A stretch of 57,462 nt of DNA from an uncultured Siphonobacter sp. (GTDB lineage Bacteria > Bacteroidota > Bacteroidia > Cytophagales > Spirosomataceae), in assembly GCA_913775095.1 (NCBI GenBank), contig CAJYIW010000010.1, forward strand, positions 1 through 57,462, written 5' to 3'. This document shows, piece after piece, positions 1-57,462 of the stretch. The notes beneath the pieces are model-generated. The model searched no databases. It saw only the letters and a list, made by a program, of their open reading frames with translations, and had not been told where the DNA came from. The stretch's first letter is position 1, and every line of letters begins with the position of its first letter. The position numbers and the translations under genes were made by a program.

Positions 1-420
1 CGTTCCTACGAAAAGAACGTACAGGTCATGGTACGTACCGGAAAAGTAGCCGTGTTTACTCAGTCGCCTCAGCCTAAAGCGAAACCCCTTATCCTGACTC
101 CCAACCAGCAGGTTGTCTTTTCAGAGAAGAAACCCGAACTGAAGCGAACGCTGGTGGAAGCCCCGCAACCTACGCCCGAAGCCGCCGGCCAGCTCCTGGC
201 CTTTGACCGGACGCCTCTGCCGCAGGTCTTTGAAAAGCTACAGGAAATCTATCAGATTCCTATTACGTATAATGGTACCGTTCTTTCCGGCTGTCAACTT
301 ACGGCGGAGCTGGGTCAGGAACCTTTGTTTGAAAAACTGGACATGATCTGCCGTACGGTTAATGCCCGGTATGAAGTAAGGGACGGGCAGATTTTTATTC
401 AGGGTCACAAGTGTCAGTAG
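1..420 (+). CDS. FecR-family anti-sigma factor, C-terminal part (gene continues from the window end)
   Basis: This is the 3' part of a 353-residue gene that begins at 56694 and runs through the circular junction. The reading frame enters at base 1 in phase with the end of the window (642 bp, exactly 214 codons, precede it). The portion here holds the end of the FecR periplasmic domain and, from about residue 270, a DUF4974 domain, the usual C-terminal module of Bacteroidota FecR proteins. It ends with TAG at 418-420. Family knowledge: FecR proteins hold an ECF sigma factor and receive a signal from the STN domain of a TonB-dependent transporter; such a transporter (SusC with STN) follows at 670. 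An apparent start at base 28 is only an internal methionine. Confidence 0.92.
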   Translation, partial: RSYEKNVQVMVRTGKVAVFTQSPQPKAKPLILTPNQQVVFSEKKPELKRTLVEAPQPTPEAAGQLLAFDRTPLPQVFEKLQEIYQIPITYNGTVLSGCQLTAELGQEPLFEKLDMICRTVNARYEVRDGQIFIQGHKCQ

Positions 421-536
421 GAAGTTTTAGCCCGGAACGCAGTCGCAGTAACTCATGATTCTGATATACTTTTTCACCTCCTTAACCACTCAATCTATGT
501 GCTTGTAATACGCCTCTAAACCCTACGTCTTCTAAC

Positions 537-569
537 AAAAAAAGCGAAAGATGTACCACCATCTTTCGC
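537..569 (-). terminator. Hairpin with A-tract, terminator-like on the minus strand
   Basis: A perfect 10-bp stem (544-553 with 560-569, six-base loop) is preceded on the plus strand by seven A residues (537-543). Read on the minus strand this is stem then seven T residues, the form of an intrinsic terminator that would stop leftward antisense transcription entering fecR. On the plus strand no T-run follows. It lies in the gap between fecR and susC. Confidence 0.5.
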
Positions 570-669
570 CTGAAAAGTCCCTAGTCTTTGCTGAGATCTA
601 CTCCGACCTGTCCGGTCGGATCCGGGGCTTGCTGTACCATTTTTTTCAAACCAGTACAACCACAAATCT

Positions 670-3600
670 ATGGAAAATAATAGGAAACAGAATAAGATTT
701 TACTCAGAATCATGCGTTTATCTCTATATCAGTTTCTATTGGTAATTCTGGGTACGACCTTAGCCGCCGCGTTTGATGGCAACGGGCAGGAGTTACTGAA
801 TAAACGAATCACCCTGAACATCAGCAACGAAGAAGTAAGTACGGCCCTGCGGCAGATCAGCCGGCAGGCGTCCGTACGTTTCATGTACAGCCCCCAGGTC
901 ATTCAGGCCACCCGAAAGGTTAGCTTGCAGGCTCAGAATGAGCGGCTTTCGCAGGTTCTGGAGACGCTTTTCACGACCAATCCACGCATTCGTTACAAGG
1001 TTAAAGGCTCCACGATCATCTTGCACATGGCTCAGTCGGAAGAAGCTACGGCCTTTCCCGAAGGGGGAGTCATTACCGAAGCGAACAGCGTACAGGACCT
1101 GACCATCTCCGGAACGGTAACGGATGAAACCAATTCCGGCATGCCCGGCGTAAACGTGGCCATTAAAAATACCAACCGGGGTATCACCACGGATGCCAAC
1201 GGCAATTACGCCATTAACGTACCCGACCGGAACGCCGTGCTGGTTTTCAGTTACATCGGTTATGAGAAGCAGGAGTGGCCCGTGGTGGGCCGTACCAAAC
1301 TCAGCGTCCAGCTGAAACCCAACAGCAATAGTCTGAACGAAGTCGTGGTGGTGGCGTACGGTCAGCAGAAAAAGGCAACCGTCACCGGAGCCGTGGCTTC
1401 CATTGGTACGAAGGAACTCGTGCAAAGCCCCGTGTCTAACCTGACCAACGCCCTGGCGGGCCGTCTGCCGGGCTTGATTACGACCCAACGCAGTGGCGAA
1501 CCGGGGGTAGATGGCAGTACCCTCTACATCCGGGGTGTCAACACGCTGAACAACGCGACACCGATTGTCATGGTGGATGGCGTGGAACGGAGCATGGATT
1601 ATCTCGACCCCAACGACATTGAAAGCCTGACCATTCTAAAGGACGCCGCAGCAACCGCCGTGCTGGGGATGCGGGGTGCCAACGGAGCTATTCTCGTGAC
1701 TACCAAGCGAGGAAGCTCCGGAGCCCCGCAGGTAAGCTTCCGCTCCTCCATTGGGGTACAGGAAGCCACGCGTTTACCCAGGTATCTGGGTTCTTACGAC
1801 TACGCCCGCCTGTACAACGAAGCCCTGCGAAACGATGGCCAGCAACCCGCCTTCACCGACCAGCAACTGGAAGGGTATCGTGACGGCAGTCTGCCCAATA
1901 CCGATTTCTACAAGTTTCTCATGCAGCCCTCCCGCGTGGCTCAGGCGAATTTGAACGTAAGCGGAGGCGGAAGCACGGCCCGCTATTTTATTTCGGCGGG
2001 GTATAACCTTCAGGAGGGAAACTATCGCCATACGAAGGATAATCAGGATGGATACAATGGTAATAACGTCATGAAACGGTATAACCTGCGGGCGAATGTG
2101 GACGTGGACATCACCTCTACGCTGTCGGCCCGGCTGGACCTGGCGGGAATTCTTACCGACCGTACCGATGGCAACAACTCCGCCGGAGACATCATGAACC
2201 TGGCGAACCGGATGCCCCCCATTTACCCGATCTTCAATCCGGATGGTTCGATGTTCGGCAACGGAACGTTCACTCAGAACATCTACGGAGAACTGTCGCA
2301 AAAGGGCTACCGTCACTGGTATAACAACACCATACAGGGAACGTTTGCCCTGACCCGAAAGCTCGATTTCATTACTAAAAACCTCAGTGCCAAGGCTTCT
2401 TTTTCGTATGACAATACCAATACGCCAAACTCTTCCTTTACCCGCAGTTACGCTCTGTTCGAACCCATTCGCAACGCTCAGGGCCAGATAACCAGTTACA
2501 AGCAATTTGGTCAGAACAGCAGCATTGACCCCAACGGCAGTTTTGGTGGTGGCGATGCCATTCGTAATACGTATTTCGAGGCAACGCTGAACTGGAATCG
2601 TCAGTTTACGGACCATGAACTTACCGGCATGTTACTGTGGAACCGCCGGTTACAGGAATACCGCTCGCAGATTCCCTATGCCTATCAATCCATTTTGTTT
2701 CGGGGAACTTACAACTATAAGCAGAAGTACCTGCTGGAAATGAGTGCCTCGTATCAGGGTTCTGAAAACTTTCCCCGCGAAAGTCGCTACGGTCTGTTTC
2801 CCTCCATCTCCGGGGGCTGGGTGCTCTCGGAGGAAGGATTCCTGAAAGAACGCCTGCGGGCCGATGACTTCCTGAAAATCAGGGCTTCCTACGGGGAAGT
2901 GGGCAACGACCGCTCCAGCGGTGACCGCTACCCTTCGGCCTCGCAACGTTTCCTGTGGTTCACGTCCTGGGGTGGCGGCGATCCGTATTACTTTGGTACG
3001 AATGCGGCTCAGGCCAACGGCTGGTATCAGCAGGCCATCGGAAACGCCGGGGTTACCTGGGAACGGGGCCGGCAACTGGACGTAGGGCTGGAAACCCGCT
3101 TCTGGGGTGGTCGGCTGGGCTTTACCCTGGATTTGTTCCGCCAGCGGCGTAGCAATATCCTCATCAGCCGGAATACGCTGTCCGACGTCTTTGGTCAGGA
3201 CATCAAGGCTCAGAACATCGGTATTGTCGACAACAAAGGCTTCGAGTTTGAGCTGACCCACGACAACAAAATCGGGAAAGTTCATTACTTCATCAAGCCG
3301 AACGTCACCTTTGCCCGTAACAAAATCGTGTATCAGGACGAAGTGGCCCGGCCTTATCCCTGGATGCGTCGCACGGGTCAGCCGGTAGGAACCAAATTTG
3401 GTCTCATTGCCGAAGGCTTTTTCCGGGATGAGGAAGACGTGAAGAGCAGTCCCTTCCAGAACTTCTCGGCTTACGGCCCGGGCGATCTGAAGTATCGCAA
3501 GCTAACGGGCGATGAGTACGACCGCATTCAGACCAGCTTCGATGAAACCGCCATCGGGTATGCCCGTACGCCCGAAATTATTTTTGGCAGCTCCATTGGC

Positions 3601-4050
3601 GTGGATTACGAAGGATTTGATTTGTCGGTTCTCCTGCAGGGAGCCGCTCATACCGACGTGATGCTCAACAACGAAGCCGTTTATGAATTCTTCCAGAGTG
3701 GAAAAGTAAAGCCCTTCCACCTGAACCGCTGGACCCCTGAAACGGCTGAAACGGCAACGTATCCACGCCTGCACGCGTCTACCAATGGGAACAACCACCG
3801 GGCTTCTACCTTCTGGATCCGCAGTGCCGATTACCTGCGGATCAAAAACCTGGAGCTGGGGTATCGACTGCCGAAAAAATGGCTGTCGCCCATTGGTCTT
3901 TCCTACTTCCGTGTGTACATCAACGGTATGAACCTGTACACCTGGGATAAACTCAAGGATTACCAGGTTGATCCTGAAATTGGTGACGGCAACGGAGCCA
4001 TGTACCCCATTCAAAAAATCTGGAACCTCGGTATCGATTTACGATTCTAA
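670..4050 (+). CDS. SusC/RagA-family TonB-dependent outer-membrane transporter with N-terminal STN domain
   Basis: This is a 1126-residue outer-membrane glycan importer. The order is an N-terminal hydrophobic signal segment (about residues 15-34), an STN domain (about 45-115), a carboxypeptidase-regulatory-like beta-sandwich (about 145-220), the TonB plug (about 227-350, ending in the typical GANGAILVTTKRG), then a beta barrel to the C-terminal phenylalanine. The STN domain, absent from the second SusC at 31738, marks transporters that signal to a FecR/ECF sigma pair; that pair lies directly upstream across the junction. susD follows after a 10-bp gap, so the two are co-transcribed. A start at 712 is also possible and would shorten the N-region of the signal peptide. 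The substrate is not predictable. Confidence 0.95.
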   Translation: MENNRKQNKILLRIMRLSLYQFLLVILGTTLAAAFDGNGQELLNKRITLNISNEEVSTALRQISRQASVRFMYSPQVIQATRKVSLQAQNERLSQVLETLFTTNPRIRYKVKGSTIILHMAQSEEATAFPEGGVITEANSVQDLTISGTVTDETNSGMPGVNVAIKNTNRGITTDANGNYAINVPDRNAVLVFSYIGYEKQEWPVVGRTKLSVQLKPNSNSLNEVVVVAYGQQKKATVTGAVASIGTKELVQSPVSNLTNALAGRLPGLITTQRSGEPGVDGSTLYIRGVNTLNNATPIVMVDGVERSMDYLDPNDIESLTILKDAAATAVLGMRGANGAILVTTKRGSSGAPQVSFRSSIGVQEATRLPRYLGSYDYARLYNEALRNDGQQPAFTDQQLEGYRDGSLPNTDFYKFLMQPSRVAQANLNVSGGGSTARYFISAGYNLQEGNYRHTKDNQDGYNGNNVMKRYNLRANVDVDITSTLSARLDLAGILTDRTDGNNSAGDIMNLANRMPPIYPIFNPDGSMFGNGTFTQNIYGELSQKGYRHWYNNTIQGTFALTRKLDFITKNLSAKASFSYDNTNTPNSSFTRSYALFEPIRNAQGQITSYKQFGQNSSIDPNGSFGGGDAIRNTYFEATLNWNRQFTDHELTGMLLWNRRLQEYRSQIPYAYQSILFRGTYNYKQKYLLEMSASYQGSENFPRESRYGLFPSISGGWVLSEEGFLKERLRADDFLKIRASYGEVGNDRSSGDRYPSASQRFLWFTSWGGGDPYYFGTNAAQANGWYQQAIGNAGVTWERGRQLDVGLETRFWGGRLGFTLDLFRQRRSNILISRNTLSDVFGQDIKAQNIGIVDNKGFEFELTHDNKIGKVHYFIKPNVTFARNKIVYQDEVARPYPWMRRTGQPVGTKFGLIAEGFFRDEEDVKSSPFQNFSAYGPGDLKYRKLTGDEYDRIQTSFDETAIGYARTPEIIFGSSIGVDYEGFDLSVLLQGAAHTDVMLNNEAVYEFFQSGKVKPFHLNRWTPETAETATYPRLHASTNGNNHRASTFWIRSADYLRIKNLELGYRLPKKWLSPIGLSYFRVYINGMNLYTWDKLKDYQVDPEIGDGNGAMYPIQKIWNLGIDLRF

Positions 4051-4060
4051 GCCTACTTCT

Positions 4061-5734
4061 ATGAAATATACCCGCATTTTAGCTCTGGTTCTGGCCCTGC
4101 AACTGGCAACGGGTTGCAAGAGTGATTTCCTGGATCGGGCTGCTGTGACCCAGCAGCAGGACGAAGACATTTTTACCAGCTTCGTCATGACTGATCAGGT
4201 GGTCAATAACCTCTACCGCCGCATCCGTGGCCCTTACACCTACCTGGGTGGATACTCAATGTCTTCGGGTACGGACGAATCCAAAGATGCGTCCACCTGG
4301 ATGGGTTCCATGAGTTTCAATAACGGCTCCTGGTCGGGAAACAACAATCCCATTGGCAACACCTGGCGGGAGAGCTACGTAGCCATCCGGCAGGCCAATA
4401 CCCTGCTGGCGGGTATCGAAACGTATAAAACACCGGACGATGCCAACAACCCCGGCTTTCTGGCCAACCGGATTGGCGAAGTGTATTTCCTGCGGGCGTA
4501 TTACCTGGCCGATCTGATGCGGCAGTTTGGGGGCGTTCTCATTGTGAATCGCGTTCTGGAACAAACGGATATGGAAGGGCTGAACCAGCCCCGCAGTTCG
4601 TACGACGCCTGTTTACAGCAGGTTCTGGCCGACTGCGATGAGGCTTACAAACGAGTGGCGGCCTCCTACCCTTCCAACCAGGTCGGTCGGGTCACCAAAG
4701 GTACCTATCTGGCCCTCAAGGCCCGCATGTTGCTGTACTCGGCCAGTCCGCTGTGGGCCATTGCCGGAAAAACGAACTTCAGACCCGACATCAGCAGCAA
4801 TACCACGGCTTCGGATCCAGAAAAATGGAAAAAAGCCGCCGAAGCCGCCAAGGCCGTGATTGATCTGAATTATACACTGGAACCCACGCTGAAGGATCGG
4901 CAGGAAATGTACAAAAGCCGTACGCTGCAAAGCAGCGAAGTAATCTGGGTTCGCATGCGGGAATCCAATCAGGATTACGACCGCTATTTGTTTCCCTATG
5001 GTAGCAATGGCTGGTCCGGAGCGTCGCCCACGCAAAATCTGGTCGATGATTATGAAATGGCCAGCGGACTGCCCATCAGCGATCCGGCCTCCGGCTATGA
5101 TGAGACCCGGCCCTACGAAAACCGTGAACCCCGGTTTTATTCCGACATTACCTACAACGGCTCCACCTGGAAGGGTCGCAAAATTGAAACCTACGCGGGC
5201 GGAAAAGACGAGCAGAGTACCGCTACGGACCACTCCCGAACGGGGTACAGCAATCGCAAACTAGCCGATGAAAACATTACCGTTGGTCAGGGACAGGGTC
5301 GGGATGTTCACGGCATTATTTTCCGTCTGGCTGAGTTTTATCTGAACTACGCCGAAGCCCTGAACGAGTATGATCCGGGCAACGCCGATATTCTTAAATA
5401 CGTGAATCTGATCCGCAAACGGGCGGGCGTGAAGGAGTTACCCGCCGGTCTCACGCAGGCTCAGATGCGGCAACGCATCCGCAATGAACGCCGGATTGAG
5501 CTGTCCTTCGAGAATCACCGCTTCTGGGACGTGCGTCGCTGGAAAATCGCCGAAAACACGGAAAAAACCATCTATGGCATGAAACCGGTCGTTGACGCCA
5601 CTAAGCCCGGCGGGTTCCGTTACGAACGTTTTAAGGTCGAAGATCGGCTCTGGAGAAATGCCATGTATGTATTACCCATCACCACCGACGAAACCTTACG
5701 GAACCCCAATCTGGTGCAGAACGAAGGCTGGTAA
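4061..5734 (+). CDS. SusD/RagB-family outer-membrane lipoprotein
   Basis: This 557-residue surface glycan-binding lipoprotein is the partner of the SusC at 670. The chosen ATG gives a short signal peptide with lipobox LATGC (Cys19); the longer open frame from 3968 overlaps susC and lacks a signal. The SusD C-terminal signature RNERRIELSFENHRFWDVRR is present, as is the TPR-like N-terminal half. SusD caps the SusC barrel and delivers oligosaccharides. Two strong hairpins follow the stop codon, so the transcript probably ends here. Confidence 0.95.
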   Translation: MKYTRILALVLALQLATGCKSDFLDRAAVTQQQDEDIFTSFVMTDQVVNNLYRRIRGPYTYLGGYSMSSGTDESKDASTWMGSMSFNNGSWSGNNNPIGNTWRESYVAIRQANTLLAGIETYKTPDDANNPGFLANRIGEVYFLRAYYLADLMRQFGGVLIVNRVLEQTDMEGLNQPRSSYDACLQQVLADCDEAYKRVAASYPSNQVGRVTKGTYLALKARMLLYSASPLWAIAGKTNFRPDISSNTTASDPEKWKKAAEAAKAVIDLNYTLEPTLKDRQEMYKSRTLQSSEVIWVRMRESNQDYDRYLFPYGSNGWSGASPTQNLVDDYEMASGLPISDPASGYDETRPYENREPRFYSDITYNGSTWKGRKIETYAGGKDEQSTATDHSRTGYSNRKLADENITVGQGQGRDVHGIIFRLAEFYLNYAEALNEYDPGNADILKYVNLIRKRAGVKELPAGLTQAQMRQRIRNERRIELSFENHRFWDVRRWKIAENTEKTIYGMKPVVDATKPGGFRYERFKVEDRLWRNAMYVLPITTDETLRNPNLVQNEGW

Positions 5735-5745
5735 GCGATCCCTGT

Positions 5746-5785
5746 GAATGGTAAGCAGAACCGGATTCGGTTTTGTTTACCATTC
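5746..5785 (+). terminator. Terminator hairpin after susD
   Basis: An 18-bp stem (5746-5763 with 5768-5785, four-base loop) begins 12 bp after the susD stop codon. Two of the pairs are G-U in RNA; the rest are Watson-Crick. The descending arm is T-rich but no separate U-tract follows. Confidence 0.6.
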
Positions 5786-5919
5786 TACTGTCATAGCCGG
5801 TGCTTTCAGAACCTGAAATGACTCACCAGGTTTTCAAAAGATAGCAAGTATCCTTTCATCCGGTACATGATTCCTACACTACCTTACTAACTCCTTTCCT
5901 AAATACCTGATTAAGTAGT

Positions 5920-5975
5920 ATTCATTAGGAACAAAAGCAGACGGATAAGCCCGTCTGCTTTTGTTCCTAATGAAT
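5920..5975. terminator. Long perfect hairpin, probable bidirectional terminator
   Basis: A perfect 25-bp inverted repeat (5920-5944 with 5951-5975) has a six-base loop; the descending arm contains TTTTG and is followed by ATTTT. It stands between susD and the convergent minus-strand gene ending at 6276, where a two-way terminator is expected. The rest of 5986-6275 shows no gene. Confidence 0.7.
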
Positions 5976-6275
5976 TTTCTGAAAAGCCTATTTCATGCCT
6001 TTACAAGTTCATTACCTTCTATCAATTACCGGCGTTCGGTATACGACAAGCCTATCGGCATTTTTTACCGTAATAGCTTGCTTTCATCTTCTCTTTTCTG
6101 ACAACTTTCAATGACCATTATCCGTAGGCCGAAGAGCAGCAAGTGCTTAGATTTTTCATAAAAAAGTAGATTTATAGTGTCGGTAATACATATACGTTAC
6201 ATATTCCACGATCTGCTCACGTATGGTTATAAACTTCAACATGACATTTTATCAACTGGATAGGAATGAAACCAA

Positions 6276-6962
6276 TTATCTGACCGCAGGAATTTTAAAT
6301 TCTCCTACGTAATAGCCCACTCTCAGGTTTAAGCCAAGGGTCTGAGGTACATACTTATCCCGGATATGACTGCGGGTTAACCATCTGTCCAGATGAGTTC
6401 CGTAGCTTGCTTCTGCTCCAACGCTCCAACGCGGTGAAGGGTGGTATACGACACTGGTTCGCACTAAAGCAGACGCTTTAATGAGAGGGAAAAAATTGTT
6501 AAGCACACTGCCGGGCGTTGCTCCGCCAGGAGTCACCTCGGCTGACTGACGTTGAGATACCTGAAATTCAGGTCCCAAAGCCACACTCGCCAGCCATTCA
6601 ACATCCTGAAACTTGCGGATACGCCGTTCGAACAGAACCGGTACAGAAAAATAGGTCGTGCTTCTGGTTACACTAGCCTGAAGATTCTCAGTGGTGTAAT
6701 ACGGAAACGTCCGTTGGTAATACGTTTCCCTTTTGCCAGCCATCAAACCCACTCGGATCCGATTGGGTTTATCGTGGAGTGAACCCAGCCAAAGTCCCGC
6801 CTGAAAGCCCCTTCCCCACTGCTGTTTGCTTCGGTACTGATCGGGGTTAAGAATAGTCGCTTTATTCCAGGTTGGACCGTATTCAAGAATCATTTGAGCC
6901 TGGCTGGAAACGGATAGGATGAAAAGAAAACCAAGGGTAATAATGGGACGGAAACCACGCAT
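6276..6962 (-). CDS. Predicted outer-membrane beta-barrel protein (unknown function)
   Basis: A 228-residue protein with a signal peptide (MRGFRPIITLGFLFILSVSS, then QAQ) and alternating hydrophobic/aromatic strands ending in a typical barrel C-terminus. The ATG at 6962 was chosen because it puts the signal peptide at the N-terminus; the open frame extends upstream to 7034 into the preceding gene. It resembles PorT/OmpA-type small barrels of Bacteroidota, but no specific family is recognised. It follows the lipoprotein gene at 6980-7417 by 17 bp on the same strand, so the two are likely one operon. Confidence 0.7.
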   Translation of the reverse strand: MRGFRPIITLGFLFILSVSSQAQMILEYGPTWNKATILNPDQYRSKQQWGRGFQAGLWLGSLHDKPNRIRVGLMAGKRETYYQRTFPYYTTENLQASVTRSTTYFSVPVLFERRIRKFQDVEWLASVALGPEFQVSQRQSAEVTPGGATPGSVLNNFFPLIKASALVRTSVVYHPSPRWSVGAEASYGTHLDRWLTRSHIRDKYVPQTLGLNLRVGYYVGEFKIPAVR

Positions 6963-6979
6963 GAAGAAAAGAGGTCGTA

Positions 6980-7417
6980 TTAGTGATTGATTGCCTTTGG
7001 AAGGATCGTATCGGTCTGGATAGTGTAATGCCATCGTCCGATTCTACTGTTTCCATCAAAGCCTTTCGAGATCAGGGGATCTTCGTTGAGATTTTTCCAG
7101 ACATACAGTGTGTTGGTGTACATTCGATCGGTAGGAACAAACTCAAAATTGTGTCGAAGTGTAACGCTGTCAAAGGGAGCTAAGGGACCGGCTATCATGG
7201 AATCCAAAGGGGCTTTTGATTTTACGTCGTTCATGCGTAGCACGATAAAAGGAACGGAGTCAGGCGTGTTATTAACCACTACAAAAAAAGACGTATACTT
7301 CTCATCAAGCTCTGACATATTAAACGCCGTACAGGACGGAAGAAACAAAAAACCAACCATACTCCAGCTATAAAAATAGCTCATAAACTGTTTTAATTGA
7401 AAATTATTGAGATCCAT
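6980..7417 (-). CDS. Small predicted lipoprotein (unknown function)
   Basis: A 145-residue protein with a hydrophobic N-terminal segment ending in the lipobox-like LPSC (Cys29), so probably a lipoprotein. The remainder is a soluble beta-rich domain of unknown type. An alternative start at 7384 gives a shorter signal peptide. It is the first gene of a two-gene minus-strand unit with the barrel protein at 6276-6962. Confidence 0.6.
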   Translation of the reverse strand: MDLNNFQLKQFMSYFYSWSMVGFLFLPSCTAFNMSELDEKYTSFFVVVNNTPDSVPFIVLRMNDVKSKAPLDSMIAGPLAPFDSVTLRHNFEFVPTDRMYTNTLYVWKNLNEDPLISKGFDGNSRIGRWHYTIQTDTILPKAINH

Positions 7418-7482
7418 TCTGATAATTTCCTATTGATTTTACCTACAACAGTACAAAAGAAATAATTGATTAAAAAAATGAT

Positions 7483-7525
7483 TTTGTTAAATACCACTAA
7501 TCTGTCGAATATATTTGAAAATATA
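7483..7525 (+). promoter_or_regulatory. Candidate Bacteroidota promoter with overlapping palindrome
   Basis: A perfect -7 element TATATTTG (7510-7517) has a TTTG at 7483-7486 upstream, with a 23-bp spacer that is at the long end for this promoter class. A perfect palindrome (TATATTT, GA, AAATATA; 7510-7525) covers the -7 box and could be an operator. The site would drive the secreted-protein gene starting at 7617, in AT-rich DNA between divergent genes. Confidence 0.4.
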
Positions 7526-7616
7526 CGCTTTTTAAAAGACAGATTTACACGAATTTATTTTTTTTTATATTAAAAAATCCTTCAGTTAAAGGCTGATTTT
7601 ATTACTCAAAACGCAA

Positions 7617-8072
7617 ATGATTTTCTTGCTACGTTTTCCTTTTTTATCGTTAAAAATCATAGAGTTAGCTGGTATGCTGCTGTTTATATCCATGGGTTCT
7701 TTTGCTCAGCCTCCGGCAATCCGAAACGGGGTGCATCCTTTTCAGATTCAATGGATTAGCTTCGATCAGACCCCCGCCGGGAAGGTAGTGATCAAGCCTT
7801 TATCCAAAGGAATCTATTCCATTGAAGGAGAGCAGAGAAGTCCTGTTACAACGGATTACGTGACCATTGCAGGAACCTTTACGCAGCAAGGCCGGGAGTT
7901 GCTTTTTGACGGCACCATTGTTTCTCAGGTTAGTTACCTGAATGATGGAAAACCCTGTCAGCGAAAAGGTCCTCAGGTATTCAAAGCGTCGGGTACGAGA
8001 AAATACTGGCGGTTACAGCAAATGCTTAACTGTGACGGAGAAACGACGGATTACATTGATATCTTCTTCTAG
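7617..8072 (+). CDS. Secreted protein of unknown function
   Basis: A 151-residue protein with a signal peptide (hydrophobic stretch to about residue 30, ending SFAQ). The mature part is short and beta-rich, with two cysteines (CQ near residue 114, NC near 138) that could form a disulfide. No family is recognised. An internal ATG at 7674 would also leave a signal peptide. The upstream AT-rich region separates it from divergent minus-strand genes. Confidence 0.6.
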   Translation: MIFLLRFPFLSLKIIELAGMLLFISMGSFAQPPAIRNGVHPFQIQWISFDQTPAGKVVIKPLSKGIYSIEGEQRSPVTTDYVTIAGTFTQQGRELLFDGTIVSQVSYLNDGKPCQRKGPQVFKASGTRKYWRLQQMLNCDGETTDYIDIFF

Positions 8073-8211
8073 CGGGAATCCTGCACACCGAAAAAAACGT
8101 CAGTTGCTTTGAGTAGTCTGGTAAAGATTTCTTAACAGAAGTCTAAGGGGAATGATGCTCAGAATGGAGTAACTTGACCTGCATTCTTACGTCATTCCTA
8201 ACACTAACCTG

Positions 8212-8718
8212 ATGAAACCTCTGATCCTGGTAACCTTTCTGGCCCTTGCCCTGATGGCCTGCCGAAAAGAAACGGAGGAGACTCCTTCGCCAGAGCTTTT
8301 TCCCATTGACTACTACTTCATCAATGCAACAGCCAGCTCACTTCCCGGCGTTAACTTGACGACTTACACCTATTTCCCTGACATTGATAAAACAAATGTT
8401 TACTACAAGCATTTCAGTCAGGTTCAGGCCCTTGGTTCTCTTTTGATACGCGTCGATACGGCTACGATCACTAAGTCCTGGGGTTACGCAGGCTGCCAGA
8501 CCCAGGTTGAAGTCAATGTCATCGAGCGGCGGCCGGGAGCCCTGCTGTACGTCTCTACCTGGCTGACGGAACGGAGTTCCGTTTCGGGTAAGGCTGATGC
8601 CCGTAGGTACTTTCAGTGGCCCGGCGATACCCTGAAGGCCACGAAAACCAAAGGCTATTTTGTGAAAGAAATCATGGCCCCGCTGTCTGATCCGTTAAAT
8701 CCTGCCATTATTCCTTAG
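8212..8718 (+). CDS. Predicted lipoprotein (unknown function)
   Basis: A 168-residue protein with a clear lipoprotein signal (MKPLILVTFLALALMAC, Cys17) followed by a charged linker and a small domain with two further cysteines. No family is recognised. The next gene begins about 15 bp downstream, suggesting co-transcription and perhaps a shared envelope role. Confidence 0.65.
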   Translation: MKPLILVTFLALALMACRKETEETPSPELFPIDYYFINATASSLPGVNLTTYTYFPDIDKTNVYYKHFSQVQALGSLLIRVDTATITKSWGYAGCQTQVEVNVIERRPGALLYVSTWLTERSSVSGKADARRYFQWPGDTLKATKTKGYFVKEIMAPLSDPLNPAIIP

Positions 8719-8732
8719 CGTTGAGCGTACTC

Positions 8733-9296
8733 ATGTTTAAGAAAAAATTAATCGTAACTATTCCATTAGTAATCAGTTCGCTGGGAGTTACCTGGGCTCA
8801 GGCCGACCCGGAAGCCGATACCCTGAAAATCGTTACCCGAACAGACTTTGCTTTTCTGGAACTACTCGGAGTCAGCTACCAGCGGGAAATCCCCATCAGC
8901 CGGAGGAATGTGCTCATCTTTAATCCCAAAGCCTATTATGATTTTTATTACGGAAACGGAGTCTTCGGTCAACGGTTCGGTCATAGTTTGAGTCTGGGAC
9001 TTACCGTTGGAAGCAGGCATTACTACCGACTCAGGCCCCGTGCCAGGCAAACCAACACTGGTAATTACGTAGGCATGGACTTCGGGATCAAGTCTTCTCC
9101 CCTCATTCAGCGTAACGTATATTTTACGCCGGTTCTGTTCCTGAATCCTTACTGGGGCTTACGCCGTAACCTGGGTCGACGGACGGTGTTTGAGCTGGGA
9201 CTGGGCCTTACTTTCAAAAAAGATTTAGGAGAATACGCCAGAGAGAACATGTACCTTTCTCCATCCATCCAGCTGGGATTTGGCTGGCGTTTGTGA
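8733..9296 (+). CDS. Predicted outer-membrane beta-barrel protein (unknown function)
   Basis: A 187-residue protein with a signal peptide (MFKKKLIVTIPLVISSLGVT, then WAQ) and repeated amphipathic beta-strands ending in LGFGWRL, a barrel-like C-terminus. The ATG at 8733 is preferred to a TTG at 8721 because it gives the normal positively charged signal N-region. It is probably translated with the preceding lipoprotein gene. Function unknown. Confidence 0.65.
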   Translation: MFKKKLIVTIPLVISSLGVTWAQADPEADTLKIVTRTDFAFLELLGVSYQREIPISRRNVLIFNPKAYYDFYYGNGVFGQRFGHSLSLGLTVGSRHYYRLRPRARQTNTGNYVGMDFGIKSSPLIQRNVYFTPVLFLNPYWGLRRNLGRRTVFELGLGLTFKKDLGEYARENMYLSPSIQLGFGWRL

Positions 9297-9530
9297 AAGG
9301 AGTACTGCGGAAGCCCAAAGTCTGTTTTCATCTGACCCTTTTTCCGGTATTTCTTCAAATCTTAGTACTTTTATCCAATCGTGATTCGCCTCAGGTACTA
9401 ATCCGTTCCGGTCTTTTCAGATTTTTAGTTTCGTGAAGTTTTTCATTACCACGTACTCAAGGGGCAGATCTCCGTCTGCCTGATCTGGATGTTTCCGGCC
9501 AGTCTTATTCTAAACCTTTAATTGATTCGA

Positions 9531-11912
9531 ATGCCATTTCTTTTCCGTTCCTCCGCTTTCTGGACCAAACGAATACCCTGCCTTCCAGCTGCTTTTCTTC
9601 TGCTTCTGAGTTCCTGTGCGGTGCATCGCCCCGACGTTACCCGGTACGTAGATGCCAACATCGGAACCGCCCACAGCCGATGGTTTTTCTACACGCCTGC
9701 GGCTTTGCCCCACGGCATGGCCAAACTGGCCCCCTCCACCAACGGGCATTATGGCAATAAGCAGGGTTGGGAAGCCGTCGGTTACGATACCCGGCATCAA
9801 TCCATCGAAGGGTTCGTTCATTTTCATGAATGGCAGATCGGGGGCGTCAGTTTCATGCCTGCGACGGGTGAACTGAAGGTAAAACCCGGCCTTCTCGAAA
9901 ACCCCGACAGCGGATACCGATCGAGATTTAACCGTCAGAATCAGGTGGCCGAACCGGGCTATTACCGGGTATTGCTGGACGATTATCAGATTACGGCTGA
10001 ACTTACGGCTACCCCGCACGTTGGCTTTCATCGCTATACGTTCCCTAAAAACGAGCAGTCGAGAATTATCCTGGATATGGGTCACGTGCAGGGCGAAAGC
10101 GGAGCCGTACAAAATGCGGAGGTTCGCATGACCGATGACACCCACTTTGAAGGCTGGGTGACTACGTATCCACAATACGTCAGAACCTACGATTCCGGGG
10201 GGAAAATTTCCATGTACATCTGGGGTGAAGTCAGTAAAAAGCCCCGGTCGGTGGGGGCCTTCACGGATGCGGGCATTGAAAGGCAAAGCCGTTCGGCCCG
10301 AGGAACAGGAGCCGGACTTTTTCTGGAATACCGCACGGATCCTCAGGAGGCCATTGAAGTCAAAGTGGGTTTATCGTATACCTCTTTAACCAATGCCCAG
10401 GCGAATTTTGAAGCGGAAGCGGCGGGACTTTCGTTTGAAAAAGCCCGTCAGCAGGCCAGTAAAATCTGGCAGACCGAACTGGGTAAAATCGTCGTTGAAG
10501 GCAGTGAAATGAATAAAACGAAGTTTTACACGGGTCTGTTTCACGCCTTACTCGGACGCGGAACGGCCAGCGATATCAACGGTTCCTATCCGAAACACGA
10601 TGGAAGCATTGGCCAGTTACCGCGTGACAAAAACGGCAAATTCAGTCATAATTTTTATAACACCGACGCCATCTGGGGAGCCTTCTGGAATCTAACCCAG
10701 CTGTGGGCCCTTTCCTACCCGGAGCGTTACAATGATTTTGTGCAGACCCAGCTGGAAATTTACAAGGAACGAGGCTGGTTCGGCGATGGCATTGCCAATA
10801 GCAATTTCGTGTCGGGCGTAGGAACCAATTTTGTGGGTCTGGCCATTGCCGCGGCCTACCAGGCGGGCATCCGGGATTATGACACCCAGCTGGCTTATCA
10901 GGCCATCCGGGCCAATGAACTCAGCGGAAAAAATCGCCCCGTGGGTTCCGGTAAGCTGGACGTGGAAGCTTTTGTCAGCCGGGGTTACGTTCCCTACCTC
11001 GACGCTGACAAAACCGATTCGACCGGTTCTCACTTTTCGGCCTCTCATACGCTGGAATACAGCTTCAGCAGCTTTGCCGCGGCCCAGCTGGCCCGGGCCA
11101 TGGGTAAGGAAGCCGACTATCAGCGGTTCATTCGGCTCTCGAACGGCTGGAAATTTCTCTACGAACCTGGCCAAAAACTGATACGTCCGAAACACGCCAA
11201 CCAGGCCTTTATTGAACCTTTTGATCCTTCCGAACCCTGGCGGGGTTTTCAGGAAGGCAATGCCATTCAGTACACCTTTTACGTACCGCAAAACCCAAAA
11301 GCCCTGATTGATACCATCGGCAGGGAAGCTTTTAACCTTCGGCTCAACGACATTTTCGTCAATGCTCAGAAAGCAGGCTTTGGCGGTGGGAAAGAGATTG
11401 ACGCCTTTGCCGGAATCAAGTCCATGTATAACCACGGCAATCAGCCTAATTTACACGTTAGCTGGCTCTTTAATTTCTCGGGCAAACCCTGGCTGACTCA
11501 AAAATGGACCCGGGCCATTTGCGAGGAATTCTACGGCACCGAAGCCATTCATGGGTACGGATATGGTCAGGACGAAGACCAGGGCCAGCTGGGCTCCTGG
11601 TATGTGCTGGCCTCGCTGGGTCTATTTGACGTTAAAGGATTTACGGATTTACGGCCTGTGATTCAGCTGGGAAGTCCGAGCTTTCATCGGGCCACCATTC
11701 GACTGGGTAATGGAAAACAGCTACGCATCGAAGCCCCCAATAACTCCGCCGAAAACGTGTACGTACAGTCGGCCACCTTCAACGGTAAACCCCTGACCCA
11801 TTGCTGGCTCTACCGGGATGAGTTCATGCAGGGAGGCCGGTTACGTCTGGTGATGGGAAGCCAGCCCAACACCAGCTGGGGCACTCAAACGCCCCCGCCT
11901 TCGGCCCAGTAA
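9531..11912 (+). CDS. GH92-family alpha-mannosidase lipoprotein
   Basis: A 793-residue glycoside hydrolase of family 92, which removes terminal alpha-linked mannose (exo-acting, calcium dependent). Lipobox LLSSC (Cys29) points to outer-membrane anchoring. Family motifs are visible: YVDANIGTA near the N-terminus, the general-acid region FQEGNAIQYTFYVPQ (Glu575) and the base region GYGQDEDQGQLGSW (Asp681/Asp683). The family assignment and residue roles follow known GH92 enzymes; mannan or N-glycan as the substrate is inference. The ATG at 9531 is chosen over a TTG at 9522. It stands alone between short intergenic gaps and may serve the SusCD locus at 0.7-5.7 kb. Confidence 0.93.
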   Translation: MPFLFRSSAFWTKRIPCLPAAFLLLLSSCAVHRPDVTRYVDANIGTAHSRWFFYTPAALPHGMAKLAPSTNGHYGNKQGWEAVGYDTRHQSIEGFVHFHEWQIGGVSFMPATGELKVKPGLLENPDSGYRSRFNRQNQVAEPGYYRVLLDDYQITAELTATPHVGFHRYTFPKNEQSRIILDMGHVQGESGAVQNAEVRMTDDTHFEGWVTTYPQYVRTYDSGGKISMYIWGEVSKKPRSVGAFTDAGIERQSRSARGTGAGLFLEYRTDPQEAIEVKVGLSYTSLTNAQANFEAEAAGLSFEKARQQASKIWQTELGKIVVEGSEMNKTKFYTGLFHALLGRGTASDINGSYPKHDGSIGQLPRDKNGKFSHNFYNTDAIWGAFWNLTQLWALSYPERYNDFVQTQLEIYKERGWFGDGIANSNFVSGVGTNFVGLAIAAAYQAGIRDYDTQLAYQAIRANELSGKNRPVGSGKLDVEAFVSRGYVPYLDADKTDSTGSHFSASHTLEYSFSSFAAAQLARAMGKEADYQRFIRLSNGWKFLYEPGQKLIRPKHANQAFIEPFDPSEPWRGFQEGNAIQYTFYVPQNPKALIDTIGREAFNLRLNDIFVNAQKAGFGGGKEIDAFAGIKSMYNHGNQPNLHVSWLFNFSGKPWLTQKWTRAICEEFYGTEAIHGYGYGQDEDQGQLGSWYVLASLGLFDVKGFTDLRPVIQLGSPSFHRATIRLGNGKQLRIEAPNNSAENVYVQSATFNGKPLTHCWLYRDEFMQGGRLRLVMGSQPNTSWGTQTPPPSAQ

Positions 11913-12126
11913 CCCTCCGTATCAGGAGAGCAGCCCGGTCTTCTGCTGAAAGTCAGGACTGATACCCGAACCATCGGACTGGATTTCGGCCCCTTTCTAT
12001 GAAAGCCTTATTGAAAGGCTGGAGAACGGTGCCGGAATCCTTACTCCGACCCCACGAAACGTAACTTTAGGGGTCATCCGGAGTTATATAGTTTAACAGG
12101 CTACGAGTCTGGTTTCCCACTATACA

Positions 12127-12915
12127 ATGATTCGGTATTTATTTTTTCTTACTTGCGTTCTTTCTCTGAAAGGCTGGGCACAAACCGACCAGGTGCGTCA
12201 CCGGGCCGTATTCTGGACGGAATTGAACTATGTTTACAAGACGGGAGGAAAGTGGAGTTTCCAGCTCGACCATCAGTACCGTCGGCAGGCGGATGATAAC
12301 GGTCGGGATCTCAATGTCTTCCGGCATCCACTGTTGCAGGTATTCCGGCCCTGGGTGAATTACCAGATTTCCAGGCCCGTTCGTCTCTCGCTATCGCCCA
12401 TCGGGTTGTGGTGGAACTGGGGAAAAACCAATCAGTATCAACCCATTACTTTCTTTCAGGAAATCCGCGTCATTCCGCAGTTACAGATTACTACCCCCCT
12501 GAAAAAAGGCGAATTCGTTCAACGCTTTCGGGTGGAAATGCGTTGGCCCTCTCAGATAGATACGCTGACCAAGTCCTACATTTTTCTTTCCGACGGCGAG
12601 TCTCAGGAAGTACTGGCCGATCGGTTTGATGTTCGTCTCCGGGCCATGGCCCGGTGGATCCATCCGGTACGGGAGCACTGGTACACGCACCTCAGCGTAG
12701 AGCCGATGGCCGTGCTTTCGGCGGCTTCCAGCCATTTTGATCAGAATCGTACCTATCTGGCCGTAGGCAGGCATCTCCAAAAGAACCTTCGGCTGGAACT
12801 GGGATATCTCAATCAGTTCGCCATCCAGCGAACGCCGGCCCAGAACGCACGCACCTTCCGGTTTAACCACGCCCTGCACCTGTTTCTATACCTCGAAAAC
12901 CGACCTAAACATTAG
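12127..12915 (+). CDS. DUF2490 family protein (outer-membrane barrel-like)
   Basis: A 262-residue secreted protein with signal peptide MIRYLFFLTCVLSLKGWAQ. The central and C-terminal pattern, including LRLELGYLNQFAIQ and a final HLFLYLE strand, matches DUF2490, a Bacteroidota family predicted to form a barrel in the outer membrane. Its function is unknown. It converges with the HxlR regulator gene, the two stop codons being about 30 bp apart. Confidence 0.8.
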   Translation: MIRYLFFLTCVLSLKGWAQTDQVRHRAVFWTELNYVYKTGGKWSFQLDHQYRRQADDNGRDLNVFRHPLLQVFRPWVNYQISRPVRLSLSPIGLWWNWGKTNQYQPITFFQEIRVIPQLQITTPLKKGEFVQRFRVEMRWPSQIDTLTKSYIFLSDGESQEVLADRFDVRLRAMARWIHPVREHWYTHLSVEPMAVLSAASSHFDQNRTYLAVGRHLQKNLRLELGYLNQFAIQRTPAQNARTFRFNHALHLFLYLENRPKH

Positions 12916-12946
12916 CGAAATTCGTTCTCCCTGATCTCTGGCAGGC

Positions 12947-13291
12947 TTACTCCGAGCGAACTTTTTTACCGTGCAGTTCTCCCCAGCTTCGCAGGGCTTC
13001 AATTACTCCGTTGAGACTCTGGCTGTGTGGCGTTAGAGCATACGTAATTTTTACCGGATAGGTATCGTACACCGTCCGTTTCACCAGGCCATTGATCTCC
13101 AGATCCCGTAGCTCTTTCGAAAGCATCCGGTCGGTAATTCCTTCTACCTCTTTTACGATTTCTCCGAATCTTTTCTCTCCGAACGTCAGGGCAATAATGA
13201 TGGGTAATTTCCATTTGCCGTTCAGTACGTCCAGAGCATCCCGCACCGGGCGGAGAATGCCCAGGCATTGCACGTGGTTTCGTTCGTCCAT
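12947..13291 (-). CDS. HxlR-family transcriptional regulator
   Basis: A 114-residue winged-helix regulator. The HxlR core is intact: CLGILRPVRDALDVLNGKWK, then a recognition region RMLSKELRDLEINGLVKR and the wing YALTPHSQSL. The ATG at 13291 is preferred to a GTG at 13321 because the protein then begins at the family's usual N-terminus, just before the conserved Cys. It is divergent from the pirin gene, and two palindromes in the shared intergenic region are likely operators. HxlR proteins often answer to quinones, aldehydes or redox stress. Confidence 0.9.
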   Translation of the reverse strand: MDERNHVQCLGILRPVRDALDVLNGKWKLPIIIALTFGEKRFGEIVKEVEGITDRMLSKELRDLEINGLVKRTVYDTYPVKITYALTPHSQSLNGVIEALRSWGELHGKKVRSE

Positions 13292-13329
13292 TGTTTCTCG
13301 AATTTCATCTGATGCAACCACTATAATAA

Positions 13330-13356
13330 AGTATAGTGCTATACTCTACTATAGTA
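13330..13356. promoter_or_regulatory. Paired palindromes, candidate HxlR operator
   Basis: AGTATAG-TG-CTATACT (13330-13345) is followed at once by the perfect palindrome TACTATAGTA (13347-13356). Both lie between the divergent HxlR and pirin genes and abut the pirin promoter. Operator function is inferred from position and symmetry. Confidence 0.55.
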
Positions 13357-13357
13357 C

Positions 13358-13389
13358 TTACAAATGTATAGCAAAGGTCAATACATTTG
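13358..13389 (+). promoter_or_regulatory. Pirin gene promoter
   Basis: A perfect Bacteroidota -7 box TACATTTG (13382-13389) lies 20 bp after a weak -33 match TTAC (13358-13361). The pirin ATG is 24 bp downstream, and the paired palindromes sit directly upstream of the -33 region. Confidence 0.5.
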
Positions 13390-13412
13390 CTGTCAGCTAA
13401 AAACAACCAGCC

Positions 13413-14285
13413 ATGAATATTTCCAGAAAACTCCACCACGTATATACGCCCGTTGCTCAGCAGGGCTTTTTAGGCTCCGGTCATCTTGCCCGAATGCTTA
13501 TCCAAGTGGATTTTGATCAGAGCGATCCGTTTATTATGCTAGTGGATGATGAACTCAACAAGCAGGACGAACAACCCGCCGGTGGTCCGCATCCCCACGC
13601 GGGTTTTGAAACCGTATCCCTGCTACTGGAAGGCGAAATCGGCGATGATACGTACCGAATGAAAGGGGGCGATCTTCAGCTGATGACCGCGGGAAGTGGG
13701 ATCATACACACCGAAACCATCGATCATCAGGCTTCGATTCGGCTGTTACAGCTCTGGCTCAACCTGCCTAAAAAAGATCGCTGGGCTACGCCGCGGGTTC
13801 AGGATATCCGTTCGGAGAGCGTACCGGTGCTGAGTCAGGACGGCGTAACCATCAAGGTGTACAGTGGAACACTGGCGGGACTTACTTCGCCGATTGATAA
13901 CTACGTACCGCTCATCATTGCTGATATTCAGTTAGCCCCCGGCGTCACCATACGGGAAAATATCCCGGCCTCTTACGCCGCTTTTCTCTACGTACTGGAA
14001 GGAAACGCAGGCGTTGGGAATCCCGCCAGCTCCTTACACCAGCATCAGGTAGGCTGGCTGGACCGATACTCCGAAGAAACCGACAGCGAACTGGAACTCA
14101 CGGGTGGGGCAAACGGAACCCGCCTGATTCTTTACGCAGCTAAGCCTCAGGGAGATGCCATTGTTTCGCACGGTCCCTTTATTGGGGACACCCAGGAAGA
14201 TATCCGCCGACTTTACCAGGAATACCGACAGGGAAAGATGAATCACATCGCTTCCGTTGACGCTTCTCAACGAATACTCTGGTAA
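13413..14285 (+). CDS. Pirin family protein
   Basis: A 290-residue bicupin of the pirin family. The metal-binding N-terminal cupin motif is present (GGPHPHAGFETVSLLLEGE, then HTE about 45 residues on), followed by the C-terminal cupin. Some bacterial pirins are quercetin 2,3-dioxygenases or redox sensors; which applies here cannot be read from sequence. It is divergent from an HxlR regulator, a pairing that suggests control by that regulator. A strong terminator follows. Confidence 0.93.
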   Translation: MNISRKLHHVYTPVAQQGFLGSGHLARMLIQVDFDQSDPFIMLVDDELNKQDEQPAGGPHPHAGFETVSLLLEGEIGDDTYRMKGGDLQLMTAGSGIIHTETIDHQASIRLLQLWLNLPKKDRWATPRVQDIRSESVPVLSQDGVTIKVYSGTLAGLTSPIDNYVPLIIADIQLAPGVTIRENIPASYAAFLYVLEGNAGVGNPASSLHQHQVGWLDRYSEETDSELELTGGANGTRLILYAAKPQGDAIVSHGPFIGDTQEDIRRLYQEYRQGKMNHIASVDASQRILW

Positions 14286-14304
14286 GCTTTTCCCCAGTAC
14301 CCAG

Positions 14305-14358
14305 CGGGCCTCATTGCTTTTCTGCTTATAACGCAAAAAAGCAATGAGGCCCGTTTTT
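14305..14358 (+). terminator. Rho-independent terminator after the pirin gene
   Basis: A perfect 17-bp stem (14305-14321 with 14337-14353, 15-base loop) is followed by five T residues (14354-14358), 20 bp after the pirin stop codon. Confidence 0.85.
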
Positions 14359-14513
14359 ATACCAGGATTCCGGCCTGATTTATGAAAGATAAAAAGAAGC
14401 ACCCATCGTTTAGTCCAGACCTGGAAGGACCAGCGGTTTTCACTTTTCAATACCCTGCGGGATCAGTACTATAATGCCTACCTTTACCCGAAAACCATTT
14501 GATCTAACCATTC

Positions 14514-15401
14514 ATGAAAACTTCTTTACTGGTCATCGGACTACTTTTCATGCTGACCCAAGTGCAGGCCCAGGTTAAGCCCCTGCAAACCCGGATTGAA
14601 CAGCTCATTCAGTCTAAAAAAGCGACCGTCGGCGTAGGAGTGTATGACTTCGAGCGTAAACAGACCCTGCTCATTCATGGTGATAAACACCTGCCCATGC
14701 AGAGCGTGTATAAATTTCACGTGGCCCTGGCCGTGTTGAAAGAGGTGGACCAGGGGCGATTCAGACTTGATCAGAACATGCACGTGAAGAAGAGTGATCT
14801 GGTTGCCGGTTTACACAGCCCGATGGGGGAAGACTACCCGAACGGTGAAATGGATTTACCCCTGTCCCGGATCATCCGCTACATGGTTTCTGAAAGCGAT
14901 GGAAGTGCCTGCGATTACCTCTTCAGACTCCTGGGCGGCCCCTCAAAGGTTAACACGTTCATTCATCAGTTAGGCATTCAAGAGGTAGCTATTCGGGAAA
15001 CGGAAGAAACCATGCAGGCCCAGGGGAACTGGGACGTTCAATATACCAACTGGACCACTCCAGCGGCGATGCTCGATCTGCTGAAGCTGTTTTATCAGCA
15101 TAAAATTCTGTCGAAGTCCAGCCACGATTTTCTCTGGAAAACGATGACCGAAACGGTTACGGGAGAAAATCGGCTTAAAAAATTACTTCCGGCGGGAACT
15201 GCGGTTATTCATAAAACGGGTACCTCGGGTACCAATAAAGAGGGCATGATGGGAGCCGTCAATGACGTGGGCTTTCTTACTCTACCCAACGGTAAACACC
15301 TGGCCATATGCGTCTTTGTGAACAACTCGAGTGAAGGTATTGAGAAGAATGAGCAGATCATTGCGGATATTGCCAAACTGACTTATGAGCATTTTAAGTA
15401 A
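14514..15401 (+). CDS. Class A beta-lactamase (PER/VEB/CfxA-like)
   Basis: A 295-residue periplasmic serine beta-lactamase with signal peptide ending VQAQ. Visible active-site motifs: S64-V-Y-K (S70xxK), S128-D-G (the SDN position), acidic Glu164/Glu165 in the omega-loop region, and K234-T-G. The sequences PMQSVYKFHVALAVL and QYTNWTTP resemble the PER/VEB/CfxA lineage found in Bacteroidota, some members of which hydrolyse cephalosporins. The usual Asn of SDN is Gly here, so spectrum and activity are uncertain. No mobile element borders it. It converges with the serine recombinase across a shared terminator. Confidence 0.92.
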   Translation: MKTSLLVIGLLFMLTQVQAQVKPLQTRIEQLIQSKKATVGVGVYDFERKQTLLIHGDKHLPMQSVYKFHVALAVLKEVDQGRFRLDQNMHVKKSDLVAGLHSPMGEDYPNGEMDLPLSRIIRYMVSESDGSACDYLFRLLGGPSKVNTFIHQLGIQEVAIRETEETMQAQGNWDVQYTNWTTPAAMLDLLKLFYQHKILSKSSHDFLWKTMTETVTGENRLKKLLPAGTAVIHKTGTSGTNKEGMMGAVNDVGFLTLPNGKHLAICVFVNNSSEGIEKNEQIIADIAKLTYEHFK

Positions 15402-15544
15402 GGTTACGGAACAGTAGTTACCCTTGACCCGTCGGTTTCTTTTTTCAGGAAGCCAAGGGTTCCATCGGACTTCATACCTTCGTAAAGCAGTTACCCGCTC
15501 CTGACGCTATCCATGTTCGGGCCATTTTTACTACTTCTGGCCCG

Positions 15545-15591
15545 AACTTATAAAGGCTATCTGCGGGTATGGCAGATAGCCTTTATAAGTT
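15545..15591. terminator. Bidirectional terminator between bla and the recombinase gene
   Basis: A perfect 20-bp inverted repeat (15545-15564 with 15572-15591, seven-base loop) is rich in A/T at its base and lies between two convergent genes. The remainder of the 319-bp gap (15402-15720) shows nothing else. Confidence 0.65.
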
Positions 15592-15720
15592 AGTTCAGTA
15601 CCTATCAACCCATTGTTTTTCCAGTGGTTCCGCAACCCACAGACAACCAAGCTGAACTATCGTTCTGAGCTTAACCTGACCCTTTATTTCATACCATTGG
15701 CGGCTGAAAAAACCTTTCTT

Positions 15721-16407
15721 CTATTCTTCGTTTATCTCTTCGGAAGCATTAACTAACTGCACCACCCGCTGAACTTGTACAATCTGAAAGCTACCGCCCT
15801 TACGGGTATTAAACCCACTGGCATTCAGCTGCCGGGCAATCTCGGCCCAGCTGTAGCCAAAATCGCGTAGCTTCCTGGCAAAAGCCCCCGCCCGACGATT
15901 ATTGGGGTCGGCCTGAGCATTGAGCTGACTATGCAGCGTCCCTTTACGTTTAGCCTCCTCCGTCAGGTTTGCCGGCGTTCCCAGTACGAAGCCCCGTTTC
16001 TTTTTCTCGGCCAGGGCTTTCCTGGTTCGGTCGGCAATCATCTCCCGCTCGTGCTGAGCCATCGTAGCCAGAATGCCGATGGTCAGGGTATTAGCTTCCG
16101 GCATATCACAGCACAGGAAGTTGACTCCCGAGTCACGAAGCGTAAAAACAAAGGCTACATTCCGGGTCAGCCGATCCAGTTTGGCGATGAGCAGGGTAGC
16201 TCCCTGTACTTTACAACAGGCAATGGCAGCCTGAAGCTGGGGCCGGTCATTTTTCTTTCCCGATTCGATGTCGGTGAAACTCGTCAACACCTTCCCTTTT
16301 GACCCGACGAAGTGTTCAACAGCCTGTTTCTGAGCTTCAAGTCCGAGACCAGAGCGGCCCTGTTTTTGAGTGGACACCCTGAAGTAAGCCACGAAACGTT
16401 CGGTCAT
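15721..16407 (-). CDS. Small serine recombinase (resolvase/invertase family)
   Basis: A 228-residue serine recombinase. The catalytic domain starts YFRVSTQKQGRSGLGLEAQ with nucleophile Ser12; ATLLIAKLDRLTRN carries the conserved arginine motif, and a C-terminal helix-turn-helix follows (SWAEIARQLNASGFNTRKGG). The ATG at 16407 is used; the open frame upstream to 16467 has no conserved sequence. On a plasmid such enzymes commonly resolve multimers or invert a segment; no res site was identified. A damaged second copy lies at 23214-23497. Confidence 0.92.
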   Translation of the reverse strand: MTERFVAYFRVSTQKQGRSGLGLEAQKQAVEHFVGSKGKVLTSFTDIESGKKNDRPQLQAAIACCKVQGATLLIAKLDRLTRNVAFVFTLRDSGVNFLCCDMPEANTLTIGILATMAQHEREMIADRTRKALAEKKKRGFVLGTPANLTEEAKRKGTLHSQLNAQADPNNRRAGAFARKLRDFGYSWAEIARQLNASGFNTRKGGSFQIVQVQRVVQLVNASEEINEE

Positions 16408-16496
16408 GTTTGATGAGTACCTGGGTTTAGAATAAAATTTCTCAAAAGTAGTAAAATTACAAAGCACAAAGGTATCCTTGTTTTAGCGAGGATCAT

Positions 16497-16724
16497 TTAT
16501 AATTTCTTATATCCAAGAGTAATGATAAAGAAGTAACCTGTGTTGTGATGATTACCATACCTATTTGAATAGATTTGTTCGGCCAGGAGGCAACAGAAAA
16601 AATCCGTAAAATGCGTTGTGCTGTTAAAAATCGGAACGTAAGCAAGAGTGGAACCTAAACAGCCGGGGTTCTGGTATAGAGAATATTCTGGAGAAATCAC
16701 ATTATATCCCGTCTTTCCTGTCAC
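16497..16724 (-). pseudogene. Possible remnant of an outer-membrane beta-barrel gene
   Basis: A 75-codon open frame without a good start (GTG at 16724) ends in NTGYFFIITLGYKKL, which resembles the last strand of a Bacteroidota outer-membrane barrel. No signal peptide or upstream continuation is seen. It may be the 3' end of a gene lost when neighbouring DNA was exchanged, or chance. It fills part of the 350-bp gap between the recombinase and AlkB-like genes. Confidence 0.3.
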
Positions 16725-16757
16725 CTATTGCTTGTATGTACTAGTATAAAACCTAAG

Positions 16758-17366
16758 ATGTATTTATTCAGTGACGAATTAAATCGGCAAAGAAACCTGC
16801 TGCCTTATGATGGGCAGGTTCATTACTATGGCAAACTTCTGGGCCCATCTGAAGCAGATGGATTCATGAATAAGTTAATGGAAACGATAAGATGGGAAAA
16901 TGACAAATCCAGGCTGTTCGGTAAGGAAATCATTACGAAGCGTAAGGTAGCCTGGTATGGAACCAAGCCTTATGCCTATACCTACTCTCACATCACCAGA
17001 CATGCCCTGCCCTGGACCAAAGAGTTATTTTCATTAAAAACGCTCGTCGAAACCCACACGAGTGAGACGTTTAATTCGTGTTTACTTAATCTTTACCATA
17101 CTGGTGAAGAAGGAATGGGTTGGCATAGTGATGCGGAAACAGAGTTAATCAAAGACGGAGCTATTGCATCATTAAGCCTTGGGAGTGAAAGGAAATTTGC
17201 TTTTAAACATAAACAGAGCCATGAAAAGGTAGAACTGTTACTCGAACACGGTAGCCTTCTGGTCATGAAAGGGTCTACGCAAACCTTTTGGGTTCATAAA
17301 CTCCCCCCTACTAAAAAAGTAACTACGCCCCGAATTAATCTTACGTTTAGAACGATTGATGCATAA
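16758..17366 (+). CDS. AlkB-like 2-oxoglutarate/Fe(II) dioxygenase
   Basis: A 202-residue dioxygenase of the AlkB family (ALKBH2/3-like), which reverses alkylation of DNA or RNA bases. Iron ligands are visible as HxD in GMGWHSDAE and a distal His in FWVHKLPP; the 2-oxoglutarate-binding arginines are in TPRINLTFR. NSCLLNLYHTGEEG is the usual strand before the HxD. The ATG at 16758 is preferred to a TTG at 16728 because it begins at the conserved N-terminus (MYLFSDELNRQ). It converges with the MarR gene across a palindrome-rich gap. Confidence 0.92.
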   Translation: MYLFSDELNRQRNLLPYDGQVHYYGKLLGPSEADGFMNKLMETIRWENDKSRLFGKEIITKRKVAWYGTKPYAYTYSHITRHALPWTKELFSLKTLVETHTSETFNSCLLNLYHTGEEGMGWHSDAETELIKDGAIASLSLGSERKFAFKHKQSHEKVELLLEHGSLLVMKGSTQTFWVHKLPPTKKVTTPRINLTFRTIDA

Positions 17367-17471
17367 TACAACCAACTTATTTTAATGAACTCTTCCTCTA
17401 GTTAAAAACAGTCTTTCCACGGACTCTGTAAGCGTCTCAGGTACTTGTTATATGATCTACTACCCCCCCCT

Positions 17472-17630
17472 ATTCCAAGTGTTCGTCCGAAGGACGCCAC
17501 TTGGAATGAAAGATGAAAAGGCAGTTTGTAACTGCCTTCAGTCACAGACTGATCTCTATCCATTGTTCCAAGTGAGGCCCGGCATGGGATGCCCCGCATG
17601 GAATGCCTGTTAGTCTTAACACTTGGAACA
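17472..17630. repeat. Cluster of three palindromes sharing CACTTGGAA (REPIN-like)
   Basis: Hairpin 1: arms 17472-17481 and 17498-17507 with an inner CGTCC/GGACG stem. Hairpin 2: AAGGCAGTT/AACTGCCTT, 17518-17538. Hairpin 3: perfect 11-bp arms 17564-17574 and 17620-17630 around a 45-base interior. Hairpins 1 and 3 share the core TTCCAAGTG/CACTTGGAA, so there are four copies in two inverted pairs. The cluster fills the gap between two convergent genes. A minus-strand open frame across it (17402-17659) only translates the hairpins. Confidence 0.6.
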
Positions 17631-17681
17631 GGGGGGATCAGTTGAAGTGGCTGGTTCATTCGTATCGCCTGTTTGCATTCA

Positions 17682-18140
17682 CTATTCCCAATGCCGGATC
17701 GTTAAAAGAAGTTGGATGAGCTGTCCGTTCAAACGCTCATCGAGTTGATCAGACAAAACTTCTTTTAACTGATTCAGCTTGATAAAACCAACCCTTAAGG
17801 CTTTACGCCCTTTGCTGGTGAGTTGGATCTGTAAAACCCGGCCATCGGCAGGGTCTGGTTTCATATGAATATAGGCTAGCTGGCCCAGCTCCTCGCAAAT
17901 TTTACTAGCCGCCTGTTTGGATATCCCTCTGGTGGCAGCTAGTTCTTTCACGCTCATGCCTTCATCAATTGAAATTAAAGTGAGCCATTGCCGAATTTTT
18001 ATGTGCTCATGCCCTTTTTCGGCAAGACTCCGTTCCAGTTGATGGATTAAATTCTGTTTTGCTCTTCCCAGTACGAACAGAAAGGCCCCTATTGCTTTTT
18101 CACTTTCGGTGAAAGACTTAACTACCATAGAAGTATGCAT
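17682..18140 (-). CDS. MarR-family transcriptional regulator (end of efflux operon)
   Basis: A 152-residue winged-helix MarR-type regulator. The recognition-helix region is GMSVKELAATRGISKQAASK, followed by the wing with the conserved DPADGR. The ATG at 18140 overlaps the stop codon of the upstream transporter by one base (TAATG), so it is the last gene of the efflux operon. A second, unrelated-looking MarR regulator opens the operon at 22692. Confidence 0.88.
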   Translation of the reverse strand: MHTSMVVKSFTESEKAIGAFLFVLGRAKQNLIHQLERSLAEKGHEHIKIRQWLTLISIDEGMSVKELAATRGISKQAASKICEELGQLAYIHMKPDPADGRVLQIQLTSKGRKALRVGFIKLNQLKEVLSDQLDERLNGQLIQLLLTIRHWE

Positions 18141-19747
18141 TAAGGAATCGGATAAGGGATAGGGTCCAGTCGCCGCCATCTCCTTCTTAGATTGACTAGC
18201 CGGCGTTTATTAACGGGCTGAAAACTTCTCAGACTTACAAAGGCCATTGTTGCTAGTCCCGCCATAGAAATGTAACCCATCCATTCTTTTACGGTGACGA
18301 GCACCGCCTGCATCTGGACGCTCCCGGCCAGGGCTCGGGCTCCCATCATCTGGGCTACTTCCGTTCCCTGACTTAATCCCGATTGGCGGGCGGCCATAAA
18401 ACGGGCACTTACCTGCGGATCCCAGGCGTCCATTTTACCCGCCAGATCAACGGTATGCTGCTGCTGCCCCTGATACAGGCCAAACGCATAAACGGCCGAA
18501 AATAAAGCAGGCCCCAGGAAGGACCGAATCAGGATCATCAAAGCCCCACTATTGATCATACCAACCATCGTCATTTTATTGGCTTGATAGAGCCCTAAGC
18601 CCACAAACAGCAAAAGCATGCCGAGTCCTTTGAAAAGCAGAGCCACATGAAAGTCATGCATACCCATATCGGGACTCACCGTAACGTATAAAATGACGTG
18701 ATACAGGGTAAAGGCCGCAAAGCCTAAGAGAATGATGCCTTTAAATCCTCCTTCGTATTTGAACCAGATGAAGCATAAAATTCCTCCCAGTAGCACGCCC
18801 GGTAACATCCATAAATTGAGTTTAGCCGAAGTCATCGCATCGTAGCGAAGAATGCCACTGGTCATTGCACTTTGCAAACTACTGCTGGCAAAAAAGATTC
18901 CCATGACTAAGAGGAGAAACAAAGCCAGACGTACGTTTTTGCTCTTTAAGACGGATAAGTCTAACAGAGGATGCGTCAGGTAATTCTGCCGACTGACAAA
19001 ACCCAAAAGCGTAATGACAAATCCAATACCAGCCCCTTGAATGAGCAGGGAATCACTCCAGTTCTCATACCGGGCAAAACAAAGTACGTAGTTAACCAGC
19101 ATGAAACTAACGCTTAGCAGAACCAGGCTCAAGCCATCCACCTGTTCAATAGGAACCCGGTTTTCCAGGGGATCGTTGTGATACATCAAAAGCGTGAAAA
19201 CCAGACAAACCAGGCTGGCCATAACCATCACGTAATACACGTAAGACCACCCGTATTCGTAGGAAATGGTAGCAGTCATGTAAGCCGAAGCTTGTCCAAT
19301 GCCAATGGAAATGGGATAAAAGAAGCTATAGAAGCGAGACCGATCCCCGCCGGGACTGATCATGAACATGATTGGAATAATCAGCTCAATCATGGCAAAC
19401 ATCTTAAAAAACCCGATCGCCAGACTCGCTCCGATAATAATTTCGGGATAAGGGGTTTGAGCACATACGATACTTAAAAGCAGGTTAGCCGTAAAGGAAA
19501 CGAGTAAAATCGTTCTCGAATTCCAGTATCCCTTTATCTTCAGCATCAGGGGATACGCACAGAACATTCCAATGGTGGAAGCGTTATTAGCCATCATGAA
19601 GTACTCACTCAGGGTTCCCAGTCCTCCGGTCATATCCCCTATATTAGCAGGATAGACTCCACTCAAAGCCAGCGTGGGCACTAAAAGAATCAGAAGCCCC
19701 AGGGGAATGAGTGGTTTAGGAAGCCAGGCGTTAAAAGGACTTTTCAT
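18140..19747 (-). CDS. EmrB-like MFS drug efflux transporter
   Basis: A 535-residue inner-membrane protein with about 14 hydrophobic segments, the topology of the DHA2 (EmrB/QacA) branch of the major facilitator superfamily. Its start overlaps the HlyD-family gene by 4 bp, and the operon also encodes a TolC-like protein. Together they would form a tripartite pump exporting drugs or other hydrophobic compounds across both membranes by proton antiport. The substrate is unknown. Confidence 0.88.
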   Translation of the reverse strand: MKSPFNAWLPKPLIPLGLLILLVPTLALSGVYPANIGDMTGGLGTLSEYFMMANNASTIGMFCAYPLMLKIKGYWNSRTILLVSFTANLLLSIVCAQTPYPEIIIGASLAIGFFKMFAMIELIIPIMFMISPGGDRSRFYSFFYPISIGIGQASAYMTATISYEYGWSYVYYVMVMASLVCLVFTLLMYHNDPLENRVPIEQVDGLSLVLLSVSFMLVNYVLCFARYENWSDSLLIQGAGIGFVITLLGFVSRQNYLTHPLLDLSVLKSKNVRLALFLLLVMGIFFASSSLQSAMTSGILRYDAMTSAKLNLWMLPGVLLGGILCFIWFKYEGGFKGIILLGFAAFTLYHVILYVTVSPDMGMHDFHVALLFKGLGMLLLFVGLGLYQANKMTMVGMINSGALMILIRSFLGPALFSAVYAFGLYQGQQQHTVDLAGKMDAWDPQVSARFMAARQSGLSQGTEVAQMMGARALAGSVQMQAVLVTVKEWMGYISMAGLATMAFVSLRSFQPVNKRRLVNLRRRWRRLDPIPYPIP

Positions 19748-20829
19748 AATTTTTTTGCTTCAACTTCTACATTCATTCCTGCCCGAAGTAATTTCAGGTC
19801 TTTGGACGAATTGCCTTCCAAATCAATACGCACGGGGATTCGTTGCTGCACCTTTACAAAGTTTCCCGTTGAGTTATCAGTAGGAACCATGGAGTATTTG
19901 GAACCCGTTGCCTGAGAAATGGCCGTCACGATACCCTTAAGTTTTTTTCCTTCCAAAGCATCCACTTTGACTGCAACGGATTGACCTATACGTAAATGAC
20001 GCATCTGCGTTTCTTTGTAATTGGCCGTAATCCATTTCTGATCATCCCGGACGATCGAAACCAGAGCCTGACCGGGCTGAATGAGTTGTCCTTCCTGAAG
20101 GGTACGACGACCCACATAACCATCATAGGGAGCCGTAATCACCGTGTAACTCTGATTCAAACGGGCCATGTCCAAAGCAGCCTGTGCCCGTTTGATACCG
20201 GCCGCATTAACCGTTAGGCGTTTGCTCACCTCTGAAGTGGCCAATTCCGTACTTTGCCGCTGGGTCAGAAGAGCTTTGTACCTGGCTTTCATGGCTTCAT
20301 ACTCGGTGCTTACCATTTCAAATTGCTGACGGCTTACCGATTCATCCTTTAACAAATTGACATAGCGATTATAGTTTTGCTCGGCATTAGCCAGCCGAAC
20401 TTTCATTTCAGCCAGGTTTGCATCGGCTACGGAGGTAGTATTGCGAACCGTGCTGATGCTGGAATTGGTTACCCCCTGGCCAGCCTGAGCCTCCAGATAG
20501 GCTGCTTCCGCCTGAGCTACCTGAATCTTAAGTTCCCGATCATCGATTACGACCAGCGTATCTCCTTTTTTAACGGCCTGATGCTCAGTAAAGCGGATGG
20601 ATTTGATGTATCCTCCAATGCGTGAGTTGATGGGGTTAATGAATTCTTCCACCTGGGCATCGTTGGTAATTTCATTTTCGTCGAAGCGGGCAAAATGGTC
20701 ATAGGCCCAGAAGGCTCCTCCACCGATGCAGGCCACGAGAATAACATTCGTCACCAGCTTTCCTACGTTCACTTTCTTGGATTTTTTATGGGAACGACCC
20801 TCCGTAGGGGTCTTTGATTGGGTGCTCAT
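19744..20829 (-). CDS. HlyD/EmrA-family membrane fusion protein
   Basis: A 361-residue periplasmic adaptor with one N-terminal membrane helix (about residues 26-44), a biotinyl-lipoyl-like hairpin (GGYIKSIRFTEHQAVKKGDT), a long alpha-hairpin (about 95-215) and a second lipoyl half (APYDGYVGRRTLQEGQLIQP). It links the EmrB-like pump (4-bp gene overlap downstream) to the TolC-like channel encoded 11 bp upstream. Confidence 0.93.
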   Translation of the reverse strand: MSTQSKTPTEGRSHKKSKKVNVGKLVTNVILVACIGGGAFWAYDHFARFDENEITNDAQVEEFINPINSRIGGYIKSIRFTEHQAVKKGDTLVVIDDRELKIQVAQAEAAYLEAQAGQGVTNSSISTVRNTTSVADANLAEMKVRLANAEQNYNRYVNLLKDESVSRQQFEMVSTEYEAMKARYKALLTQRQSTELATSEVSKRLTVNAAGIKRAQAALDMARLNQSYTVITAPYDGYVGRRTLQEGQLIQPGQALVSIVRDDQKWITANYKETQMRHLRIGQSVAVKVDALEGKKLKGIVTAISQATGSKYSMVPTDNSTGNFVKVQQRIPVRIDLEGNSSKDLKLLRAGMNVEVEAKKL

Positions 20830-20840
20830 AATGAAATGGA

Positions 20841-22157
20841 TTAATGGATGGGATTACCGAGTGCTTTCTGGAGTTTGTAATACGTAAGCTGGGCATCTAC
20901 CCGGCTGCTGAGTAAGTTGAGTTGAGACTGAAGCAGCAATGACTGAGCTTCGAGCAGATCACTCGAAAGCAATAATCCGTTTCTAAATTTGGAATCGGTC
21001 AGCTGATAACTACGATCAGCCTGAGCTAATGCTTTCCGGGAAACGTGTACTTTTTCCAGAGCCGTTTCACTGGCCGTGTACAAACCGAACACTTCATTCT
21101 TAATCTGCTCCTGCTGAACCTGATTGCCATGTTCAGCCTGAATAACCGAAAGTTTAGCTTCCTGAATTCGTCCTTTGGAAGCATACAGTGAAGAAATGCT
21201 ATACTTCACTGAAATACCCAGATTGACCGCCTGCAGGAAGGTATGGGAAGCAGGAATGACGTTTTTATTAGGATTCAGATACACGTACATCGCCGAAGCA
21301 TCTACATGCGGATACAACATACTCTTGGTTTGGATGAGAGCGTTCTCGGCAACTTTGATGCGAACCGCATTCGCTCTGAGCTCGGGACGGGTCGTCTGGG
21401 CCTGCTCGATAAGTTCCATGGCCTTGCCAGACACCTGTTTATCAAGAGCTAAGGTCGTATCGATGGCAATTTCTTCGGATAGTCCTAAAAGCGTTGCCAG
21501 GTTAAAGAGAGCCGTTTTCTGAGCATTGGCTACGTCTACTTTCGAGAGTTCGAGGTTACTTTTTTGAAGCTGAATTTTGAGCAGTTCATTGGAGGTAAGC
21601 ACTCCTTCCCGAAGCATATTCTGCACTTCCTGCTCTTTGCGATCCAGAAGTTTCATATTCTCATCGAGAATTTGCGATGACTTCATGATCTTATAAATGT
21701 TGCAATAGGAAGCAACGACGCCATATTCGATTTCCTTACGATCTTTTTCAGCATCCAGACGAGTGGCTTCTGTGAGCAATTCAGCGGATTGGTGAGCGGA
21801 CTTTTCGGCAAAACCCGTGAATATTTCCTTACTGGCAGAAACTACGCCGATGGTTGCCCAGAACGAAGAGGGGTGCAAAGCAAAGGCGGGTTCCGGCCCC
21901 CCCATCGAAAGCTCAAAGGGGGAAAGCACCGATAAACGGCTTACCTGCAGGGAAGAACCGACTTGTGGCAAGGCCTTTTCTTTTACCTGCCTGAATTTAG
22001 CCTCGGCCAGAGCAATACGATCCGAGGAAAGACGAAGGGCTGCGTTGTTTTGAAGGGCTAAGGTCGTAGCTTCCTGAAGCGGAACTACCCGCTGAGCCTG
22101 GGAATGGATGGAGAGCAGAACCAACGCTAATCCACAAAAATACCTATATACTATCAT
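20841..22157 (-). CDS. TolC-family outer-membrane efflux protein
   Basis: A 438-residue outer-membrane channel with signal peptide (ending SIHSQAQ) and the two long coiled-coil repeats of the TolC/OEP family (LQEATTLALQNNAALR opens the first; the second half repeats the pattern). It is the outer component of the pump encoded by the next two genes. The start lies 76 bp after the upstream MarR stop codon, in AT-rich DNA that could hold a second promoter. Confidence 0.92.
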   Translation of the reverse strand: MIVYRYFCGLALVLLSIHSQAQRVVPLQEATTLALQNNAALRLSSDRIALAEAKFRQVKEKALPQVGSSLQVSRLSVLSPFELSMGGPEPAFALHPSSFWATIGVVSASKEIFTGFAEKSAHQSAELLTEATRLDAEKDRKEIEYGVVASYCNIYKIMKSSQILDENMKLLDRKEQEVQNMLREGVLTSNELLKIQLQKSNLELSKVDVANAQKTALFNLATLLGLSEEIAIDTTLALDKQVSGKAMELIEQAQTTRPELRANAVRIKVAENALIQTKSMLYPHVDASAMYVYLNPNKNVIPASHTFLQAVNLGISVKYSISSLYASKGRIQEAKLSVIQAEHGNQVQQEQIKNEVFGLYTASETALEKVHVSRKALAQADRSYQLTDSKFRNGLLLSSDLLEAQSLLLQSQLNLLSSRVDAQLTYYKLQKALGNPIH

Positions 22158-22233
22158 GACTACAGATAAAAATGTAAAGAGCTAAACACTAAATATATAA
22201 ACTGTAAATACCTTTACTATTAGGGTAAAAAAA

Positions 22234-22692
22234 TTACTCTGAAAGATTACGAGTAATTTTTGTCAAAACATTGATAACTAGTTGTATTTCATAAGGAGAC
22301 ACGTCCTGCATGGCAATGGAGTACATTTCTTCAGACCAGGGGATGATGGTTGAATTGAGGAGCTCACTTCCCTGAGCAGTCAGATAGATGCGTTTGTTTC
22401 TACGGTCCTGTTCATCTTCCTGCCGATGTACCAGACCACGCTTAACCAGGTTGTCGATAAGATAGGTTAAACTAGCTTTATCTTTTACCGTAGCGTTAGC
22501 AATCTCCTGTTGGTTTGAGCCTTCCTTCTCACTTAAATGATACAATACCTGCAGCATTTCAAAGGTGAGATCCTTCTGCTCCTTCTTGAACTTCAGCTGA
22601 ATAAACTGGCGAAAGGCCATTGTTGCCAGCGAAGATTTTTTGAAGTAATTCTTGGCTAAATCAATGGTTTCTTCTGTGCTAACCTCTTTCAT
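22234..22692 (-). CDS. MarR-family transcriptional regulator (first gene of efflux operon)
   Basis: A 152-residue MarR repressor-type protein: helical N-terminus, recognition region SNQQEIANATVKDKASLTYL, wing with QDRRNKRIYLT, and a C-terminal dimerisation helix. It precedes tolC, hlyD and emrB on the same strand, the normal order for a self-regulated efflux operon. A near-perfect promoter with internal palindromes lies directly upstream and is its likely target. Confidence 0.92.
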   Translation of the reverse strand: MKEVSTEETIDLAKNYFKKSSLATMAFRQFIQLKFKKEQKDLTFEMLQVLYHLSEKEGSNQQEIANATVKDKASLTYLIDNLVKRGLVHRQEDEQDRRNKRIYLTAQGSELLNSTIIPWSEEMYSIAMQDVSPYEIQLVINVLTKITRNLSE

Positions 22693-22739
22693 GGCCGTTA
22701 ACTGTTAGTCTCAAACCGAGTGTATAGGTAAGAGCAGGA

Positions 22740-22790
22740 CAAAGGTAATAAATAGTTAAGTACTTGACAAATAATTTTCAGACTATTTAT
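22740..22790 (-). promoter_or_regulatory. Efflux operon promoter with candidate MarR operators
   Basis: Read on the minus strand, TTTG (22771-22768) and TACCTTTG (22747-22740) are separated by 20 bp, a consensus Bacteroidota promoter. Between the boxes is the near-palindrome TTAAGTACTTGA (22757-22768). A 9-bp inverted repeat (22748-22756 with 22782-22790) also brackets the -33 box. Operator roles are inferred from position. Confidence 0.7.
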
Positions 22791-24046
22791 TTTTGAAAGT
22801 AGGCTCTATCGTCCAGAGGAGTGAGCAGAAGGGAGTACGTCCCGTGAAACGTATCTATGCAGTTCAATAGATGGCGTGATGGATTTTAATGATAAGCCAA
22901 CACCTTTGTGGAATTAGATTGATAACCAGTGAGTTTATTCATAGCAAAGGATCAGCGTTTTCACATTTCTCCTGTACCGACCTGAAGAAGTTTGGGGAGA
23001 AAGCCCTGTTTACAATTCATGCACTGGTATTTGCCGTTATCTCTGGAACCTGCCTGCGATTTCCCGTGAATTAAAGGTAGGTATGGTAACGACTTTTACT
23101 GTAACTATTCTAAACGAATCCTTCTACATAAGAACAAAGGCAGTCTTCTGCTATTATTGCATTTGATTTAAGTAGTATTTGATAAACCAAGGGAGCAAAT
23201 CGTCAGGATCTGGAGTAGCCAAGGTCCCGTCTCTTCTTAATGAAAGCCCCGGCCCTGCGGTCCTTTTGATCGGCCTGAGCATTGAGCTTCCCATGCATCA
23301 TCCTTTGCGTTTGGCATGCTCTGTTATTTACACTAGGCAATGCGAGCCTGAATGAAGCTGGGCTGCTCGTTCTTCTTTTCTAATTCAATATCAATGAAGC
23401 TCGTGAACACCTGCCCTCTTCATTCAACAAATTTTCACGCCTGCTTTGGGGCTTCGAATCCGGGGCCCGATAGTACGCTACAAACGAATGACTATTATTT
23501 TGTTCATTCCATCTTTCAGCGATTTTTTTGATAAGATATGAAAATTACAAAGCATAAAGGATCATTTAAAAAAAGTTACAAAATCTATTTTAATCCTTAT
23601 GATCAGTCGAATGTTCTGTTAGCAGCCGCTCGCTGAAATCATGGATACTGCAACTGAAGACTCTACGCCGGGAGGCTATAGATATTTTTTTTCAGAGCTC
23701 ACGGGTCATTCCAAAGTTCGGCTAAATCTGACCTTATCCTTATTGACAGTGTGCATTACAGATGTGTTGTATAAAATCCGTAGAACGTACAATCCGGCAA
23801 TTGATTTTATTTTACTAAAGGCCCGATAAAAAAGCATTTTCCTATACACCGTATTACGTCTTGAAACGTACCGTCCTGTCTGAAAAGTTAGTTCCTCAGA
23901 AAGCAGTTAGATGAGCATGATTCAAAGGAGTCGGCGGCAGGGCAGGAAGGGGCATGGACTTGCCATCCTTAGTAATCAAAACTTCTTCCGGCTCATAGCT
24001 ACATCCCGATTCTTTCATATTTTATATCGACAACAGCCTATCGCTG
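22791..24046. other. Decayed region without intact genes
   Basis: About 1.25 kb between the efflux operon promoter and the mannonate gene promoter. The only recognisable content is the broken recombinase copy (23214-23497) and its upstream flank (to about 23570). Two short open frames (22889-23074 and 23641-23829) show no domain, signal peptide or family resemblance and are probably chance. The region looks like a former insertion that is being lost. Confidence 0.6.
23214..23497 (-). pseudogene. Internally deleted copy of the serine recombinase gene
   Basis: The DNA aligns with the intact recombinase gene at 15853-16407: shared blocks include TCGGCCTGAGCATTGAGCT, AGGCAAT.GC.AGCCTGAA and the start-codon region. 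About 245 bp of the parent (roughly 15961-16205), covering the middle of the catalytic domain, are missing. The ATG is changed (parent CAT, here ATT on the plus strand) and frameshifts are present. Homology continues about 70 bp upstream of the old start (AAAATTACAAAGCA.AAAGG), so the promoter region was duplicated too. Confidence 0.75.
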
Positions 24047-24077
24047 GTTGTATATATGATGTCCTGTAGTAGATTTG
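24047..24077 (+). promoter_or_regulatory. Promoter of the mannonate operon
   Basis: GTTG (24047-24050) and a perfect -7 box TAGATTTG (24070-24077) are separated by 19 bp. Transcription would begin near 24084, which excludes the TTG at 24075 as a start codon and supports the ATG at 24102. Confidence 0.6.
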
Positions 24078-24101
24078 CCGGAGACTAAACCTTATTTTCC
24101 T

Positions 24102-24905
24102 ATGCTTCTAACCGATAAAGTCATTGTAGTAACGGGAGGCACGGGCGTTCTGGGACAATCGTTTGTGGAGGGCATCCATGCCGCTGGCGGAACCGTGTGC
24201 ATCCTGGGCAGAAATAAAGAAAAAGCTGAACAACTGGCGGCGAAGGTTCGCAACAACGGCGGGAAAGCACTGGCCGTTCAGGCGGATGTACTGGAAGAAA
24301 CCCAGCTGGAAGAAGCCCAGCAACAGATACTTGAGACGTTCGGTCGGGTGGATGGTCTGGTGAATGCGGCGGGAGGAAATATGCCGGAAGGTATTCTCTC
24401 TCCGGAAACGGACGTCTTTGATCTGAACGTAGCCGGAACCCGAAAAGTGCTGGATCTCAACCTCTGGGGCACGGTTTTACCTACCCAATGCTTCGGAAAA
24501 GCCCTGGCTGATTCGGGCCATGGAAGCATCGTCAATATTTCCTCCATGAGTTCGCAGCGGGTCATTACCAAGGTGCTGGGGTATAGCATGGGTAAAGCTG
24601 CCGTTGATTGCTACACTCAGTGGATGGCCGTTGAAATGGCCAATCGGTATGGGGATCGCATTCGCATGAATGCCATTGCTCCGGGCTTCTTTTTAACCGA
24701 ACAGAATCGCCGTCTTTTAACCCATGAAGACGGAAGCTACACCGAGCGGGGTAAACTCGTGCTTCAGCAAACGCCCTATAGAAGATTTGGCACGCCCGAA
24801 GAGTTAATCGGAGCCCTGGTCTGGTTGCTAAGCGATACCTCGAAGTTCGTAACCGGAACGGTTGTGAACGTAGATGGGGGCTTTTCGGTGTTTAGTGGTG
24901 TCTAA
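24102..24905 (+). CDS. SDR-family oxidoreductase, probable D-mannonate oxidoreductase
   Basis: A 267-residue short-chain dehydrogenase. The Rossmann motif TGGTGVLG is near residue 12; NAAGG, the catalytic Ser of NISSMSS and the YSMGK (YxxxK) motif follow in order, with the C-terminal VVNVDGG. The next gene is mannonate dehydratase. In several Bacteroidota, an SDR next to uxuA performs the fructuronate/mannonate interconversion that the unrelated UxuB does in E. coli; that specific role is inferred from the neighbour. The start is fixed by the promoter just upstream. Confidence 0.85.
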   Translation: MLLTDKVIVVTGGTGVLGQSFVEGIHAAGGTVCILGRNKEKAEQLAAKVRNNGGKALAVQADVLEETQLEEAQQQILETFGRVDGLVNAAGGNMPEGILSPETDVFDLNVAGTRKVLDLNLWGTVLPTQCFGKALADSGHGSIVNISSMSSQRVITKVLGYSMGKAAVDCYTQWMAVEMANRYGDRIRMNAIAPGFFLTEQNRRLLTHEDGSYTERGKLVLQQTPYRRFGTPEELIGALVWLLSDTSKFVTGTVVNVDGGFSVFSGV

Positions 24906-24958
24906 ACCCTTTTAATTTACGTATATACATTTACGTTACAATCTACTGATCCTTATAA

Positions 24959-26161
24959 ATGGGCATGTTACAAACCATGCGTTGGTTCGGGCCTAACGAC
25001 CCGGTTTCTTTGATGGATATCCGGCAGGCCGGTTGTTCGGGAGTGGTTTCGGCATTACATCAGATTCCCGTAGGAGAAGTCTGGCCCGTAGAGGAGATTC
25101 TTCGTCGCAAACAGATCATCGAGGCAGACAATGATCGCTATTCAGCCCTGAGCTGGAGCGTGGTGGAAAGCCTGCCCGTGCACGAAGCCATTAAGAAAGC
25201 CGAGCCCTCGCGGGATCTGTACATCAGCCACTATCAGCAGTCGCTTCGCAATCTGGCTCAATGCGGTATCCGGACGGTCTGTTACAATTTTATGCCCGTG
25301 CTGGACTGGTCCCGAACCCAGCTTACCTACGCCATGCCCGATGGGTCGCTGGCTCTTAGATTTGTCTGGCTTGATTTCATCCTTTTCGATACCTGCATTC
25401 TGAAAAGGCCCGGTGCTGAAGCAGACTACCTGCCTGAACTGGTCGCCGAAGCCAAAGACCGCTTTACTACCCTGACGGCCAATGAAGTTCGCGAATTAGC
25501 CAATACCGTTTTACTGGGTTTACCCGGATCGGAAGAGGCTTTTTCATTGACTAATTTTCAATCGCTGCTGGATGCCTATCAAACCATTGGCGATCAGGAA
25601 TTACGGGAAAACCTGTATTACTTCATTCAGCAGGTAGCTCCGCTGGCTGAAGAACTGGGCATTCATCTGTGCATTCACCCCGATGATCCTCCGTTTCCTC
25701 TGCTGGGCCTCCCCCGGGTGGTCAGTACCGAAGCCGACCTGGATCAGCTCATGGCGGCCTGTGAGGTTCGGGCCAATGGCATTACCTTCTGCACGGGTTC
25801 GCTGGGGGTTCGGGCGGATAATGATTTGCCACGAATGGTCCGGAAGTTTGGCGATCGCATTCACTTCATTCACCTGCGAACGACGAAGCGGGAAGATCAC
25901 CCCCGAAACTTCCACGAGGCCGATCACCTGGCCGGAGACGTGGACATGTACGCCGTGGTTAAGGCCATTGTTCAGGAAGAGCGGCGAAGAAAACAGGCCG
26001 GGCAAGCGGATGCTTCCATTCCCATGCGTCCCGATCACGGGCACCAGATGCTGGATGACTTAACGAAAAAAACCTATCCGGGTTACTCGGCCATTGGCCG
26101 ACTTCGGGGCCTGGCGGAACTCCGGGGTCTGGAGATGGGCATCGAACGATCATTGCCCTAA
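24959..26161 (+). CDS. uxuA: Mannonate dehydratase
   Basis: A 400-residue TIM-barrel enzyme that dehydrates D-mannonate to 2-keto-3-deoxygluconate in hexuronate catabolism. UxuA family sequences are visible from the N-terminus ([20 protein letters not shown]) through [18 protein letters not shown], the metal-site region [19 protein letters not shown] and the closing [11 protein letters not shown]. The length equals the family norm. It follows the SDR gene by 53 bp. No uronate isomerase or KDG kinase gene is on this replicon, so downstream steps must be chromosomal. Confidence 0.96.
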
Positions 26162-26222
26162 GCCCCTTAAAATGGTAATTCTGAACCCGCTATAACTGAA
26201 TTTTCCTCAATTGACATACGGT

Positions 26223-27119
26223 ATGATTTCAAAACTTTACAGTCGTTGCCTTTTGGTTGCTCTGCTTATCATGGTCAGTATCATAGGGCTATCAGTGACT
26301 GAAGTAGCAGCTCAATCCGCTCCTTCACGAAAAAAGATTGTATTGATTGCCGGAAAGAAATCCCACAATCCCGGCGAACACGAATACCTGAAATCGGTAC
26401 GCCTGCTTAAAGTCATGCTGGACCGGGCACCCGGCCTGAAGGGGGTGAGTACCGAAATTCATTCGGATGGCTGGCCCTCCAACCCTTCCACGCTGGACGA
26501 CGCCGATGTTATTTTCATGTACGCCGACGGTTCGGATTTTAACCTTGCTCAGGACCCCCTTTTCACCGATAATCACTGGCCTTTGATTGAGAAGCAGATG
26601 AAACGGGGTTGTGGCCTGGTGCTCATGCATTATTCTACTTTTGCCCCGGCTTCGTACGGTCCGGCGTTCCAGAAATGGGTCGGTGGGTATTTTGACTATG
26701 AAAGCGGAAAACCCGGAGCCTCGGGTAACCAGGCCTGGTATTCAGCCATTACTACGGAAACTACTCCGCTCGTGCCCGTCCCGCATCCCGTTACCCAGGG
26801 CATCGTTCCGTTCAGAATTCACGAAGAGTTGTACTACAAGATTCATTTTCAAGCGAATGATCAACGGCTAAAACCCCTGCTAAGGGCTCAGCTTTCGGGG
26901 AATGAAACCCCGCAAACGGTAGCCTGGGCAGTGGAGAGAACCGAGGGAGGAAGAGGCGTTGGCTTTACCGGAGGACATTTTTACGCCCACTGGCAGGAAC
27001 CTAACTTCCGCAAGCTGGTGCTGAATGCTCTGGTATGGGCTGCCAAGATTCCCCTGCCGGCTCAGGGGATCGAATCCGTTTTTTATACCGATGAAGAGGT
27101 AGACCGCTACCTGAAATAA
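26223..27119 (+). CDS. ThuA-like domain protein, secreted
   Basis: A 298-residue protein with an N-terminal signal segment (to about residue 30) and a ThuA-like domain, a glutamine-amidotransferase-like fold (KIVLIAGKKSHNPGEHEYL, GCGLVLMHYSTFA, GRGVGFTGGHFYAHW). ThuA-domain proteins are common in Bacteroidota sugar loci, but their biochemical role is poorly known. The ATG at 26223 is preferred to the TTG at 26211. It follows uxuA by about 60 bp and is probably in the same operon. Confidence 0.85.
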   Translation: MISKLYSRCLLVALLIMVSIIGLSVTEVAAQSAPSRKKIVLIAGKKSHNPGEHEYLKSVRLLKVMLDRAPGLKGVSTEIHSDGWPSNPSTLDDADVIFMYADGSDFNLAQDPLFTDNHWPLIEKQMKRGCGLVLMHYSTFAPASYGPAFQKWVGGYFDYESGKPGASGNQAWYSAITTETTPLVPVPHPVTQGIVPFRIHEELYYKIHFQANDQRLKPLLRAQLSGNETPQTVAWAVERTEGGRGVGFTGGHFYAHWQEPNFRKLVLNALVWAAKIPLPAQGIESVFYTDEEVDRYLK

Positions 27120-27228
27120 CCTTACCCAATCACCAGAATAGACATCGTTCAGGACCTGAACGATTATCACCCGGCTTCGGTCGGGCATACTTCCATTAGA
27201 TAGCATTTCGATCCTTTCGTTACCCATT

Positions 27229-27263
27229 CGGTATAAAAGACTAGTTAGTACCCTTTTATACCG
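27229..27263 (+). terminator. Terminator-like hairpin after the ThuA gene
   Basis: A perfect 11-bp inverted repeat (27229-27239 with 27253-27263, 13-base loop) with a TTTT stretch in the descending arm, 110 bp after the stop codon. The rest of the 27120-27712 gap is AT-rich toward the right and holds the operator candidate at 27564. Confidence 0.5.
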
Positions 27264-27563
27264 GATCCAGGACGATGGGACTATTCGTCTTACCCCTCTA
27301 CCCTACTTTCCGCAGCATCAGGATTGTTCCCCCGAAAGCTTTCCCGACTTACCGTACCTTAGGAAAACATCATTCAGTAATGGAGTCCGTACTTCTATGG
27401 GAATTTCAAAATAGCTGCTTCGCTACCGCTGTTTTAGACTTCCACTAAAGAGCATCCGTTAAATCGGCACCAAACTTTATACTATCTTATCCATCCTGAG
27501 CAAAATATTATTTTAGTCCTAATCCATGGGTTAGAAAATTACATATGCATTTGTCATTCGGAC

Positions 27564-27602
27564 AATTAAATAATTTATTTATTTTATTTTGATTATTTAA
27601 TT
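27564..27602. promoter_or_regulatory. Perfect AT-rich inverted repeat, candidate ROK operator
   Basis: AATTAAATAAT (27564-27574) and its exact complement ATTATTTAATT (27592-27602) flank 17 bp of T-rich DNA, 111 bp before the epimerase start. NagC/Mlc-type ROK regulators bind AT-rich inverted repeats, and a ROK regulator closes this locus at 42858-44063. The link is inference. No convincing -33/-7 pair was found beside it. Confidence 0.45.
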
Positions 27603-27712
27603 AACGTTATGTTACTTTACACCATACTTAATAAATGAATTTATTAAGTTATGCATTTAACTACTCCAGAGTAGCCCCTCTTTCCCAATTGATACGTAAC
27701 AAATCCTGTTGT

Positions 27713-28906
27713 ATGCAACCAAACGAATACCAAGATTTATACCAGACTGAGTTGCTGGAAGGCATCATTCCTTTCTGGCTGAAACATTCCATTGACACTC
27801 AGTACGGAGGGTACTTTACCTGCCTGGATCGTCAGGGACAAGTGTACGATACGGATAAATTTATCTGGTTACAGGGAAGACAGGTCTGGTGCTTCTCGAT
27901 GCTGTACAATCAGGTAGAAGCCCGGCAGGAGTGGCTGGACTGTGCCATTCAGGGGGCAGAATTTTTACTTAAACACGGTCGGGACGAAGCAGGCAACTGG
28001 TACTTTTCCCTGAATCAGGAAGGAACGCCACTCGTTCAGCCTTACAACATCTTTTCGGATTGTTTCGCCGCCATGGGTTTCGCTCAGTTACACCGGGCTA
28101 CGGGTAACGAACAATATGCTCAGGTCGCTAAAGACACGTTCATCAATATCCTGGCGAAACAGGCCAATCCGAAAGGAACCTACACTAAGCAGTTTCCGGG
28201 TACCCGATCGCTGAAGAATTTCGCCTTACCCATGATTCTCTGTAATCTGGTGCTGGAGCTGGAGCATCTGCTCGATCCAGGGCTGGTAGAGGAAACCATT
28301 CAAAAAGGAATTCAAGCGGTCATGGAAGAATTTTACCGCCCGGAGCTGGGTATTATTCTGGAGAACATTGGACTGGATAATCGGTTTTCGGATTCCTTCG
28401 AAGGCCGTCTGGTCAACCCGGGGCACGGTCTGGAATCCATGTGGTTCATCATGGATCTGGCTGAGCGACGTGGCGATAAAGATCTGATTATCAAGGCTAA
28501 AGAACTCACTTTATCCCTGATTGAATACGGCTGGGATTCGGAACACGGCGGCATTTTTTACTTCCTTGACGTCAAAGGCAACCCACCCCAGCAGCTGGAA
28601 TGGGACCAGAAACTCTGGTGGGTACACATCGAAACCCTCGTGAGTCTGCTGAAGGCGTATCTGCACACGGACGATGAGCGTTGCTGGCAATGGTTTGAAA
28701 AAATCCACGCCTATACCTGGTCTCATTTCAAAGACGCCGAATACCCCGAGTGGTTTGGCTACCTTAATCGGCAGGGAGAAGTACTTTTGCCGCTGAAAGG
28801 TGGCAAATGGAAGGGATGTTTTCACATTCCCAGAGGCTTGTATCAGTGCAGCAAGACTCTTCAGGCCATTGCCCATAAAAAAGAAAGCCCTCTTTATCAG
28901 GATTAG
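27713..28906 (+). CDS. AGE-family epimerase/isomerase (N-acylglucosamine 2-epimerase type)
   Basis: A 397-residue (alpha/alpha)6-barrel enzyme of the AGE family, which epimerises C2 of sugars such as N-acetylmannosamine/N-acetylglucosamine, mannose or cellobiose. The family motifs GRQVWCFSMLYN, NPGHGLESMWF and WWVHIETL carry the catalytic histidines and substrate-site residues. The ATG at 27713 is chosen over 27635 because the extra 26 residues are not family-like. With GH20 hexosaminidase and a ROK regulator nearby, an N-acetylhexosamine substrate is the best guess. The MFS gene starts 3 bp after its stop codon. Confidence 0.9.
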   Translation: MQPNEYQDLYQTELLEGIIPFWLKHSIDTQYGGYFTCLDRQGQVYDTDKFIWLQGRQVWCFSMLYNQVEARQEWLDCAIQGAEFLLKHGRDEAGNWYFSLNQEGTPLVQPYNIFSDCFAAMGFAQLHRATGNEQYAQVAKDTFINILAKQANPKGTYTKQFPGTRSLKNFALPMILCNLVLELEHLLDPGLVEETIQKGIQAVMEEFYRPELGIILENIGLDNRFSDSFEGRLVNPGHGLESMWFIMDLAERRGDKDLIIKAKELTLSLIEYGWDSEHGGIFYFLDVKGNPPQQLEWDQKLWWVHIETLVSLLKAYLHTDDERCWQWFEKIHAYTWSHFKDAEYPEWFGYLNRQGEVLLPLKGGKWKGCFHIPRGLYQCSKTLQAIAHKKESPLYQD

Positions 28907-28909
28907 ACT

Positions 28910-30124
28910 ATGGCTCACATCCCCATCTCCGAGGTTACCCTTTCCTCCGAACCTCAGCAGGCTTCCTATAAACCAGCCCTGTTGTCACTGGCGGTCCTAT
29001 ATTTCATGATGGGTTTTATTACCTGTCTGAACGATACGCTGGTGCCCTTTTTCAAAAAGGGCTTTGATCTGACGTACACCCAATCTTCGCTGGTGCAGTT
29101 TTATTTTTTCCTGACGTACGGAGTCATGTCCATTCCGGCAGGCAAAATCGTCGAAAAGGTGGGGTATAAATCGGGGATGGTCCGGGGCTTTATCATTGCT
29201 TCGGCGGGAGCTTTTCTGTTTCTGCCGGCGGCCCTTTTTCACGAGTATTACCTGTTTCTGGGTGCTTTATTCGTCATTGCCATTGGGATTGTATTACTAC
29301 AGGTAGCGGCGAACCCTTACATCACAATTCTGGGTCCGGCCGAAACGGCCTCTTCCCGTTTGACCCTCATTCAGGGGGTGGGATCGATCGGTACCACGGC
29401 AGCTCCTTTGTTCGGGGCTGCCTTCATCCTGGGCCCGCTGGAACGGGCTTCTAGCGAGGTTGTTCAATACCCGTATCTCGGCATTTCTCTGGTGCTTTTA
29501 CTCATTGCCGTACTCGTCTGGAAACTCAAGTTACCCACCCTTGCCGTTCAAACTACTGCTCATACTCCTACCCAGAAACCTTTCGCTTACCGCCATCTGC
29601 GATACGGAGTAATCGGACTTTTCTGTTACGTCGGAGCGGAAGTTTCGGTGGGAACCTTCCTGACCAATTACATCTCCGATACACTTCATATTTCTGAAAA
29701 TGAGGCCAATACCTTCGTTGCTTTCTATTGGGGCGGAATGCTGGCCGGACGATTGGTCGGATCGGTCGTTTTAAAATTCCTGGCCCCCCAACGCGTCCTC
29801 ACCCTTTTGGGCATTACTTCCATTGCTCTCATCCTGTGTTCCCTGAATACGGACGGATACCCGGCCATCTGGAGTATGATTGCCCTGGGCATCAGTAACT
29901 CCGTCATGTTTGCCATCATTTTTTCCCTTTCCATCAAAGGACTGGGAGCCGCCACCTCGCAAGCCTCGGGTTACCTGTCCACGGCCATCGCGGGCGGAGC
30001 CATTGTATCCTTCGGTCAGGGGTACCTCATTGATCATTACAGCTGGTCCGTTGCTTTCGTATTACCCCTGATTTGCTACGCATACATCACTTTTTTTGGA
30101 CTAATGGGCTATAAACCCGAGTAA
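28910..30124 (+). CDS. FucP-type MFS sugar:proton symporter
   Basis: A 404-residue inner-membrane protein with about 12 transmembrane segments. The opening YFMMGFITCLNDTLVPFFKK and the LLQVAANPYITILGP segment are typical of the FucP/glucose-galactose branch. It imports a monosaccharide, probably the substrate or product of the epimerase whose gene ends 4 bp upstream. The next gene begins 11 bp after its stop codon, so translation of the three is likely coupled. Confidence 0.92.
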   Translation: MAHIPISEVTLSSEPQQASYKPALLSLAVLYFMMGFITCLNDTLVPFFKKGFDLTYTQSSLVQFYFFLTYGVMSIPAGKIVEKVGYKSGMVRGFIIASAGAFLFLPAALFHEYYLFLGALFVIAIGIVLLQVAANPYITILGPAETASSRLTLIQGVGSIGTTAAPLFGAAFILGPLERASSEVVQYPYLGISLVLLLIAVLVWKLKLPTLAVQTTAHTPTQKPFAYRHLRYGVIGLFCYVGAEVSVGTFLTNYISDTLHISENEANTFVAFYWGGMLAGRLVGSVVLKFLAPQRVLTLLGITSIALILCSLNTDGYPAIWSMIALGISNSVMFAIIFSLSIKGLGAATSQASGYLSTAIAGGAIVSFGQGYLIDHYSWSVAFVLPLICYAYITFFGLMGYKPE

Positions 30125-30135
30125 ACACGTCTGGC

Positions 30136-31710
30136 ATGATTCGCTCTATACTGTTCCTGATGCTCCTCTGTAGTTTCTCCGTACTGGCCCAGAAACCGGG
30201 GAAAAACCGAATTCTACTGATTCCACTGGATGACCGGCCCCCCTGTCTGCAATTCACGCAGCGAATGGGTGAAATCGCCGGGGCGGAAGTCATTGCTCCT
30301 CCGCTGGAATTACTGGGAAAATTCACGACCCCGGGGCAGCCCGAAGCCATTGCGGAATGGATTTTCGCCCAGGATTTGTCTTCGTTTGATGCGGCCATTG
30401 TTTCGCTGGATATGCTGGCCTACGGAGGACTCATCGGTTCTCGCGTGCATCAGGTATCCGTGGAAGTAGCTGCCAAACGGCTGACCATACTCTCGCAACT
30501 CCGGCAGAAGGCCCCCGCTTTACCCGTGTACGCCCAAAGTGTACTGATGCGGCTGGCTCCCTCGGCCGATATGAAAAATGATTCGTACCGGGCTCAGCTG
30601 GCTCAGTGGGCTGAAATTTCTCCCGATCCGGCCCGTAAGGAAGAAACGGCACGCCTGGCTGAAAAAATTCCGGCTGCCGCTTTAGCGGATTATCAGCAGG
30701 CCCGTCTCCGTAACCACACCATCAATCAGAAAGCCATTGACCTGGTCAATAAAAAAGTGATTGATTACCTGTTAATTACGCAGGATGATGCCAAGCCCCA
30801 CGGCGTTCACATCGCGGAAGGGCAACGCCTGCGGCAACAGATACAAACCCAAAAGCTGGGCAACCGAATCGCCTTACAACCCGGTACGGATGAAGTATCC
30901 ATGCTGCTGCTATCCCGTTTACTGGCTCAACGGTCGAAGGTGACCCCCAAAATCAAAGTGTATTATTCTTCGGATTCCATGGCTACCAAGGCCATGCCCT
31001 TTGAAGACCGGCCCCTGACGACTTCCGTTCGCTACCAGATCGAATCCGCCGGGGCCCGTATGGTTAACAAAGAATCAGAAGCGGATCTTTTGTTTTACGT
31101 ATATACCTCCCGTCAGAAGCCCGGAGCCGCGTTAGCCTTCAGTAAAGAAATCAAAGCCCGCCTGTCTTCCGGTACGTTCGTGATTGTAGCGGACATTGAT
31201 CCCGTAGGCAATGTGCAGGGGGGAGATTCGGTCTTTTCCGAGTTATTAATTAACCAGCAGATCCTGCCTGCCCTGAGCGGGTATGCGTCCTGGAACACGG
31301 CTGGAAACACCCTGGGTACGGCTTTACCCCAAGGCATTACGTATTACCTGGCCTCCCGGCACTCCCGGCAACCTAAACCATTGATAGCTAGGGCTCAGCA
31401 ATGGTTTTTACTGAACCGGGTGCTGGATGATTATTACTTTCATACGCTGATCCGTCCGGAAGCCAACCGCCGCTTCGGCAAGCCGGGCCTGGGAGCATTG
31501 ATTCTCGATGAAAGCCGTAATGCTCAGGTAGAAGCCTTTGCCCGGGGCCGTCTGCTTGAATACCTGAAAGCCCTGCAACCTCATTACTTTACCTCTAAAC
31601 CCTTTACTAGCTTCTGCCAACCGCCCAGTCAACTCCAGTTCAGTCTTCCCTGGCACCGCACCTTCGAAGCTCTGATTGATTTTGAATTGGGTCACCCACA
31701 GAGCAATTAA
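30136..31710 (+). CDS. DUF4127 family protein, secreted
   Basis: A 524-residue protein with signal peptide MIRSILFLMLLCSFSVLAQ. The mature sequence opens with the DUF4127 hallmark ILLIPLDDRPPC and continues with SLDMLAYGGLIGSR, ITQDDAKPHG and ADIDPVGNVQGGDSV. The family has no established function; it often sits in sugar-utilisation loci. Here it is between the sugar symporter and a SusC/SusD pair, so a periplasmic role in processing the same glycan is inferred. Confidence 0.9.
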   Translation: MIRSILFLMLLCSFSVLAQKPGKNRILLIPLDDRPPCLQFTQRMGEIAGAEVIAPPLELLGKFTTPGQPEAIAEWIFAQDLSSFDAAIVSLDMLAYGGLIGSRVHQVSVEVAAKRLTILSQLRQKAPALPVYAQSVLMRLAPSADMKNDSYRAQLAQWAEISPDPARKEETARLAEKIPAAALADYQQARLRNHTINQKAIDLVNKKVIDYLLITQDDAKPHGVHIAEGQRLRQQIQTQKLGNRIALQPGTDEVSMLLLSRLLAQRSKVTPKIKVYYSSDSMATKAMPFEDRPLTTSVRYQIESAGARMVNKESEADLLFYVYTSRQKPGAALAFSKEIKARLSSGTFVIVADIDPVGNVQGGDSVFSELLINQQILPALSGYASWNTAGNTLGTALPQGITYYLASRHSRQPKPLIARAQQWFLLNRVLDDYYFHTLIRPEANRRFGKPGLGALILDESRNAQVEAFARGRLLEYLKALQPHYFTSKPFTSFCQPPSQLQFSLPWHRTFEALIDFELGHPQSN

Positions 31711-31737
31711 CCTGGTTTCACCTTTTCCTTACACGCA

Positions 31738-34700
31738 ATGATGAATTTTACCCAATCCCGGCACCGGGAATGGCTGATCGCCTTTTTGCTGGTGCTAACG
31801 CAATTATGTACGCTCTGGGCCCAGAATCCGGTAGCAAGAGGCCGGGTAACGGCCGATAATGGAGAAGCTCTGCCCGGAGTTACCGTCGTTATTAAAAACA
31901 CCACTTCGGGTACGACCACCGATTCGGACGGACGGTACACGCTGCGGCTCAACGCTCCTTCGGGCATTCTGGTTTTTTCGTACCTGGGTACGGCCACGCA
32001 GGAAGTTCCCTTCAATGGAGCCGGTGAGTACAATGCGGTATTGAGTGAAGAGTCCAAAAAACTCAATGAAGTCGTTGTCGTAGGGTACGGTACTCAGAAG
32101 AAAGTGAATCTGACGGGTTCTGTCGCCATTATTGAACCTAAGGCCCTGACCAGCCGTCAGGTAGGTTCTACGTCCCTGGCCTTGCAGGGAGCGGCTCCCG
32201 GCGTGACCATTACCCAGCAATCGGGCGTGCCCGGTGGAGATGCCGGAACCATCCGGATTCGCGGGGTAGGTTCAATCAATGCCGGACAGAATCCGCTGAT
32301 TCTGGTGGATAACGTAGAGATGAGTCTGGACGCCATTGATCCCAACAACATCGCCAGTATTTCCATTCTGAAAGATGCGGCAGCGGCGGCCGTGTACGGA
32401 TCCCGGGCCGCGAATGGCGTGGTGCTGGTTACCACCAAACGCGGAGCCAAAGGGGTTAATGTCAGCTATAATGTCTACGCTCTGAAGCAAAGCCCCACGG
32501 ATTTACCTACCAAAGTCAGTGCTCTGGAACACATGATGTACTGGGACGTAGCCCAGAAAAACAGTGGACTCCCCGCTACCTTTACTCAGCAAATAGCGGA
32601 TTACCAAAGCAAAGGCCCGGACAACAAAACCATCTTTAATACCGACTGGCAGAAGCTCGTGCTGACCAATTCCGGGATGATGCAGAACCACAGTCTGAAT
32701 CTTTCCGTGGGTGGTGATCGCATCAAGACGTTTGCTTCAGGAAGCTTTCTGAATCAAAACGGATTAACCGCCAATACCAATTACAAACGGATGGACCTTC
32801 GATTTAATACGGACGTCAGCATCACCAAAAAGCTGAATGCCTCGGTGGATCTGGTTCTGAATAACTCCAACCGGCTGTGGCCGGGCCAGTCCTCGCCCCA
32901 GTACCTGATTCGGGAGATGATCGGTCTTCCCGCCATTACGCCCGGCCGTTTTGATACGGGCCAGTGGGGCGAAGGCTGGGCCAACTCCAACCCGGCAGCC
33001 AAAGCTCAGGATGGCGGTTTTGATCGCAGCCTGACGGATTCCCGCATCATCAAGGGAACCCTTACCTACACGCCCGTGGAAGGGCTGGAATTACTGGCGA
33101 CCTATAGCTCCAATTATTACACCAATCGCTCACGTAATTTCGTCGATCAGTACGACATCTATTCGGCGGACGTCGCGAATAACACGCTCATTTACCAGCG
33201 TTCCTGGCCCGCTTTGAATTCGCTGTCGGACAATATTTCCCAGAATACCCAGAACCTGTTCCGGGCACAGGCCACGTATAACAAAACCCTGGGCAAACAC
33301 ACCTTTACGGTTTTGGGCGGATTCAGTACGGAAGATTTTAAAACCAGCTTCATTAACACCTTCCGCCAGAATTTACTTTCACCGGACCGCCCCTACCTGA
33401 GTGGGGGCGATCAGCTGGGCCAGACCCTGAACGGGGGTGAAAATCGATTTGCCATGGTTTCAGCCTACGGACGTCTGAATTATACCTACGACGAACGGTA
33501 CCTGCTGGAAGTCAACGGACGCTGGGATGCGTCTTCCCGCTTCCGGGAAAATAACTGGTGGAAATTATTTCCTTCCATCTCGGGAGGCTGGCGTATTTCT
33601 CAGGAATCTTTCTGGGAAAACTTAAGCTCAACCATCAGCGAAGCCAAAATCCGGGCTTCTTACGGTTCACTGGGTAACCAGAACCTGATTCGCGGCGGAG
33701 CCTCCGACTATTACCCAACGTATGCTTTATTCAACGCCGGAACGGCTTACAACTACTACTTTGGTAATGTGGTCGTACCTGGGTATGCTCTTACTACGGC
33801 TGCCAACGCCGGGATTCGCTGGGAAACGTCCCGCATTCTGGATCTCGGTCTGGACCTGAGTCTGTTGAAAAGCCGACTGAACCTGACGGCCGACTTCTTC
33901 CAGCGGGATATTGTCGACATGCTACAACTCGTACCCATTCCTTCGTACGTGGGACTGACGGCACCCTTCGTCAACTCCGGCTCCATGCGGAACAAAGGCT
34001 GGGAGTTAGGATTGGGCTGGCGTGATAAAGTCGGAGCCTTTAGTTACCAGGTTCAGCTGAATGCTTCAGACGTTAAAAATACACTTCTGCGAAACGGCGG
34101 TAAGCCTATCATCAGCGGAGCTACCATCCAGCAGGAAGGATACGCTCTGGATTCTTACTACGGCTACCTGGCGGATGGATTCTTCCAGACGGCAGAAGAA
34201 GTCAAGAATGCTCCGTTTCATTACGGAAATACGGCTCCCGGAGATATCCGGTACCGGGACCTCAGCGGACCTAACGGTACGCCCGATGGCAAAATCGATG
34301 GCTACGACCGTACCATTCTGGGTAACTACTTCCCACGCTATGAATACAGTCTGAACCTTTCGGGCCAGTACAAGGGATTTGACTTTACGGTTTTCCTTCA
34401 GGGGGTAGGAAAAAAGGATAATTACCTGTCCGGAACGGCGGCTCGTCCTTTCCATTCTTCCAATTTCCAGGGAACCATGTTTGAGTATCAGAAAGATTCA
34501 TGGTCTGCCGACAACACGGATGCAGCGTATCCCCGCCTCACCGTCAACAGCATTCCCAACAATTACGTAGCTTCTTCTTTCTGGGTACGCTCGGCGGCTT
34601 ATTTACGACTGAAAAATATGGTAGTAGGCTATACCCTGCCGACCGGCTTTACGAACAAAGCCCGTATTAAATCCGCCCGTTTTTACCTGAGTGGTCAGAA

Positions 34701-34815
34701 TCTGATTACCTGGACTAACTTCTTCCCCGGCTTCGATCCTGAACAACGCGACACGGGGGGTGAGTTTTATCCCATCATGCGGACGTACACGCTGGGTTTA
34801 AATCTTAATTTTTAA
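31738..34815 (+). CDS. SusC/RagA-family TonB-dependent outer-membrane transporter (no STN domain)
   Basis: A 1025-residue transporter with signal peptide ending LWAQ, a carboxypeptidase-like beta-sandwich (about 31-110), the conserved SusC region EVVVVGYGTQKK, the plug (about 115-245, ending RAANGVVLVTTKRG) and a barrel ending LGLNLNF. Unlike the SusC at 670 it has no STN domain, so it is not expected to signal to a FecR/sigma pair; control by the ROK regulator is more likely. susD starts 5 bp after its stop codon. Confidence 0.95.
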   Translation: MMNFTQSRHREWLIAFLLVLTQLCTLWAQNPVARGRVTADNGEALPGVTVVIKNTTSGTTTDSDGRYTLRLNAPSGILVFSYLGTATQEVPFNGAGEYNAVLSEESKKLNEVVVVGYGTQKKVNLTGSVAIIEPKALTSRQVGSTSLALQGAAPGVTITQQSGVPGGDAGTIRIRGVGSINAGQNPLILVDNVEMSLDAIDPNNIASISILKDAAAAAVYGSRAANGVVLVTTKRGAKGVNVSYNVYALKQSPTDLPTKVSALEHMMYWDVAQKNSGLPATFTQQIADYQSKGPDNKTIFNTDWQKLVLTNSGMMQNHSLNLSVGGDRIKTFASGSFLNQNGLTANTNYKRMDLRFNTDVSITKKLNASVDLVLNNSNRLWPGQSSPQYLIREMIGLPAITPGRFDTGQWGEGWANSNPAAKAQDGGFDRSLTDSRIIKGTLTYTPVEGLELLATYSSNYYTNRSRNFVDQYDIYSADVANNTLIYQRSWPALNSLSDNISQNTQNLFRAQATYNKTLGKHTFTVLGGFSTEDFKTSFINTFRQNLLSPDRPYLSGGDQLGQTLNGGENRFAMVSAYGRLNYTYDERYLLEVNGRWDASSRFRENNWWKLFPSISGGWRISQESFWENLSSTISEAKIRASYGSLGNQNLIRGGASDYYPTYALFNAGTAYNYYFGNVVVPGYALTTAANAGIRWETSRILDLGLDLSLLKSRLNLTADFFQRDIVDMLQLVPIPSYVGLTAPFVNSGSMRNKGWELGLGWRDKVGAFSYQVQLNASDVKNTLLRNGGKPIISGATIQQEGYALDSYYGYLADGFFQTAEEVKNAPFHYGNTAPGDIRYRDLSGPNGTPDGKIDGYDRTILGNYFPRYEYSLNLSGQYKGFDFTVFLQGVGKKDNYLSGTAARPFHSSNFQGTMFEYQKDSWSADNTDAAYPRLTVNSIPNNYVASSFWVRSAAYLRLKNMVVGYTLPTGFTNKARIKSARFYLSGQNLITWTNFFPGFDPEQRDTGGEFYPIMRTYTLGLNLNF

Positions 34816-34820
34816 CGATC

Positions 34821-36515
34821 ATGAACTACAGATTCCTCTCTATACTAAGTCTTTGCGTATCGATGACCCTGTTTTCGGGTTGCAAGGATTACCTTTCCCA
34901 GGTGCCGCTGGATGCCCCGGCTACGGGTGAATTTTTCAATAATCAGAACGAAATGAACGGGGCCCTTACCGCCGTCTACCGTTCGGCGTACTGGAATACG
35001 GGCAGCACGCCGTATCAATCCATGATGGACGGCTGGACGGATTTTGCCTTATTACGGGGGCTTGATCTGGGGGAAGGAAACATTGATGTCTACAATGGCC
35101 ACGCTCAGCTGATCTGGACCTCTGCCTATACGACCATTCAGCGGGCCAACACCATGATTGAAGGGATGGAAAAAGGAAAAGGCAGTGTTCCGCAGGCTAC
35201 GTTCAACCGCTTGCAGGCAGAAGCCCGGGTCCTGAGGGCCTATGCCTATTTCTACCTGACCTTTATGTTTGGGGATGCTCCCCTGCTCACCAGGCCCCTG
35301 GCTCCGGAAGAGTTTTATACCCAGACCCGTACGCCCAAAGCCGAGATCATTGCGTTTATTTACAATGAACTGGACGCGGCCAGCAATGCCCTGGCCTGGG
35401 CTCCGGCTGAATACGGTCGGGTCAGTAAAGCCGTGGCTCTGGGACTCAAAGCCCGTACGGCTCTTTACAACAAAGAGTACCAGATTGCCGCTGATGCCGC
35501 TAAACAAATCATGGATGGAGCCGGATTAGGACTCAATCCTAATTTTGGCGATCTGTTTACCCGGGCGGGTCAGCTCAGTAATGCGGGTAAGGAAATCATG
35601 TTTCACGTCCTGCATTCGGAAGCGGACGCCAGCTCGATCACCTATCTGCCCTTAGGAAGTATTTCCCGGTCAGCGGGTGGGCAATCCGGACGCTTTCCCC
35701 AGCAGCGGCTCTACGATATGTTTGAGGCAAAAGATGGCAAACGCATTGACGAGTCTGCCGTATACGACGCCAGTAAACCCAGTCGCAACCGTGACCTGCG
35801 TTTGAAATATACCGTTGCGATTCCCGGTGATACCATTCGCATGAATCTGCAGACGCTGGTCTACACCGTGTATCAGAATACGACTTCGTTCCGCAATGCC
35901 GATGGCAGCTGGATCACCCGAACCAATGCCGATTTTGATAATGCCTTTGGTCCCGGTAAAAGTGGCGTAGGTCTTTTGCATACCAAATATACCTTAACGG
36001 AAGAAAATGCCTTTACTTCACGGGTGGGTTTTATTCTGATGCGTTACGCCGAAATTCTGCTGATGTACGCCGAAGCGAAGATCGAACTGAATCAGGTGGA
36101 CGATTCTGTTATTAACGCCATCAATCAGGTTCGGCAACGGGCCAAACAACCCGTGGTAGACGCCGCCACGCGATCCAACCCGCTCAGGTTACGGCAGCTC
36201 ATCCGTCGGGAACGGGTGGCCGAGCTGGCAATGGAGGGATTCCGCTGGTTTGACATTCGCCGCTACGGCATTGGCGAGCTGGTGATGCCTCAGAAAATCA
36301 TGGGCATTCCGAAAACCGCTGCAACCGTTGCGGCTCCCCCCACGTTTACCACTTCGGCAGCTCACGATTTAAATAACATTCCCGTTTATACCAGCAGTGA
36401 ATCGCAGCGGATGATCCGCGAACAGCGATATTGGTACCCCAGGCTGGAACTGTTACCCGTCCCTCAAACCGAACGGGATATCAACCCTAACCTGACCCAG
36501 AATCCTAATTGGTAA
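34821..36515 (+). CDS. SusD/RagB-family outer-membrane lipoprotein
   Basis: A 564-residue glycan-binding lipoprotein (lipobox LFSGC, Cys21), partner of the SusC encoded 5 bp upstream. The SusD features are EARVLRAYAYFYLTFMFGDA in the N-terminal half and RRERVAELAMEGFRWFDIRR near the C-terminus. A strong hairpin follows its stop codon. Confidence 0.95.
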   Translation: MNYRFLSILSLCVSMTLFSGCKDYLSQVPLDAPATGEFFNNQNEMNGALTAVYRSAYWNTGSTPYQSMMDGWTDFALLRGLDLGEGNIDVYNGHAQLIWTSAYTTIQRANTMIEGMEKGKGSVPQATFNRLQAEARVLRAYAYFYLTFMFGDAPLLTRPLAPEEFYTQTRTPKAEIIAFIYNELDAASNALAWAPAEYGRVSKAVALGLKARTALYNKEYQIAADAAKQIMDGAGLGLNPNFGDLFTRAGQLSNAGKEIMFHVLHSEADASSITYLPLGSISRSAGGQSGRFPQQRLYDMFEAKDGKRIDESAVYDASKPSRNRDLRLKYTVAIPGDTIRMNLQTLVYTVYQNTTSFRNADGSWITRTNADFDNAFGPGKSGVGLLHTKYTLTEENAFTSRVGFILMRYAEILLMYAEAKIELNQVDDSVINAINQVRQRAKQPVVDAATRSNPLRLRQLIRRERVAELAMEGFRWFDIRRYGIGELVMPQKIMGIPKTAATVAAPPTFTTSAAHDLNNIPVYTSSESQRMIREQRYWYPRLELLPVPQTERDINPNLTQNPNW

Positions 36516-36522
36516 TTTTCGT

Positions 36523-36553
36523 CTTCCCCCGGGTACAGCACATCCGGGGGAAG
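36523..36553 (+). terminator. Hairpin after susD, possible attenuator
   Basis: A perfect 10-bp GC-rich stem (36523-36532 with 36544-36553, 11-base loop) is followed by TCTCATTTTT. It lies between susD and the oxidoreductase gene of the same cluster, so it may end most transcripts and lower expression of the downstream enzymes. Confidence 0.65.
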
Positions 36554-36573
36554 TCTCATTTTTATAATTTGCT

Positions 36574-38283
36574 ATGAATCGTCGTCATTTTATCGAGCGT
36601 TTATCCCTCAGCAGCGGAAGCCTGATGGCTTCTTCCGCTCTGGTTTTGCCTTTTTCCGAATCAACCGCTTCTTTTTCAAAGGATAACGCTCAGGAATACG
36701 CAGCCGATGTGGTGATTGCGGGCGGTGGACTGGGCGGTTGTGCCGCCGCTTTAGCCGCCTTACGAAATCATCAGACCGTCATCCTCACCGAAGAAACCGA
36801 CTGGATCGGCGGACAGGTAACGCAGCAGGGCGTTCCTCCCGATGAACACGACTGGATTGAAACCCACGGAGCCACGCGTCTGTATCGCGAATTCAGAACC
36901 GCCGTTCGTGCCTACTATCAACAGTATTATCCGGTAACTGAAGAGGCCAAATCCCGGAATTATTTCAACCCGGGAGATGGAACGGTATCCAAAATTTGTC
37001 ACGAACCTAAAGTAGCCCTGGCGGTTCTGGAGCAAATGTTGAATCCGTACCTAAGTTCCAGACAGTTACGGATCCTTTTGAATTATAAGGTAACGGCCGC
37101 CGATGTGACGGGTGATGAAGTAAAAGCTCTGAAAGCCGTTCATCGGTCCACGGGCCACTCGGTAGTGCTGACGGCTCCTTATTTTGTGGATGCCACTGAA
37201 CTGGGCGATTTATTACCACTGACCCGTACCGAATTTGTCACCGGAGCGGAGTCCCGAAAAGATACCAACGAGTTACACGCTCCGGAAAAAGCCGACACCA
37301 ACAACGTCCAGGCCTTTACTATGTGTATGGCTTTGGATTACATTCCCGGCGGTAATTTTGTCATCGATAAACCCAAAGAATACGGGTTCTGGTCCATGTA
37401 CACCCCTAAGTTCACACCGGCCTGGTCTGGAAAGTTACTGAATCTATCGTATTCCAATCCTAAAACGCTGGTTCCCAAGACCCTGGGTTTTCACCCCGAA
37501 GGAGTATCTACGGGAGAGCATCTGAACTTGTGGAATTACCGGCGAATCATCAATAAGGCCAATTTCAAAAGTGGCTTTTTCCCCGGAGATATCAGCCTCG
37601 TCAACTGGCCTCAGAATGATTATACCCTGGGCAATTTGATTGGTGCCAGTGAAAAAGAGTTTACGCATCACGTCAATCGGGCCAAACAGCTGAGTCTTTC
37701 TCTGCTATACTGGTTACAGACCGAAGCTCCCCGCCCCGACGGTGGAGCGGGCTGGACCGGACTTCGGCTCAGAGAAGACATCATGGGTACCGAAGATGGG
37801 CTGGCCAAGTATCCGTACATCCGCGAATCCCGTCGGATCAAAGCGGCGTTTACGATTCTGGAAGAGCACGTCGGAGCCGAACAGCGGGCCCGGGTAACGG
37901 GCCAAAAGGAAACCCGGGCCGCTTCGTTTAAAGACAGCGTTGGCGTGGGGTATTATCACATTGATTTACATCCTAGCACGGCTCAGAATAACTACATCGA
38001 CTTCGGATCACTGCCCTTTCAGATTCCGCTCGGAGCTTTAATTCCGCAGCGGGTTCGTAATCTGTTACCGGCTAACAAAAACATTGGTACGACCCATATC
38101 ACCAATGGCTGTTACCGGCTGCATCCCGTCGAATGGAGCATTGGCGAAGCCGTCGGAATGCTTGTTGCCTTTGCCCGGCAAAAACAGATCCTTCCCAAAG
38201 CAGTGTATGAAAAAGCTTCGTTACTCGAAGAATTTCAGAAAACGGTTCGCTCGCAGGGTATTGAAACCCAATGGCCTGCTTAA
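36574..38283 (+). CDS. FAD-dependent oxidoreductase with twin-arginine-like signal
   Basis: A 569-residue flavoprotein of the FAD_oxidored type (PF12831-like). The dinucleotide-binding motif is GGGLGG (residues 50-55), followed by ETDWIGGQVTQQGVPPDE, typical of this family. The N-terminus MNRRHFIERLSL with a hydrophobic stretch to about residue 30 looks like a Tat signal, so the folded, FAD-loaded enzyme would be exported. Its substrate is unknown. The GH20 gene starts 28 bp after it; a sugar or sugar-derived substrate is inferred. Confidence 0.88.
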   Translation: MNRRHFIERLSLSSGSLMASSALVLPFSESTASFSKDNAQEYAADVVIAGGGLGGCAAALAALRNHQTVILTEETDWIGGQVTQQGVPPDEHDWIETHGATRLYREFRTAVRAYYQQYYPVTEEAKSRNYFNPGDGTVSKICHEPKVALAVLEQMLNPYLSSRQLRILLNYKVTAADVTGDEVKALKAVHRSTGHSVVLTAPYFVDATELGDLLPLTRTEFVTGAESRKDTNELHAPEKADTNNVQAFTMCMALDYIPGGNFVIDKPKEYGFWSMYTPKFTPAWSGKLLNLSYSNPKTLVPKTLGFHPEGVSTGEHLNLWNYRRIINKANFKSGFFPGDISLVNWPQNDYTLGNLIGASEKEFTHHVNRAKQLSLSLLYWLQTEAPRPDGGAGWTGLRLREDIMGTEDGLAKYPYIRESRRIKAAFTILEEHVGAEQRARVTGQKETRAASFKDSVGVGYYHIDLHPSTAQNNYIDFGSLPFQIPLGALIPQRVRNLLPANKNIGTTHITNGCYRLHPVEWSIGEAVGMLVAFARQKQILPKAVYEKASLLEEFQKTVRSQGIETQWPA

Positions 38284-38311
38284 AACGGGCCGGGATTTTA
38301 ACATTAAACCT

Positions 38312-40123
38312 ATGACTATTCGCTTTTTACTCGTTGGCCTGCTCCTGCTTCCCCTTTTTGGTAAAGGTCAGGTTCCGGCCTTGATTCCCGCTCCTGAAAC
38401 CCTGGAGATGGGCTCTGGTACACTAAAGTTCAGTCCTCAAACACGATTTTATTCCAGTAGCCCCGAAATACGGGCCATGGTACAGGACCAGCTTCCTTTT
38501 TTAAAACCAGCCTCATCGGCCTCAGGAGCCACGGTTTTCTTCGAACTTAACCCGAAGCTTAGCCTGAACAATGAAGGATACGACCTTCGCATCAGTCCGA
38601 AAAACCTTTCGCTGAAAGCCACACAGATGGCCGGGATTTTCTACGGTCTTCAAACGTTACGCCAGTTACTGCCCGTATCGTTCTCTGCGTCGTCGTATGC
38701 GGTTCCGGCCTTACATATTCAGGATCAACCCCGTTTTGGCTGGCGGGGACTGATGCTGGACGTGAGTCGCCACTTTTTCGATAAGGCCTTTGTCAAAAAA
38801 TACATTGATCAGATGGCTCGCTACAAATTCAACGTGTTTCACTGGCATTTAACGGACGATCAGGGCTGGAGAATTGAAATCAAGAGCCTTCCCAAACTAA
38901 CCGAAGTGGGAGCCTGGCGGGTACCGCGAACGGGTCGCTGGTGGGATATTGCCAACCCGGAACCGGGAGAAACGCCTTCGTATGGCGGTTTTTATACGCA
39001 GGAGGACATTAAGGAAATCGTAGCTTACGCCCGGGAAAGACACATCACGGTGGTACCTGAAATTGACATGCCCGGTCATATCATGTCCGCCATCGCCGCG
39101 TATCCGCACCTCACCTGCGAACCCGCTCCTTCAGAAGTTCCTCCCAACGGAAAGTTTTATAAAGTAAAGGATAATACGTTGAATCCCTGCAACGAAAGCA
39201 CGTACACCTTTATCGATCAGGTATTTACCGAAGTAGCTCAGCTTTTTCCGGGTCCTTACATCCACGTCGGTGGAGACGAAGCCTACAGGGGTTTCTGGGA
39301 AAAATGCGAAAGCTGCCGGCAAACCATGCAAACGCATCAGCTGAAAAACGTGGAGGAACTCCAGAGTTACTTCATTAAGCGGGTGGAAAAAATTGTGCAG
39401 AGTAAAGGCAAAAAGCTCATCGGCTGGGACGAAATTCTGGAAGGCGGACTCGCTCCGGATGCCACCGTCATGAGCTGGCACGGCTTGCGGGGCGGCATCG
39501 AAGCGGCTAAACAGAACCATCCCGTCATCATGACGCCTTTTCAGTTCTGTTACCTGGATTTGTATCAGGGCGATCCATCGGCGGAACCGGCTTCTTACGG
39601 AAATGCGAAACTATCAACCACCTATACGCTGGAACCCGTACCCGATAGTGTGGATGCGAAGTTAGTCCTGGGCGGTCAGGGAAACTTATGGACCGAAAAC
39701 GTTCCGCACGCCCGCCATGTCGAATACATGACCTGGCCGCGAGCTTTCGCCATTGCGGAAGTAGTATGGTCCCCGAAGAAAAAAAGGGATTTCCCGGAAT
39801 TTCTAACTCGGGTGGAAAGTCACTTCAAACGTCTGGATCAGCAGGAAGTTAACTACGCCCGCAGTATTTATAATCCTTTCGTCAGTGTTCGCAAGCACCC
39901 TTCGGGTTCGCTGGAAATCGTGCTCGAACATGAGATGCCGGGAACTCAGCTGTATTATACAGTTGATAACACGATTCCTGACTCTTACGCTCCGGTATAT
40001 ACGCAACCATTTCTGCTCCCGAAAGGAACCGATCGGGTGAAGGTTTTGGCGTACCGGAATGGAAAACCGCTGGGTCGGCTCATCGAAGTTCCTTTGACCG
40101 ACCTGGAGAAAAGGGCTAAGTAA
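38312..40123 (+). CDS. GH20-family beta-N-acetylhexosaminidase
   Basis: A 603-residue exo-acting enzyme that removes terminal beta-linked GlcNAc or GalNAc by substrate-assisted catalysis. Signal peptide MTIRFLLVGLLLLPLFGKGQ; N-terminal GH20b domain; catalytic barrel with RGLMLDVSRHF, FHWHLTDDQGWR and the catalytic pair Asp322-Glu323 in HVGGDEAYRGFW; then a C-terminal CHB_HEX-like domain. The ATG at 38312 places the signal at the N-terminus; the longer frame from 38084 overlaps the preceding gene. It is the strongest hint that the glycan contains N-acetylhexosamine. Confidence 0.96.
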   Translation: MTIRFLLVGLLLLPLFGKGQVPALIPAPETLEMGSGTLKFSPQTRFYSSSPEIRAMVQDQLPFLKPASSASGATVFFELNPKLSLNNEGYDLRISPKNLSLKATQMAGIFYGLQTLRQLLPVSFSASSYAVPALHIQDQPRFGWRGLMLDVSRHFFDKAFVKKYIDQMARYKFNVFHWHLTDDQGWRIEIKSLPKLTEVGAWRVPRTGRWWDIANPEPGETPSYGGFYTQEDIKEIVAYARERHITVVPEIDMPGHIMSAIAAYPHLTCEPAPSEVPPNGKFYKVKDNTLNPCNESTYTFIDQVFTEVAQLFPGPYIHVGGDEAYRGFWEKCESCRQTMQTHQLKNVEELQSYFIKRVEKIVQSKGKKLIGWDEILEGGLAPDATVMSWHGLRGGIEAAKQNHPVIMTPFQFCYLDLYQGDPSAEPASYGNAKLSTTYTLEPVPDSVDAKLVLGGQGNLWTENVPHARHVEYMTWPRAFAIAEVVWSPKKKRDFPEFLTRVESHFKRLDQQEVNYARSIYNPFVSVRKHPSGSLEIVLEHEMPGTQLYYTVDNTIPDSYAPVYTQPFLLPKGTDRVKVLAYRNGKPLGRLIEVPLTDLEKRAK

Positions 40124-40157
40124 TTCGGGCGTATGGACCTCTTTCTTTGTTTGCTTT

Positions 40158-42830
40158 ATGAAAATCCCCTTTTTTCTTTTAGGTATAGTTGGGTTATTGA
40201 CCCATTACACCCCTTCTACCCAACCCGGTTTTCAGGAAAAGCCTGACAGCAGTCGGTTTACTTCCATACCCCTGGTTCAGGGACTGGATGAACCCATGGG
40301 AATGGCCATTCTGCCGAATAACGATGTGCTGATCGCCGAACGTAAAGGTGGCTTACGGAAGTATGACGCCAAGCAGAAGCAATTACAGAGCATTGCCACG
40401 CTTAACGTGTTCAGCGGGATCGAGGATGGATTTCTGGGCATTGCGGTGGATCCTGAGTACCAGAAGAATCACTGGATTTACCTGTATTACGGCGTGGGCG
40501 GCGAACGCTGGGTCAGTCAGCTGGCCCGTTACGAATTCAGAGATAACCAGCTCATTGCAGCCTCAAAAAAGGTCTTACTGGAGATTCCAACGCAGCGAAA
40601 ATACTGCTGTCATTCCGCGGGTTACCTCACCTTTTCGAAAAAAGGAGAATTGTATCTGTCTACGGGAGACAACACCAATGCTGAAGAAATCGAAGGGCAT
40701 AACCCCACGGATGAACGGCCGGGTCGGGAGCTATCGGATGATCAGGCGTCTACGGCAAACAGCAATGATTTACGGGGAAAAATCCTCCGGATCAAGCCCG
40801 AACCGAATGGCACCTACAGTATTCCGGAAGGTAACCTTTTTCCGAAAGACGGTTCTCAGGGCCGACCGGAGATTTACGTCATGGGTTGCCGAAATCCTTT
40901 CCGTATCTCGGTAGATCCTAAAAATGGCTTTGTCTACTGGGGAGATGTGGGTCCGGATACGCAGGTTCCCGCGGAAGAAGGCACCCTGAGCTACGATGAA
41001 ATCAATCAGGCCCGTAAACCCGGTTTTTTTGGGTATCCCTACTTTCTAGGGGCGAATGAGGCTTTTCCCAAATACGACTTTGCTACCAAAAAGGAAGGCC
41101 CTGCCCAAGACCCGGCTCGTCCGGTCAACAATTCGCCGCACAATACGGGAATTAAAGAATTACCTCCGGCCCAGCCAGCCATGATCTGGTACGGCAAGGG
41201 CCCTTCCAAACGCTGGCCGATGGTAGGGAAAGGCGGAGCCAGTGCCATGGCCGGACCCGTTTATTATCAGGATGAATTTAAGAATGCTCCTTACCGCCTG
41301 CCTGCGTATTACGAAGGTAAGCTGTTCATTTACGACTGGATTCGCCGCTGGATTATGGCGGTTACCCTGGACGAACAGGGGAACTACCAACGCATGGAAC
41401 CCTTTCTGGATCACCTTACCTACGTAGCTCCGATCGACATGCAGTTCAATCGGGATGGCTCCATTTACCTGCTGGCCTACGGCACCAACTGGTTTGCCAA
41501 TAATGGGGATGCCGGACTTTACCGGATCGAATACGCGGAAGGCAACCGCCGACCCATTGCCGACATTCGTGCCGATCAGCTGTTGGGAGCAGCCCCTTTA
41601 AAGGTGAAGCTATCGGGAGCGGGTTCCAGAGATTATGACCCGGAAGATACCCTGCGTTTCAGCTGGAAAATCAATGCCAAAACCTACCGGGGAAAAGAAC
41701 TGACGCATGTATTTCCGAAGGTAGGGACGTATCCCGTTCTGCTAACCGTTACCGATTCCCAAGGAGCGGAAAGTACTTCGAGTGTAACCGTAAAAGTTGG
41801 GAATACGCCGCCGAATATTCGCATTCAATCCACTCACAATCAGAGTTTTTACTGGGATCAAAGTAAACTGGATTATCAGGTATTTATCAAAGACCCGGAA
41901 GACGTAAAAATCGATCCGAAACGGACGCAGCTGTCTTTTACTTTTTTACCTTTTGGGAAGGATATAGCCAGTGTATTGACCGGAAACACCCATCAGCTTT
42001 CCTCCCACACGCGGGGACAGAGTCTGTTCAACGCTTCCGACTGTAAATCCTGTCATGCCCTGGCTTCTGCTTCCATTGGTCCCAGTCTCAAAGCCATCGC
42101 TGACCAATACAAAGGTCAGGAAGTAACGGCTTCGCTTACGGAAAAAGTCATCAAAGGGGGCAGCGGCGTCTGGGGTAAATACGCCATGAGTCCTCATCCG
42201 GACCTTCCCAAAGCCGATGCTCAGGAAATGGTAACGTACATTCTTTCGCTAAGTAACGAACCTAAACAGCTGCCGTTGAAAGGAAGTATTGCCCTAACGG
42301 AGCACGAAGGCAAACCTTCCGAAGGAGCCTACGTCCTGATGGCCCGGTACACGGATCAGGGAGCTCACGGCATTGAACCGCTGACCACCCGTAAGCACCT
42401 CCTGCTCAGAAATCCATTGCTTCAGCTGGAAGATAACGATCGGGGTAATGTCGGCGTGGTCATTGCCACGGCCAGCACGGGTTTCGTCTCTTACATTCGC
42501 AAGATTTACCATCAGTCGTATGTCATGTTCCATCAGCTTGACCTGCGAGGCATTCAGCAACTGAAGTATCGGGTTCAAAGTCAGGGCCCTGGCGGAACCA
42601 TCGAATTGCGTCTGGATGGTCCACAAGGACCTTTGGTAAGCAGCTTAACGGTCCCCGCGGGCGGTTCTTCCCAAGCTGAATGGAAAGAAATGGTCACTTC
42701 GGTGAAACCAACGCAGGGCTTTCATGACCTGTATTTCGTCTTTAGTAATGCACAGGCTTCGCCGAAAAAGGAGCTGTTCTATGTGGATTGGGTGTACCTG
42801 GAACCTTCCCGCTCCGTTTCTACAAAATAA
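40158..42830 (+). CDS. Sugar dehydrogenase (GSDH/PQQ type) fused to PKD, cytochrome c and CBM6-like domains
   Basis: An 890-residue secreted multidomain protein. Residues about 35-450 form a glucose/sorbosone-dehydrogenase beta propeller (GLDEPMGMAILPNNDVLIAER, EDGFLGIAVDP, GCRNPFRISVDP). A PKD domain follows (about 465-555), then a cytochrome c domain with heme site C629-K-S-C632-H633 and candidate axial Met677, then a C-terminal CBM6-like beta-sandwich (about 755-885). It probably oxidises a sugar in the periplasm and passes electrons to its own heme; PQQ as cofactor is a family expectation. It ends the plus-strand cluster and converges with the ROK gene. Confidence 0.9.
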   Translation: MKIPFFLLGIVGLLTHYTPSTQPGFQEKPDSSRFTSIPLVQGLDEPMGMAILPNNDVLIAERKGGLRKYDAKQKQLQSIATLNVFSGIEDGFLGIAVDPEYQKNHWIYLYYGVGGERWVSQLARYEFRDNQLIAASKKVLLEIPTQRKYCCHSAGYLTFSKKGELYLSTGDNTNAEEIEGHNPTDERPGRELSDDQASTANSNDLRGKILRIKPEPNGTYSIPEGNLFPKDGSQGRPEIYVMGCRNPFRISVDPKNGFVYWGDVGPDTQVPAEEGTLSYDEINQARKPGFFGYPYFLGANEAFPKYDFATKKEGPAQDPARPVNNSPHNTGIKELPPAQPAMIWYGKGPSKRWPMVGKGGASAMAGPVYYQDEFKNAPYRLPAYYEGKLFIYDWIRRWIMAVTLDEQGNYQRMEPFLDHLTYVAPIDMQFNRDGSIYLLAYGTNWFANNGDAGLYRIEYAEGNRRPIADIRADQLLGAAPLKVKLSGAGSRDYDPEDTLRFSWKINAKTYRGKELTHVFPKVGTYPVLLTVTDSQGAESTSSVTVKVGNTPPNIRIQSTHNQSFYWDQSKLDYQVFIKDPEDVKIDPKRTQLSFTFLPFGKDIASVLTGNTHQLSSHTRGQSLFNASDCKSCHALASASIGPSLKAIADQYKGQEVTASLTEKVIKGGSGVWGKYAMSPHPDLPKADAQEMVTYILSLSNEPKQLPLKGSIALTEHEGKPSEGAYVLMARYTDQGAHGIEPLTTRKHLLLRNPLLQLEDNDRGNVGVVIATASTGFVSYIRKIYHQSYVMFHQLDLRGIQQLKYRVQSQGPGGTIELRLDGPQGPLVSSLTVPAGGSSQAEWKEMVTSVKPTQGFHDLYFVFSNAQASPKKELFYVDWVYLEPSRSVSTK

Positions 42831-42833
42831 AAG

Positions 42834-42858
42834 AGAATCCGGGACATTCCCGGATTCT
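42834..42858. terminator. Bidirectional terminator between the dehydrogenase and ROK genes
   Basis: A perfect 11-bp stem (42834-42844 with 42848-42858, three-base loop) lies between two convergent genes; its right edge touches the ROK stop codon. Confidence 0.7.
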
Positions 42859-44063
42859 TAAATCAGCGAAAGAACGCGATCCCTGACCAGCAGACAGGCT
42901 CCAATGATACCAGCATGCTCGCCCAGGCTGGACATCTTTACCTCCGTATCTTTGTTGACCAGACTCAGCGAATATTTGTTAAGAGCCGTCTTGACGGGTA
43001 ACTGGAGGTATTCCTGCGTCTGGGCCAGACTTCCGCCCAGAATCACCAGTTCCGGATTAAAGACGTTAATCAGAAAGGCAATGCCGCGACCAATGTTTTC
43101 ACCGAGTCTGGCAATCAGCTCAATGGCCAGCACGTCGTCGTTCATCGCGGCCGAAATGATGTCCTGCATCTGAATAGTCTCCGGCGATAGCCCTTTACCG
43201 GTCAATACCGAAGTAGAACCTTCCTGAAGCTTTTGCCGGAACATGCGGGTCAATGCCCACCCCGATGCTTCCGTTTCCAGGCAACCTTTTTTGCCACAGT
43301 GGCAAATGATTTCGTTGTCAAAAATGGGCACGTGTCCCAGCTCACCCGCGTAACCGGACTTGCCGTAATACAATTGTCCGTCGATCAGAATGCCCACCCC
43401 AATGCCATAATCCAGATTCAGGAAGAACACGTTCTGTTCCTTTTCTACAACGCCGGAACAAAACTCTCCGTAGGCCATCGCCCGGGAATCGTTTTCCAGA
43501 AACACCCGAATGCCGATCTTCTTCTCAATGACCTGACTCAGCGGGCGTTCTTCAAAGAAATAAAAGCTGTAGCTGTATCCCGTTTCGTAATTAATCCGTC
43601 CCGAAAGGTTAATGCCGATGCCCAGAATTTTAGTTCGTGGGACGGTTAACTCCTCAATAAAAGCATTGATGTGATCACAAAGCGTATCGAGCGACGATTG
43701 CGTGTTATCGAGAACGAAGGGAAGATGCTCGGTTACTTTAAGCAGGTTCTTCTGCAGGTCCAGTAAGCCGATGTTGATATGCGTCTGTTTGACATCTACC
43801 CCGATGAAAAACGCCGAATGAGGTACAACGCCATACAGATTAGGTTTACGCCCACCCGATGAGTCAATTTTGCCGTAATCCTGGATGAGGCCTTCGGTGA
43901 TCAACTCATTGACAACTGAGGTAACCTTGGGTACACTAATGGACAATTCCTTTCCTAATTCAGGAATGATGGCGTTACCAACGTTGGCAAAATAACTGAG
44001 GATGCTACGTTTAGGGTCGAAACTTTTACTGGAAGCTTTGGGCGACTCGACTAGTTTAGTCAT
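42858..44063 (-). CDS. ROK-family transcriptional regulator (NagC/Mlc type)
   Basis: A 401-residue protein with an N-terminal winged helix (about 18-65) and a ROK kinase-fold sensor domain (GVDVKQTHINIGLLD onward). The zinc site is intact: His244 in GELGHVPIF and Cys254, Cys256, Cys261 in CHCGKKGCLE. The HTH marks it as a regulator rather than a sugar kinase. NagC/Mlc relatives sense glucose or N-acetylglucosamine-type ligands. It probably controls the 27.7-42.8 kb cluster, whose first gene has an AT-rich inverted repeat upstream. Confidence 0.93.
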   Translation of the reverse strand: MTKLVESPKASSKSFDPKRSILSYFANVGNAIIPELGKELSISVPKVTSVVNELITEGLIQDYGKIDSSGGRKPNLYGVVPHSAFFIGVDVKQTHINIGLLDLQKNLLKVTEHLPFVLDNTQSSLDTLCDHINAFIEELTVPRTKILGIGINLSGRINYETGYSYSFYFFEERPLSQVIEKKIGIRVFLENDSRAMAYGEFCSGVVEKEQNVFFLNLDYGIGVGILIDGQLYYGKSGYAGELGHVPIFDNEIICHCGKKGCLETEASGWALTRMFRQKLQEGSTSVLTGKGLSPETIQMQDIISAAMNDDVLAIELIARLGENIGRGIAFLINVFNPELVILGGSLAQTQEYLQLPVKTALNKYSLSLVNKDTEVKMSSLGEHAGIIGACLLVRDRVLSLI

Positions 44064-44349
44064 CGTAATTTTTGATTCAACAGGCTGATTTAAACCGGAG
44101 CATTCCGGCTAATCAGAAGATGGCCTGTCACAAACAGACTGGACACAATCCCTTAAAAAAAGAAACAAAGCAATGTAGTCAGAATTATGTTTTTCTACTA
44201 GCAGAAACGCATTTTATCCGCAGAATCAGAACAGTAATCAGGTTAAATAAACGATTGAAAACAGATGTTACTTCATACGTACGGGTCACCTCCCCCCTCC
44301 CCTATTGTATTCATCTGTTCCACTACTACGATTACACGAACGGTCAAAA

Positions 44350-45728
44350 TAAGGAACCAAAATAAGAACCATTTTAGATTCCTATATTGGTTCCTTATAA
44401 ATCATTAGGGATTGATTATCAGATCTCTGTTGAAAGGTATCAGGCGGGTAACTTCTCTACTTTACCTAAAGCATGGACTCTATATCACCGCTCACCAGCT
44501 CTATTTAATTATCCTCGAAATCAGGAATTACTTTCCTGAGGCCTGTCCAGCGTTAGTAAGAGGTTTTGCCGAAGGTTCAGGTTAGCCTGGAACTGCCTCA
44601 GAGTCCGGCTTGCCTTTACCAGAGACCAGAAACATCGCTCACAAGTCTATTGATTAGGAATGCCATGATTGGTGCATACGAAACCTAAATCAGTTCCGTA
44701 GTAAGAACTTATACTGAAACTTATTCAGGTTCTTAAATTTTCAACTACGTAATGGCTGGTTATTATGAGAGGGTATGGTTTCGATTCAGGCAAGCGGGTA
44801 AGTCACGCCTGCTTACTTTTCTGCAAATTAACTTTTCCATTCTCGAAATAGCTTTTGAGGAGTTTTCAGTGAAACCTGATTAACTTATTTAGGTTCTAAA
44901 TCTGGAACCTATAATAGAACTGAAATAAGTTCTTTAATTTTCAATTACTTTAGGGCTGTTATCGTGAGGACGATACCGTTTCAGGTAAATCATGCTCCAT
45001 TGCTTTCCATCCGGTTAATTCTTTTACTCCTGAAAAGGCTTTAGAGAAACGTTTCAATGAATCCTTATTAAGAACTATTTCAGGTTCTTAATGAAGAACC
45101 TGATTTTTAAAGTGATGATTTACGAATCAATGGTAATATCGACTGATTTATTACTCTAGACTGCATTCCAGCGGGTGCCCCATTGGCTATCCTTATCAGG
45201 TTCTTTATTTAGAACCTGAAATAGTTCCAATTTAAGAACTTAGACTTCTTTAGCAAGTGCAGTAGGTTCCCAATTTCTAAAGGCCTGAATAGTCTTGCGT
45301 GAAGAAATCATAGAAAAAACAAACCCATACGAATTTGTCAGAGGGGTTGAAAACCGGAAGCTATTTAAGAATCTGAATTAGTTCCATTTCAGGAACCTGT
45401 TCAGGGCCCGTAGAAAAAGAAACGAATCCCCAAGTATAAGCAACCTCATAGGTAGGTAGTCTTTATTTTTATGCCTGTCTGTAGTTATACCATGGCTTCT
45501 GAACGCATTCACGATGCTGAGTCATCAGAACCAGATTAAGAACTAGTATTGGTTCTTAATCTGGTTTCATATAAGAAGCTCAACAGCGGCAGGTATTTAC
45601 TTGTTTAATACCCTCTAGCTGAAATTTCTGATTTTATTAGCTAGGTTTGTTCCCAAAGAAATGGTTCTGGAATCAGACCTGTTTCAGGAACCATTTTAAG
45701 AACTATAAAACAACCTATATCAGAACCA
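44350..45728. repeat. Array of GGTTC/GAACC repeat clusters, candidate partition centromere (parS)
   Basis: At least eight clusters of GGTTCTTA / TAAGAACC-type motifs lie near 44375, 44720, 44915, 45085, 45220, 45380, 45545 and 45695, with a degenerate one near 44580, spaced about 135-205 bp. Most clusters are inverted pairs; the clearest is a perfect 15-bp inverted repeat (45529-45543 with 45552-45566). Flanks are also partly repeated (AATTTTCAA.TAC at 44736 and 44936). The array ends at the parA start codon and contains no credible gene. Type Ib partition systems keep their centromere in this position; the role is inferred. Confidence 0.7.
45642..45649 (+). promoter_or_regulatory. Candidate -7 element for parA
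   Basis: TAGGTTTG matches the Bacteroidota -7 consensus TAnnTTTG exactly, 80 bp before parA and inside the repeat array. No good -33 partner is seen, so this is tentative. Overlap with the repeats would let the partition proteins repress their own transcription. Confidence 0.35.
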
Positions 45729-46391
45729 ATGATCATCACTGTAGGGGGTACAAAGGGCGGAAGTGGGAAAACCACTGTAGCTACGAACATCGCTATTTTT
45801 CTTGCGGAGCAAGGCCGGAAGGTTCTATTGGTAGATGCGGATGAGCAGGAAACTACCGCTGATTTTACGGAATTCAGACACGACACTTTCGAAGGGCAGG
45901 TTGGCTACACGCTTGTGAAACTGAACGGAGATAAAATTTATACGTCCATTCGGGATCTGTCGGAAGTATTCACGGATGTGGTTATCGATACAGGTGGCAG
46001 GGATACGATCTCACAGCGGGCAGCGTTGACCGTCTCCGATGTCTATCTGGTGCCTTTCGTACCCCGTAGTTTTGAAATGTGGACCCTGGCGAAAGTAGAA
46101 AAACTGGTGAAAGAAGTGAAGCTTATCAATCCCAAGCTGATGGCTTTCTCTCTGCTGAACCGGGTCGAAGCCCGAAGCCAGTACGTCGAGTCCTGGACGG
46201 ATTACCTGAAGGCTTCCGAAGACATTGAATTTATAGACGCCCAACTGGGCGATCGGGTGGTTTACAGCCACGCGGCCATTCGCGGGATGGGAATCAATGA
46301 ATACAAACCCCGGGATGTGACGGCCATCCGTGAGTTTTCGGATTTTTTACAAAAACTGTTCGTTCGTATTCCTGCACCAATCCAATCTTGA
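45729..46391 (+). CDS. parA: ParA-family partition ATPase
   Basis: A 220-residue ATPase of the ParA/MinD superfamily. The deviant Walker A box is GGTKGGSGKTTVATN (signature lysine present), Walker A' is LLVDADEQ and Walker B is DVVIDTGG. It is short and has no N-terminal helix-turn-helix, as in type Ib plasmid systems. It moves plasmid copies apart by patterned binding to the nucleoid. A small second gene follows after 1 bp and the repeat array precedes it, completing a centromere-parA-parB arrangement. Confidence 0.92.
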   Translation: MIITVGGTKGGSGKTTVATNIAIFLAEQGRKVLLVDADEQETTADFTEFRHDTFEGQVGYTLVKLNGDKIYTSIRDLSEVFTDVVIDTGGRDTISQRAALTVSDVYLVPFVPRSFEMWTLAKVEKLVKEVKLINPKLMAFSLLNRVEARSQYVESWTDYLKASEDIEFIDAQLGDRVVYSHAAIRGMGINEYKPRDVTAIREFSDFLQKLFVRIPAPIQS

Positions 46392-46392
46392 T

Positions 46393-46728
46393 ATGGCAAA
46401 ATCTAAATTACAGGTAAAGATGCCCTCTAAAGAAGTTCCAAGTTTCGACGCGAAAGCACTGGAGTTCATTCACAAGGGCGGAAGTATTTCTACGGAGGCA
46501 GAACCTAATCACGGAATCCTGAAAGGGGAGGAGTCCACCGGAACAGATGCTGATCCCCTGAAGAGCTTTACTCTTCAGTTCCATAAGAGCGAGTTAGATA
46601 GCATCCAGCGGATTGTAAAAGCAAGGAGTACGCGGCTGGAAAAGTTGTCCATTCGGAAATACCTGCTCAAAGCCATTTACGCTCAACTGGAGAAAGATCT
46701 GAAGGAATTAGACCAGGTTTTTCAGTAA
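46393..46728 (+). CDS. Small ParB-like centromere-binding protein (ribbon-helix-helix type predicted)
   Basis: A 111-residue protein encoded immediately after parA; the ATG at 46393 is used, as the longer frame from 46330 lies inside parA. The first ~55 residues are polar and probably disordered, a place where partner proteins contact ParA. The C-terminal half, SFTLQFHKSELDSIQRIVKA onward to a final basic/acidic helix, has the strand-helix-helix pattern of ribbon-helix-helix DNA binders. Identification as the centromere-binding protein rests on position, size and this fold pattern, not on a recognised family. Confidence 0.7.
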   Translation: MAKSKLQVKMPSKEVPSFDAKALEFIHKGGSISTEAEPNHGILKGEESTGTDADPLKSFTLQFHKSELDSIQRIVKARSTRLEKLSIRKYLLKAIYAQLEKDLKELDQVFQ

Positions 46729-46800
46729 AACCTCGCAACGCCTGTGGTCGGAAGAAGAACAAAGGGATAGTATGGGTGGTGTTTCAGGGTGTATAAAGCT

Positions 46801-47173
46801 TATTACCACAAAATGCATGAGGTTTGACTCCGCTTACAGCGGTAGGTTGAGGGTCAGGAATACTAATTCCTAACCCTCAACTAAAACAACAAATTGCATG
46901 AGATTACGCAATGGATGGCTATAACTGTTACATAAGCACTGCTGATTAGAAGGAAATTATACTTTTCATCAAATCATAAAACCACAAATTGCATGAGATT
47001 TCGGGCATAAGCAGGACAAAATCCGTAAAATATAAAGACTCAGGTACTTTCAATGGCTTGATAATCAGGTCTTTATCTTCGTCCTGCTGCATAAAACCAC
47101 AAAATGCATGAGATTACTTAACTTACTGATTTTTAGTTAGTTAAGAACTTATAATTACCACAAAATGCATGAG
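46801..47173 (+). repeat. Five dispersed iterons (origin, left group)
   Basis: Five direct copies of the iteron core ACCACAAA(T/A)TGCATGAG start at about 46805, 46886 (ACAACAAATTGCATGAG, one change), 46981, 47096 and 47157, all in the same orientation. The gaps are 61-115 bp. The central base varies between T and A. They match the clustered copies nearer rep, so all are expected to bind the same initiator. Confidence 0.85.
46846..46881 (+). terminator. Hairpin after the parAB genes
   Basis: A 16-bp stem with one mismatch (46846-46861 with 46866-46881, four-base loop) lies about 120 bp after the parB-like stop codon and between the first two iterons. It probably ends partition transcripts before the origin; no U-tract follows. 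Confidence 0.5.
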
Positions 47174-47239
47174 CTTTCCTCACTAATCAAGTTTTGGGGA
47201 AGGTTATACCGATTAAGCGGAGCCCAGAAATCTTTTCCG

Positions 47240-47475
47240 ACGAAGTACGTATATAAATAATTGTTATATAATATTGATTATCAGCAGAATAGATCTTAAA
47301 TAACCCCTTTGGTATTTATAAACTAAAAACTTAGTTACAGGCCTCCCTTTTTTCTTTTCTGATTTACTTTTTTCCTTTCAAAAACTAGTGTGCGGCGTAG
47401 CCGACACAGGCCGAAAAAGAGCTGGGCCAATCAATTGATAAAATTGATATTATATTAATTGATTGATTGCTGGCG
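47240..47475. other. AT-rich segments of the origin, candidate unwinding element
   Basis: Two AT-rich stretches (47247-47340 and 47430-47465, the latter with repeated ATTGAT units) lie between the two iteron groups and next to the DnaA box. This is where the strands would be expected to open. A C/T-rich stretch follows at 47343-47380. Confidence 0.5.
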
Positions 47476-47484
47476 TGTGGATAA
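47476..47484 (-). promoter_or_regulatory. DnaA box
   Basis: TGTGGATAA is the exact complement of the consensus DnaA box TTATCCACA. It sits beside AT-rich DNA and 44 bp before the clustered iterons, the usual layout of an iteron plasmid origin needing host DnaA. Confidence 0.8.
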
Positions 47485-47523
47485 CTTACTTATAGTTCTG
47501 TTTATCAGACGTTTAAAAATCGC

Positions 47524-47645
47524 TATTACCACAAATTGCATGAGGTATTACCACAAATTGCATGAGGTATTACCACAAATTGCATGAGATTTGACCTGTG
47601 CTATTACCACAAATTGCATGAGGTATTACCACAAATTGCATGAGG
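47524..47645 (+). repeat. Five clustered iterons (origin, right group)
   Basis: Five near-identical 22-bp direct repeats with the core ACCACAAATTGCATGAG occupy 47524-47545, 47546-47567, 47568-47589, 47602-47623 and 47624-47645. Two helical turns separate successive copies except for a 12-bp break after the third. This is the expected binding array for the Rep_3 initiator encoded just downstream. Confidence 0.93.
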
Positions 47646-47687
47646 TTGTAGGTTTTCAAAATCAGAAAAACTACATATGGTTTTTTA

Positions 47688-47698
47688 TTGTGGTAATA
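47688..47698 (-). promoter_or_regulatory. Inverted half-iteron in the rep promoter region
   Basis: TTGTGGTAATA is the exact complement of the left half of the iteron (TATTACCACAA), in opposite orientation and about 40 bp before rep. In other iteron plasmids Rep dimers bind such inverted half-sites to repress their own gene, while monomers bind the iterons. Confidence 0.6.
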
Positions 47699-47739
47699 GT
47701 TGTTAGTTTTACAATTCCGTGGAACCTTCTTACCTGCGT

Positions 47740-48699
47740 ATGAAAAGTTTAATCAACATCAGCAACAGTCTTAATCTCACCAAGCAGGAATTTACGACCG
47801 TAGAAAAGCATATCCTGCTGATCACGCTGCTGCATCTGAAAAACAGGCAGGGATTCGGAGTCAACATTGATGAAAAATTAATCGTTTCTTTTCCGGCCAC
47901 GGATATCAAAGAAACCAATCTGGTACGTATCAAAGAGTCGCTGGACAAAATCACCTCCCGGAAAATCTTCTTTGATGAATCGACCAGGAGTAAGGACTAT
48001 TTCGGGTATATCGTCCCTTTCACCTATGCCAACTACGAGGGCAAAGTAGGGGCCAGTTCGACAATTACGGTGGAGCTCAACAGCCGCTGTAACAAGCTAT
48101 TTCTGGAATTGGCTAACGGCTATACCACGACGGATCTTCAGACCATCCTGAGCCTCAAAAGTGTGCATGCCATTCGGATGTACGAGCTTTTGATGATGTA
48201 TCGCAAGAAGAACGAGTGGATCATTGAAATAGACCGTTTAAAGGGCTTGCTGGGGCTCAACCTGACTGCCTACAAAAGCTTCACGGATTTTGAAACCCGA
48301 ATTTTAAAATATACGCAGAAAGAACTTTCCGAACACTGTAGTTTACTCTTTGATTGGGAAATAGCTGCGAAAGAACGCAAGAAAATTACGGCTCTTAAAT
48401 TCACGATCCAGGATGTAGAAGGAATGGACCGGGAGCTGCTGGCGGAAGAAACGGGCAAAACGATTGATTACGTGAGTTCTTTGGGAGACCTTGAAATTGC
48501 TTCTAAAGTCAGAGCGGCCTGTTTGAAATACACGTTTTCGGAAAAGCAAATCCAGTGGATTCTGGAGTCCAAAGAACGAATCAGCGAATTGATTCGAATT
48601 GACCTGATCGTTGAGGATAAGATTGAAAAAGGAAAGCCCCCCCGGAATCGAACTAAATACGTAGCGAAAAGTCTGGGACTGGATCAGGTTAAATGGTAG
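47740..48699 (+). CDS. Rep_3-family plasmid replication initiator
   Basis: A 319-residue initiator of the Rep_3 superfamily (two winged helices). N-terminal domain about 1-125 (NLTKQEFTTVEKHILLITLL), second domain about 130-235 (SLKSVHAIRMYELLMMYRKK, then YKSFTDFETRILKYTQKEL), the usual DNA-binding winged helix. It would bind the iterons immediately upstream and load host replication proteins. The ATG at 47740 is used; a GTG at 47719 would add seven residues but is very close to the half-iteron and promoter. It is the only replication gene in the window. Confidence 0.92.
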   Translation: MKSLINISNSLNLTKQEFTTVEKHILLITLLHLKNRQGFGVNIDEKLIVSFPATDIKETNLVRIKESLDKITSRKIFFDESTRSKDYFGYIVPFTYANYEGKVGASSTITVELNSRCNKLFLELANGYTTTDLQTILSLKSVHAIRMYELLMMYRKKNEWIIEIDRLKGLLGLNLTAYKSFTDFETRILKYTQKELSEHCSLLFDWEIAAKERKKITALKFTIQDVEGMDRELLAEETGKTIDYVSSLGDLEIASKVRAACLKYTFSEKQIQWILESKERISELIRIDLIVEDKIEKGKPPRNRTKYVAKSLGLDQVKW

Positions 48700-49146
48700 A
48701 TTTCACTTCTTCAACAGAATATACAAGATAAATATTTAGTTTTAATATCGTTTTTATATCGTTATAATACTTTAAATACTTCTTTGCTGCTGCTAACAGC
48801 ATAGGTTTCTTTATCCCATTAGGGCCTAATGATATACCCGTACCATCTCATTCCTGTGAGTTTTCAGACCCATCAGCTTTCCGGGTTGGCCTAAGGATGT
48901 GGAGAGTTCGGCAGGGGAGCAGAAAGGGAATCATTTGTAAAGAAAGCGGGTTAGTTTCTCAGCCTTAAGGCAGGTAGCAAAGAAAGTGCTGTTCGTTAAT
49001 CACCCCGTCTGCCAGATGGGCCCTAGACGACTTTGCAGGACCGCTGCCTGCCTGAGTAACACTGTCAAACTCCGTATCCTTTACACACGAGTTCTTTTCT
49101 GTTGACAGAATAAACCCGTACTCTGGATGTACTCAACACGCGTGCG
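48700..49146. other. Intergenic region without a recognisable gene
   Basis: A 447-bp gap between rep and the flavin monooxygenase gene. Its first 80 bp are AT-rich. No credible reading frame, long inverted repeat, iteron or promoter consensus was seen; the only symmetrical site is the short palindrome ATTAGGGCCTAAT near 48820. Confidence 0.5.
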
Positions 49147-50157
49147 ATGAACCCTATAGCTTATTCCCTTTTAGAACTTGCTCTTGCTCCGCAGGGAAGC
49201 ACCATCAAAGAAACCCTTAACAATTCACTGGTTTTAGCAAAGCAGGCAGAAGCCTCGGGCTATACTCGTTTCTGGTTTGCTGAACATCATAATTCTGACC
49301 ACATTGGCAGTAATGCCCCCTCCGTCCTAATTGGGTACGTGGCTGAAAACACGCAAACCCTTCGGGTGGGCTCCGGAGGGATTATGCTTCCCAATCATTC
49401 GCCCCTGATTGTAGCCGAGCAATTCGGAACCCTGGCTCAATTATACCCCAATCGTATTGACCTGGGCTTGGGAAGAGCCCCGGGTACCGATGGTCAGACC
49501 GCACACGCGATTCGCTCCGATTTCATGGAAGCGGCCCAATCCTTTCCCCAGGAAGTGACTAAAATTCAAACGTATTTTTCGTCCGATAATCACTACTCGA
49601 AAGTAAGAGCTCCCATTGCTGAAGGCACCGGCGTTCCCCTGTATATTCTGGGTTCCAGCACCGACAGTGCTCACCTGGCTGCCCGGAAAGGCTTGCCTTA
49701 TGCCTTTGCGAGTCATTTTGCTTCTACTCACTTACTGAACGCCCTGGCCATTTATCGTCGGGAATTTCAGCCCTCCGAGGTGCTAAGTCAGCCCTACACG
49801 ATAGCCGGAGTAAACGTGCTGATTGCGGATACCGACGAAGAGGCAGAGAAATTATTCACAACCCTGATCCGGATGTTTCTTGGGGTATTGACCGGGGCCA
49901 AAGACGCCTTGCAGCCCCCCATGGAGATGACCGGAGAACTGCGGGAACTTCTCAATCACCCTACTTTACATCAAATGCTGAAGTATTCTTTTGTGGGTAG
50001 TAAAGCAACGGTAAAAAGCCAGGTTCAGGCCTTTATTGAACAAACCCAGGTGAATGAACTGATCGCCGTGTCTACGACGTACGCCATAGAAGATCGGTTG
50101 AAATCGGTTCAGCTTTTTGCGGAAGTCATGCAGGAAATCAATGAAAGTAAAGCCTGA
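49147..50157 (+). CDS. LLM-class flavin-dependent monooxygenase (luciferase-like)
   Basis: A 336-residue luciferase-like TIM-barrel enzyme. Family features: YSLLELALAPQG at the N-terminus, RFWFAEHHNSDHIGSNAPSV, RVGSGGIMLPNHSPLIVAEQFGTL and the C-terminal FVGSKATVKSQVQAF. It would use reduced flavin from a separate reductase to oxidise a small organic substrate; the substrate is unknown. It is not in an operon; a large inverted repeat begins about 50 bp after its stop codon. Confidence 0.92.
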   Translation: MNPIAYSLLELALAPQGSTIKETLNNSLVLAKQAEASGYTRFWFAEHHNSDHIGSNAPSVLIGYVAENTQTLRVGSGGIMLPNHSPLIVAEQFGTLAQLYPNRIDLGLGRAPGTDGQTAHAIRSDFMEAAQSFPQEVTKIQTYFSSDNHYSKVRAPIAEGTGVPLYILGSSTDSAHLAARKGLPYAFASHFASTHLLNALAIYRREFQPSEVLSQPYTIAGVNVLIADTDEEAEKLFTTLIRMFLGVLTGAKDALQPPMEMTGELRELLNHPTLHQMLKYSFVGSKATVKSQVQAFIEQTQVNELIAVSTTYAIEDRLKSVQLFAEVMQEINESKA

Positions 50158-50204
50158 CCCTGGCCGTTGGATTGCTTTCGTGCGTACCGTGTAACCAGCG
50201 TTCG

Positions 50205-50281
50205 AAAAGGGCCTTCTTCATTCGGTACGTTAGCACGGAATATTCCCCGTTGATGCTAACGTACCGAATGCAAGCCCTTTT
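50205..50281. repeat. Large compound inverted repeat (cruciform-forming)
   Basis: A perfect 17-bp inverted repeat (50219-50235 with 50254-50270) is nested inside an 8-bp pair (50205-50212 with 50274-50281), and its loop contains the perfect 10-bp palindrome GGAATATTCC (50237-50246). It may serve as terminator for the flavin monooxygenase gene but is unusually elaborate. Confidence 0.65.
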
Positions 50282-51068
50282 AAATCCATTCGGGATCATC
50301 GCCCGTTCTCCCTTGATCTGGCCGTAATAGCAGCGATCCGCAGAACATTCTCCCAGATGCGGAACCGTTTTTTCAGTCAGACCGGGATCCTCAATCGAAC
50401 GCAGAGCATCAGAGAAGGCGGAGTAAATGGATCTGTTGACGTCCGTGCCGTTAGCGTTCGGTGAGGTCTTTGTATACCGCGTCCACCATCGGACTTGCCT
50501 TTCATCCACTCTGGATCAGTCCTGCTGATTGAGTTCCTGGACCAGCTATTCGGTCTGAATGGATTCTCTCGTGTCATATGCTTTTTCAGGCATTCGGTAG
50601 CAGTTGGGATCCTGAATGAAGGTCGCAGGGTTTCCGGTGCCAGTCATCCGTTACGGTCCCTTCCTGATCAAAAACCAGCTCCAGCAAGCACTAGTCTTCG
50701 TCGATAGAGGTAAAAGTAACTGGTGTTTGTATGCTGAAAACAGGTCTCCTCAGGTATACTTCTAATCCTTATGAATTAATCTGCTCTTTTATGCTTCAAT
50801 ACTAATAATCTGTTAATCAGAATATTATAGGTAGTGGCGAGTAATTCGTCCGGCAGAAGCAAGGGTATTTAACAATACTGGCCCTGTCATTCTCATCTAA
50901 AGTTTTTACTGGCTCAGTTATATAACTTGAATTATGTTAACTATATCAACCTATTCTATCCCCGGATAACTGGAAATTTTCCGTCTGGCCCAAACGGAAT
51001 TTAACCGTACCGAAGAGTACCTATCTGACTATACGATACGTACTCAAGAAAAATAACCTGGTGCCCCT
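50282..51068. other. Intergenic region without a recognisable gene
   Basis: About 0.8 kb between the monooxygenase and the convergent MarR gene. Minus-strand open frames (50138-50509 and 50377-50577) are short, in different frames, show no known domain, and the first translates through the large inverted repeat. They may be fragments of one decayed gene. The part from about 50760 to 50960 is AT-rich and shows nothing definite. Confidence 0.5.
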
Positions 51069-51533
51069 TTACAATTCCGCCGCATTGGCGGTGATGAGTG
51101 CGGCCATGGTTGCATTGAAACCCGTTACCTGTGTTCCCAGACTATCAAAAAAATCCAGATCGACCGTTTCCACGCTAACGATGGCTTTTTTTAATACCGT
51201 TTCGCCCTCCGGGGTTAACCTGATGGCCTTGGCCCGGGTATCGGTGGGATGCTCCTGACGAGTGATGAACTTTTTCTCCTCCAGCGTTCTCAGCACTTTG
51301 GATACCATCATCCGGTCGGCATTACTCATCGTAGCGATGTCGACCTGCGTCACCGTATCACTCGCCCGGGATAACCAGGCCAACGCACAAAGGAGCACAA
51401 ACTGGGTATGCGTCAGGTCCAGAGGATCCAGAACCTGCTTTTGTTTCCGCTGCCATAACTGGGTAAGCTGGCCCAGCAGATAACCCGGACTGTCCTCGGG
51501 TTTCTTGAAATGAAAATCAATGGGTTGAGACAT
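51069..51533 (-). CDS. MarR-family transcriptional regulator
   Basis: A 154-residue winged-helix regulator. The HTH region is VTQVDIATMSNADRMMVSKVLRTLEEK, followed by the wing HPTDTRAKAIRLTPEG. The 5' end overlaps the EVE-protein gene by 17 bp, so it is the last gene of a three-gene minus-strand operon (VOC, EVE, MarR). It may repress the operon promoter at 52355-52385. Confidence 0.92.
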   Translation of the reverse strand: MSQPIDFHFKKPEDSPGYLLGQLTQLWQRKQKQVLDPLDLTHTQFVLLCALAWLSRASDTVTQVDIATMSNADRMMVSKVLRTLEEKKFITRQEHPTDTRAKAIRLTPEGETVLKKAIVSVETVDLDFFDSLGTQVTGFNATMAALITANAAEL

Positions 51534-51963
51534 CGTCAGTAGGTAACATCAGTGAAGAAATCAGCTCAAAATCGTGCGAGTCGATTTCCAGAAAACCAAA
51601 TCGAAAGGGATAACCCCAGTTTTTTTTGTTTCGGATAAAACTCAGACCTGGGATTAAAGGTAACACGGAAACCGCAGTACCGGGCAGATAATCAATTCTA
51701 CGCCGGGAAGGACAAAAGTCAGCGGATACCTGGTATTCAAAAACCTCATCATTCCTTACGTTCCCGATGGCCGTGAATTCCTGGCACAGCTCCGGCTTTC
51801 CCAGGACCTGTTTGCCCGAGTAATAGATGACGCCATCCCCTTTACGCATCCTTTTCAGGGGCAAGGCCTTGCCGTGGCAGGCCTGTGCAAAACCCTGGGT
51901 AAGACCTGACCTGACGTGATCTTTGGAAGCTACGATGATCCAGTATTTTCGTTCCCTGTTCAT
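51517..51963 (-). CDS. EVE-domain (PUA-like) protein
   Basis: A 148-residue protein made of one EVE domain, a PUA-superfamily fold that binds modified bases in DNA or RNA. The N-terminal YWIIVASKDHVRSGLTQGFA, then MRKGDGVIYYSG and the C-terminal LSFIRNKKNWGYPFRFGFLEI fit family members of this length. Its gene overlaps the MarR gene (17 bp) and follows the VOC gene closely. What it recognises here is unknown. Confidence 0.85.
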   Translation of the reverse strand: MNRERKYWIIVASKDHVRSGLTQGFAQACHGKALPLKRMRKGDGVIYYSGKQVLGKPELCQEFTAIGNVRNDEVFEYQVSADFCPSRRRIDYLPGTAVSVLPLIPGLSFIRNKKNWGYPFRFGFLEIDSHDFELISSLMLPTDDVSTH

Positions 51964-51970
51964 GAGGCTC

Positions 51971-52333
51971 CTAACTAGTTTTCAGGAAGGTAAGGTTATA
52001 CCCATCGGGATCCCGGACGACGAGGATCTTCCCGAAAGGAGTAAGCTGAATGGGTCCTGAGATGGGTACTTCCCGGGCTATGAACTGAGCCTCTAAGGCT
52101 TCTATTTCTTCGTCAATGGCAAACCACAGGGATGTACCCGTGCCGAGTTCCTTTCCTTCCAGATCACTAAGGGGCGTTCGGATCGCAAAACTCGCTTCCC
52201 CCTGATTATACCTGAATATGCAGGCTTGGGAATTCGGAATACCGGCTTCTTCAAATCCTAATTTTGTCGTATAAAACTCTTTTGATGCTTCAAGATCCCG
52301 TACCTGAAGGGAAGCAAATACCAATTTTCGCAT
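51971..52333 (-). CDS. VOC-family (glyoxalase/bleomycin-resistance-like) protein
   Basis: A 120-residue single VOC module with the paired beta-alpha-beta-beta-beta units: VFASLQVRDLEASKEFYTTKLGF at the start and ILVVRDPDGYNLTFL at the end. Members include metal-dependent dioxygenases, isomerases and drug-binding resistance proteins. The specific activity is not predictable. It is the first gene of an operon with the EVE and MarR genes, the next start being 7 bp away. Confidence 0.9.
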   Translation of the reverse strand: MRKLVFASLQVRDLEASKEFYTTKLGFEEAGIPNSQACIFRYNQGEASFAIRTPLSDLEGKELGTGTSLWFAIDEEIEALEAQFIAREVPISGPIQLTPFGKILVVRDPDGYNLTFLKTS

Positions 52334-52347
52334 GATGATTTATTTTT

Positions 52348-52385
52348 GTTGCCACAAATATAATATACACGACAACAATATAAAA
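52348..52385 (-). promoter_or_regulatory. Promoter and candidate MarR operator of the VOC-EVE-MarR operon
   Basis: Read on the minus strand, TTTT (52385-52382) and the perfect -7 box TATATTTG (52362-52355) are 19 bp apart, 22 bp before the VOC start codon. GTTG/CAAC arms (52348-52351 and 52373-52376) flank the -7 box as an interrupted palindrome suitable for a MarR dimer. Confidence 0.55.
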
Positions 52386-52806
52386 ATTAACTATTATTTC
52401 CTCTCCATTTTCGCATGATCTGTACCCGTTAACTCAATGCTTCTGATTCATTTTTACATTGGTTCAGGTATTACGGTTCGCCCGAAGCATCCTGTACCCC
52501 CGGTTTGATAGCATCGATGTTTCTGGATTCCTAAATCAGGGATGGGGAGCTCCTGCTAGCCATTCCTTCCCTGACACCACAGCAGAGGCATTCTGATTCT
52601 GGCTGACCGCTTCATGGTCCAGACCCGTACCAAACCAGTCAAGAAAAGATTTTGACAGTAGCCCCGACGCTACATGACCCGTACTTAACCCTTCTGTTTC
52701 ACCGGGTTCGCTGGTAGAAAGGCAGTCTCTCTCCTTTCAGAAATCCAGTGGACTGAAACAAGAAGCAGAAAACGGGGTTATTACTAATTTAAATTATTCC
52801 CAGTGT
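52386..52806. other. Intergenic region without a recognisable gene
   Basis: About 420 bp between divergent genes. Apart from the minus-strand promoter at its left edge nothing definite is visible; the last 30 bp before the response regulator are AT-rich and may hold its promoter, but no consensus was found. Confidence 0.5.
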
Positions 52807-53235
52807 ATGTCCCACCAAGGTCCTATTCTTTTGATTGACGACGATGAAGATGATCATTTCATTTTTCAATCCGTCGTGGAAGAACTCGGCGTTACCAACA
52901 AAATCATTTTCTTTCTTAACGGAAAAGAGGCCCTGGATTATTTGCTCACTACCACGGAGCAACCTTTTGTCATTCTTTGCGACATCAATATGCCTCTGAT
53001 GAATGGCATTGAGCTTCATCAGTCCATCATTGCCAGTGACTTCTTACGCCGCAAAGCCATTCCTTTTGTTTTTCTGACTACTGCGGCTAATTCCAAAGTT
53101 ATCAATGAAGCCTACCATCAGGCGGTGCAGGGTTTCTTTCAGAAATCGACTTCCATTGACTTATATAAAATACAGATCAGCAGCATTATTGCCTACTGGA
53201 GCAACTGCCTGCATCCCAATGTTTTTCCAATGTAG
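52807..53235 (+). CDS. Single-domain response regulator (CheY/Rcp1-like)
   Basis: A 142-residue stand-alone receiver domain. Acidic pocket Asp11-Asp13, phosphoacceptor Asp59 in LCDINMPLMNG, the conserved Thr in FLTTAA and Lys in GFFQKS are all present. There is no output domain, so it acts by protein contact, usually with a histidine kinase. No kinase gene is nearby, so the partner must be chromosomal. Confidence 0.93.
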   Translation: MSHQGPILLIDDDEDDHFIFQSVVEELGVTNKIIFFLNGKEALDYLLTTTEQPFVILCDINMPLMNGIELHQSIIASDFLRRKAIPFVFLTTAANSKVINEAYHQAVQGFFQKSTSIDLYKIQISSIIAYWSNCLHPNVFPM

Positions 53236-53403
53236 AGGTGCCTGAAAATCCTTTTTGAACCCTGTCAACGGATGTAGTAATCAGACAAAAATCCAGGTTC
53301 ACCGTTCTAAGGTTTTCCAGATCAGGGAGTAATAACTCTTTAGTCAGAAAAGAACATCCAGACACAGGTTATGGGACCATTCGTCAGAACCCAGGCTACC
53401 TGA

Positions 53404-54798
53404 TCAGGACGGGGACTCCCACGTTTCCCGCCAGCGGTAATACGCCGAAGGTCTGACCCGATACCGGGCGAAATTACCTTCGTGCAAAGACAGCAATTCC
53501 GTCTCGACGGTTTCAGTGAAGCGTGCCCGATCGGCGTCGGTAATTTTCCGGGCGGCCTGCTGAATGGTTCGGGCGGCCTGCTCCTGCGTCAGGGCTTCCG
53601 TAATAATTTCAGCAATGAGCATTCGTACTTCTTCCCGATACTGAAGTCGAAAGGGATCCGGCTCTCCCAGCGACTGGCGTATGGCAGCGTATCTCAGGGC
53701 CGACCGCTCGTAGGCCCACAGGAACACATCTTTGAAGAGGTCGGTCTCATTTAGTTCATAGATGCCCAGCAATCCCTGCACATACAAACGGTCGGGCACG
53801 TCAACGAAAGCTAAAGGTGCCATATTGTGTCGGTTCAGAGCGATGTTAGCCGCCAGACGTGAAACCCGCTTGTTTACATCATCAAAAGGTTGCAGATAGG
53901 GCAAGTGCACCATGATAAAGAAAGCCTGCTCAAAAGGATCTTTAATGGCCTGGGCCTTTGAAAGCATGGTTCTGAATAGCTCGTCAATGAGCTGCGGCAT
54001 GGCCAGTGGCGTAAATACCGAGTTGGTGATTCCGACCCCAAACGTCCGTAACCGACCGGAAGCCGCCGGGTCAGGCAGAAGGTTATTGGATAGTAAAGCG
54101 TGGAGATTGGTAATCGTATAATGATTGAAATCGATCTCCTCCGTAGCCTGAACGATAAACTCAATGGCTTCCTTATGATTAAGAATCATCTGGGCTTCCG
54201 CCGCCGTATGATGGTCGGCCAGCTTTCCCTGCGAAATCAGCCTCTGGGTATCGAGCAGGCTGTAGGTATTTCCTTCCAGCCGGCTGGAATTCCAGGACAG
54301 ATCAATCAGTAATCGCTGTAAAATTTCTTTGGCATAAGTTCCTGCCGGCTGGTTCAGGCTGGAAGTCTGACCTAATCTCCGTAATTTGTTTCGCTCTTCC
54401 TCACTAAGGTAATGGTCGCTATTGGGTTGATACGACTTCAGAAAATCAGCATTATACCCCACGGGAATACGGGTATGAAGCGGGGCGGAAAGTTTTTGCA
54501 AAAGGATTTTTCCCTTTCGTGACAAAGGAATATCCGCGGAGCCCGAGGTTTCGGTAGTGGGATTTGAAGGCGATGATGCCGGCAAACGGTACATTACTGC
54601 CCTTGATTTTCCGGACACCAGCACGATTCCCTGCTCCTTTAATTTCTCAAGCCGTCTTTGTAAGGTACGCACTTCAAGGTCTATGTCCAGAGCCTTATTC
54701 AAGGTGTCCAGGGAAGCTCCCTGCGGATACAATCCAAGCGTCTGAATGATTTTTTCTACCTGCGAAGCAATTGGAGTTCTACTTTTCTGACTACCCAT
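53404..54798 (-). CDS. Fic-fold protein with degenerate catalytic motif and N-terminal winged helix
   Basis: A 464-residue protein. The N-terminal ~75 residues form a winged helix (ASLDTLNKALDIDLEVRTLQ then RRLEKLKEQGIVLV). The Fic core has the inhibitory-helix motif SSRLEGN (Ser171, Glu175) and the signature region QPFDDVNKR (303-311), where canonical Fic proteins have HPFx(D/E)GN(G/K)R. The catalytic His is therefore Gln303 and the first Gly is Val, so ordinary AMP transfer is unlikely; many Bacteroidota Fic proteins appear to share this form. The ATG at 54798 is preferred to 54894, which lies in the operator region. It is possibly an autoregulator rather than a toxin. Confidence 0.88.
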   Translation of the reverse strand: MGSQKSRTPIASQVEKIIQTLGLYPQGASLDTLNKALDIDLEVRTLQRRLEKLKEQGIVLVSGKSRAVMYRLPASSPSNPTTETSGSADIPLSRKGKILLQKLSAPLHTRIPVGYNADFLKSYQPNSDHYLSEEERNKLRRLGQTSSLNQPAGTYAKEILQRLLIDLSWNSSRLEGNTYSLLDTQRLISQGKLADHHTAAEAQMILNHKEAIEFIVQATEEIDFNHYTITNLHALLSNNLLPDPAASGRLRTFGVGITNSVFTPLAMPQLIDELFRTMLSKAQAIKDPFEQAFFIMVHLPYLQPFDDVNKRVSRLAANIALNRHNMAPLAFVDVPDRLYVQGLLGIYELNETDLFKDVFLWAYERSALRYAAIRQSLGEPDPFRLQYREEVRMLIAEIITEALTQEQAARTIQQAARKITDADRARFTETVETELLSLHEGNFARYRVRPSAYYRWRETWESPS

Positions 54799-54828
54799 AC
54801 GTGTAAGACCATTGGTTGCTCTGGATTC

Positions 54829-54892
54829 GTGCAAATTGTCGCGATACCACTTTTGCGACAGTTTGCACGTCAAAATACAGCTTTTTTGTCGC
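54829..54892. promoter_or_regulatory. Inverted-repeat operator upstream of the Fic-fold gene
   Basis: GTGCAAATTGTCGC (54829-54842) and GCGACAGTTTGCAC (54855-54868) are inverted with 13 of 14 positions complementary. A third half-site TGTCGC lies at 54887-54892. The site starts 30 bp upstream of the chosen start codon. The protein's own winged helix is a natural candidate to bind it. Confidence 0.6.
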
Positions 54893-55093
54893 ATAAATGA
54901 CGTCCAGCATTCAGGACAAAGAAAAATTCCCTTTTCTATCCATTAATAAGACCTTATTATTTCGATTTTAGGGTACTGAAATCAGGAAGAGTTCTTTTGA
55001 AATGGATCCTGAGCGAGTGTTGCTTTTCAGTACCTTCATTCATGAATGTAACCAAGACCTGGAAATTGATTCACACCGAGTACTTAGCCGAGA

Positions 55094-55675
55094 ATGATAG
55101 TATCTATGACAGAAACGGATCCATCCCATGGCTATGAGCAGGCCGCCGATGAGTTCATCAAAACCCGGAATCTGACCATTGGGATTTCCTGCCTGGACTA
55201 CTGGCCCGCTCGGGCAACCATCCTCGATCTGGGTTGCGGAACCGGATTCCCGGTAACGGACACCTTAATCAGGAAAGGGCTGCTTGTCTACGGCATTGAT
55301 GCTTCTCCGACCCTTGTCCGTTACTTCCGGCACCATTTTCCCGGGGTACCCATCGCCTGTGAGGCGGTGGAGGAATCGACCTTTTTTAATCGGTCCTTCG
55401 ATGGCGTCATTGCCTGTGGGCTACTGTTTCTTTTGCCAGCGGAAGTTCAGAAAGACGTGTTACGGAAATCGGCCCGGGCCTTGAAAACCGGGGGTAAGCT
55501 ATTATTTACAGCACCCTCGGCGGTAGCTACCTGGACAGACCGTTTGACCCAGCAAGAGTGCGTATCCCTCGGAGCCGAACCCTATAAAAGCCTGCTGGCG
55601 GAACTCGGCATGAACCTGATAGAGGAATTTGAGGATGAAGGCAATAATCATTATTATCATGCCATTAAAATTTAA
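55094..55675 (+). CDS. SAM-dependent class I methyltransferase
   Basis: A 193-residue methyltransferase of the Methyltransf_11/25 type. Motif I is ILDLGCGTGFPV (about residues 43-54), the acidic end of strand 2 is VYGIDAS, and motif II/III is FDGVIACGLLFLLP. The substrate is unknown. A second ATG at 55106 is equally plausible. It is divergent from the Fic-fold gene and not in an operon with the sigma factor that starts 311 bp downstream. Confidence 0.9.
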   Translation: MIVSMTETDPSHGYEQAADEFIKTRNLTIGISCLDYWPARATILDLGCGTGFPVTDTLIRKGLLVYGIDASPTLVRYFRHHFPGVPIACEAVEESTFFNRSFDGVIACGLLFLLPAEVQKDVLRKSARALKTGGKLLFTAPSAVATWTDRLTQQECVSLGAEPYKSLLAELGMNLIEEFEDEGNNHYYHAIKI

Positions 55676-55986
55676 TTACTCCATTTTCTCACCTTCGTTT
55701 AGTAGTTTTATTGGTTACTTTTTTCTCATAAAGTACACCATATAATCAATTTATACTTTTAATTTCAATCTTTCAAAAAAGCGTTTACTGCGTTCTTAAA
55801 AGATCACCTAAGCCCTTCGATTTTTGGTAGAAATGAAAATAAAACAAAGGCCTGGATTGGTTTAATAATAATTTTTCGCAGAAATTTACCAAAAGATATA
55901 TGCATACATTAGCTACTTCCTGAAAAGATCATGGTTCCTGCGGGGCTGATATCTCAAGCGTTTACACCATTTGTTGCTTTTTAATC
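55676..55986. other. AT-rich intergenic region upstream of the sigma factor gene
   Basis: This 311-bp gap is strongly AT-rich and should hold the promoter of the sigma/anti-sigma/SusCD unit, but neither a TTTG/TAnnTTTG pair nor a clear operator was identified. Confidence 0.4.
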
Positions 55987-56607
55987 ATGAAAAAGTCTTC
56001 CACGATCCCCCCCGATGAATCTTTGCTGGCTCAGCTTTGGATCCGTTTTAAAGGCGGCGACGGGGAAGCCTTTGATTTACTGGTGAACAAACGCTACCGC
56101 ATTCTGTATAACTACGCCACGCGTTTTACGCGGGAACGGGAGTTCATTCAGGACTGCATCCAGGATTTATTTCTGGAGTTATGGGATCGGCGGGAGTATC
56201 TGGTAGAGACTCCCTGCGTAACGATCTATTTACTAAAAGCCCTGCGGAATAACTTATTGCGGGAGCTTCGAAACCGAAACCGGCTGGACGATCGCCGGGA
56301 TGCAGCAGAACCTGAATTTGATTATACCGATGGCCTGAACATTGAGCGGGAGTGGATTACGGGCGAACTGCACCTGGAAAACGAACGGAACCTTCGCCAG
56401 GCCATTGAACGCTTACCCAAACGCTTACAGGAAGTAATTTTCCTGAAATTTTACGAAGGCCTGGATAACGAAGAAATCGCCCAGATCATGGGCATCGAAC
56501 GGCAATCGGCGGCTAATTTTCTGCACCGGGCTTTGTATCAGTTAAAAAATCAGATTCCTATATTGGTGAGAATCATACTCTTATCTTTTTTCACGTCGTT
56601 CGGTTAA
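55987..56607 (+). CDS. ECF RNA polymerase sigma factor (FecI-like)
   Basis: A 206-residue sigma-70 family factor of the extracytoplasmic-function group. Sigma region 2 covers about residues 28-95 (DLLVNKRYRILYNYATRFTR, DLFLELWDRR) and region 4 about 138-188 (LPKRLQEVIFLKFYEGLDNE, then IAQIMGIERQSAANFLHRAL). It is followed 86 bp later by the FecR anti-sigma gene and, across the junction, by the STN-bearing SusC. By family precedent substrate binding at SusC relieves FecR and frees this factor to transcribe the susCD genes. Confidence 0.95.
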   Translation: MKKSSTIPPDESLLAQLWIRFKGGDGEAFDLLVNKRYRILYNYATRFTREREFIQDCIQDLFLELWDRREYLVETPCVTIYLLKALRNNLLRELRNRNRLDDRRDAAEPEFDYTDGLNIEREWITGELHLENERNLRQAIERLPKRLQEVIFLKFYEGLDNEEIAQIMGIERQSAANFLHRALYQLKNQIPILVRIILLSFFTSFG

Positions 56608-56693
56608 AAAAATATTATCAGATTTTGAGTAAGGCTGCGGGTTCTTGTACTATTTCCTTTTAAAAAGAGGTTTTACCTAGCCTGACGCTCCCT

Positions 56694-57462
56694 ATGGTGG
56701 ATTACGTGTACTATCAGATCGAAGATTTTATCGGAGATGAAGCCTTTCGTCGATGGGTACTTAAGCCTACCGCTGCCGATACCATTTTCTGGGAAAACTG
56801 GTTACAAACGCATCCGCAACGGGCTGAACGCGTCTGGACGGCCCGCCAGTTTGTTGAAGCCATGCAGGAAGCTCAGGAAAACCTTTCCGATAGCGATTTA
56901 AAAGAACAGGTCAACCGTATTACCGAAGCCCGTCTGTCCCGTAAAGCCGATCAGCCCTTACCCACTTCACCTCATTTCTGGAAAAAAATCCGTGTTGCCG
57001 CTGCTGTAGCATTAGTAGCGGGTGTGGGAAGCCTATTTTATTACATCAGTCCATCCACGTTAAAAACTCAATTCTCTGAAACGGCTCCTGCCACCGAACT
57101 CCGCACGATTGCCAACCGCACGTCATCGCCACAGTTGCTGACGTTGATGGATGGCAGTCAGGTAAAACTTGAACCAGGCAGTCAGCTTCGATTCCCTCAA
57201 TCGTTCGATGAAAAGCAACGCAGTGTGTATCTGGAAGGGGAAGCGTTCTTTGAAGTAACCCGGAATCCGGAGCAGCCCTTTGTGGTGTATGCTCACGAAC
57301 TGGTCGCTAAAGTACTGGGAACCAGCTTCACGATTCGTTCCTACGAAAAGAACGTACAGGTCATGGTACGTACCGGAAAAGTAGCCGTGTTTACTCAGTC
57401 GCCTCAGCCTAAAGCGAAACCCCTTATCCTGACTCCCAACCAGCAGGTTGTCTTTTCAGAGA
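56694..57462 (+). CDS. FecR-family anti-sigma factor, N-terminal part (gene continues at base 1)
   Basis: This is the 5' part of a 353-residue inner-membrane anti-sigma factor; the last 127 bases here are the terminal duplication, so the unique part ends at 57335 and the frame continues at base 1 to 420. A cytoplasmic N-terminal domain of about 95 residues that would hold the sigma factor is followed by one membrane helix (about 99-119, VAAAVALVAGVGSLFYYI), then the periplasmic FecR domain (LLTLMDGSQVKLEPGSQLRF, YLEGEAFFEVTRNPEQPFVV, KVLGTSFTIRSY). DUF4974 lies in the other part. Its start is 86 bp after the sigma factor stop codon. Confidence 0.93.
   Translation, partial: MVDYVYYQIEDFIGDEAFRRWVLKPTAADTIFWENWLQTHPQRAERVWTARQFVEAMQEAQENLSDSDLKEQVNRITEARLSRKADQPLPTSPHFWKKIRVAAAVALVAGVGSLFYYISPSTLKTQFSETAPATELRTIANRTSSPQLLTLMDGSQVKLEPGSQLRFPQSFDEKQRSVYLEGEAFFEVTRNPEQPFVVYAHELVAKVLGTSFTIRSYEKNVQVMVRTGKVAVFTQSPQPKAKPLILTPNQQVVFSE
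57336..57462. repeat. 127-bp terminal direct repeat identical to bases 1-127
   Basis: Every base from 57336 to 57462 equals bases 1-127. The repeat lies inside the fecR coding sequence, and joining the ends restores a normal 353-residue protein, so it is an assembly overlap of a circular molecule rather than a biological repeat. Confidence 0.95.

Follow-up and report, generated by a model that had tools for sequence, protein, structure and literature searches.

Directly upstream of parA in the window (the whole stretch of DNA analysed, one complete contig of 57,462 bp), short DNA boxes are arranged in eight clusters of about four boxes each, with an exact step of 12 bp within every cluster. 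The most likely role of this array is that of the centromere in a type Ib-like ParA/small-ParB system. The earlier note had suggested a possible new centromere type for this interval. Its core, a centromere or ParB-binding array, is the best-supported reading, favored because related parA genes carry equivalent clusters. The words "new type" are too strong, since a small ATPase gene followed by a small ribbon-helix-helix (RHH)-like gene, with direct and inverted repeats upstream, is the published type Ib arrangement, as laid out in excerpts of the source (PMC5016525).

Gene context of the array

The two ends of the window share an exact 127-bp overlap (1-127 = 57336-57462), which makes a closed circle very likely; the replicon is probably a closed circular plasmid of 57,335 bp (57.3 kb). 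The interval that holds the array, 44350-45728, is flanked by a ROK-family regulator gene on one side and by parA on the other (Table 1). The parB candidate begins with an ATG 1 bp past the parA stop. Beyond this operon lie ten iterons, all upstream of the Rep_3 gene, with a spacing of 61-115 bp for the dispersed five and 22-34 bp for the other five. The ACCACAAAWTGCATGAG iterons are presumed to form the replication origin, separate from the box array; as an aside, these replication repeats of the plasmid are partly dispersed too. No match reaching the gathering score was returned by an Rfam scan of 44000-47800.

Table 1. Features of the partition and replication region of the window.
Feature	Coordinates	Strand	Description
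ROK-family regulator gene	42858-44063	-	unrelated gene left of the array
Cluster 1	44353-44394	.	boxes 44353, 44365, 44377 (weak), 44389; 12-bp grid; tails <=0.0018
Cluster 2	44680-44733	.	boxes 44680 (weak), 44692, 44704, 44716 (weak), 44728; 12-bp grid; tails <=0.0060
Cluster 3	44892-44933	.	boxes 44892, 44904, 44916, 44928; 12-bp grid; all four strict
Cluster 4	45059-45100	.	boxes 45059 (weak, tail 0.014), 45071, 45083, 45095; 12-bp grid
Cluster 5	45199-45240	.	boxes 45199, 45211, 45223, 45235; 12-bp grid; all four strict
Cluster 6	45356-45397	.	boxes 45356 (weak), 45368 (weak), 45380, 45392; 12-bp grid; tails <=0.0040
Cluster 7	45527-45568	.	boxes 45527, 45539, 45551, 45563 (weak); 12-bp grid; tails <=0.0023
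TAnnTTTG match, TAGGTTTG	45642-45649	+	at -87 from parA; cluster 8 starts 14 bp beyond
Cluster 8	45663-45704	.	closest to parA; boxes 45663, 45675 (weak), 45687, 45699; 12-bp grid; tails <=0.0065
Lone off-grid box	45722-45727	-	beside the parA start; 23 bp from the preceding box
parA	45729-46391	+	220 aa; deviant Walker A KGGSGKTT at residues 9-16; without N-terminal DNA-binding domain
parB candidate	46393-46728	+	111 aa; IxKGGS motif in N-terminal half; C-terminal half ribbon-helix-helix-like
Ten iterons ACCACAAAWTGCATGAG	46801-47651	.	five dispersed (46801-47180) and five near-tandem (47524-47651)
Rep_3-type replication initiator	47719-48699	+	PF01051, PF21205

Boxes on a 12-bp grid

The repeat array that had been recognized in the sequence upstream of parA is real, and its box enrichment and 12-bp grid make it more orderly than first described. 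The degenerate box RGTTCY/RGAACY has 28 strict copies in 44300-45728, compared with a mean of 3.71 and a maximum of 12 in 5000 dinucleotide-preserving shuffles, and with a mean of 3.72 and a maximum of 9 in the 39 other tiles of the window. Pairs of boxes in the array fall at lags of 12 (14 pairs), 24 (9 pairs) and 36 bp (5 pairs); at most one lag-12 pair is present in any of the 5000 shuffles, and none is seen in the 39 other tiles. It is this degenerate form of the motif that is enriched. The exact 8-mer GGTTCTTA is not strongly so: it occurs four times in the interval and once elsewhere in the window, and 6 of 100 shuffles reach five copies.

The orientation of the boxes within the clusters is mixed. 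Because the box is nearly palindromic, its orientation hangs only on the central TT/AA, and the appearance of inverted pairs is a by-product of such a box sitting on a grid; "mostly inverted pairs", the original description, thus captures only part of the pattern. A scoring matrix derived from 26 boxes of the array was moved stepwise along the grid. Where a cluster has fewer than four strict boxes, weak grid boxes outside the matrix (44377, 45059, 45356, 45368, 45563 and 45675; background tails of 0.0006-0.014) bring it up to four, and the other four-box clusters are hardly extended by the scan. Cluster 2 has a fifth box, and a doubtful extra box is found for cluster 6 at 45404 (tail 0.015). 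The matrices for this array and for the second array described below derive from the arrays that they score, except for the weak boxes named as unused.

From start to start, the clusters are 327, 212, 167, 140, 169, 159 and 136 bp apart, with cluster 6 counted from 45368; the first of these distances exceeds the 135-205 bp recurrence initially given. Of the "eight or nine" clusters proposed from the sequence, eight stand. A ninth at 44577-44594 was considered and dropped, as its boxes score at background level (tails of 0.64 and 0.08). The array stops at the parA start, in agreement with the first description: the last grid box, 45699-45704, is followed by the off-grid box at 45722-45727 and by the parA ATG at 45729.

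The ParA and candidate ParB proteins

The window ParA is a small Walker-type protein, matched by Pfam AAA_31/CbiA from residue 2-3 and without an N-terminal HTH domain; against NF041546 (ParA_partition) it scores 142 bits, under the model cut-off of 180. The 111-aa product of the parB candidate gave no significant Pfam, NCBIfam or PDB match in sequence and profile searches. It is not the large HTH/CTPase ParB of type Ia: its sole Pfam hit at E <= 1 is to an unrelated family and is insignificant (E 0.25). PF01402 (RHH_1) had no match across the 29 genomes searched.

To characterize the family, 41 ParB relatives encoded downstream of their own parA were aligned, most of which share an IxKGGS-like motif. 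In the C-terminal half, a strand of alternating inward-hydrophobic and outward-variable polar residues is followed by two amphipathic segments, the second of which begins with Ser in 25 of 28 aligned domains. A two-row AlphaFold model of the window ParB places helices at 65-78 and 87-109 after an extended stretch (pLDDT of 71-80 there, 55.8 overall). The overall confidence of the models is low, and a Foldseek search returned five hits, every one with E > 2. The sequence pattern and the model suggest a ribbon-helix-helix fold, which we infer rather than assign because the profile and fold searches were not significant; centromere binding by the candidate is likewise a prediction. In viral contigs, no relatives of the window ParB or of three other ParB queries were found, and two further ParB queries each matched one contig, the same for both.

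The same grid at related par loci

ParA searches gave matches in 11 of 59 genomes at E <= 1e-30, and 38 of 222 family genomes matched at E <= 1e-50, with the window genome counted in both. Among plasmid records, 1947 of 72,556 matched at E <= 1e-5, and 18 were analysed from the 40 of these 1947 matches that were listed. One locus in the ParA scan of genome contigs, with 34 residues matched, was left out. Family genomes carry ParBs identical to those on plasmids of Runella rosea, Dyadobacter fanqingshengii and Spirosoma rhododendri, which puts the window genome in the company of Spirosoma relatives. Four loci (L027, L058, L060 and L064), whose ParBs are identical to those of L028, L042, L044 and L043, respectively, were removed before the counts for the alignment, box learning, covariation, promoter and grid tests; the lag analyses still include both L027 and L028 as one duplicate pair. 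These two par loci lie about 14.6 kb apart on one 27.8-kb contig (G008:C3), which is possibly a dimeric or misassembled plasmid.

Box seeds were used for 40 of the 45 distinct loci (not for L040, L062, L063, L067 and L072), and 36 of them gave a box; L035, L037, L042 and L051 had too few sites for a learned box. The box identities of the relatives are fitted, because the seeds were picked after the ParB strands and boxes had been compared. The lag analyses and the window enrichment test were run without learned seeds, and the test with wrong grids and shuffled DNA reuses the fitting procedure.

In the 500-bp regions that precede 29 parA genes, the window included, the top direct lags are 12, 24, 48 and 36 bp, with a mean z of 3.7 for lag 12. 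Lag 12 also leads in a control region that runs from the parA start over 1000 bp (z of 3.0), because the signal gathers at the parA-parB junction, and in a second control, 1.5-2.5 kb upstream of parA, it is still the top direct lag, weakly (mean z of 1.2). Per 100 bp and locus, the lag-12 signal amounts to 8.0 in the 100 bp before parA, 4.6 and 3.6 at the parA-parB junction, 3.5-4.0 in the 300 bp after parB and mostly 0.2-1.3 within parA. Under the same fitting, 86 clusters in 35 of the 40 loci are found on a grid of 12, 52 each on grids of 11 and 13 (which share the one-base tolerance), 12 on a grid of 10 and 3 on a grid of 14; grids of 9 and 15 give none in the 40 loci, and shuffled DNA gives none.

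Among the 36 loci with a learned box, 26 have a cluster of three or more boxes in the 450 bp upstream of parA, 18 have one at the junction (these 18 belong to the 23 loci with a parA-parB gap of at least 40 bp) and 22 have one after parB; the window locus has no grid cluster after parB. At most of these loci the clusters are few and near the operon, with zero to three upstream. The 82 clusters of the relatives span four grid steps in 29 cases, five in 14, six in 13, three in 11 and more in 15. The expectation that the motif array recurs beside related parA genes is therefore borne out in architecture, as equivalent clusters, and not in the letters of the motif.

Farther relatives vary in their lags. 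The leading lag in the 250 bp before parA is 11 bp in Methylobacterium nodulans (z of 6.7), Chondrocystis (z of 4.9), M. radiotolerans (z of 3.2) and Cardinium (z of 2.5). Upstream of parA in Bealeia, lag 24 is present (z of 3.4) with little lag 12, and at a Sphingobium locus neither lag 11 nor lag 12 is observed. Lag 12 is weak at two Deinococcus loci (z of 2.1 and 1.8), one of which has an AACGTT cluster after parB. Separately, 14 AGTTGTA boxes follow one another on a 12-bp grid directly after parB on a Hymenobacter monticola plasmid (L049:5060-5223); this run is a site of the same kind in compact tandem form.

The distribution among relatives also bears on the possibility that the boxes are bound by another protein, such as the Rep initiator, a host nucleoid protein or the ROK regulator (42858-44063). 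Although the array adjoins the ROK-family gene too and the iterons lie on the far side of the operon, this is very improbable: grid clusters accompany parA at loci of several genera with differing annotated neighbors, and the iteron is unrelated in sequence to the boxes.

Possible promoter and operator

TAnnTTTG is the -7 promoter consensus of Bacteroidota. Within 250 bp upstream of parA, 24 such sites are present in 20 of the 45 loci, about three-fold the 7.2 expected by base composition. A sigma-70 scan of 44200-47000 gave two sites, fewer than in shuffles and none close to parA. The TAnnTTTG enrichment, together with the match at -87 in the window and the start of cluster 8 just 14 bp past it, would suit an array that is purely a transcriptional operator of parAB, the centromere being elsewhere. 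Such a role for the whole array is nonetheless improbable, as seven more clusters reach out to 1.38 kb upstream of parA, beyond what a repressor would be expected to need, and 22 of 36 loci have a post-parB cluster, at a distance from the promoter.

A second dispersed array in the same genome

Contig C15 of the same genome carries another par locus, the ParA of which is 56% identical to the window ParA. Upstream of this parA, boxes of the AGACGTCT type form nine clusters over 1.56 kb, with a grid of 11 bp. Strong hits are separated by lags of 11 (20 pairs), 22 (14), 33 (9) and 44 bp (4), and the clusters hold 4, 4, 4, 4, 2, 4, 3, 3 and 5 boxes (background tail <0.005). Their starts are 79-227 bp apart, plus one gap of 492 bp, and only three of the nine are visible on a 12-bp grid. 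The dispersed architecture is common to the two loci although letters and step differ. In a cross-count over the four par loci of this genome, RGTTCY, AGACGTCT and AACGTTA give grid pairs solely at their own locus. The fourth locus, on contig C22, has no grid pairs of its presumed box, yet lag 12 is second of 55 there; upstream of its parA (L037), lag-22 repeats with ATTGCA are strong and lag 12 is weaker. No ParB gene was found downstream of this parA; the likely reason is that only about 430 bp of contig remain beyond it. What proved unusual is the 12-bp quartet module and its eight-fold dispersal, and the widely dispersed upstream form is so far seen at two loci, the window locus and the C15 locus, both in one genome.

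These two arrays bear on how much of the window array is functional. One or few clusters are evidently enough at most of the 36 loci (zero to three upstream, 26 with one within 450 bp), which is compatible with a centromere and operator made of only the promoter-nearest cluster or clusters, the distal ones acting as a sink for ParB, to set its free level or incompatibility, or being redundant copies. This division of the array is unlikely: none of the eight window clusters has lost the exact grid or its set of about four boxes, and nine clusters are maintained at the C15 locus, which suggests selection on each.

Box letters and the ParB strand

Several box types are found among the loci: AGTTGT (the largest group), AACGTT, GATATC, AGGTGT, AGTACT/AGCGCT, GACGTC and others. 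The window box RGTTCY resembles the AGTTGT group, and the window ParB strand KSFTLQF resembles the KSFTFKI of that group; the residues that face outward on the strand seem to track the box type. For ParB pairs with an identity of 0.35-0.50, box similarity is 0.10, 0.09, 0.24 and 0.51 for zero to three shared contact residues, the last value resting on 7 pairs, 5 of them from one group. Similarity rises with contact matches at an identity of 0.50-0.70 too, and not below 0.35. Over all 741 pairs with less than 50% identity, the Spearman coefficient is -0.08 for contacts, compared with 0.23 for inward positions and 0.30 for overall identity. A strand-box recognition code, which had looked suggestive, was dropped on the basis of this mixed covariation test.

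Discussion

Taken together, the array is probably explained by one scheme. The interval would serve as parS, the centromere, for plasmid partition by a type Ib-like ParA/ParB system, in which a single ParB dimer (the 46393-46728 product) contacts each RGTTCY/RGAACY box through the β-strand KSFTLQF. The 12-bp step would set about four ParB dimers side by side in each cluster, and this quartet may be the functional unit that contacts ParA on the nucleoid and sets off its ATPase activity. Eight such quartets, spread over 1.4 kb, would load about 32 dimers per plasmid, and cluster 8 would also repress the parAB promoter. In excerpts of earlier work, the type Ib RHH centromere-binding protein doubles as operon repressor (PMC5016525), and RHH ParBs are stated not to spread, their fit with the diffusion-ratchet model being called unclear (PMC9499535). 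Since an RHH ParB that is unable to spread loads few copies, we propose that the plasmid sets out eight quartets because its ParB cannot spread along DNA. For pSM19035, the same excerpt reports that efficient activation of the ParA ATPase takes at least four contiguous sites and that active arrays are mixed in orientation (PMC9499535); by analogy, the window clusters of about four would fit this four-site minimum.

A broader hypothesis is offered tentatively, as possible rather than probable. The quartet on an 11- or 12-bp grid may be a conserved quantum of ParA activation, which some replicons multiply to eight or nine over 1.4-1.6 kb in place of spreading, and co-resident loci may keep this grammar and change the letters, avoiding cross-talk. 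The window plasmid and the C15 locus suggest a natural answer to the diffusion-ratchet question, namely many discrete quartets, and module number, spacing and box letters are each variable in such systems. With the spacing rule kept and the box changed across relatives, these loci form a data set for RHH strand-DNA recognition and for plasmid compatibility. If the hypothesis is true, changed box letters let one cell run several such par systems without cross-talk.

RHH-ParB centromeres with direct and inverted repeats are already known; the new features are the grid of 11 or 12 bp, the quartets, and the upstream repetition of these quartets at two par loci within a single genome. Such an arrangement was not found described in the available parts of the open-licence literature searched, and it may still be published.

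Known systems share parts of this arrangement. Whereas the parH site of TP228 ParF-ParG is one continuous site plus an operator, the window has eight dispersed modules; ParG was not listed for the window ParB or its profile in the Pfam and PDB sequence searches. In pB171 par2, centromere regions flank the operon on both sides. Relatives with clusters before parA and after parB resemble this layout, unlike the window, which has its grid clusters before parA and none after parB. An excerpt gives the order in a pB171 par2 construct as parC1, parA, parB, parC2 (PMC4270457). The putative type Ib parS of the Psychrobacter plasmid pP62BP1, as excerpted, is also made of short repeats between promoter and parA in a small-ParA/RHH system, but its seventeen identical 8-bp repeats are adjacent and compact (PMC3346939). 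The likeness to pSM19035 parS/omega, as given in excerpts, lies in several separate sites of short, mixed-orientation repeats, bound by an RHH protein there and predicted to be so here; the parS sites of pSM19035 overlap promoters, and four contiguous repeats are the functional minimum there (PMC9499535, PMC5016525). Its heptads are contiguous, with a 7-bp step and sites that comprise 9, 7 and 10 repeats and occur twice each, whereas the window array takes a 12-bp step, with about four boxes per cluster and eight clusters in a row upstream of parA.
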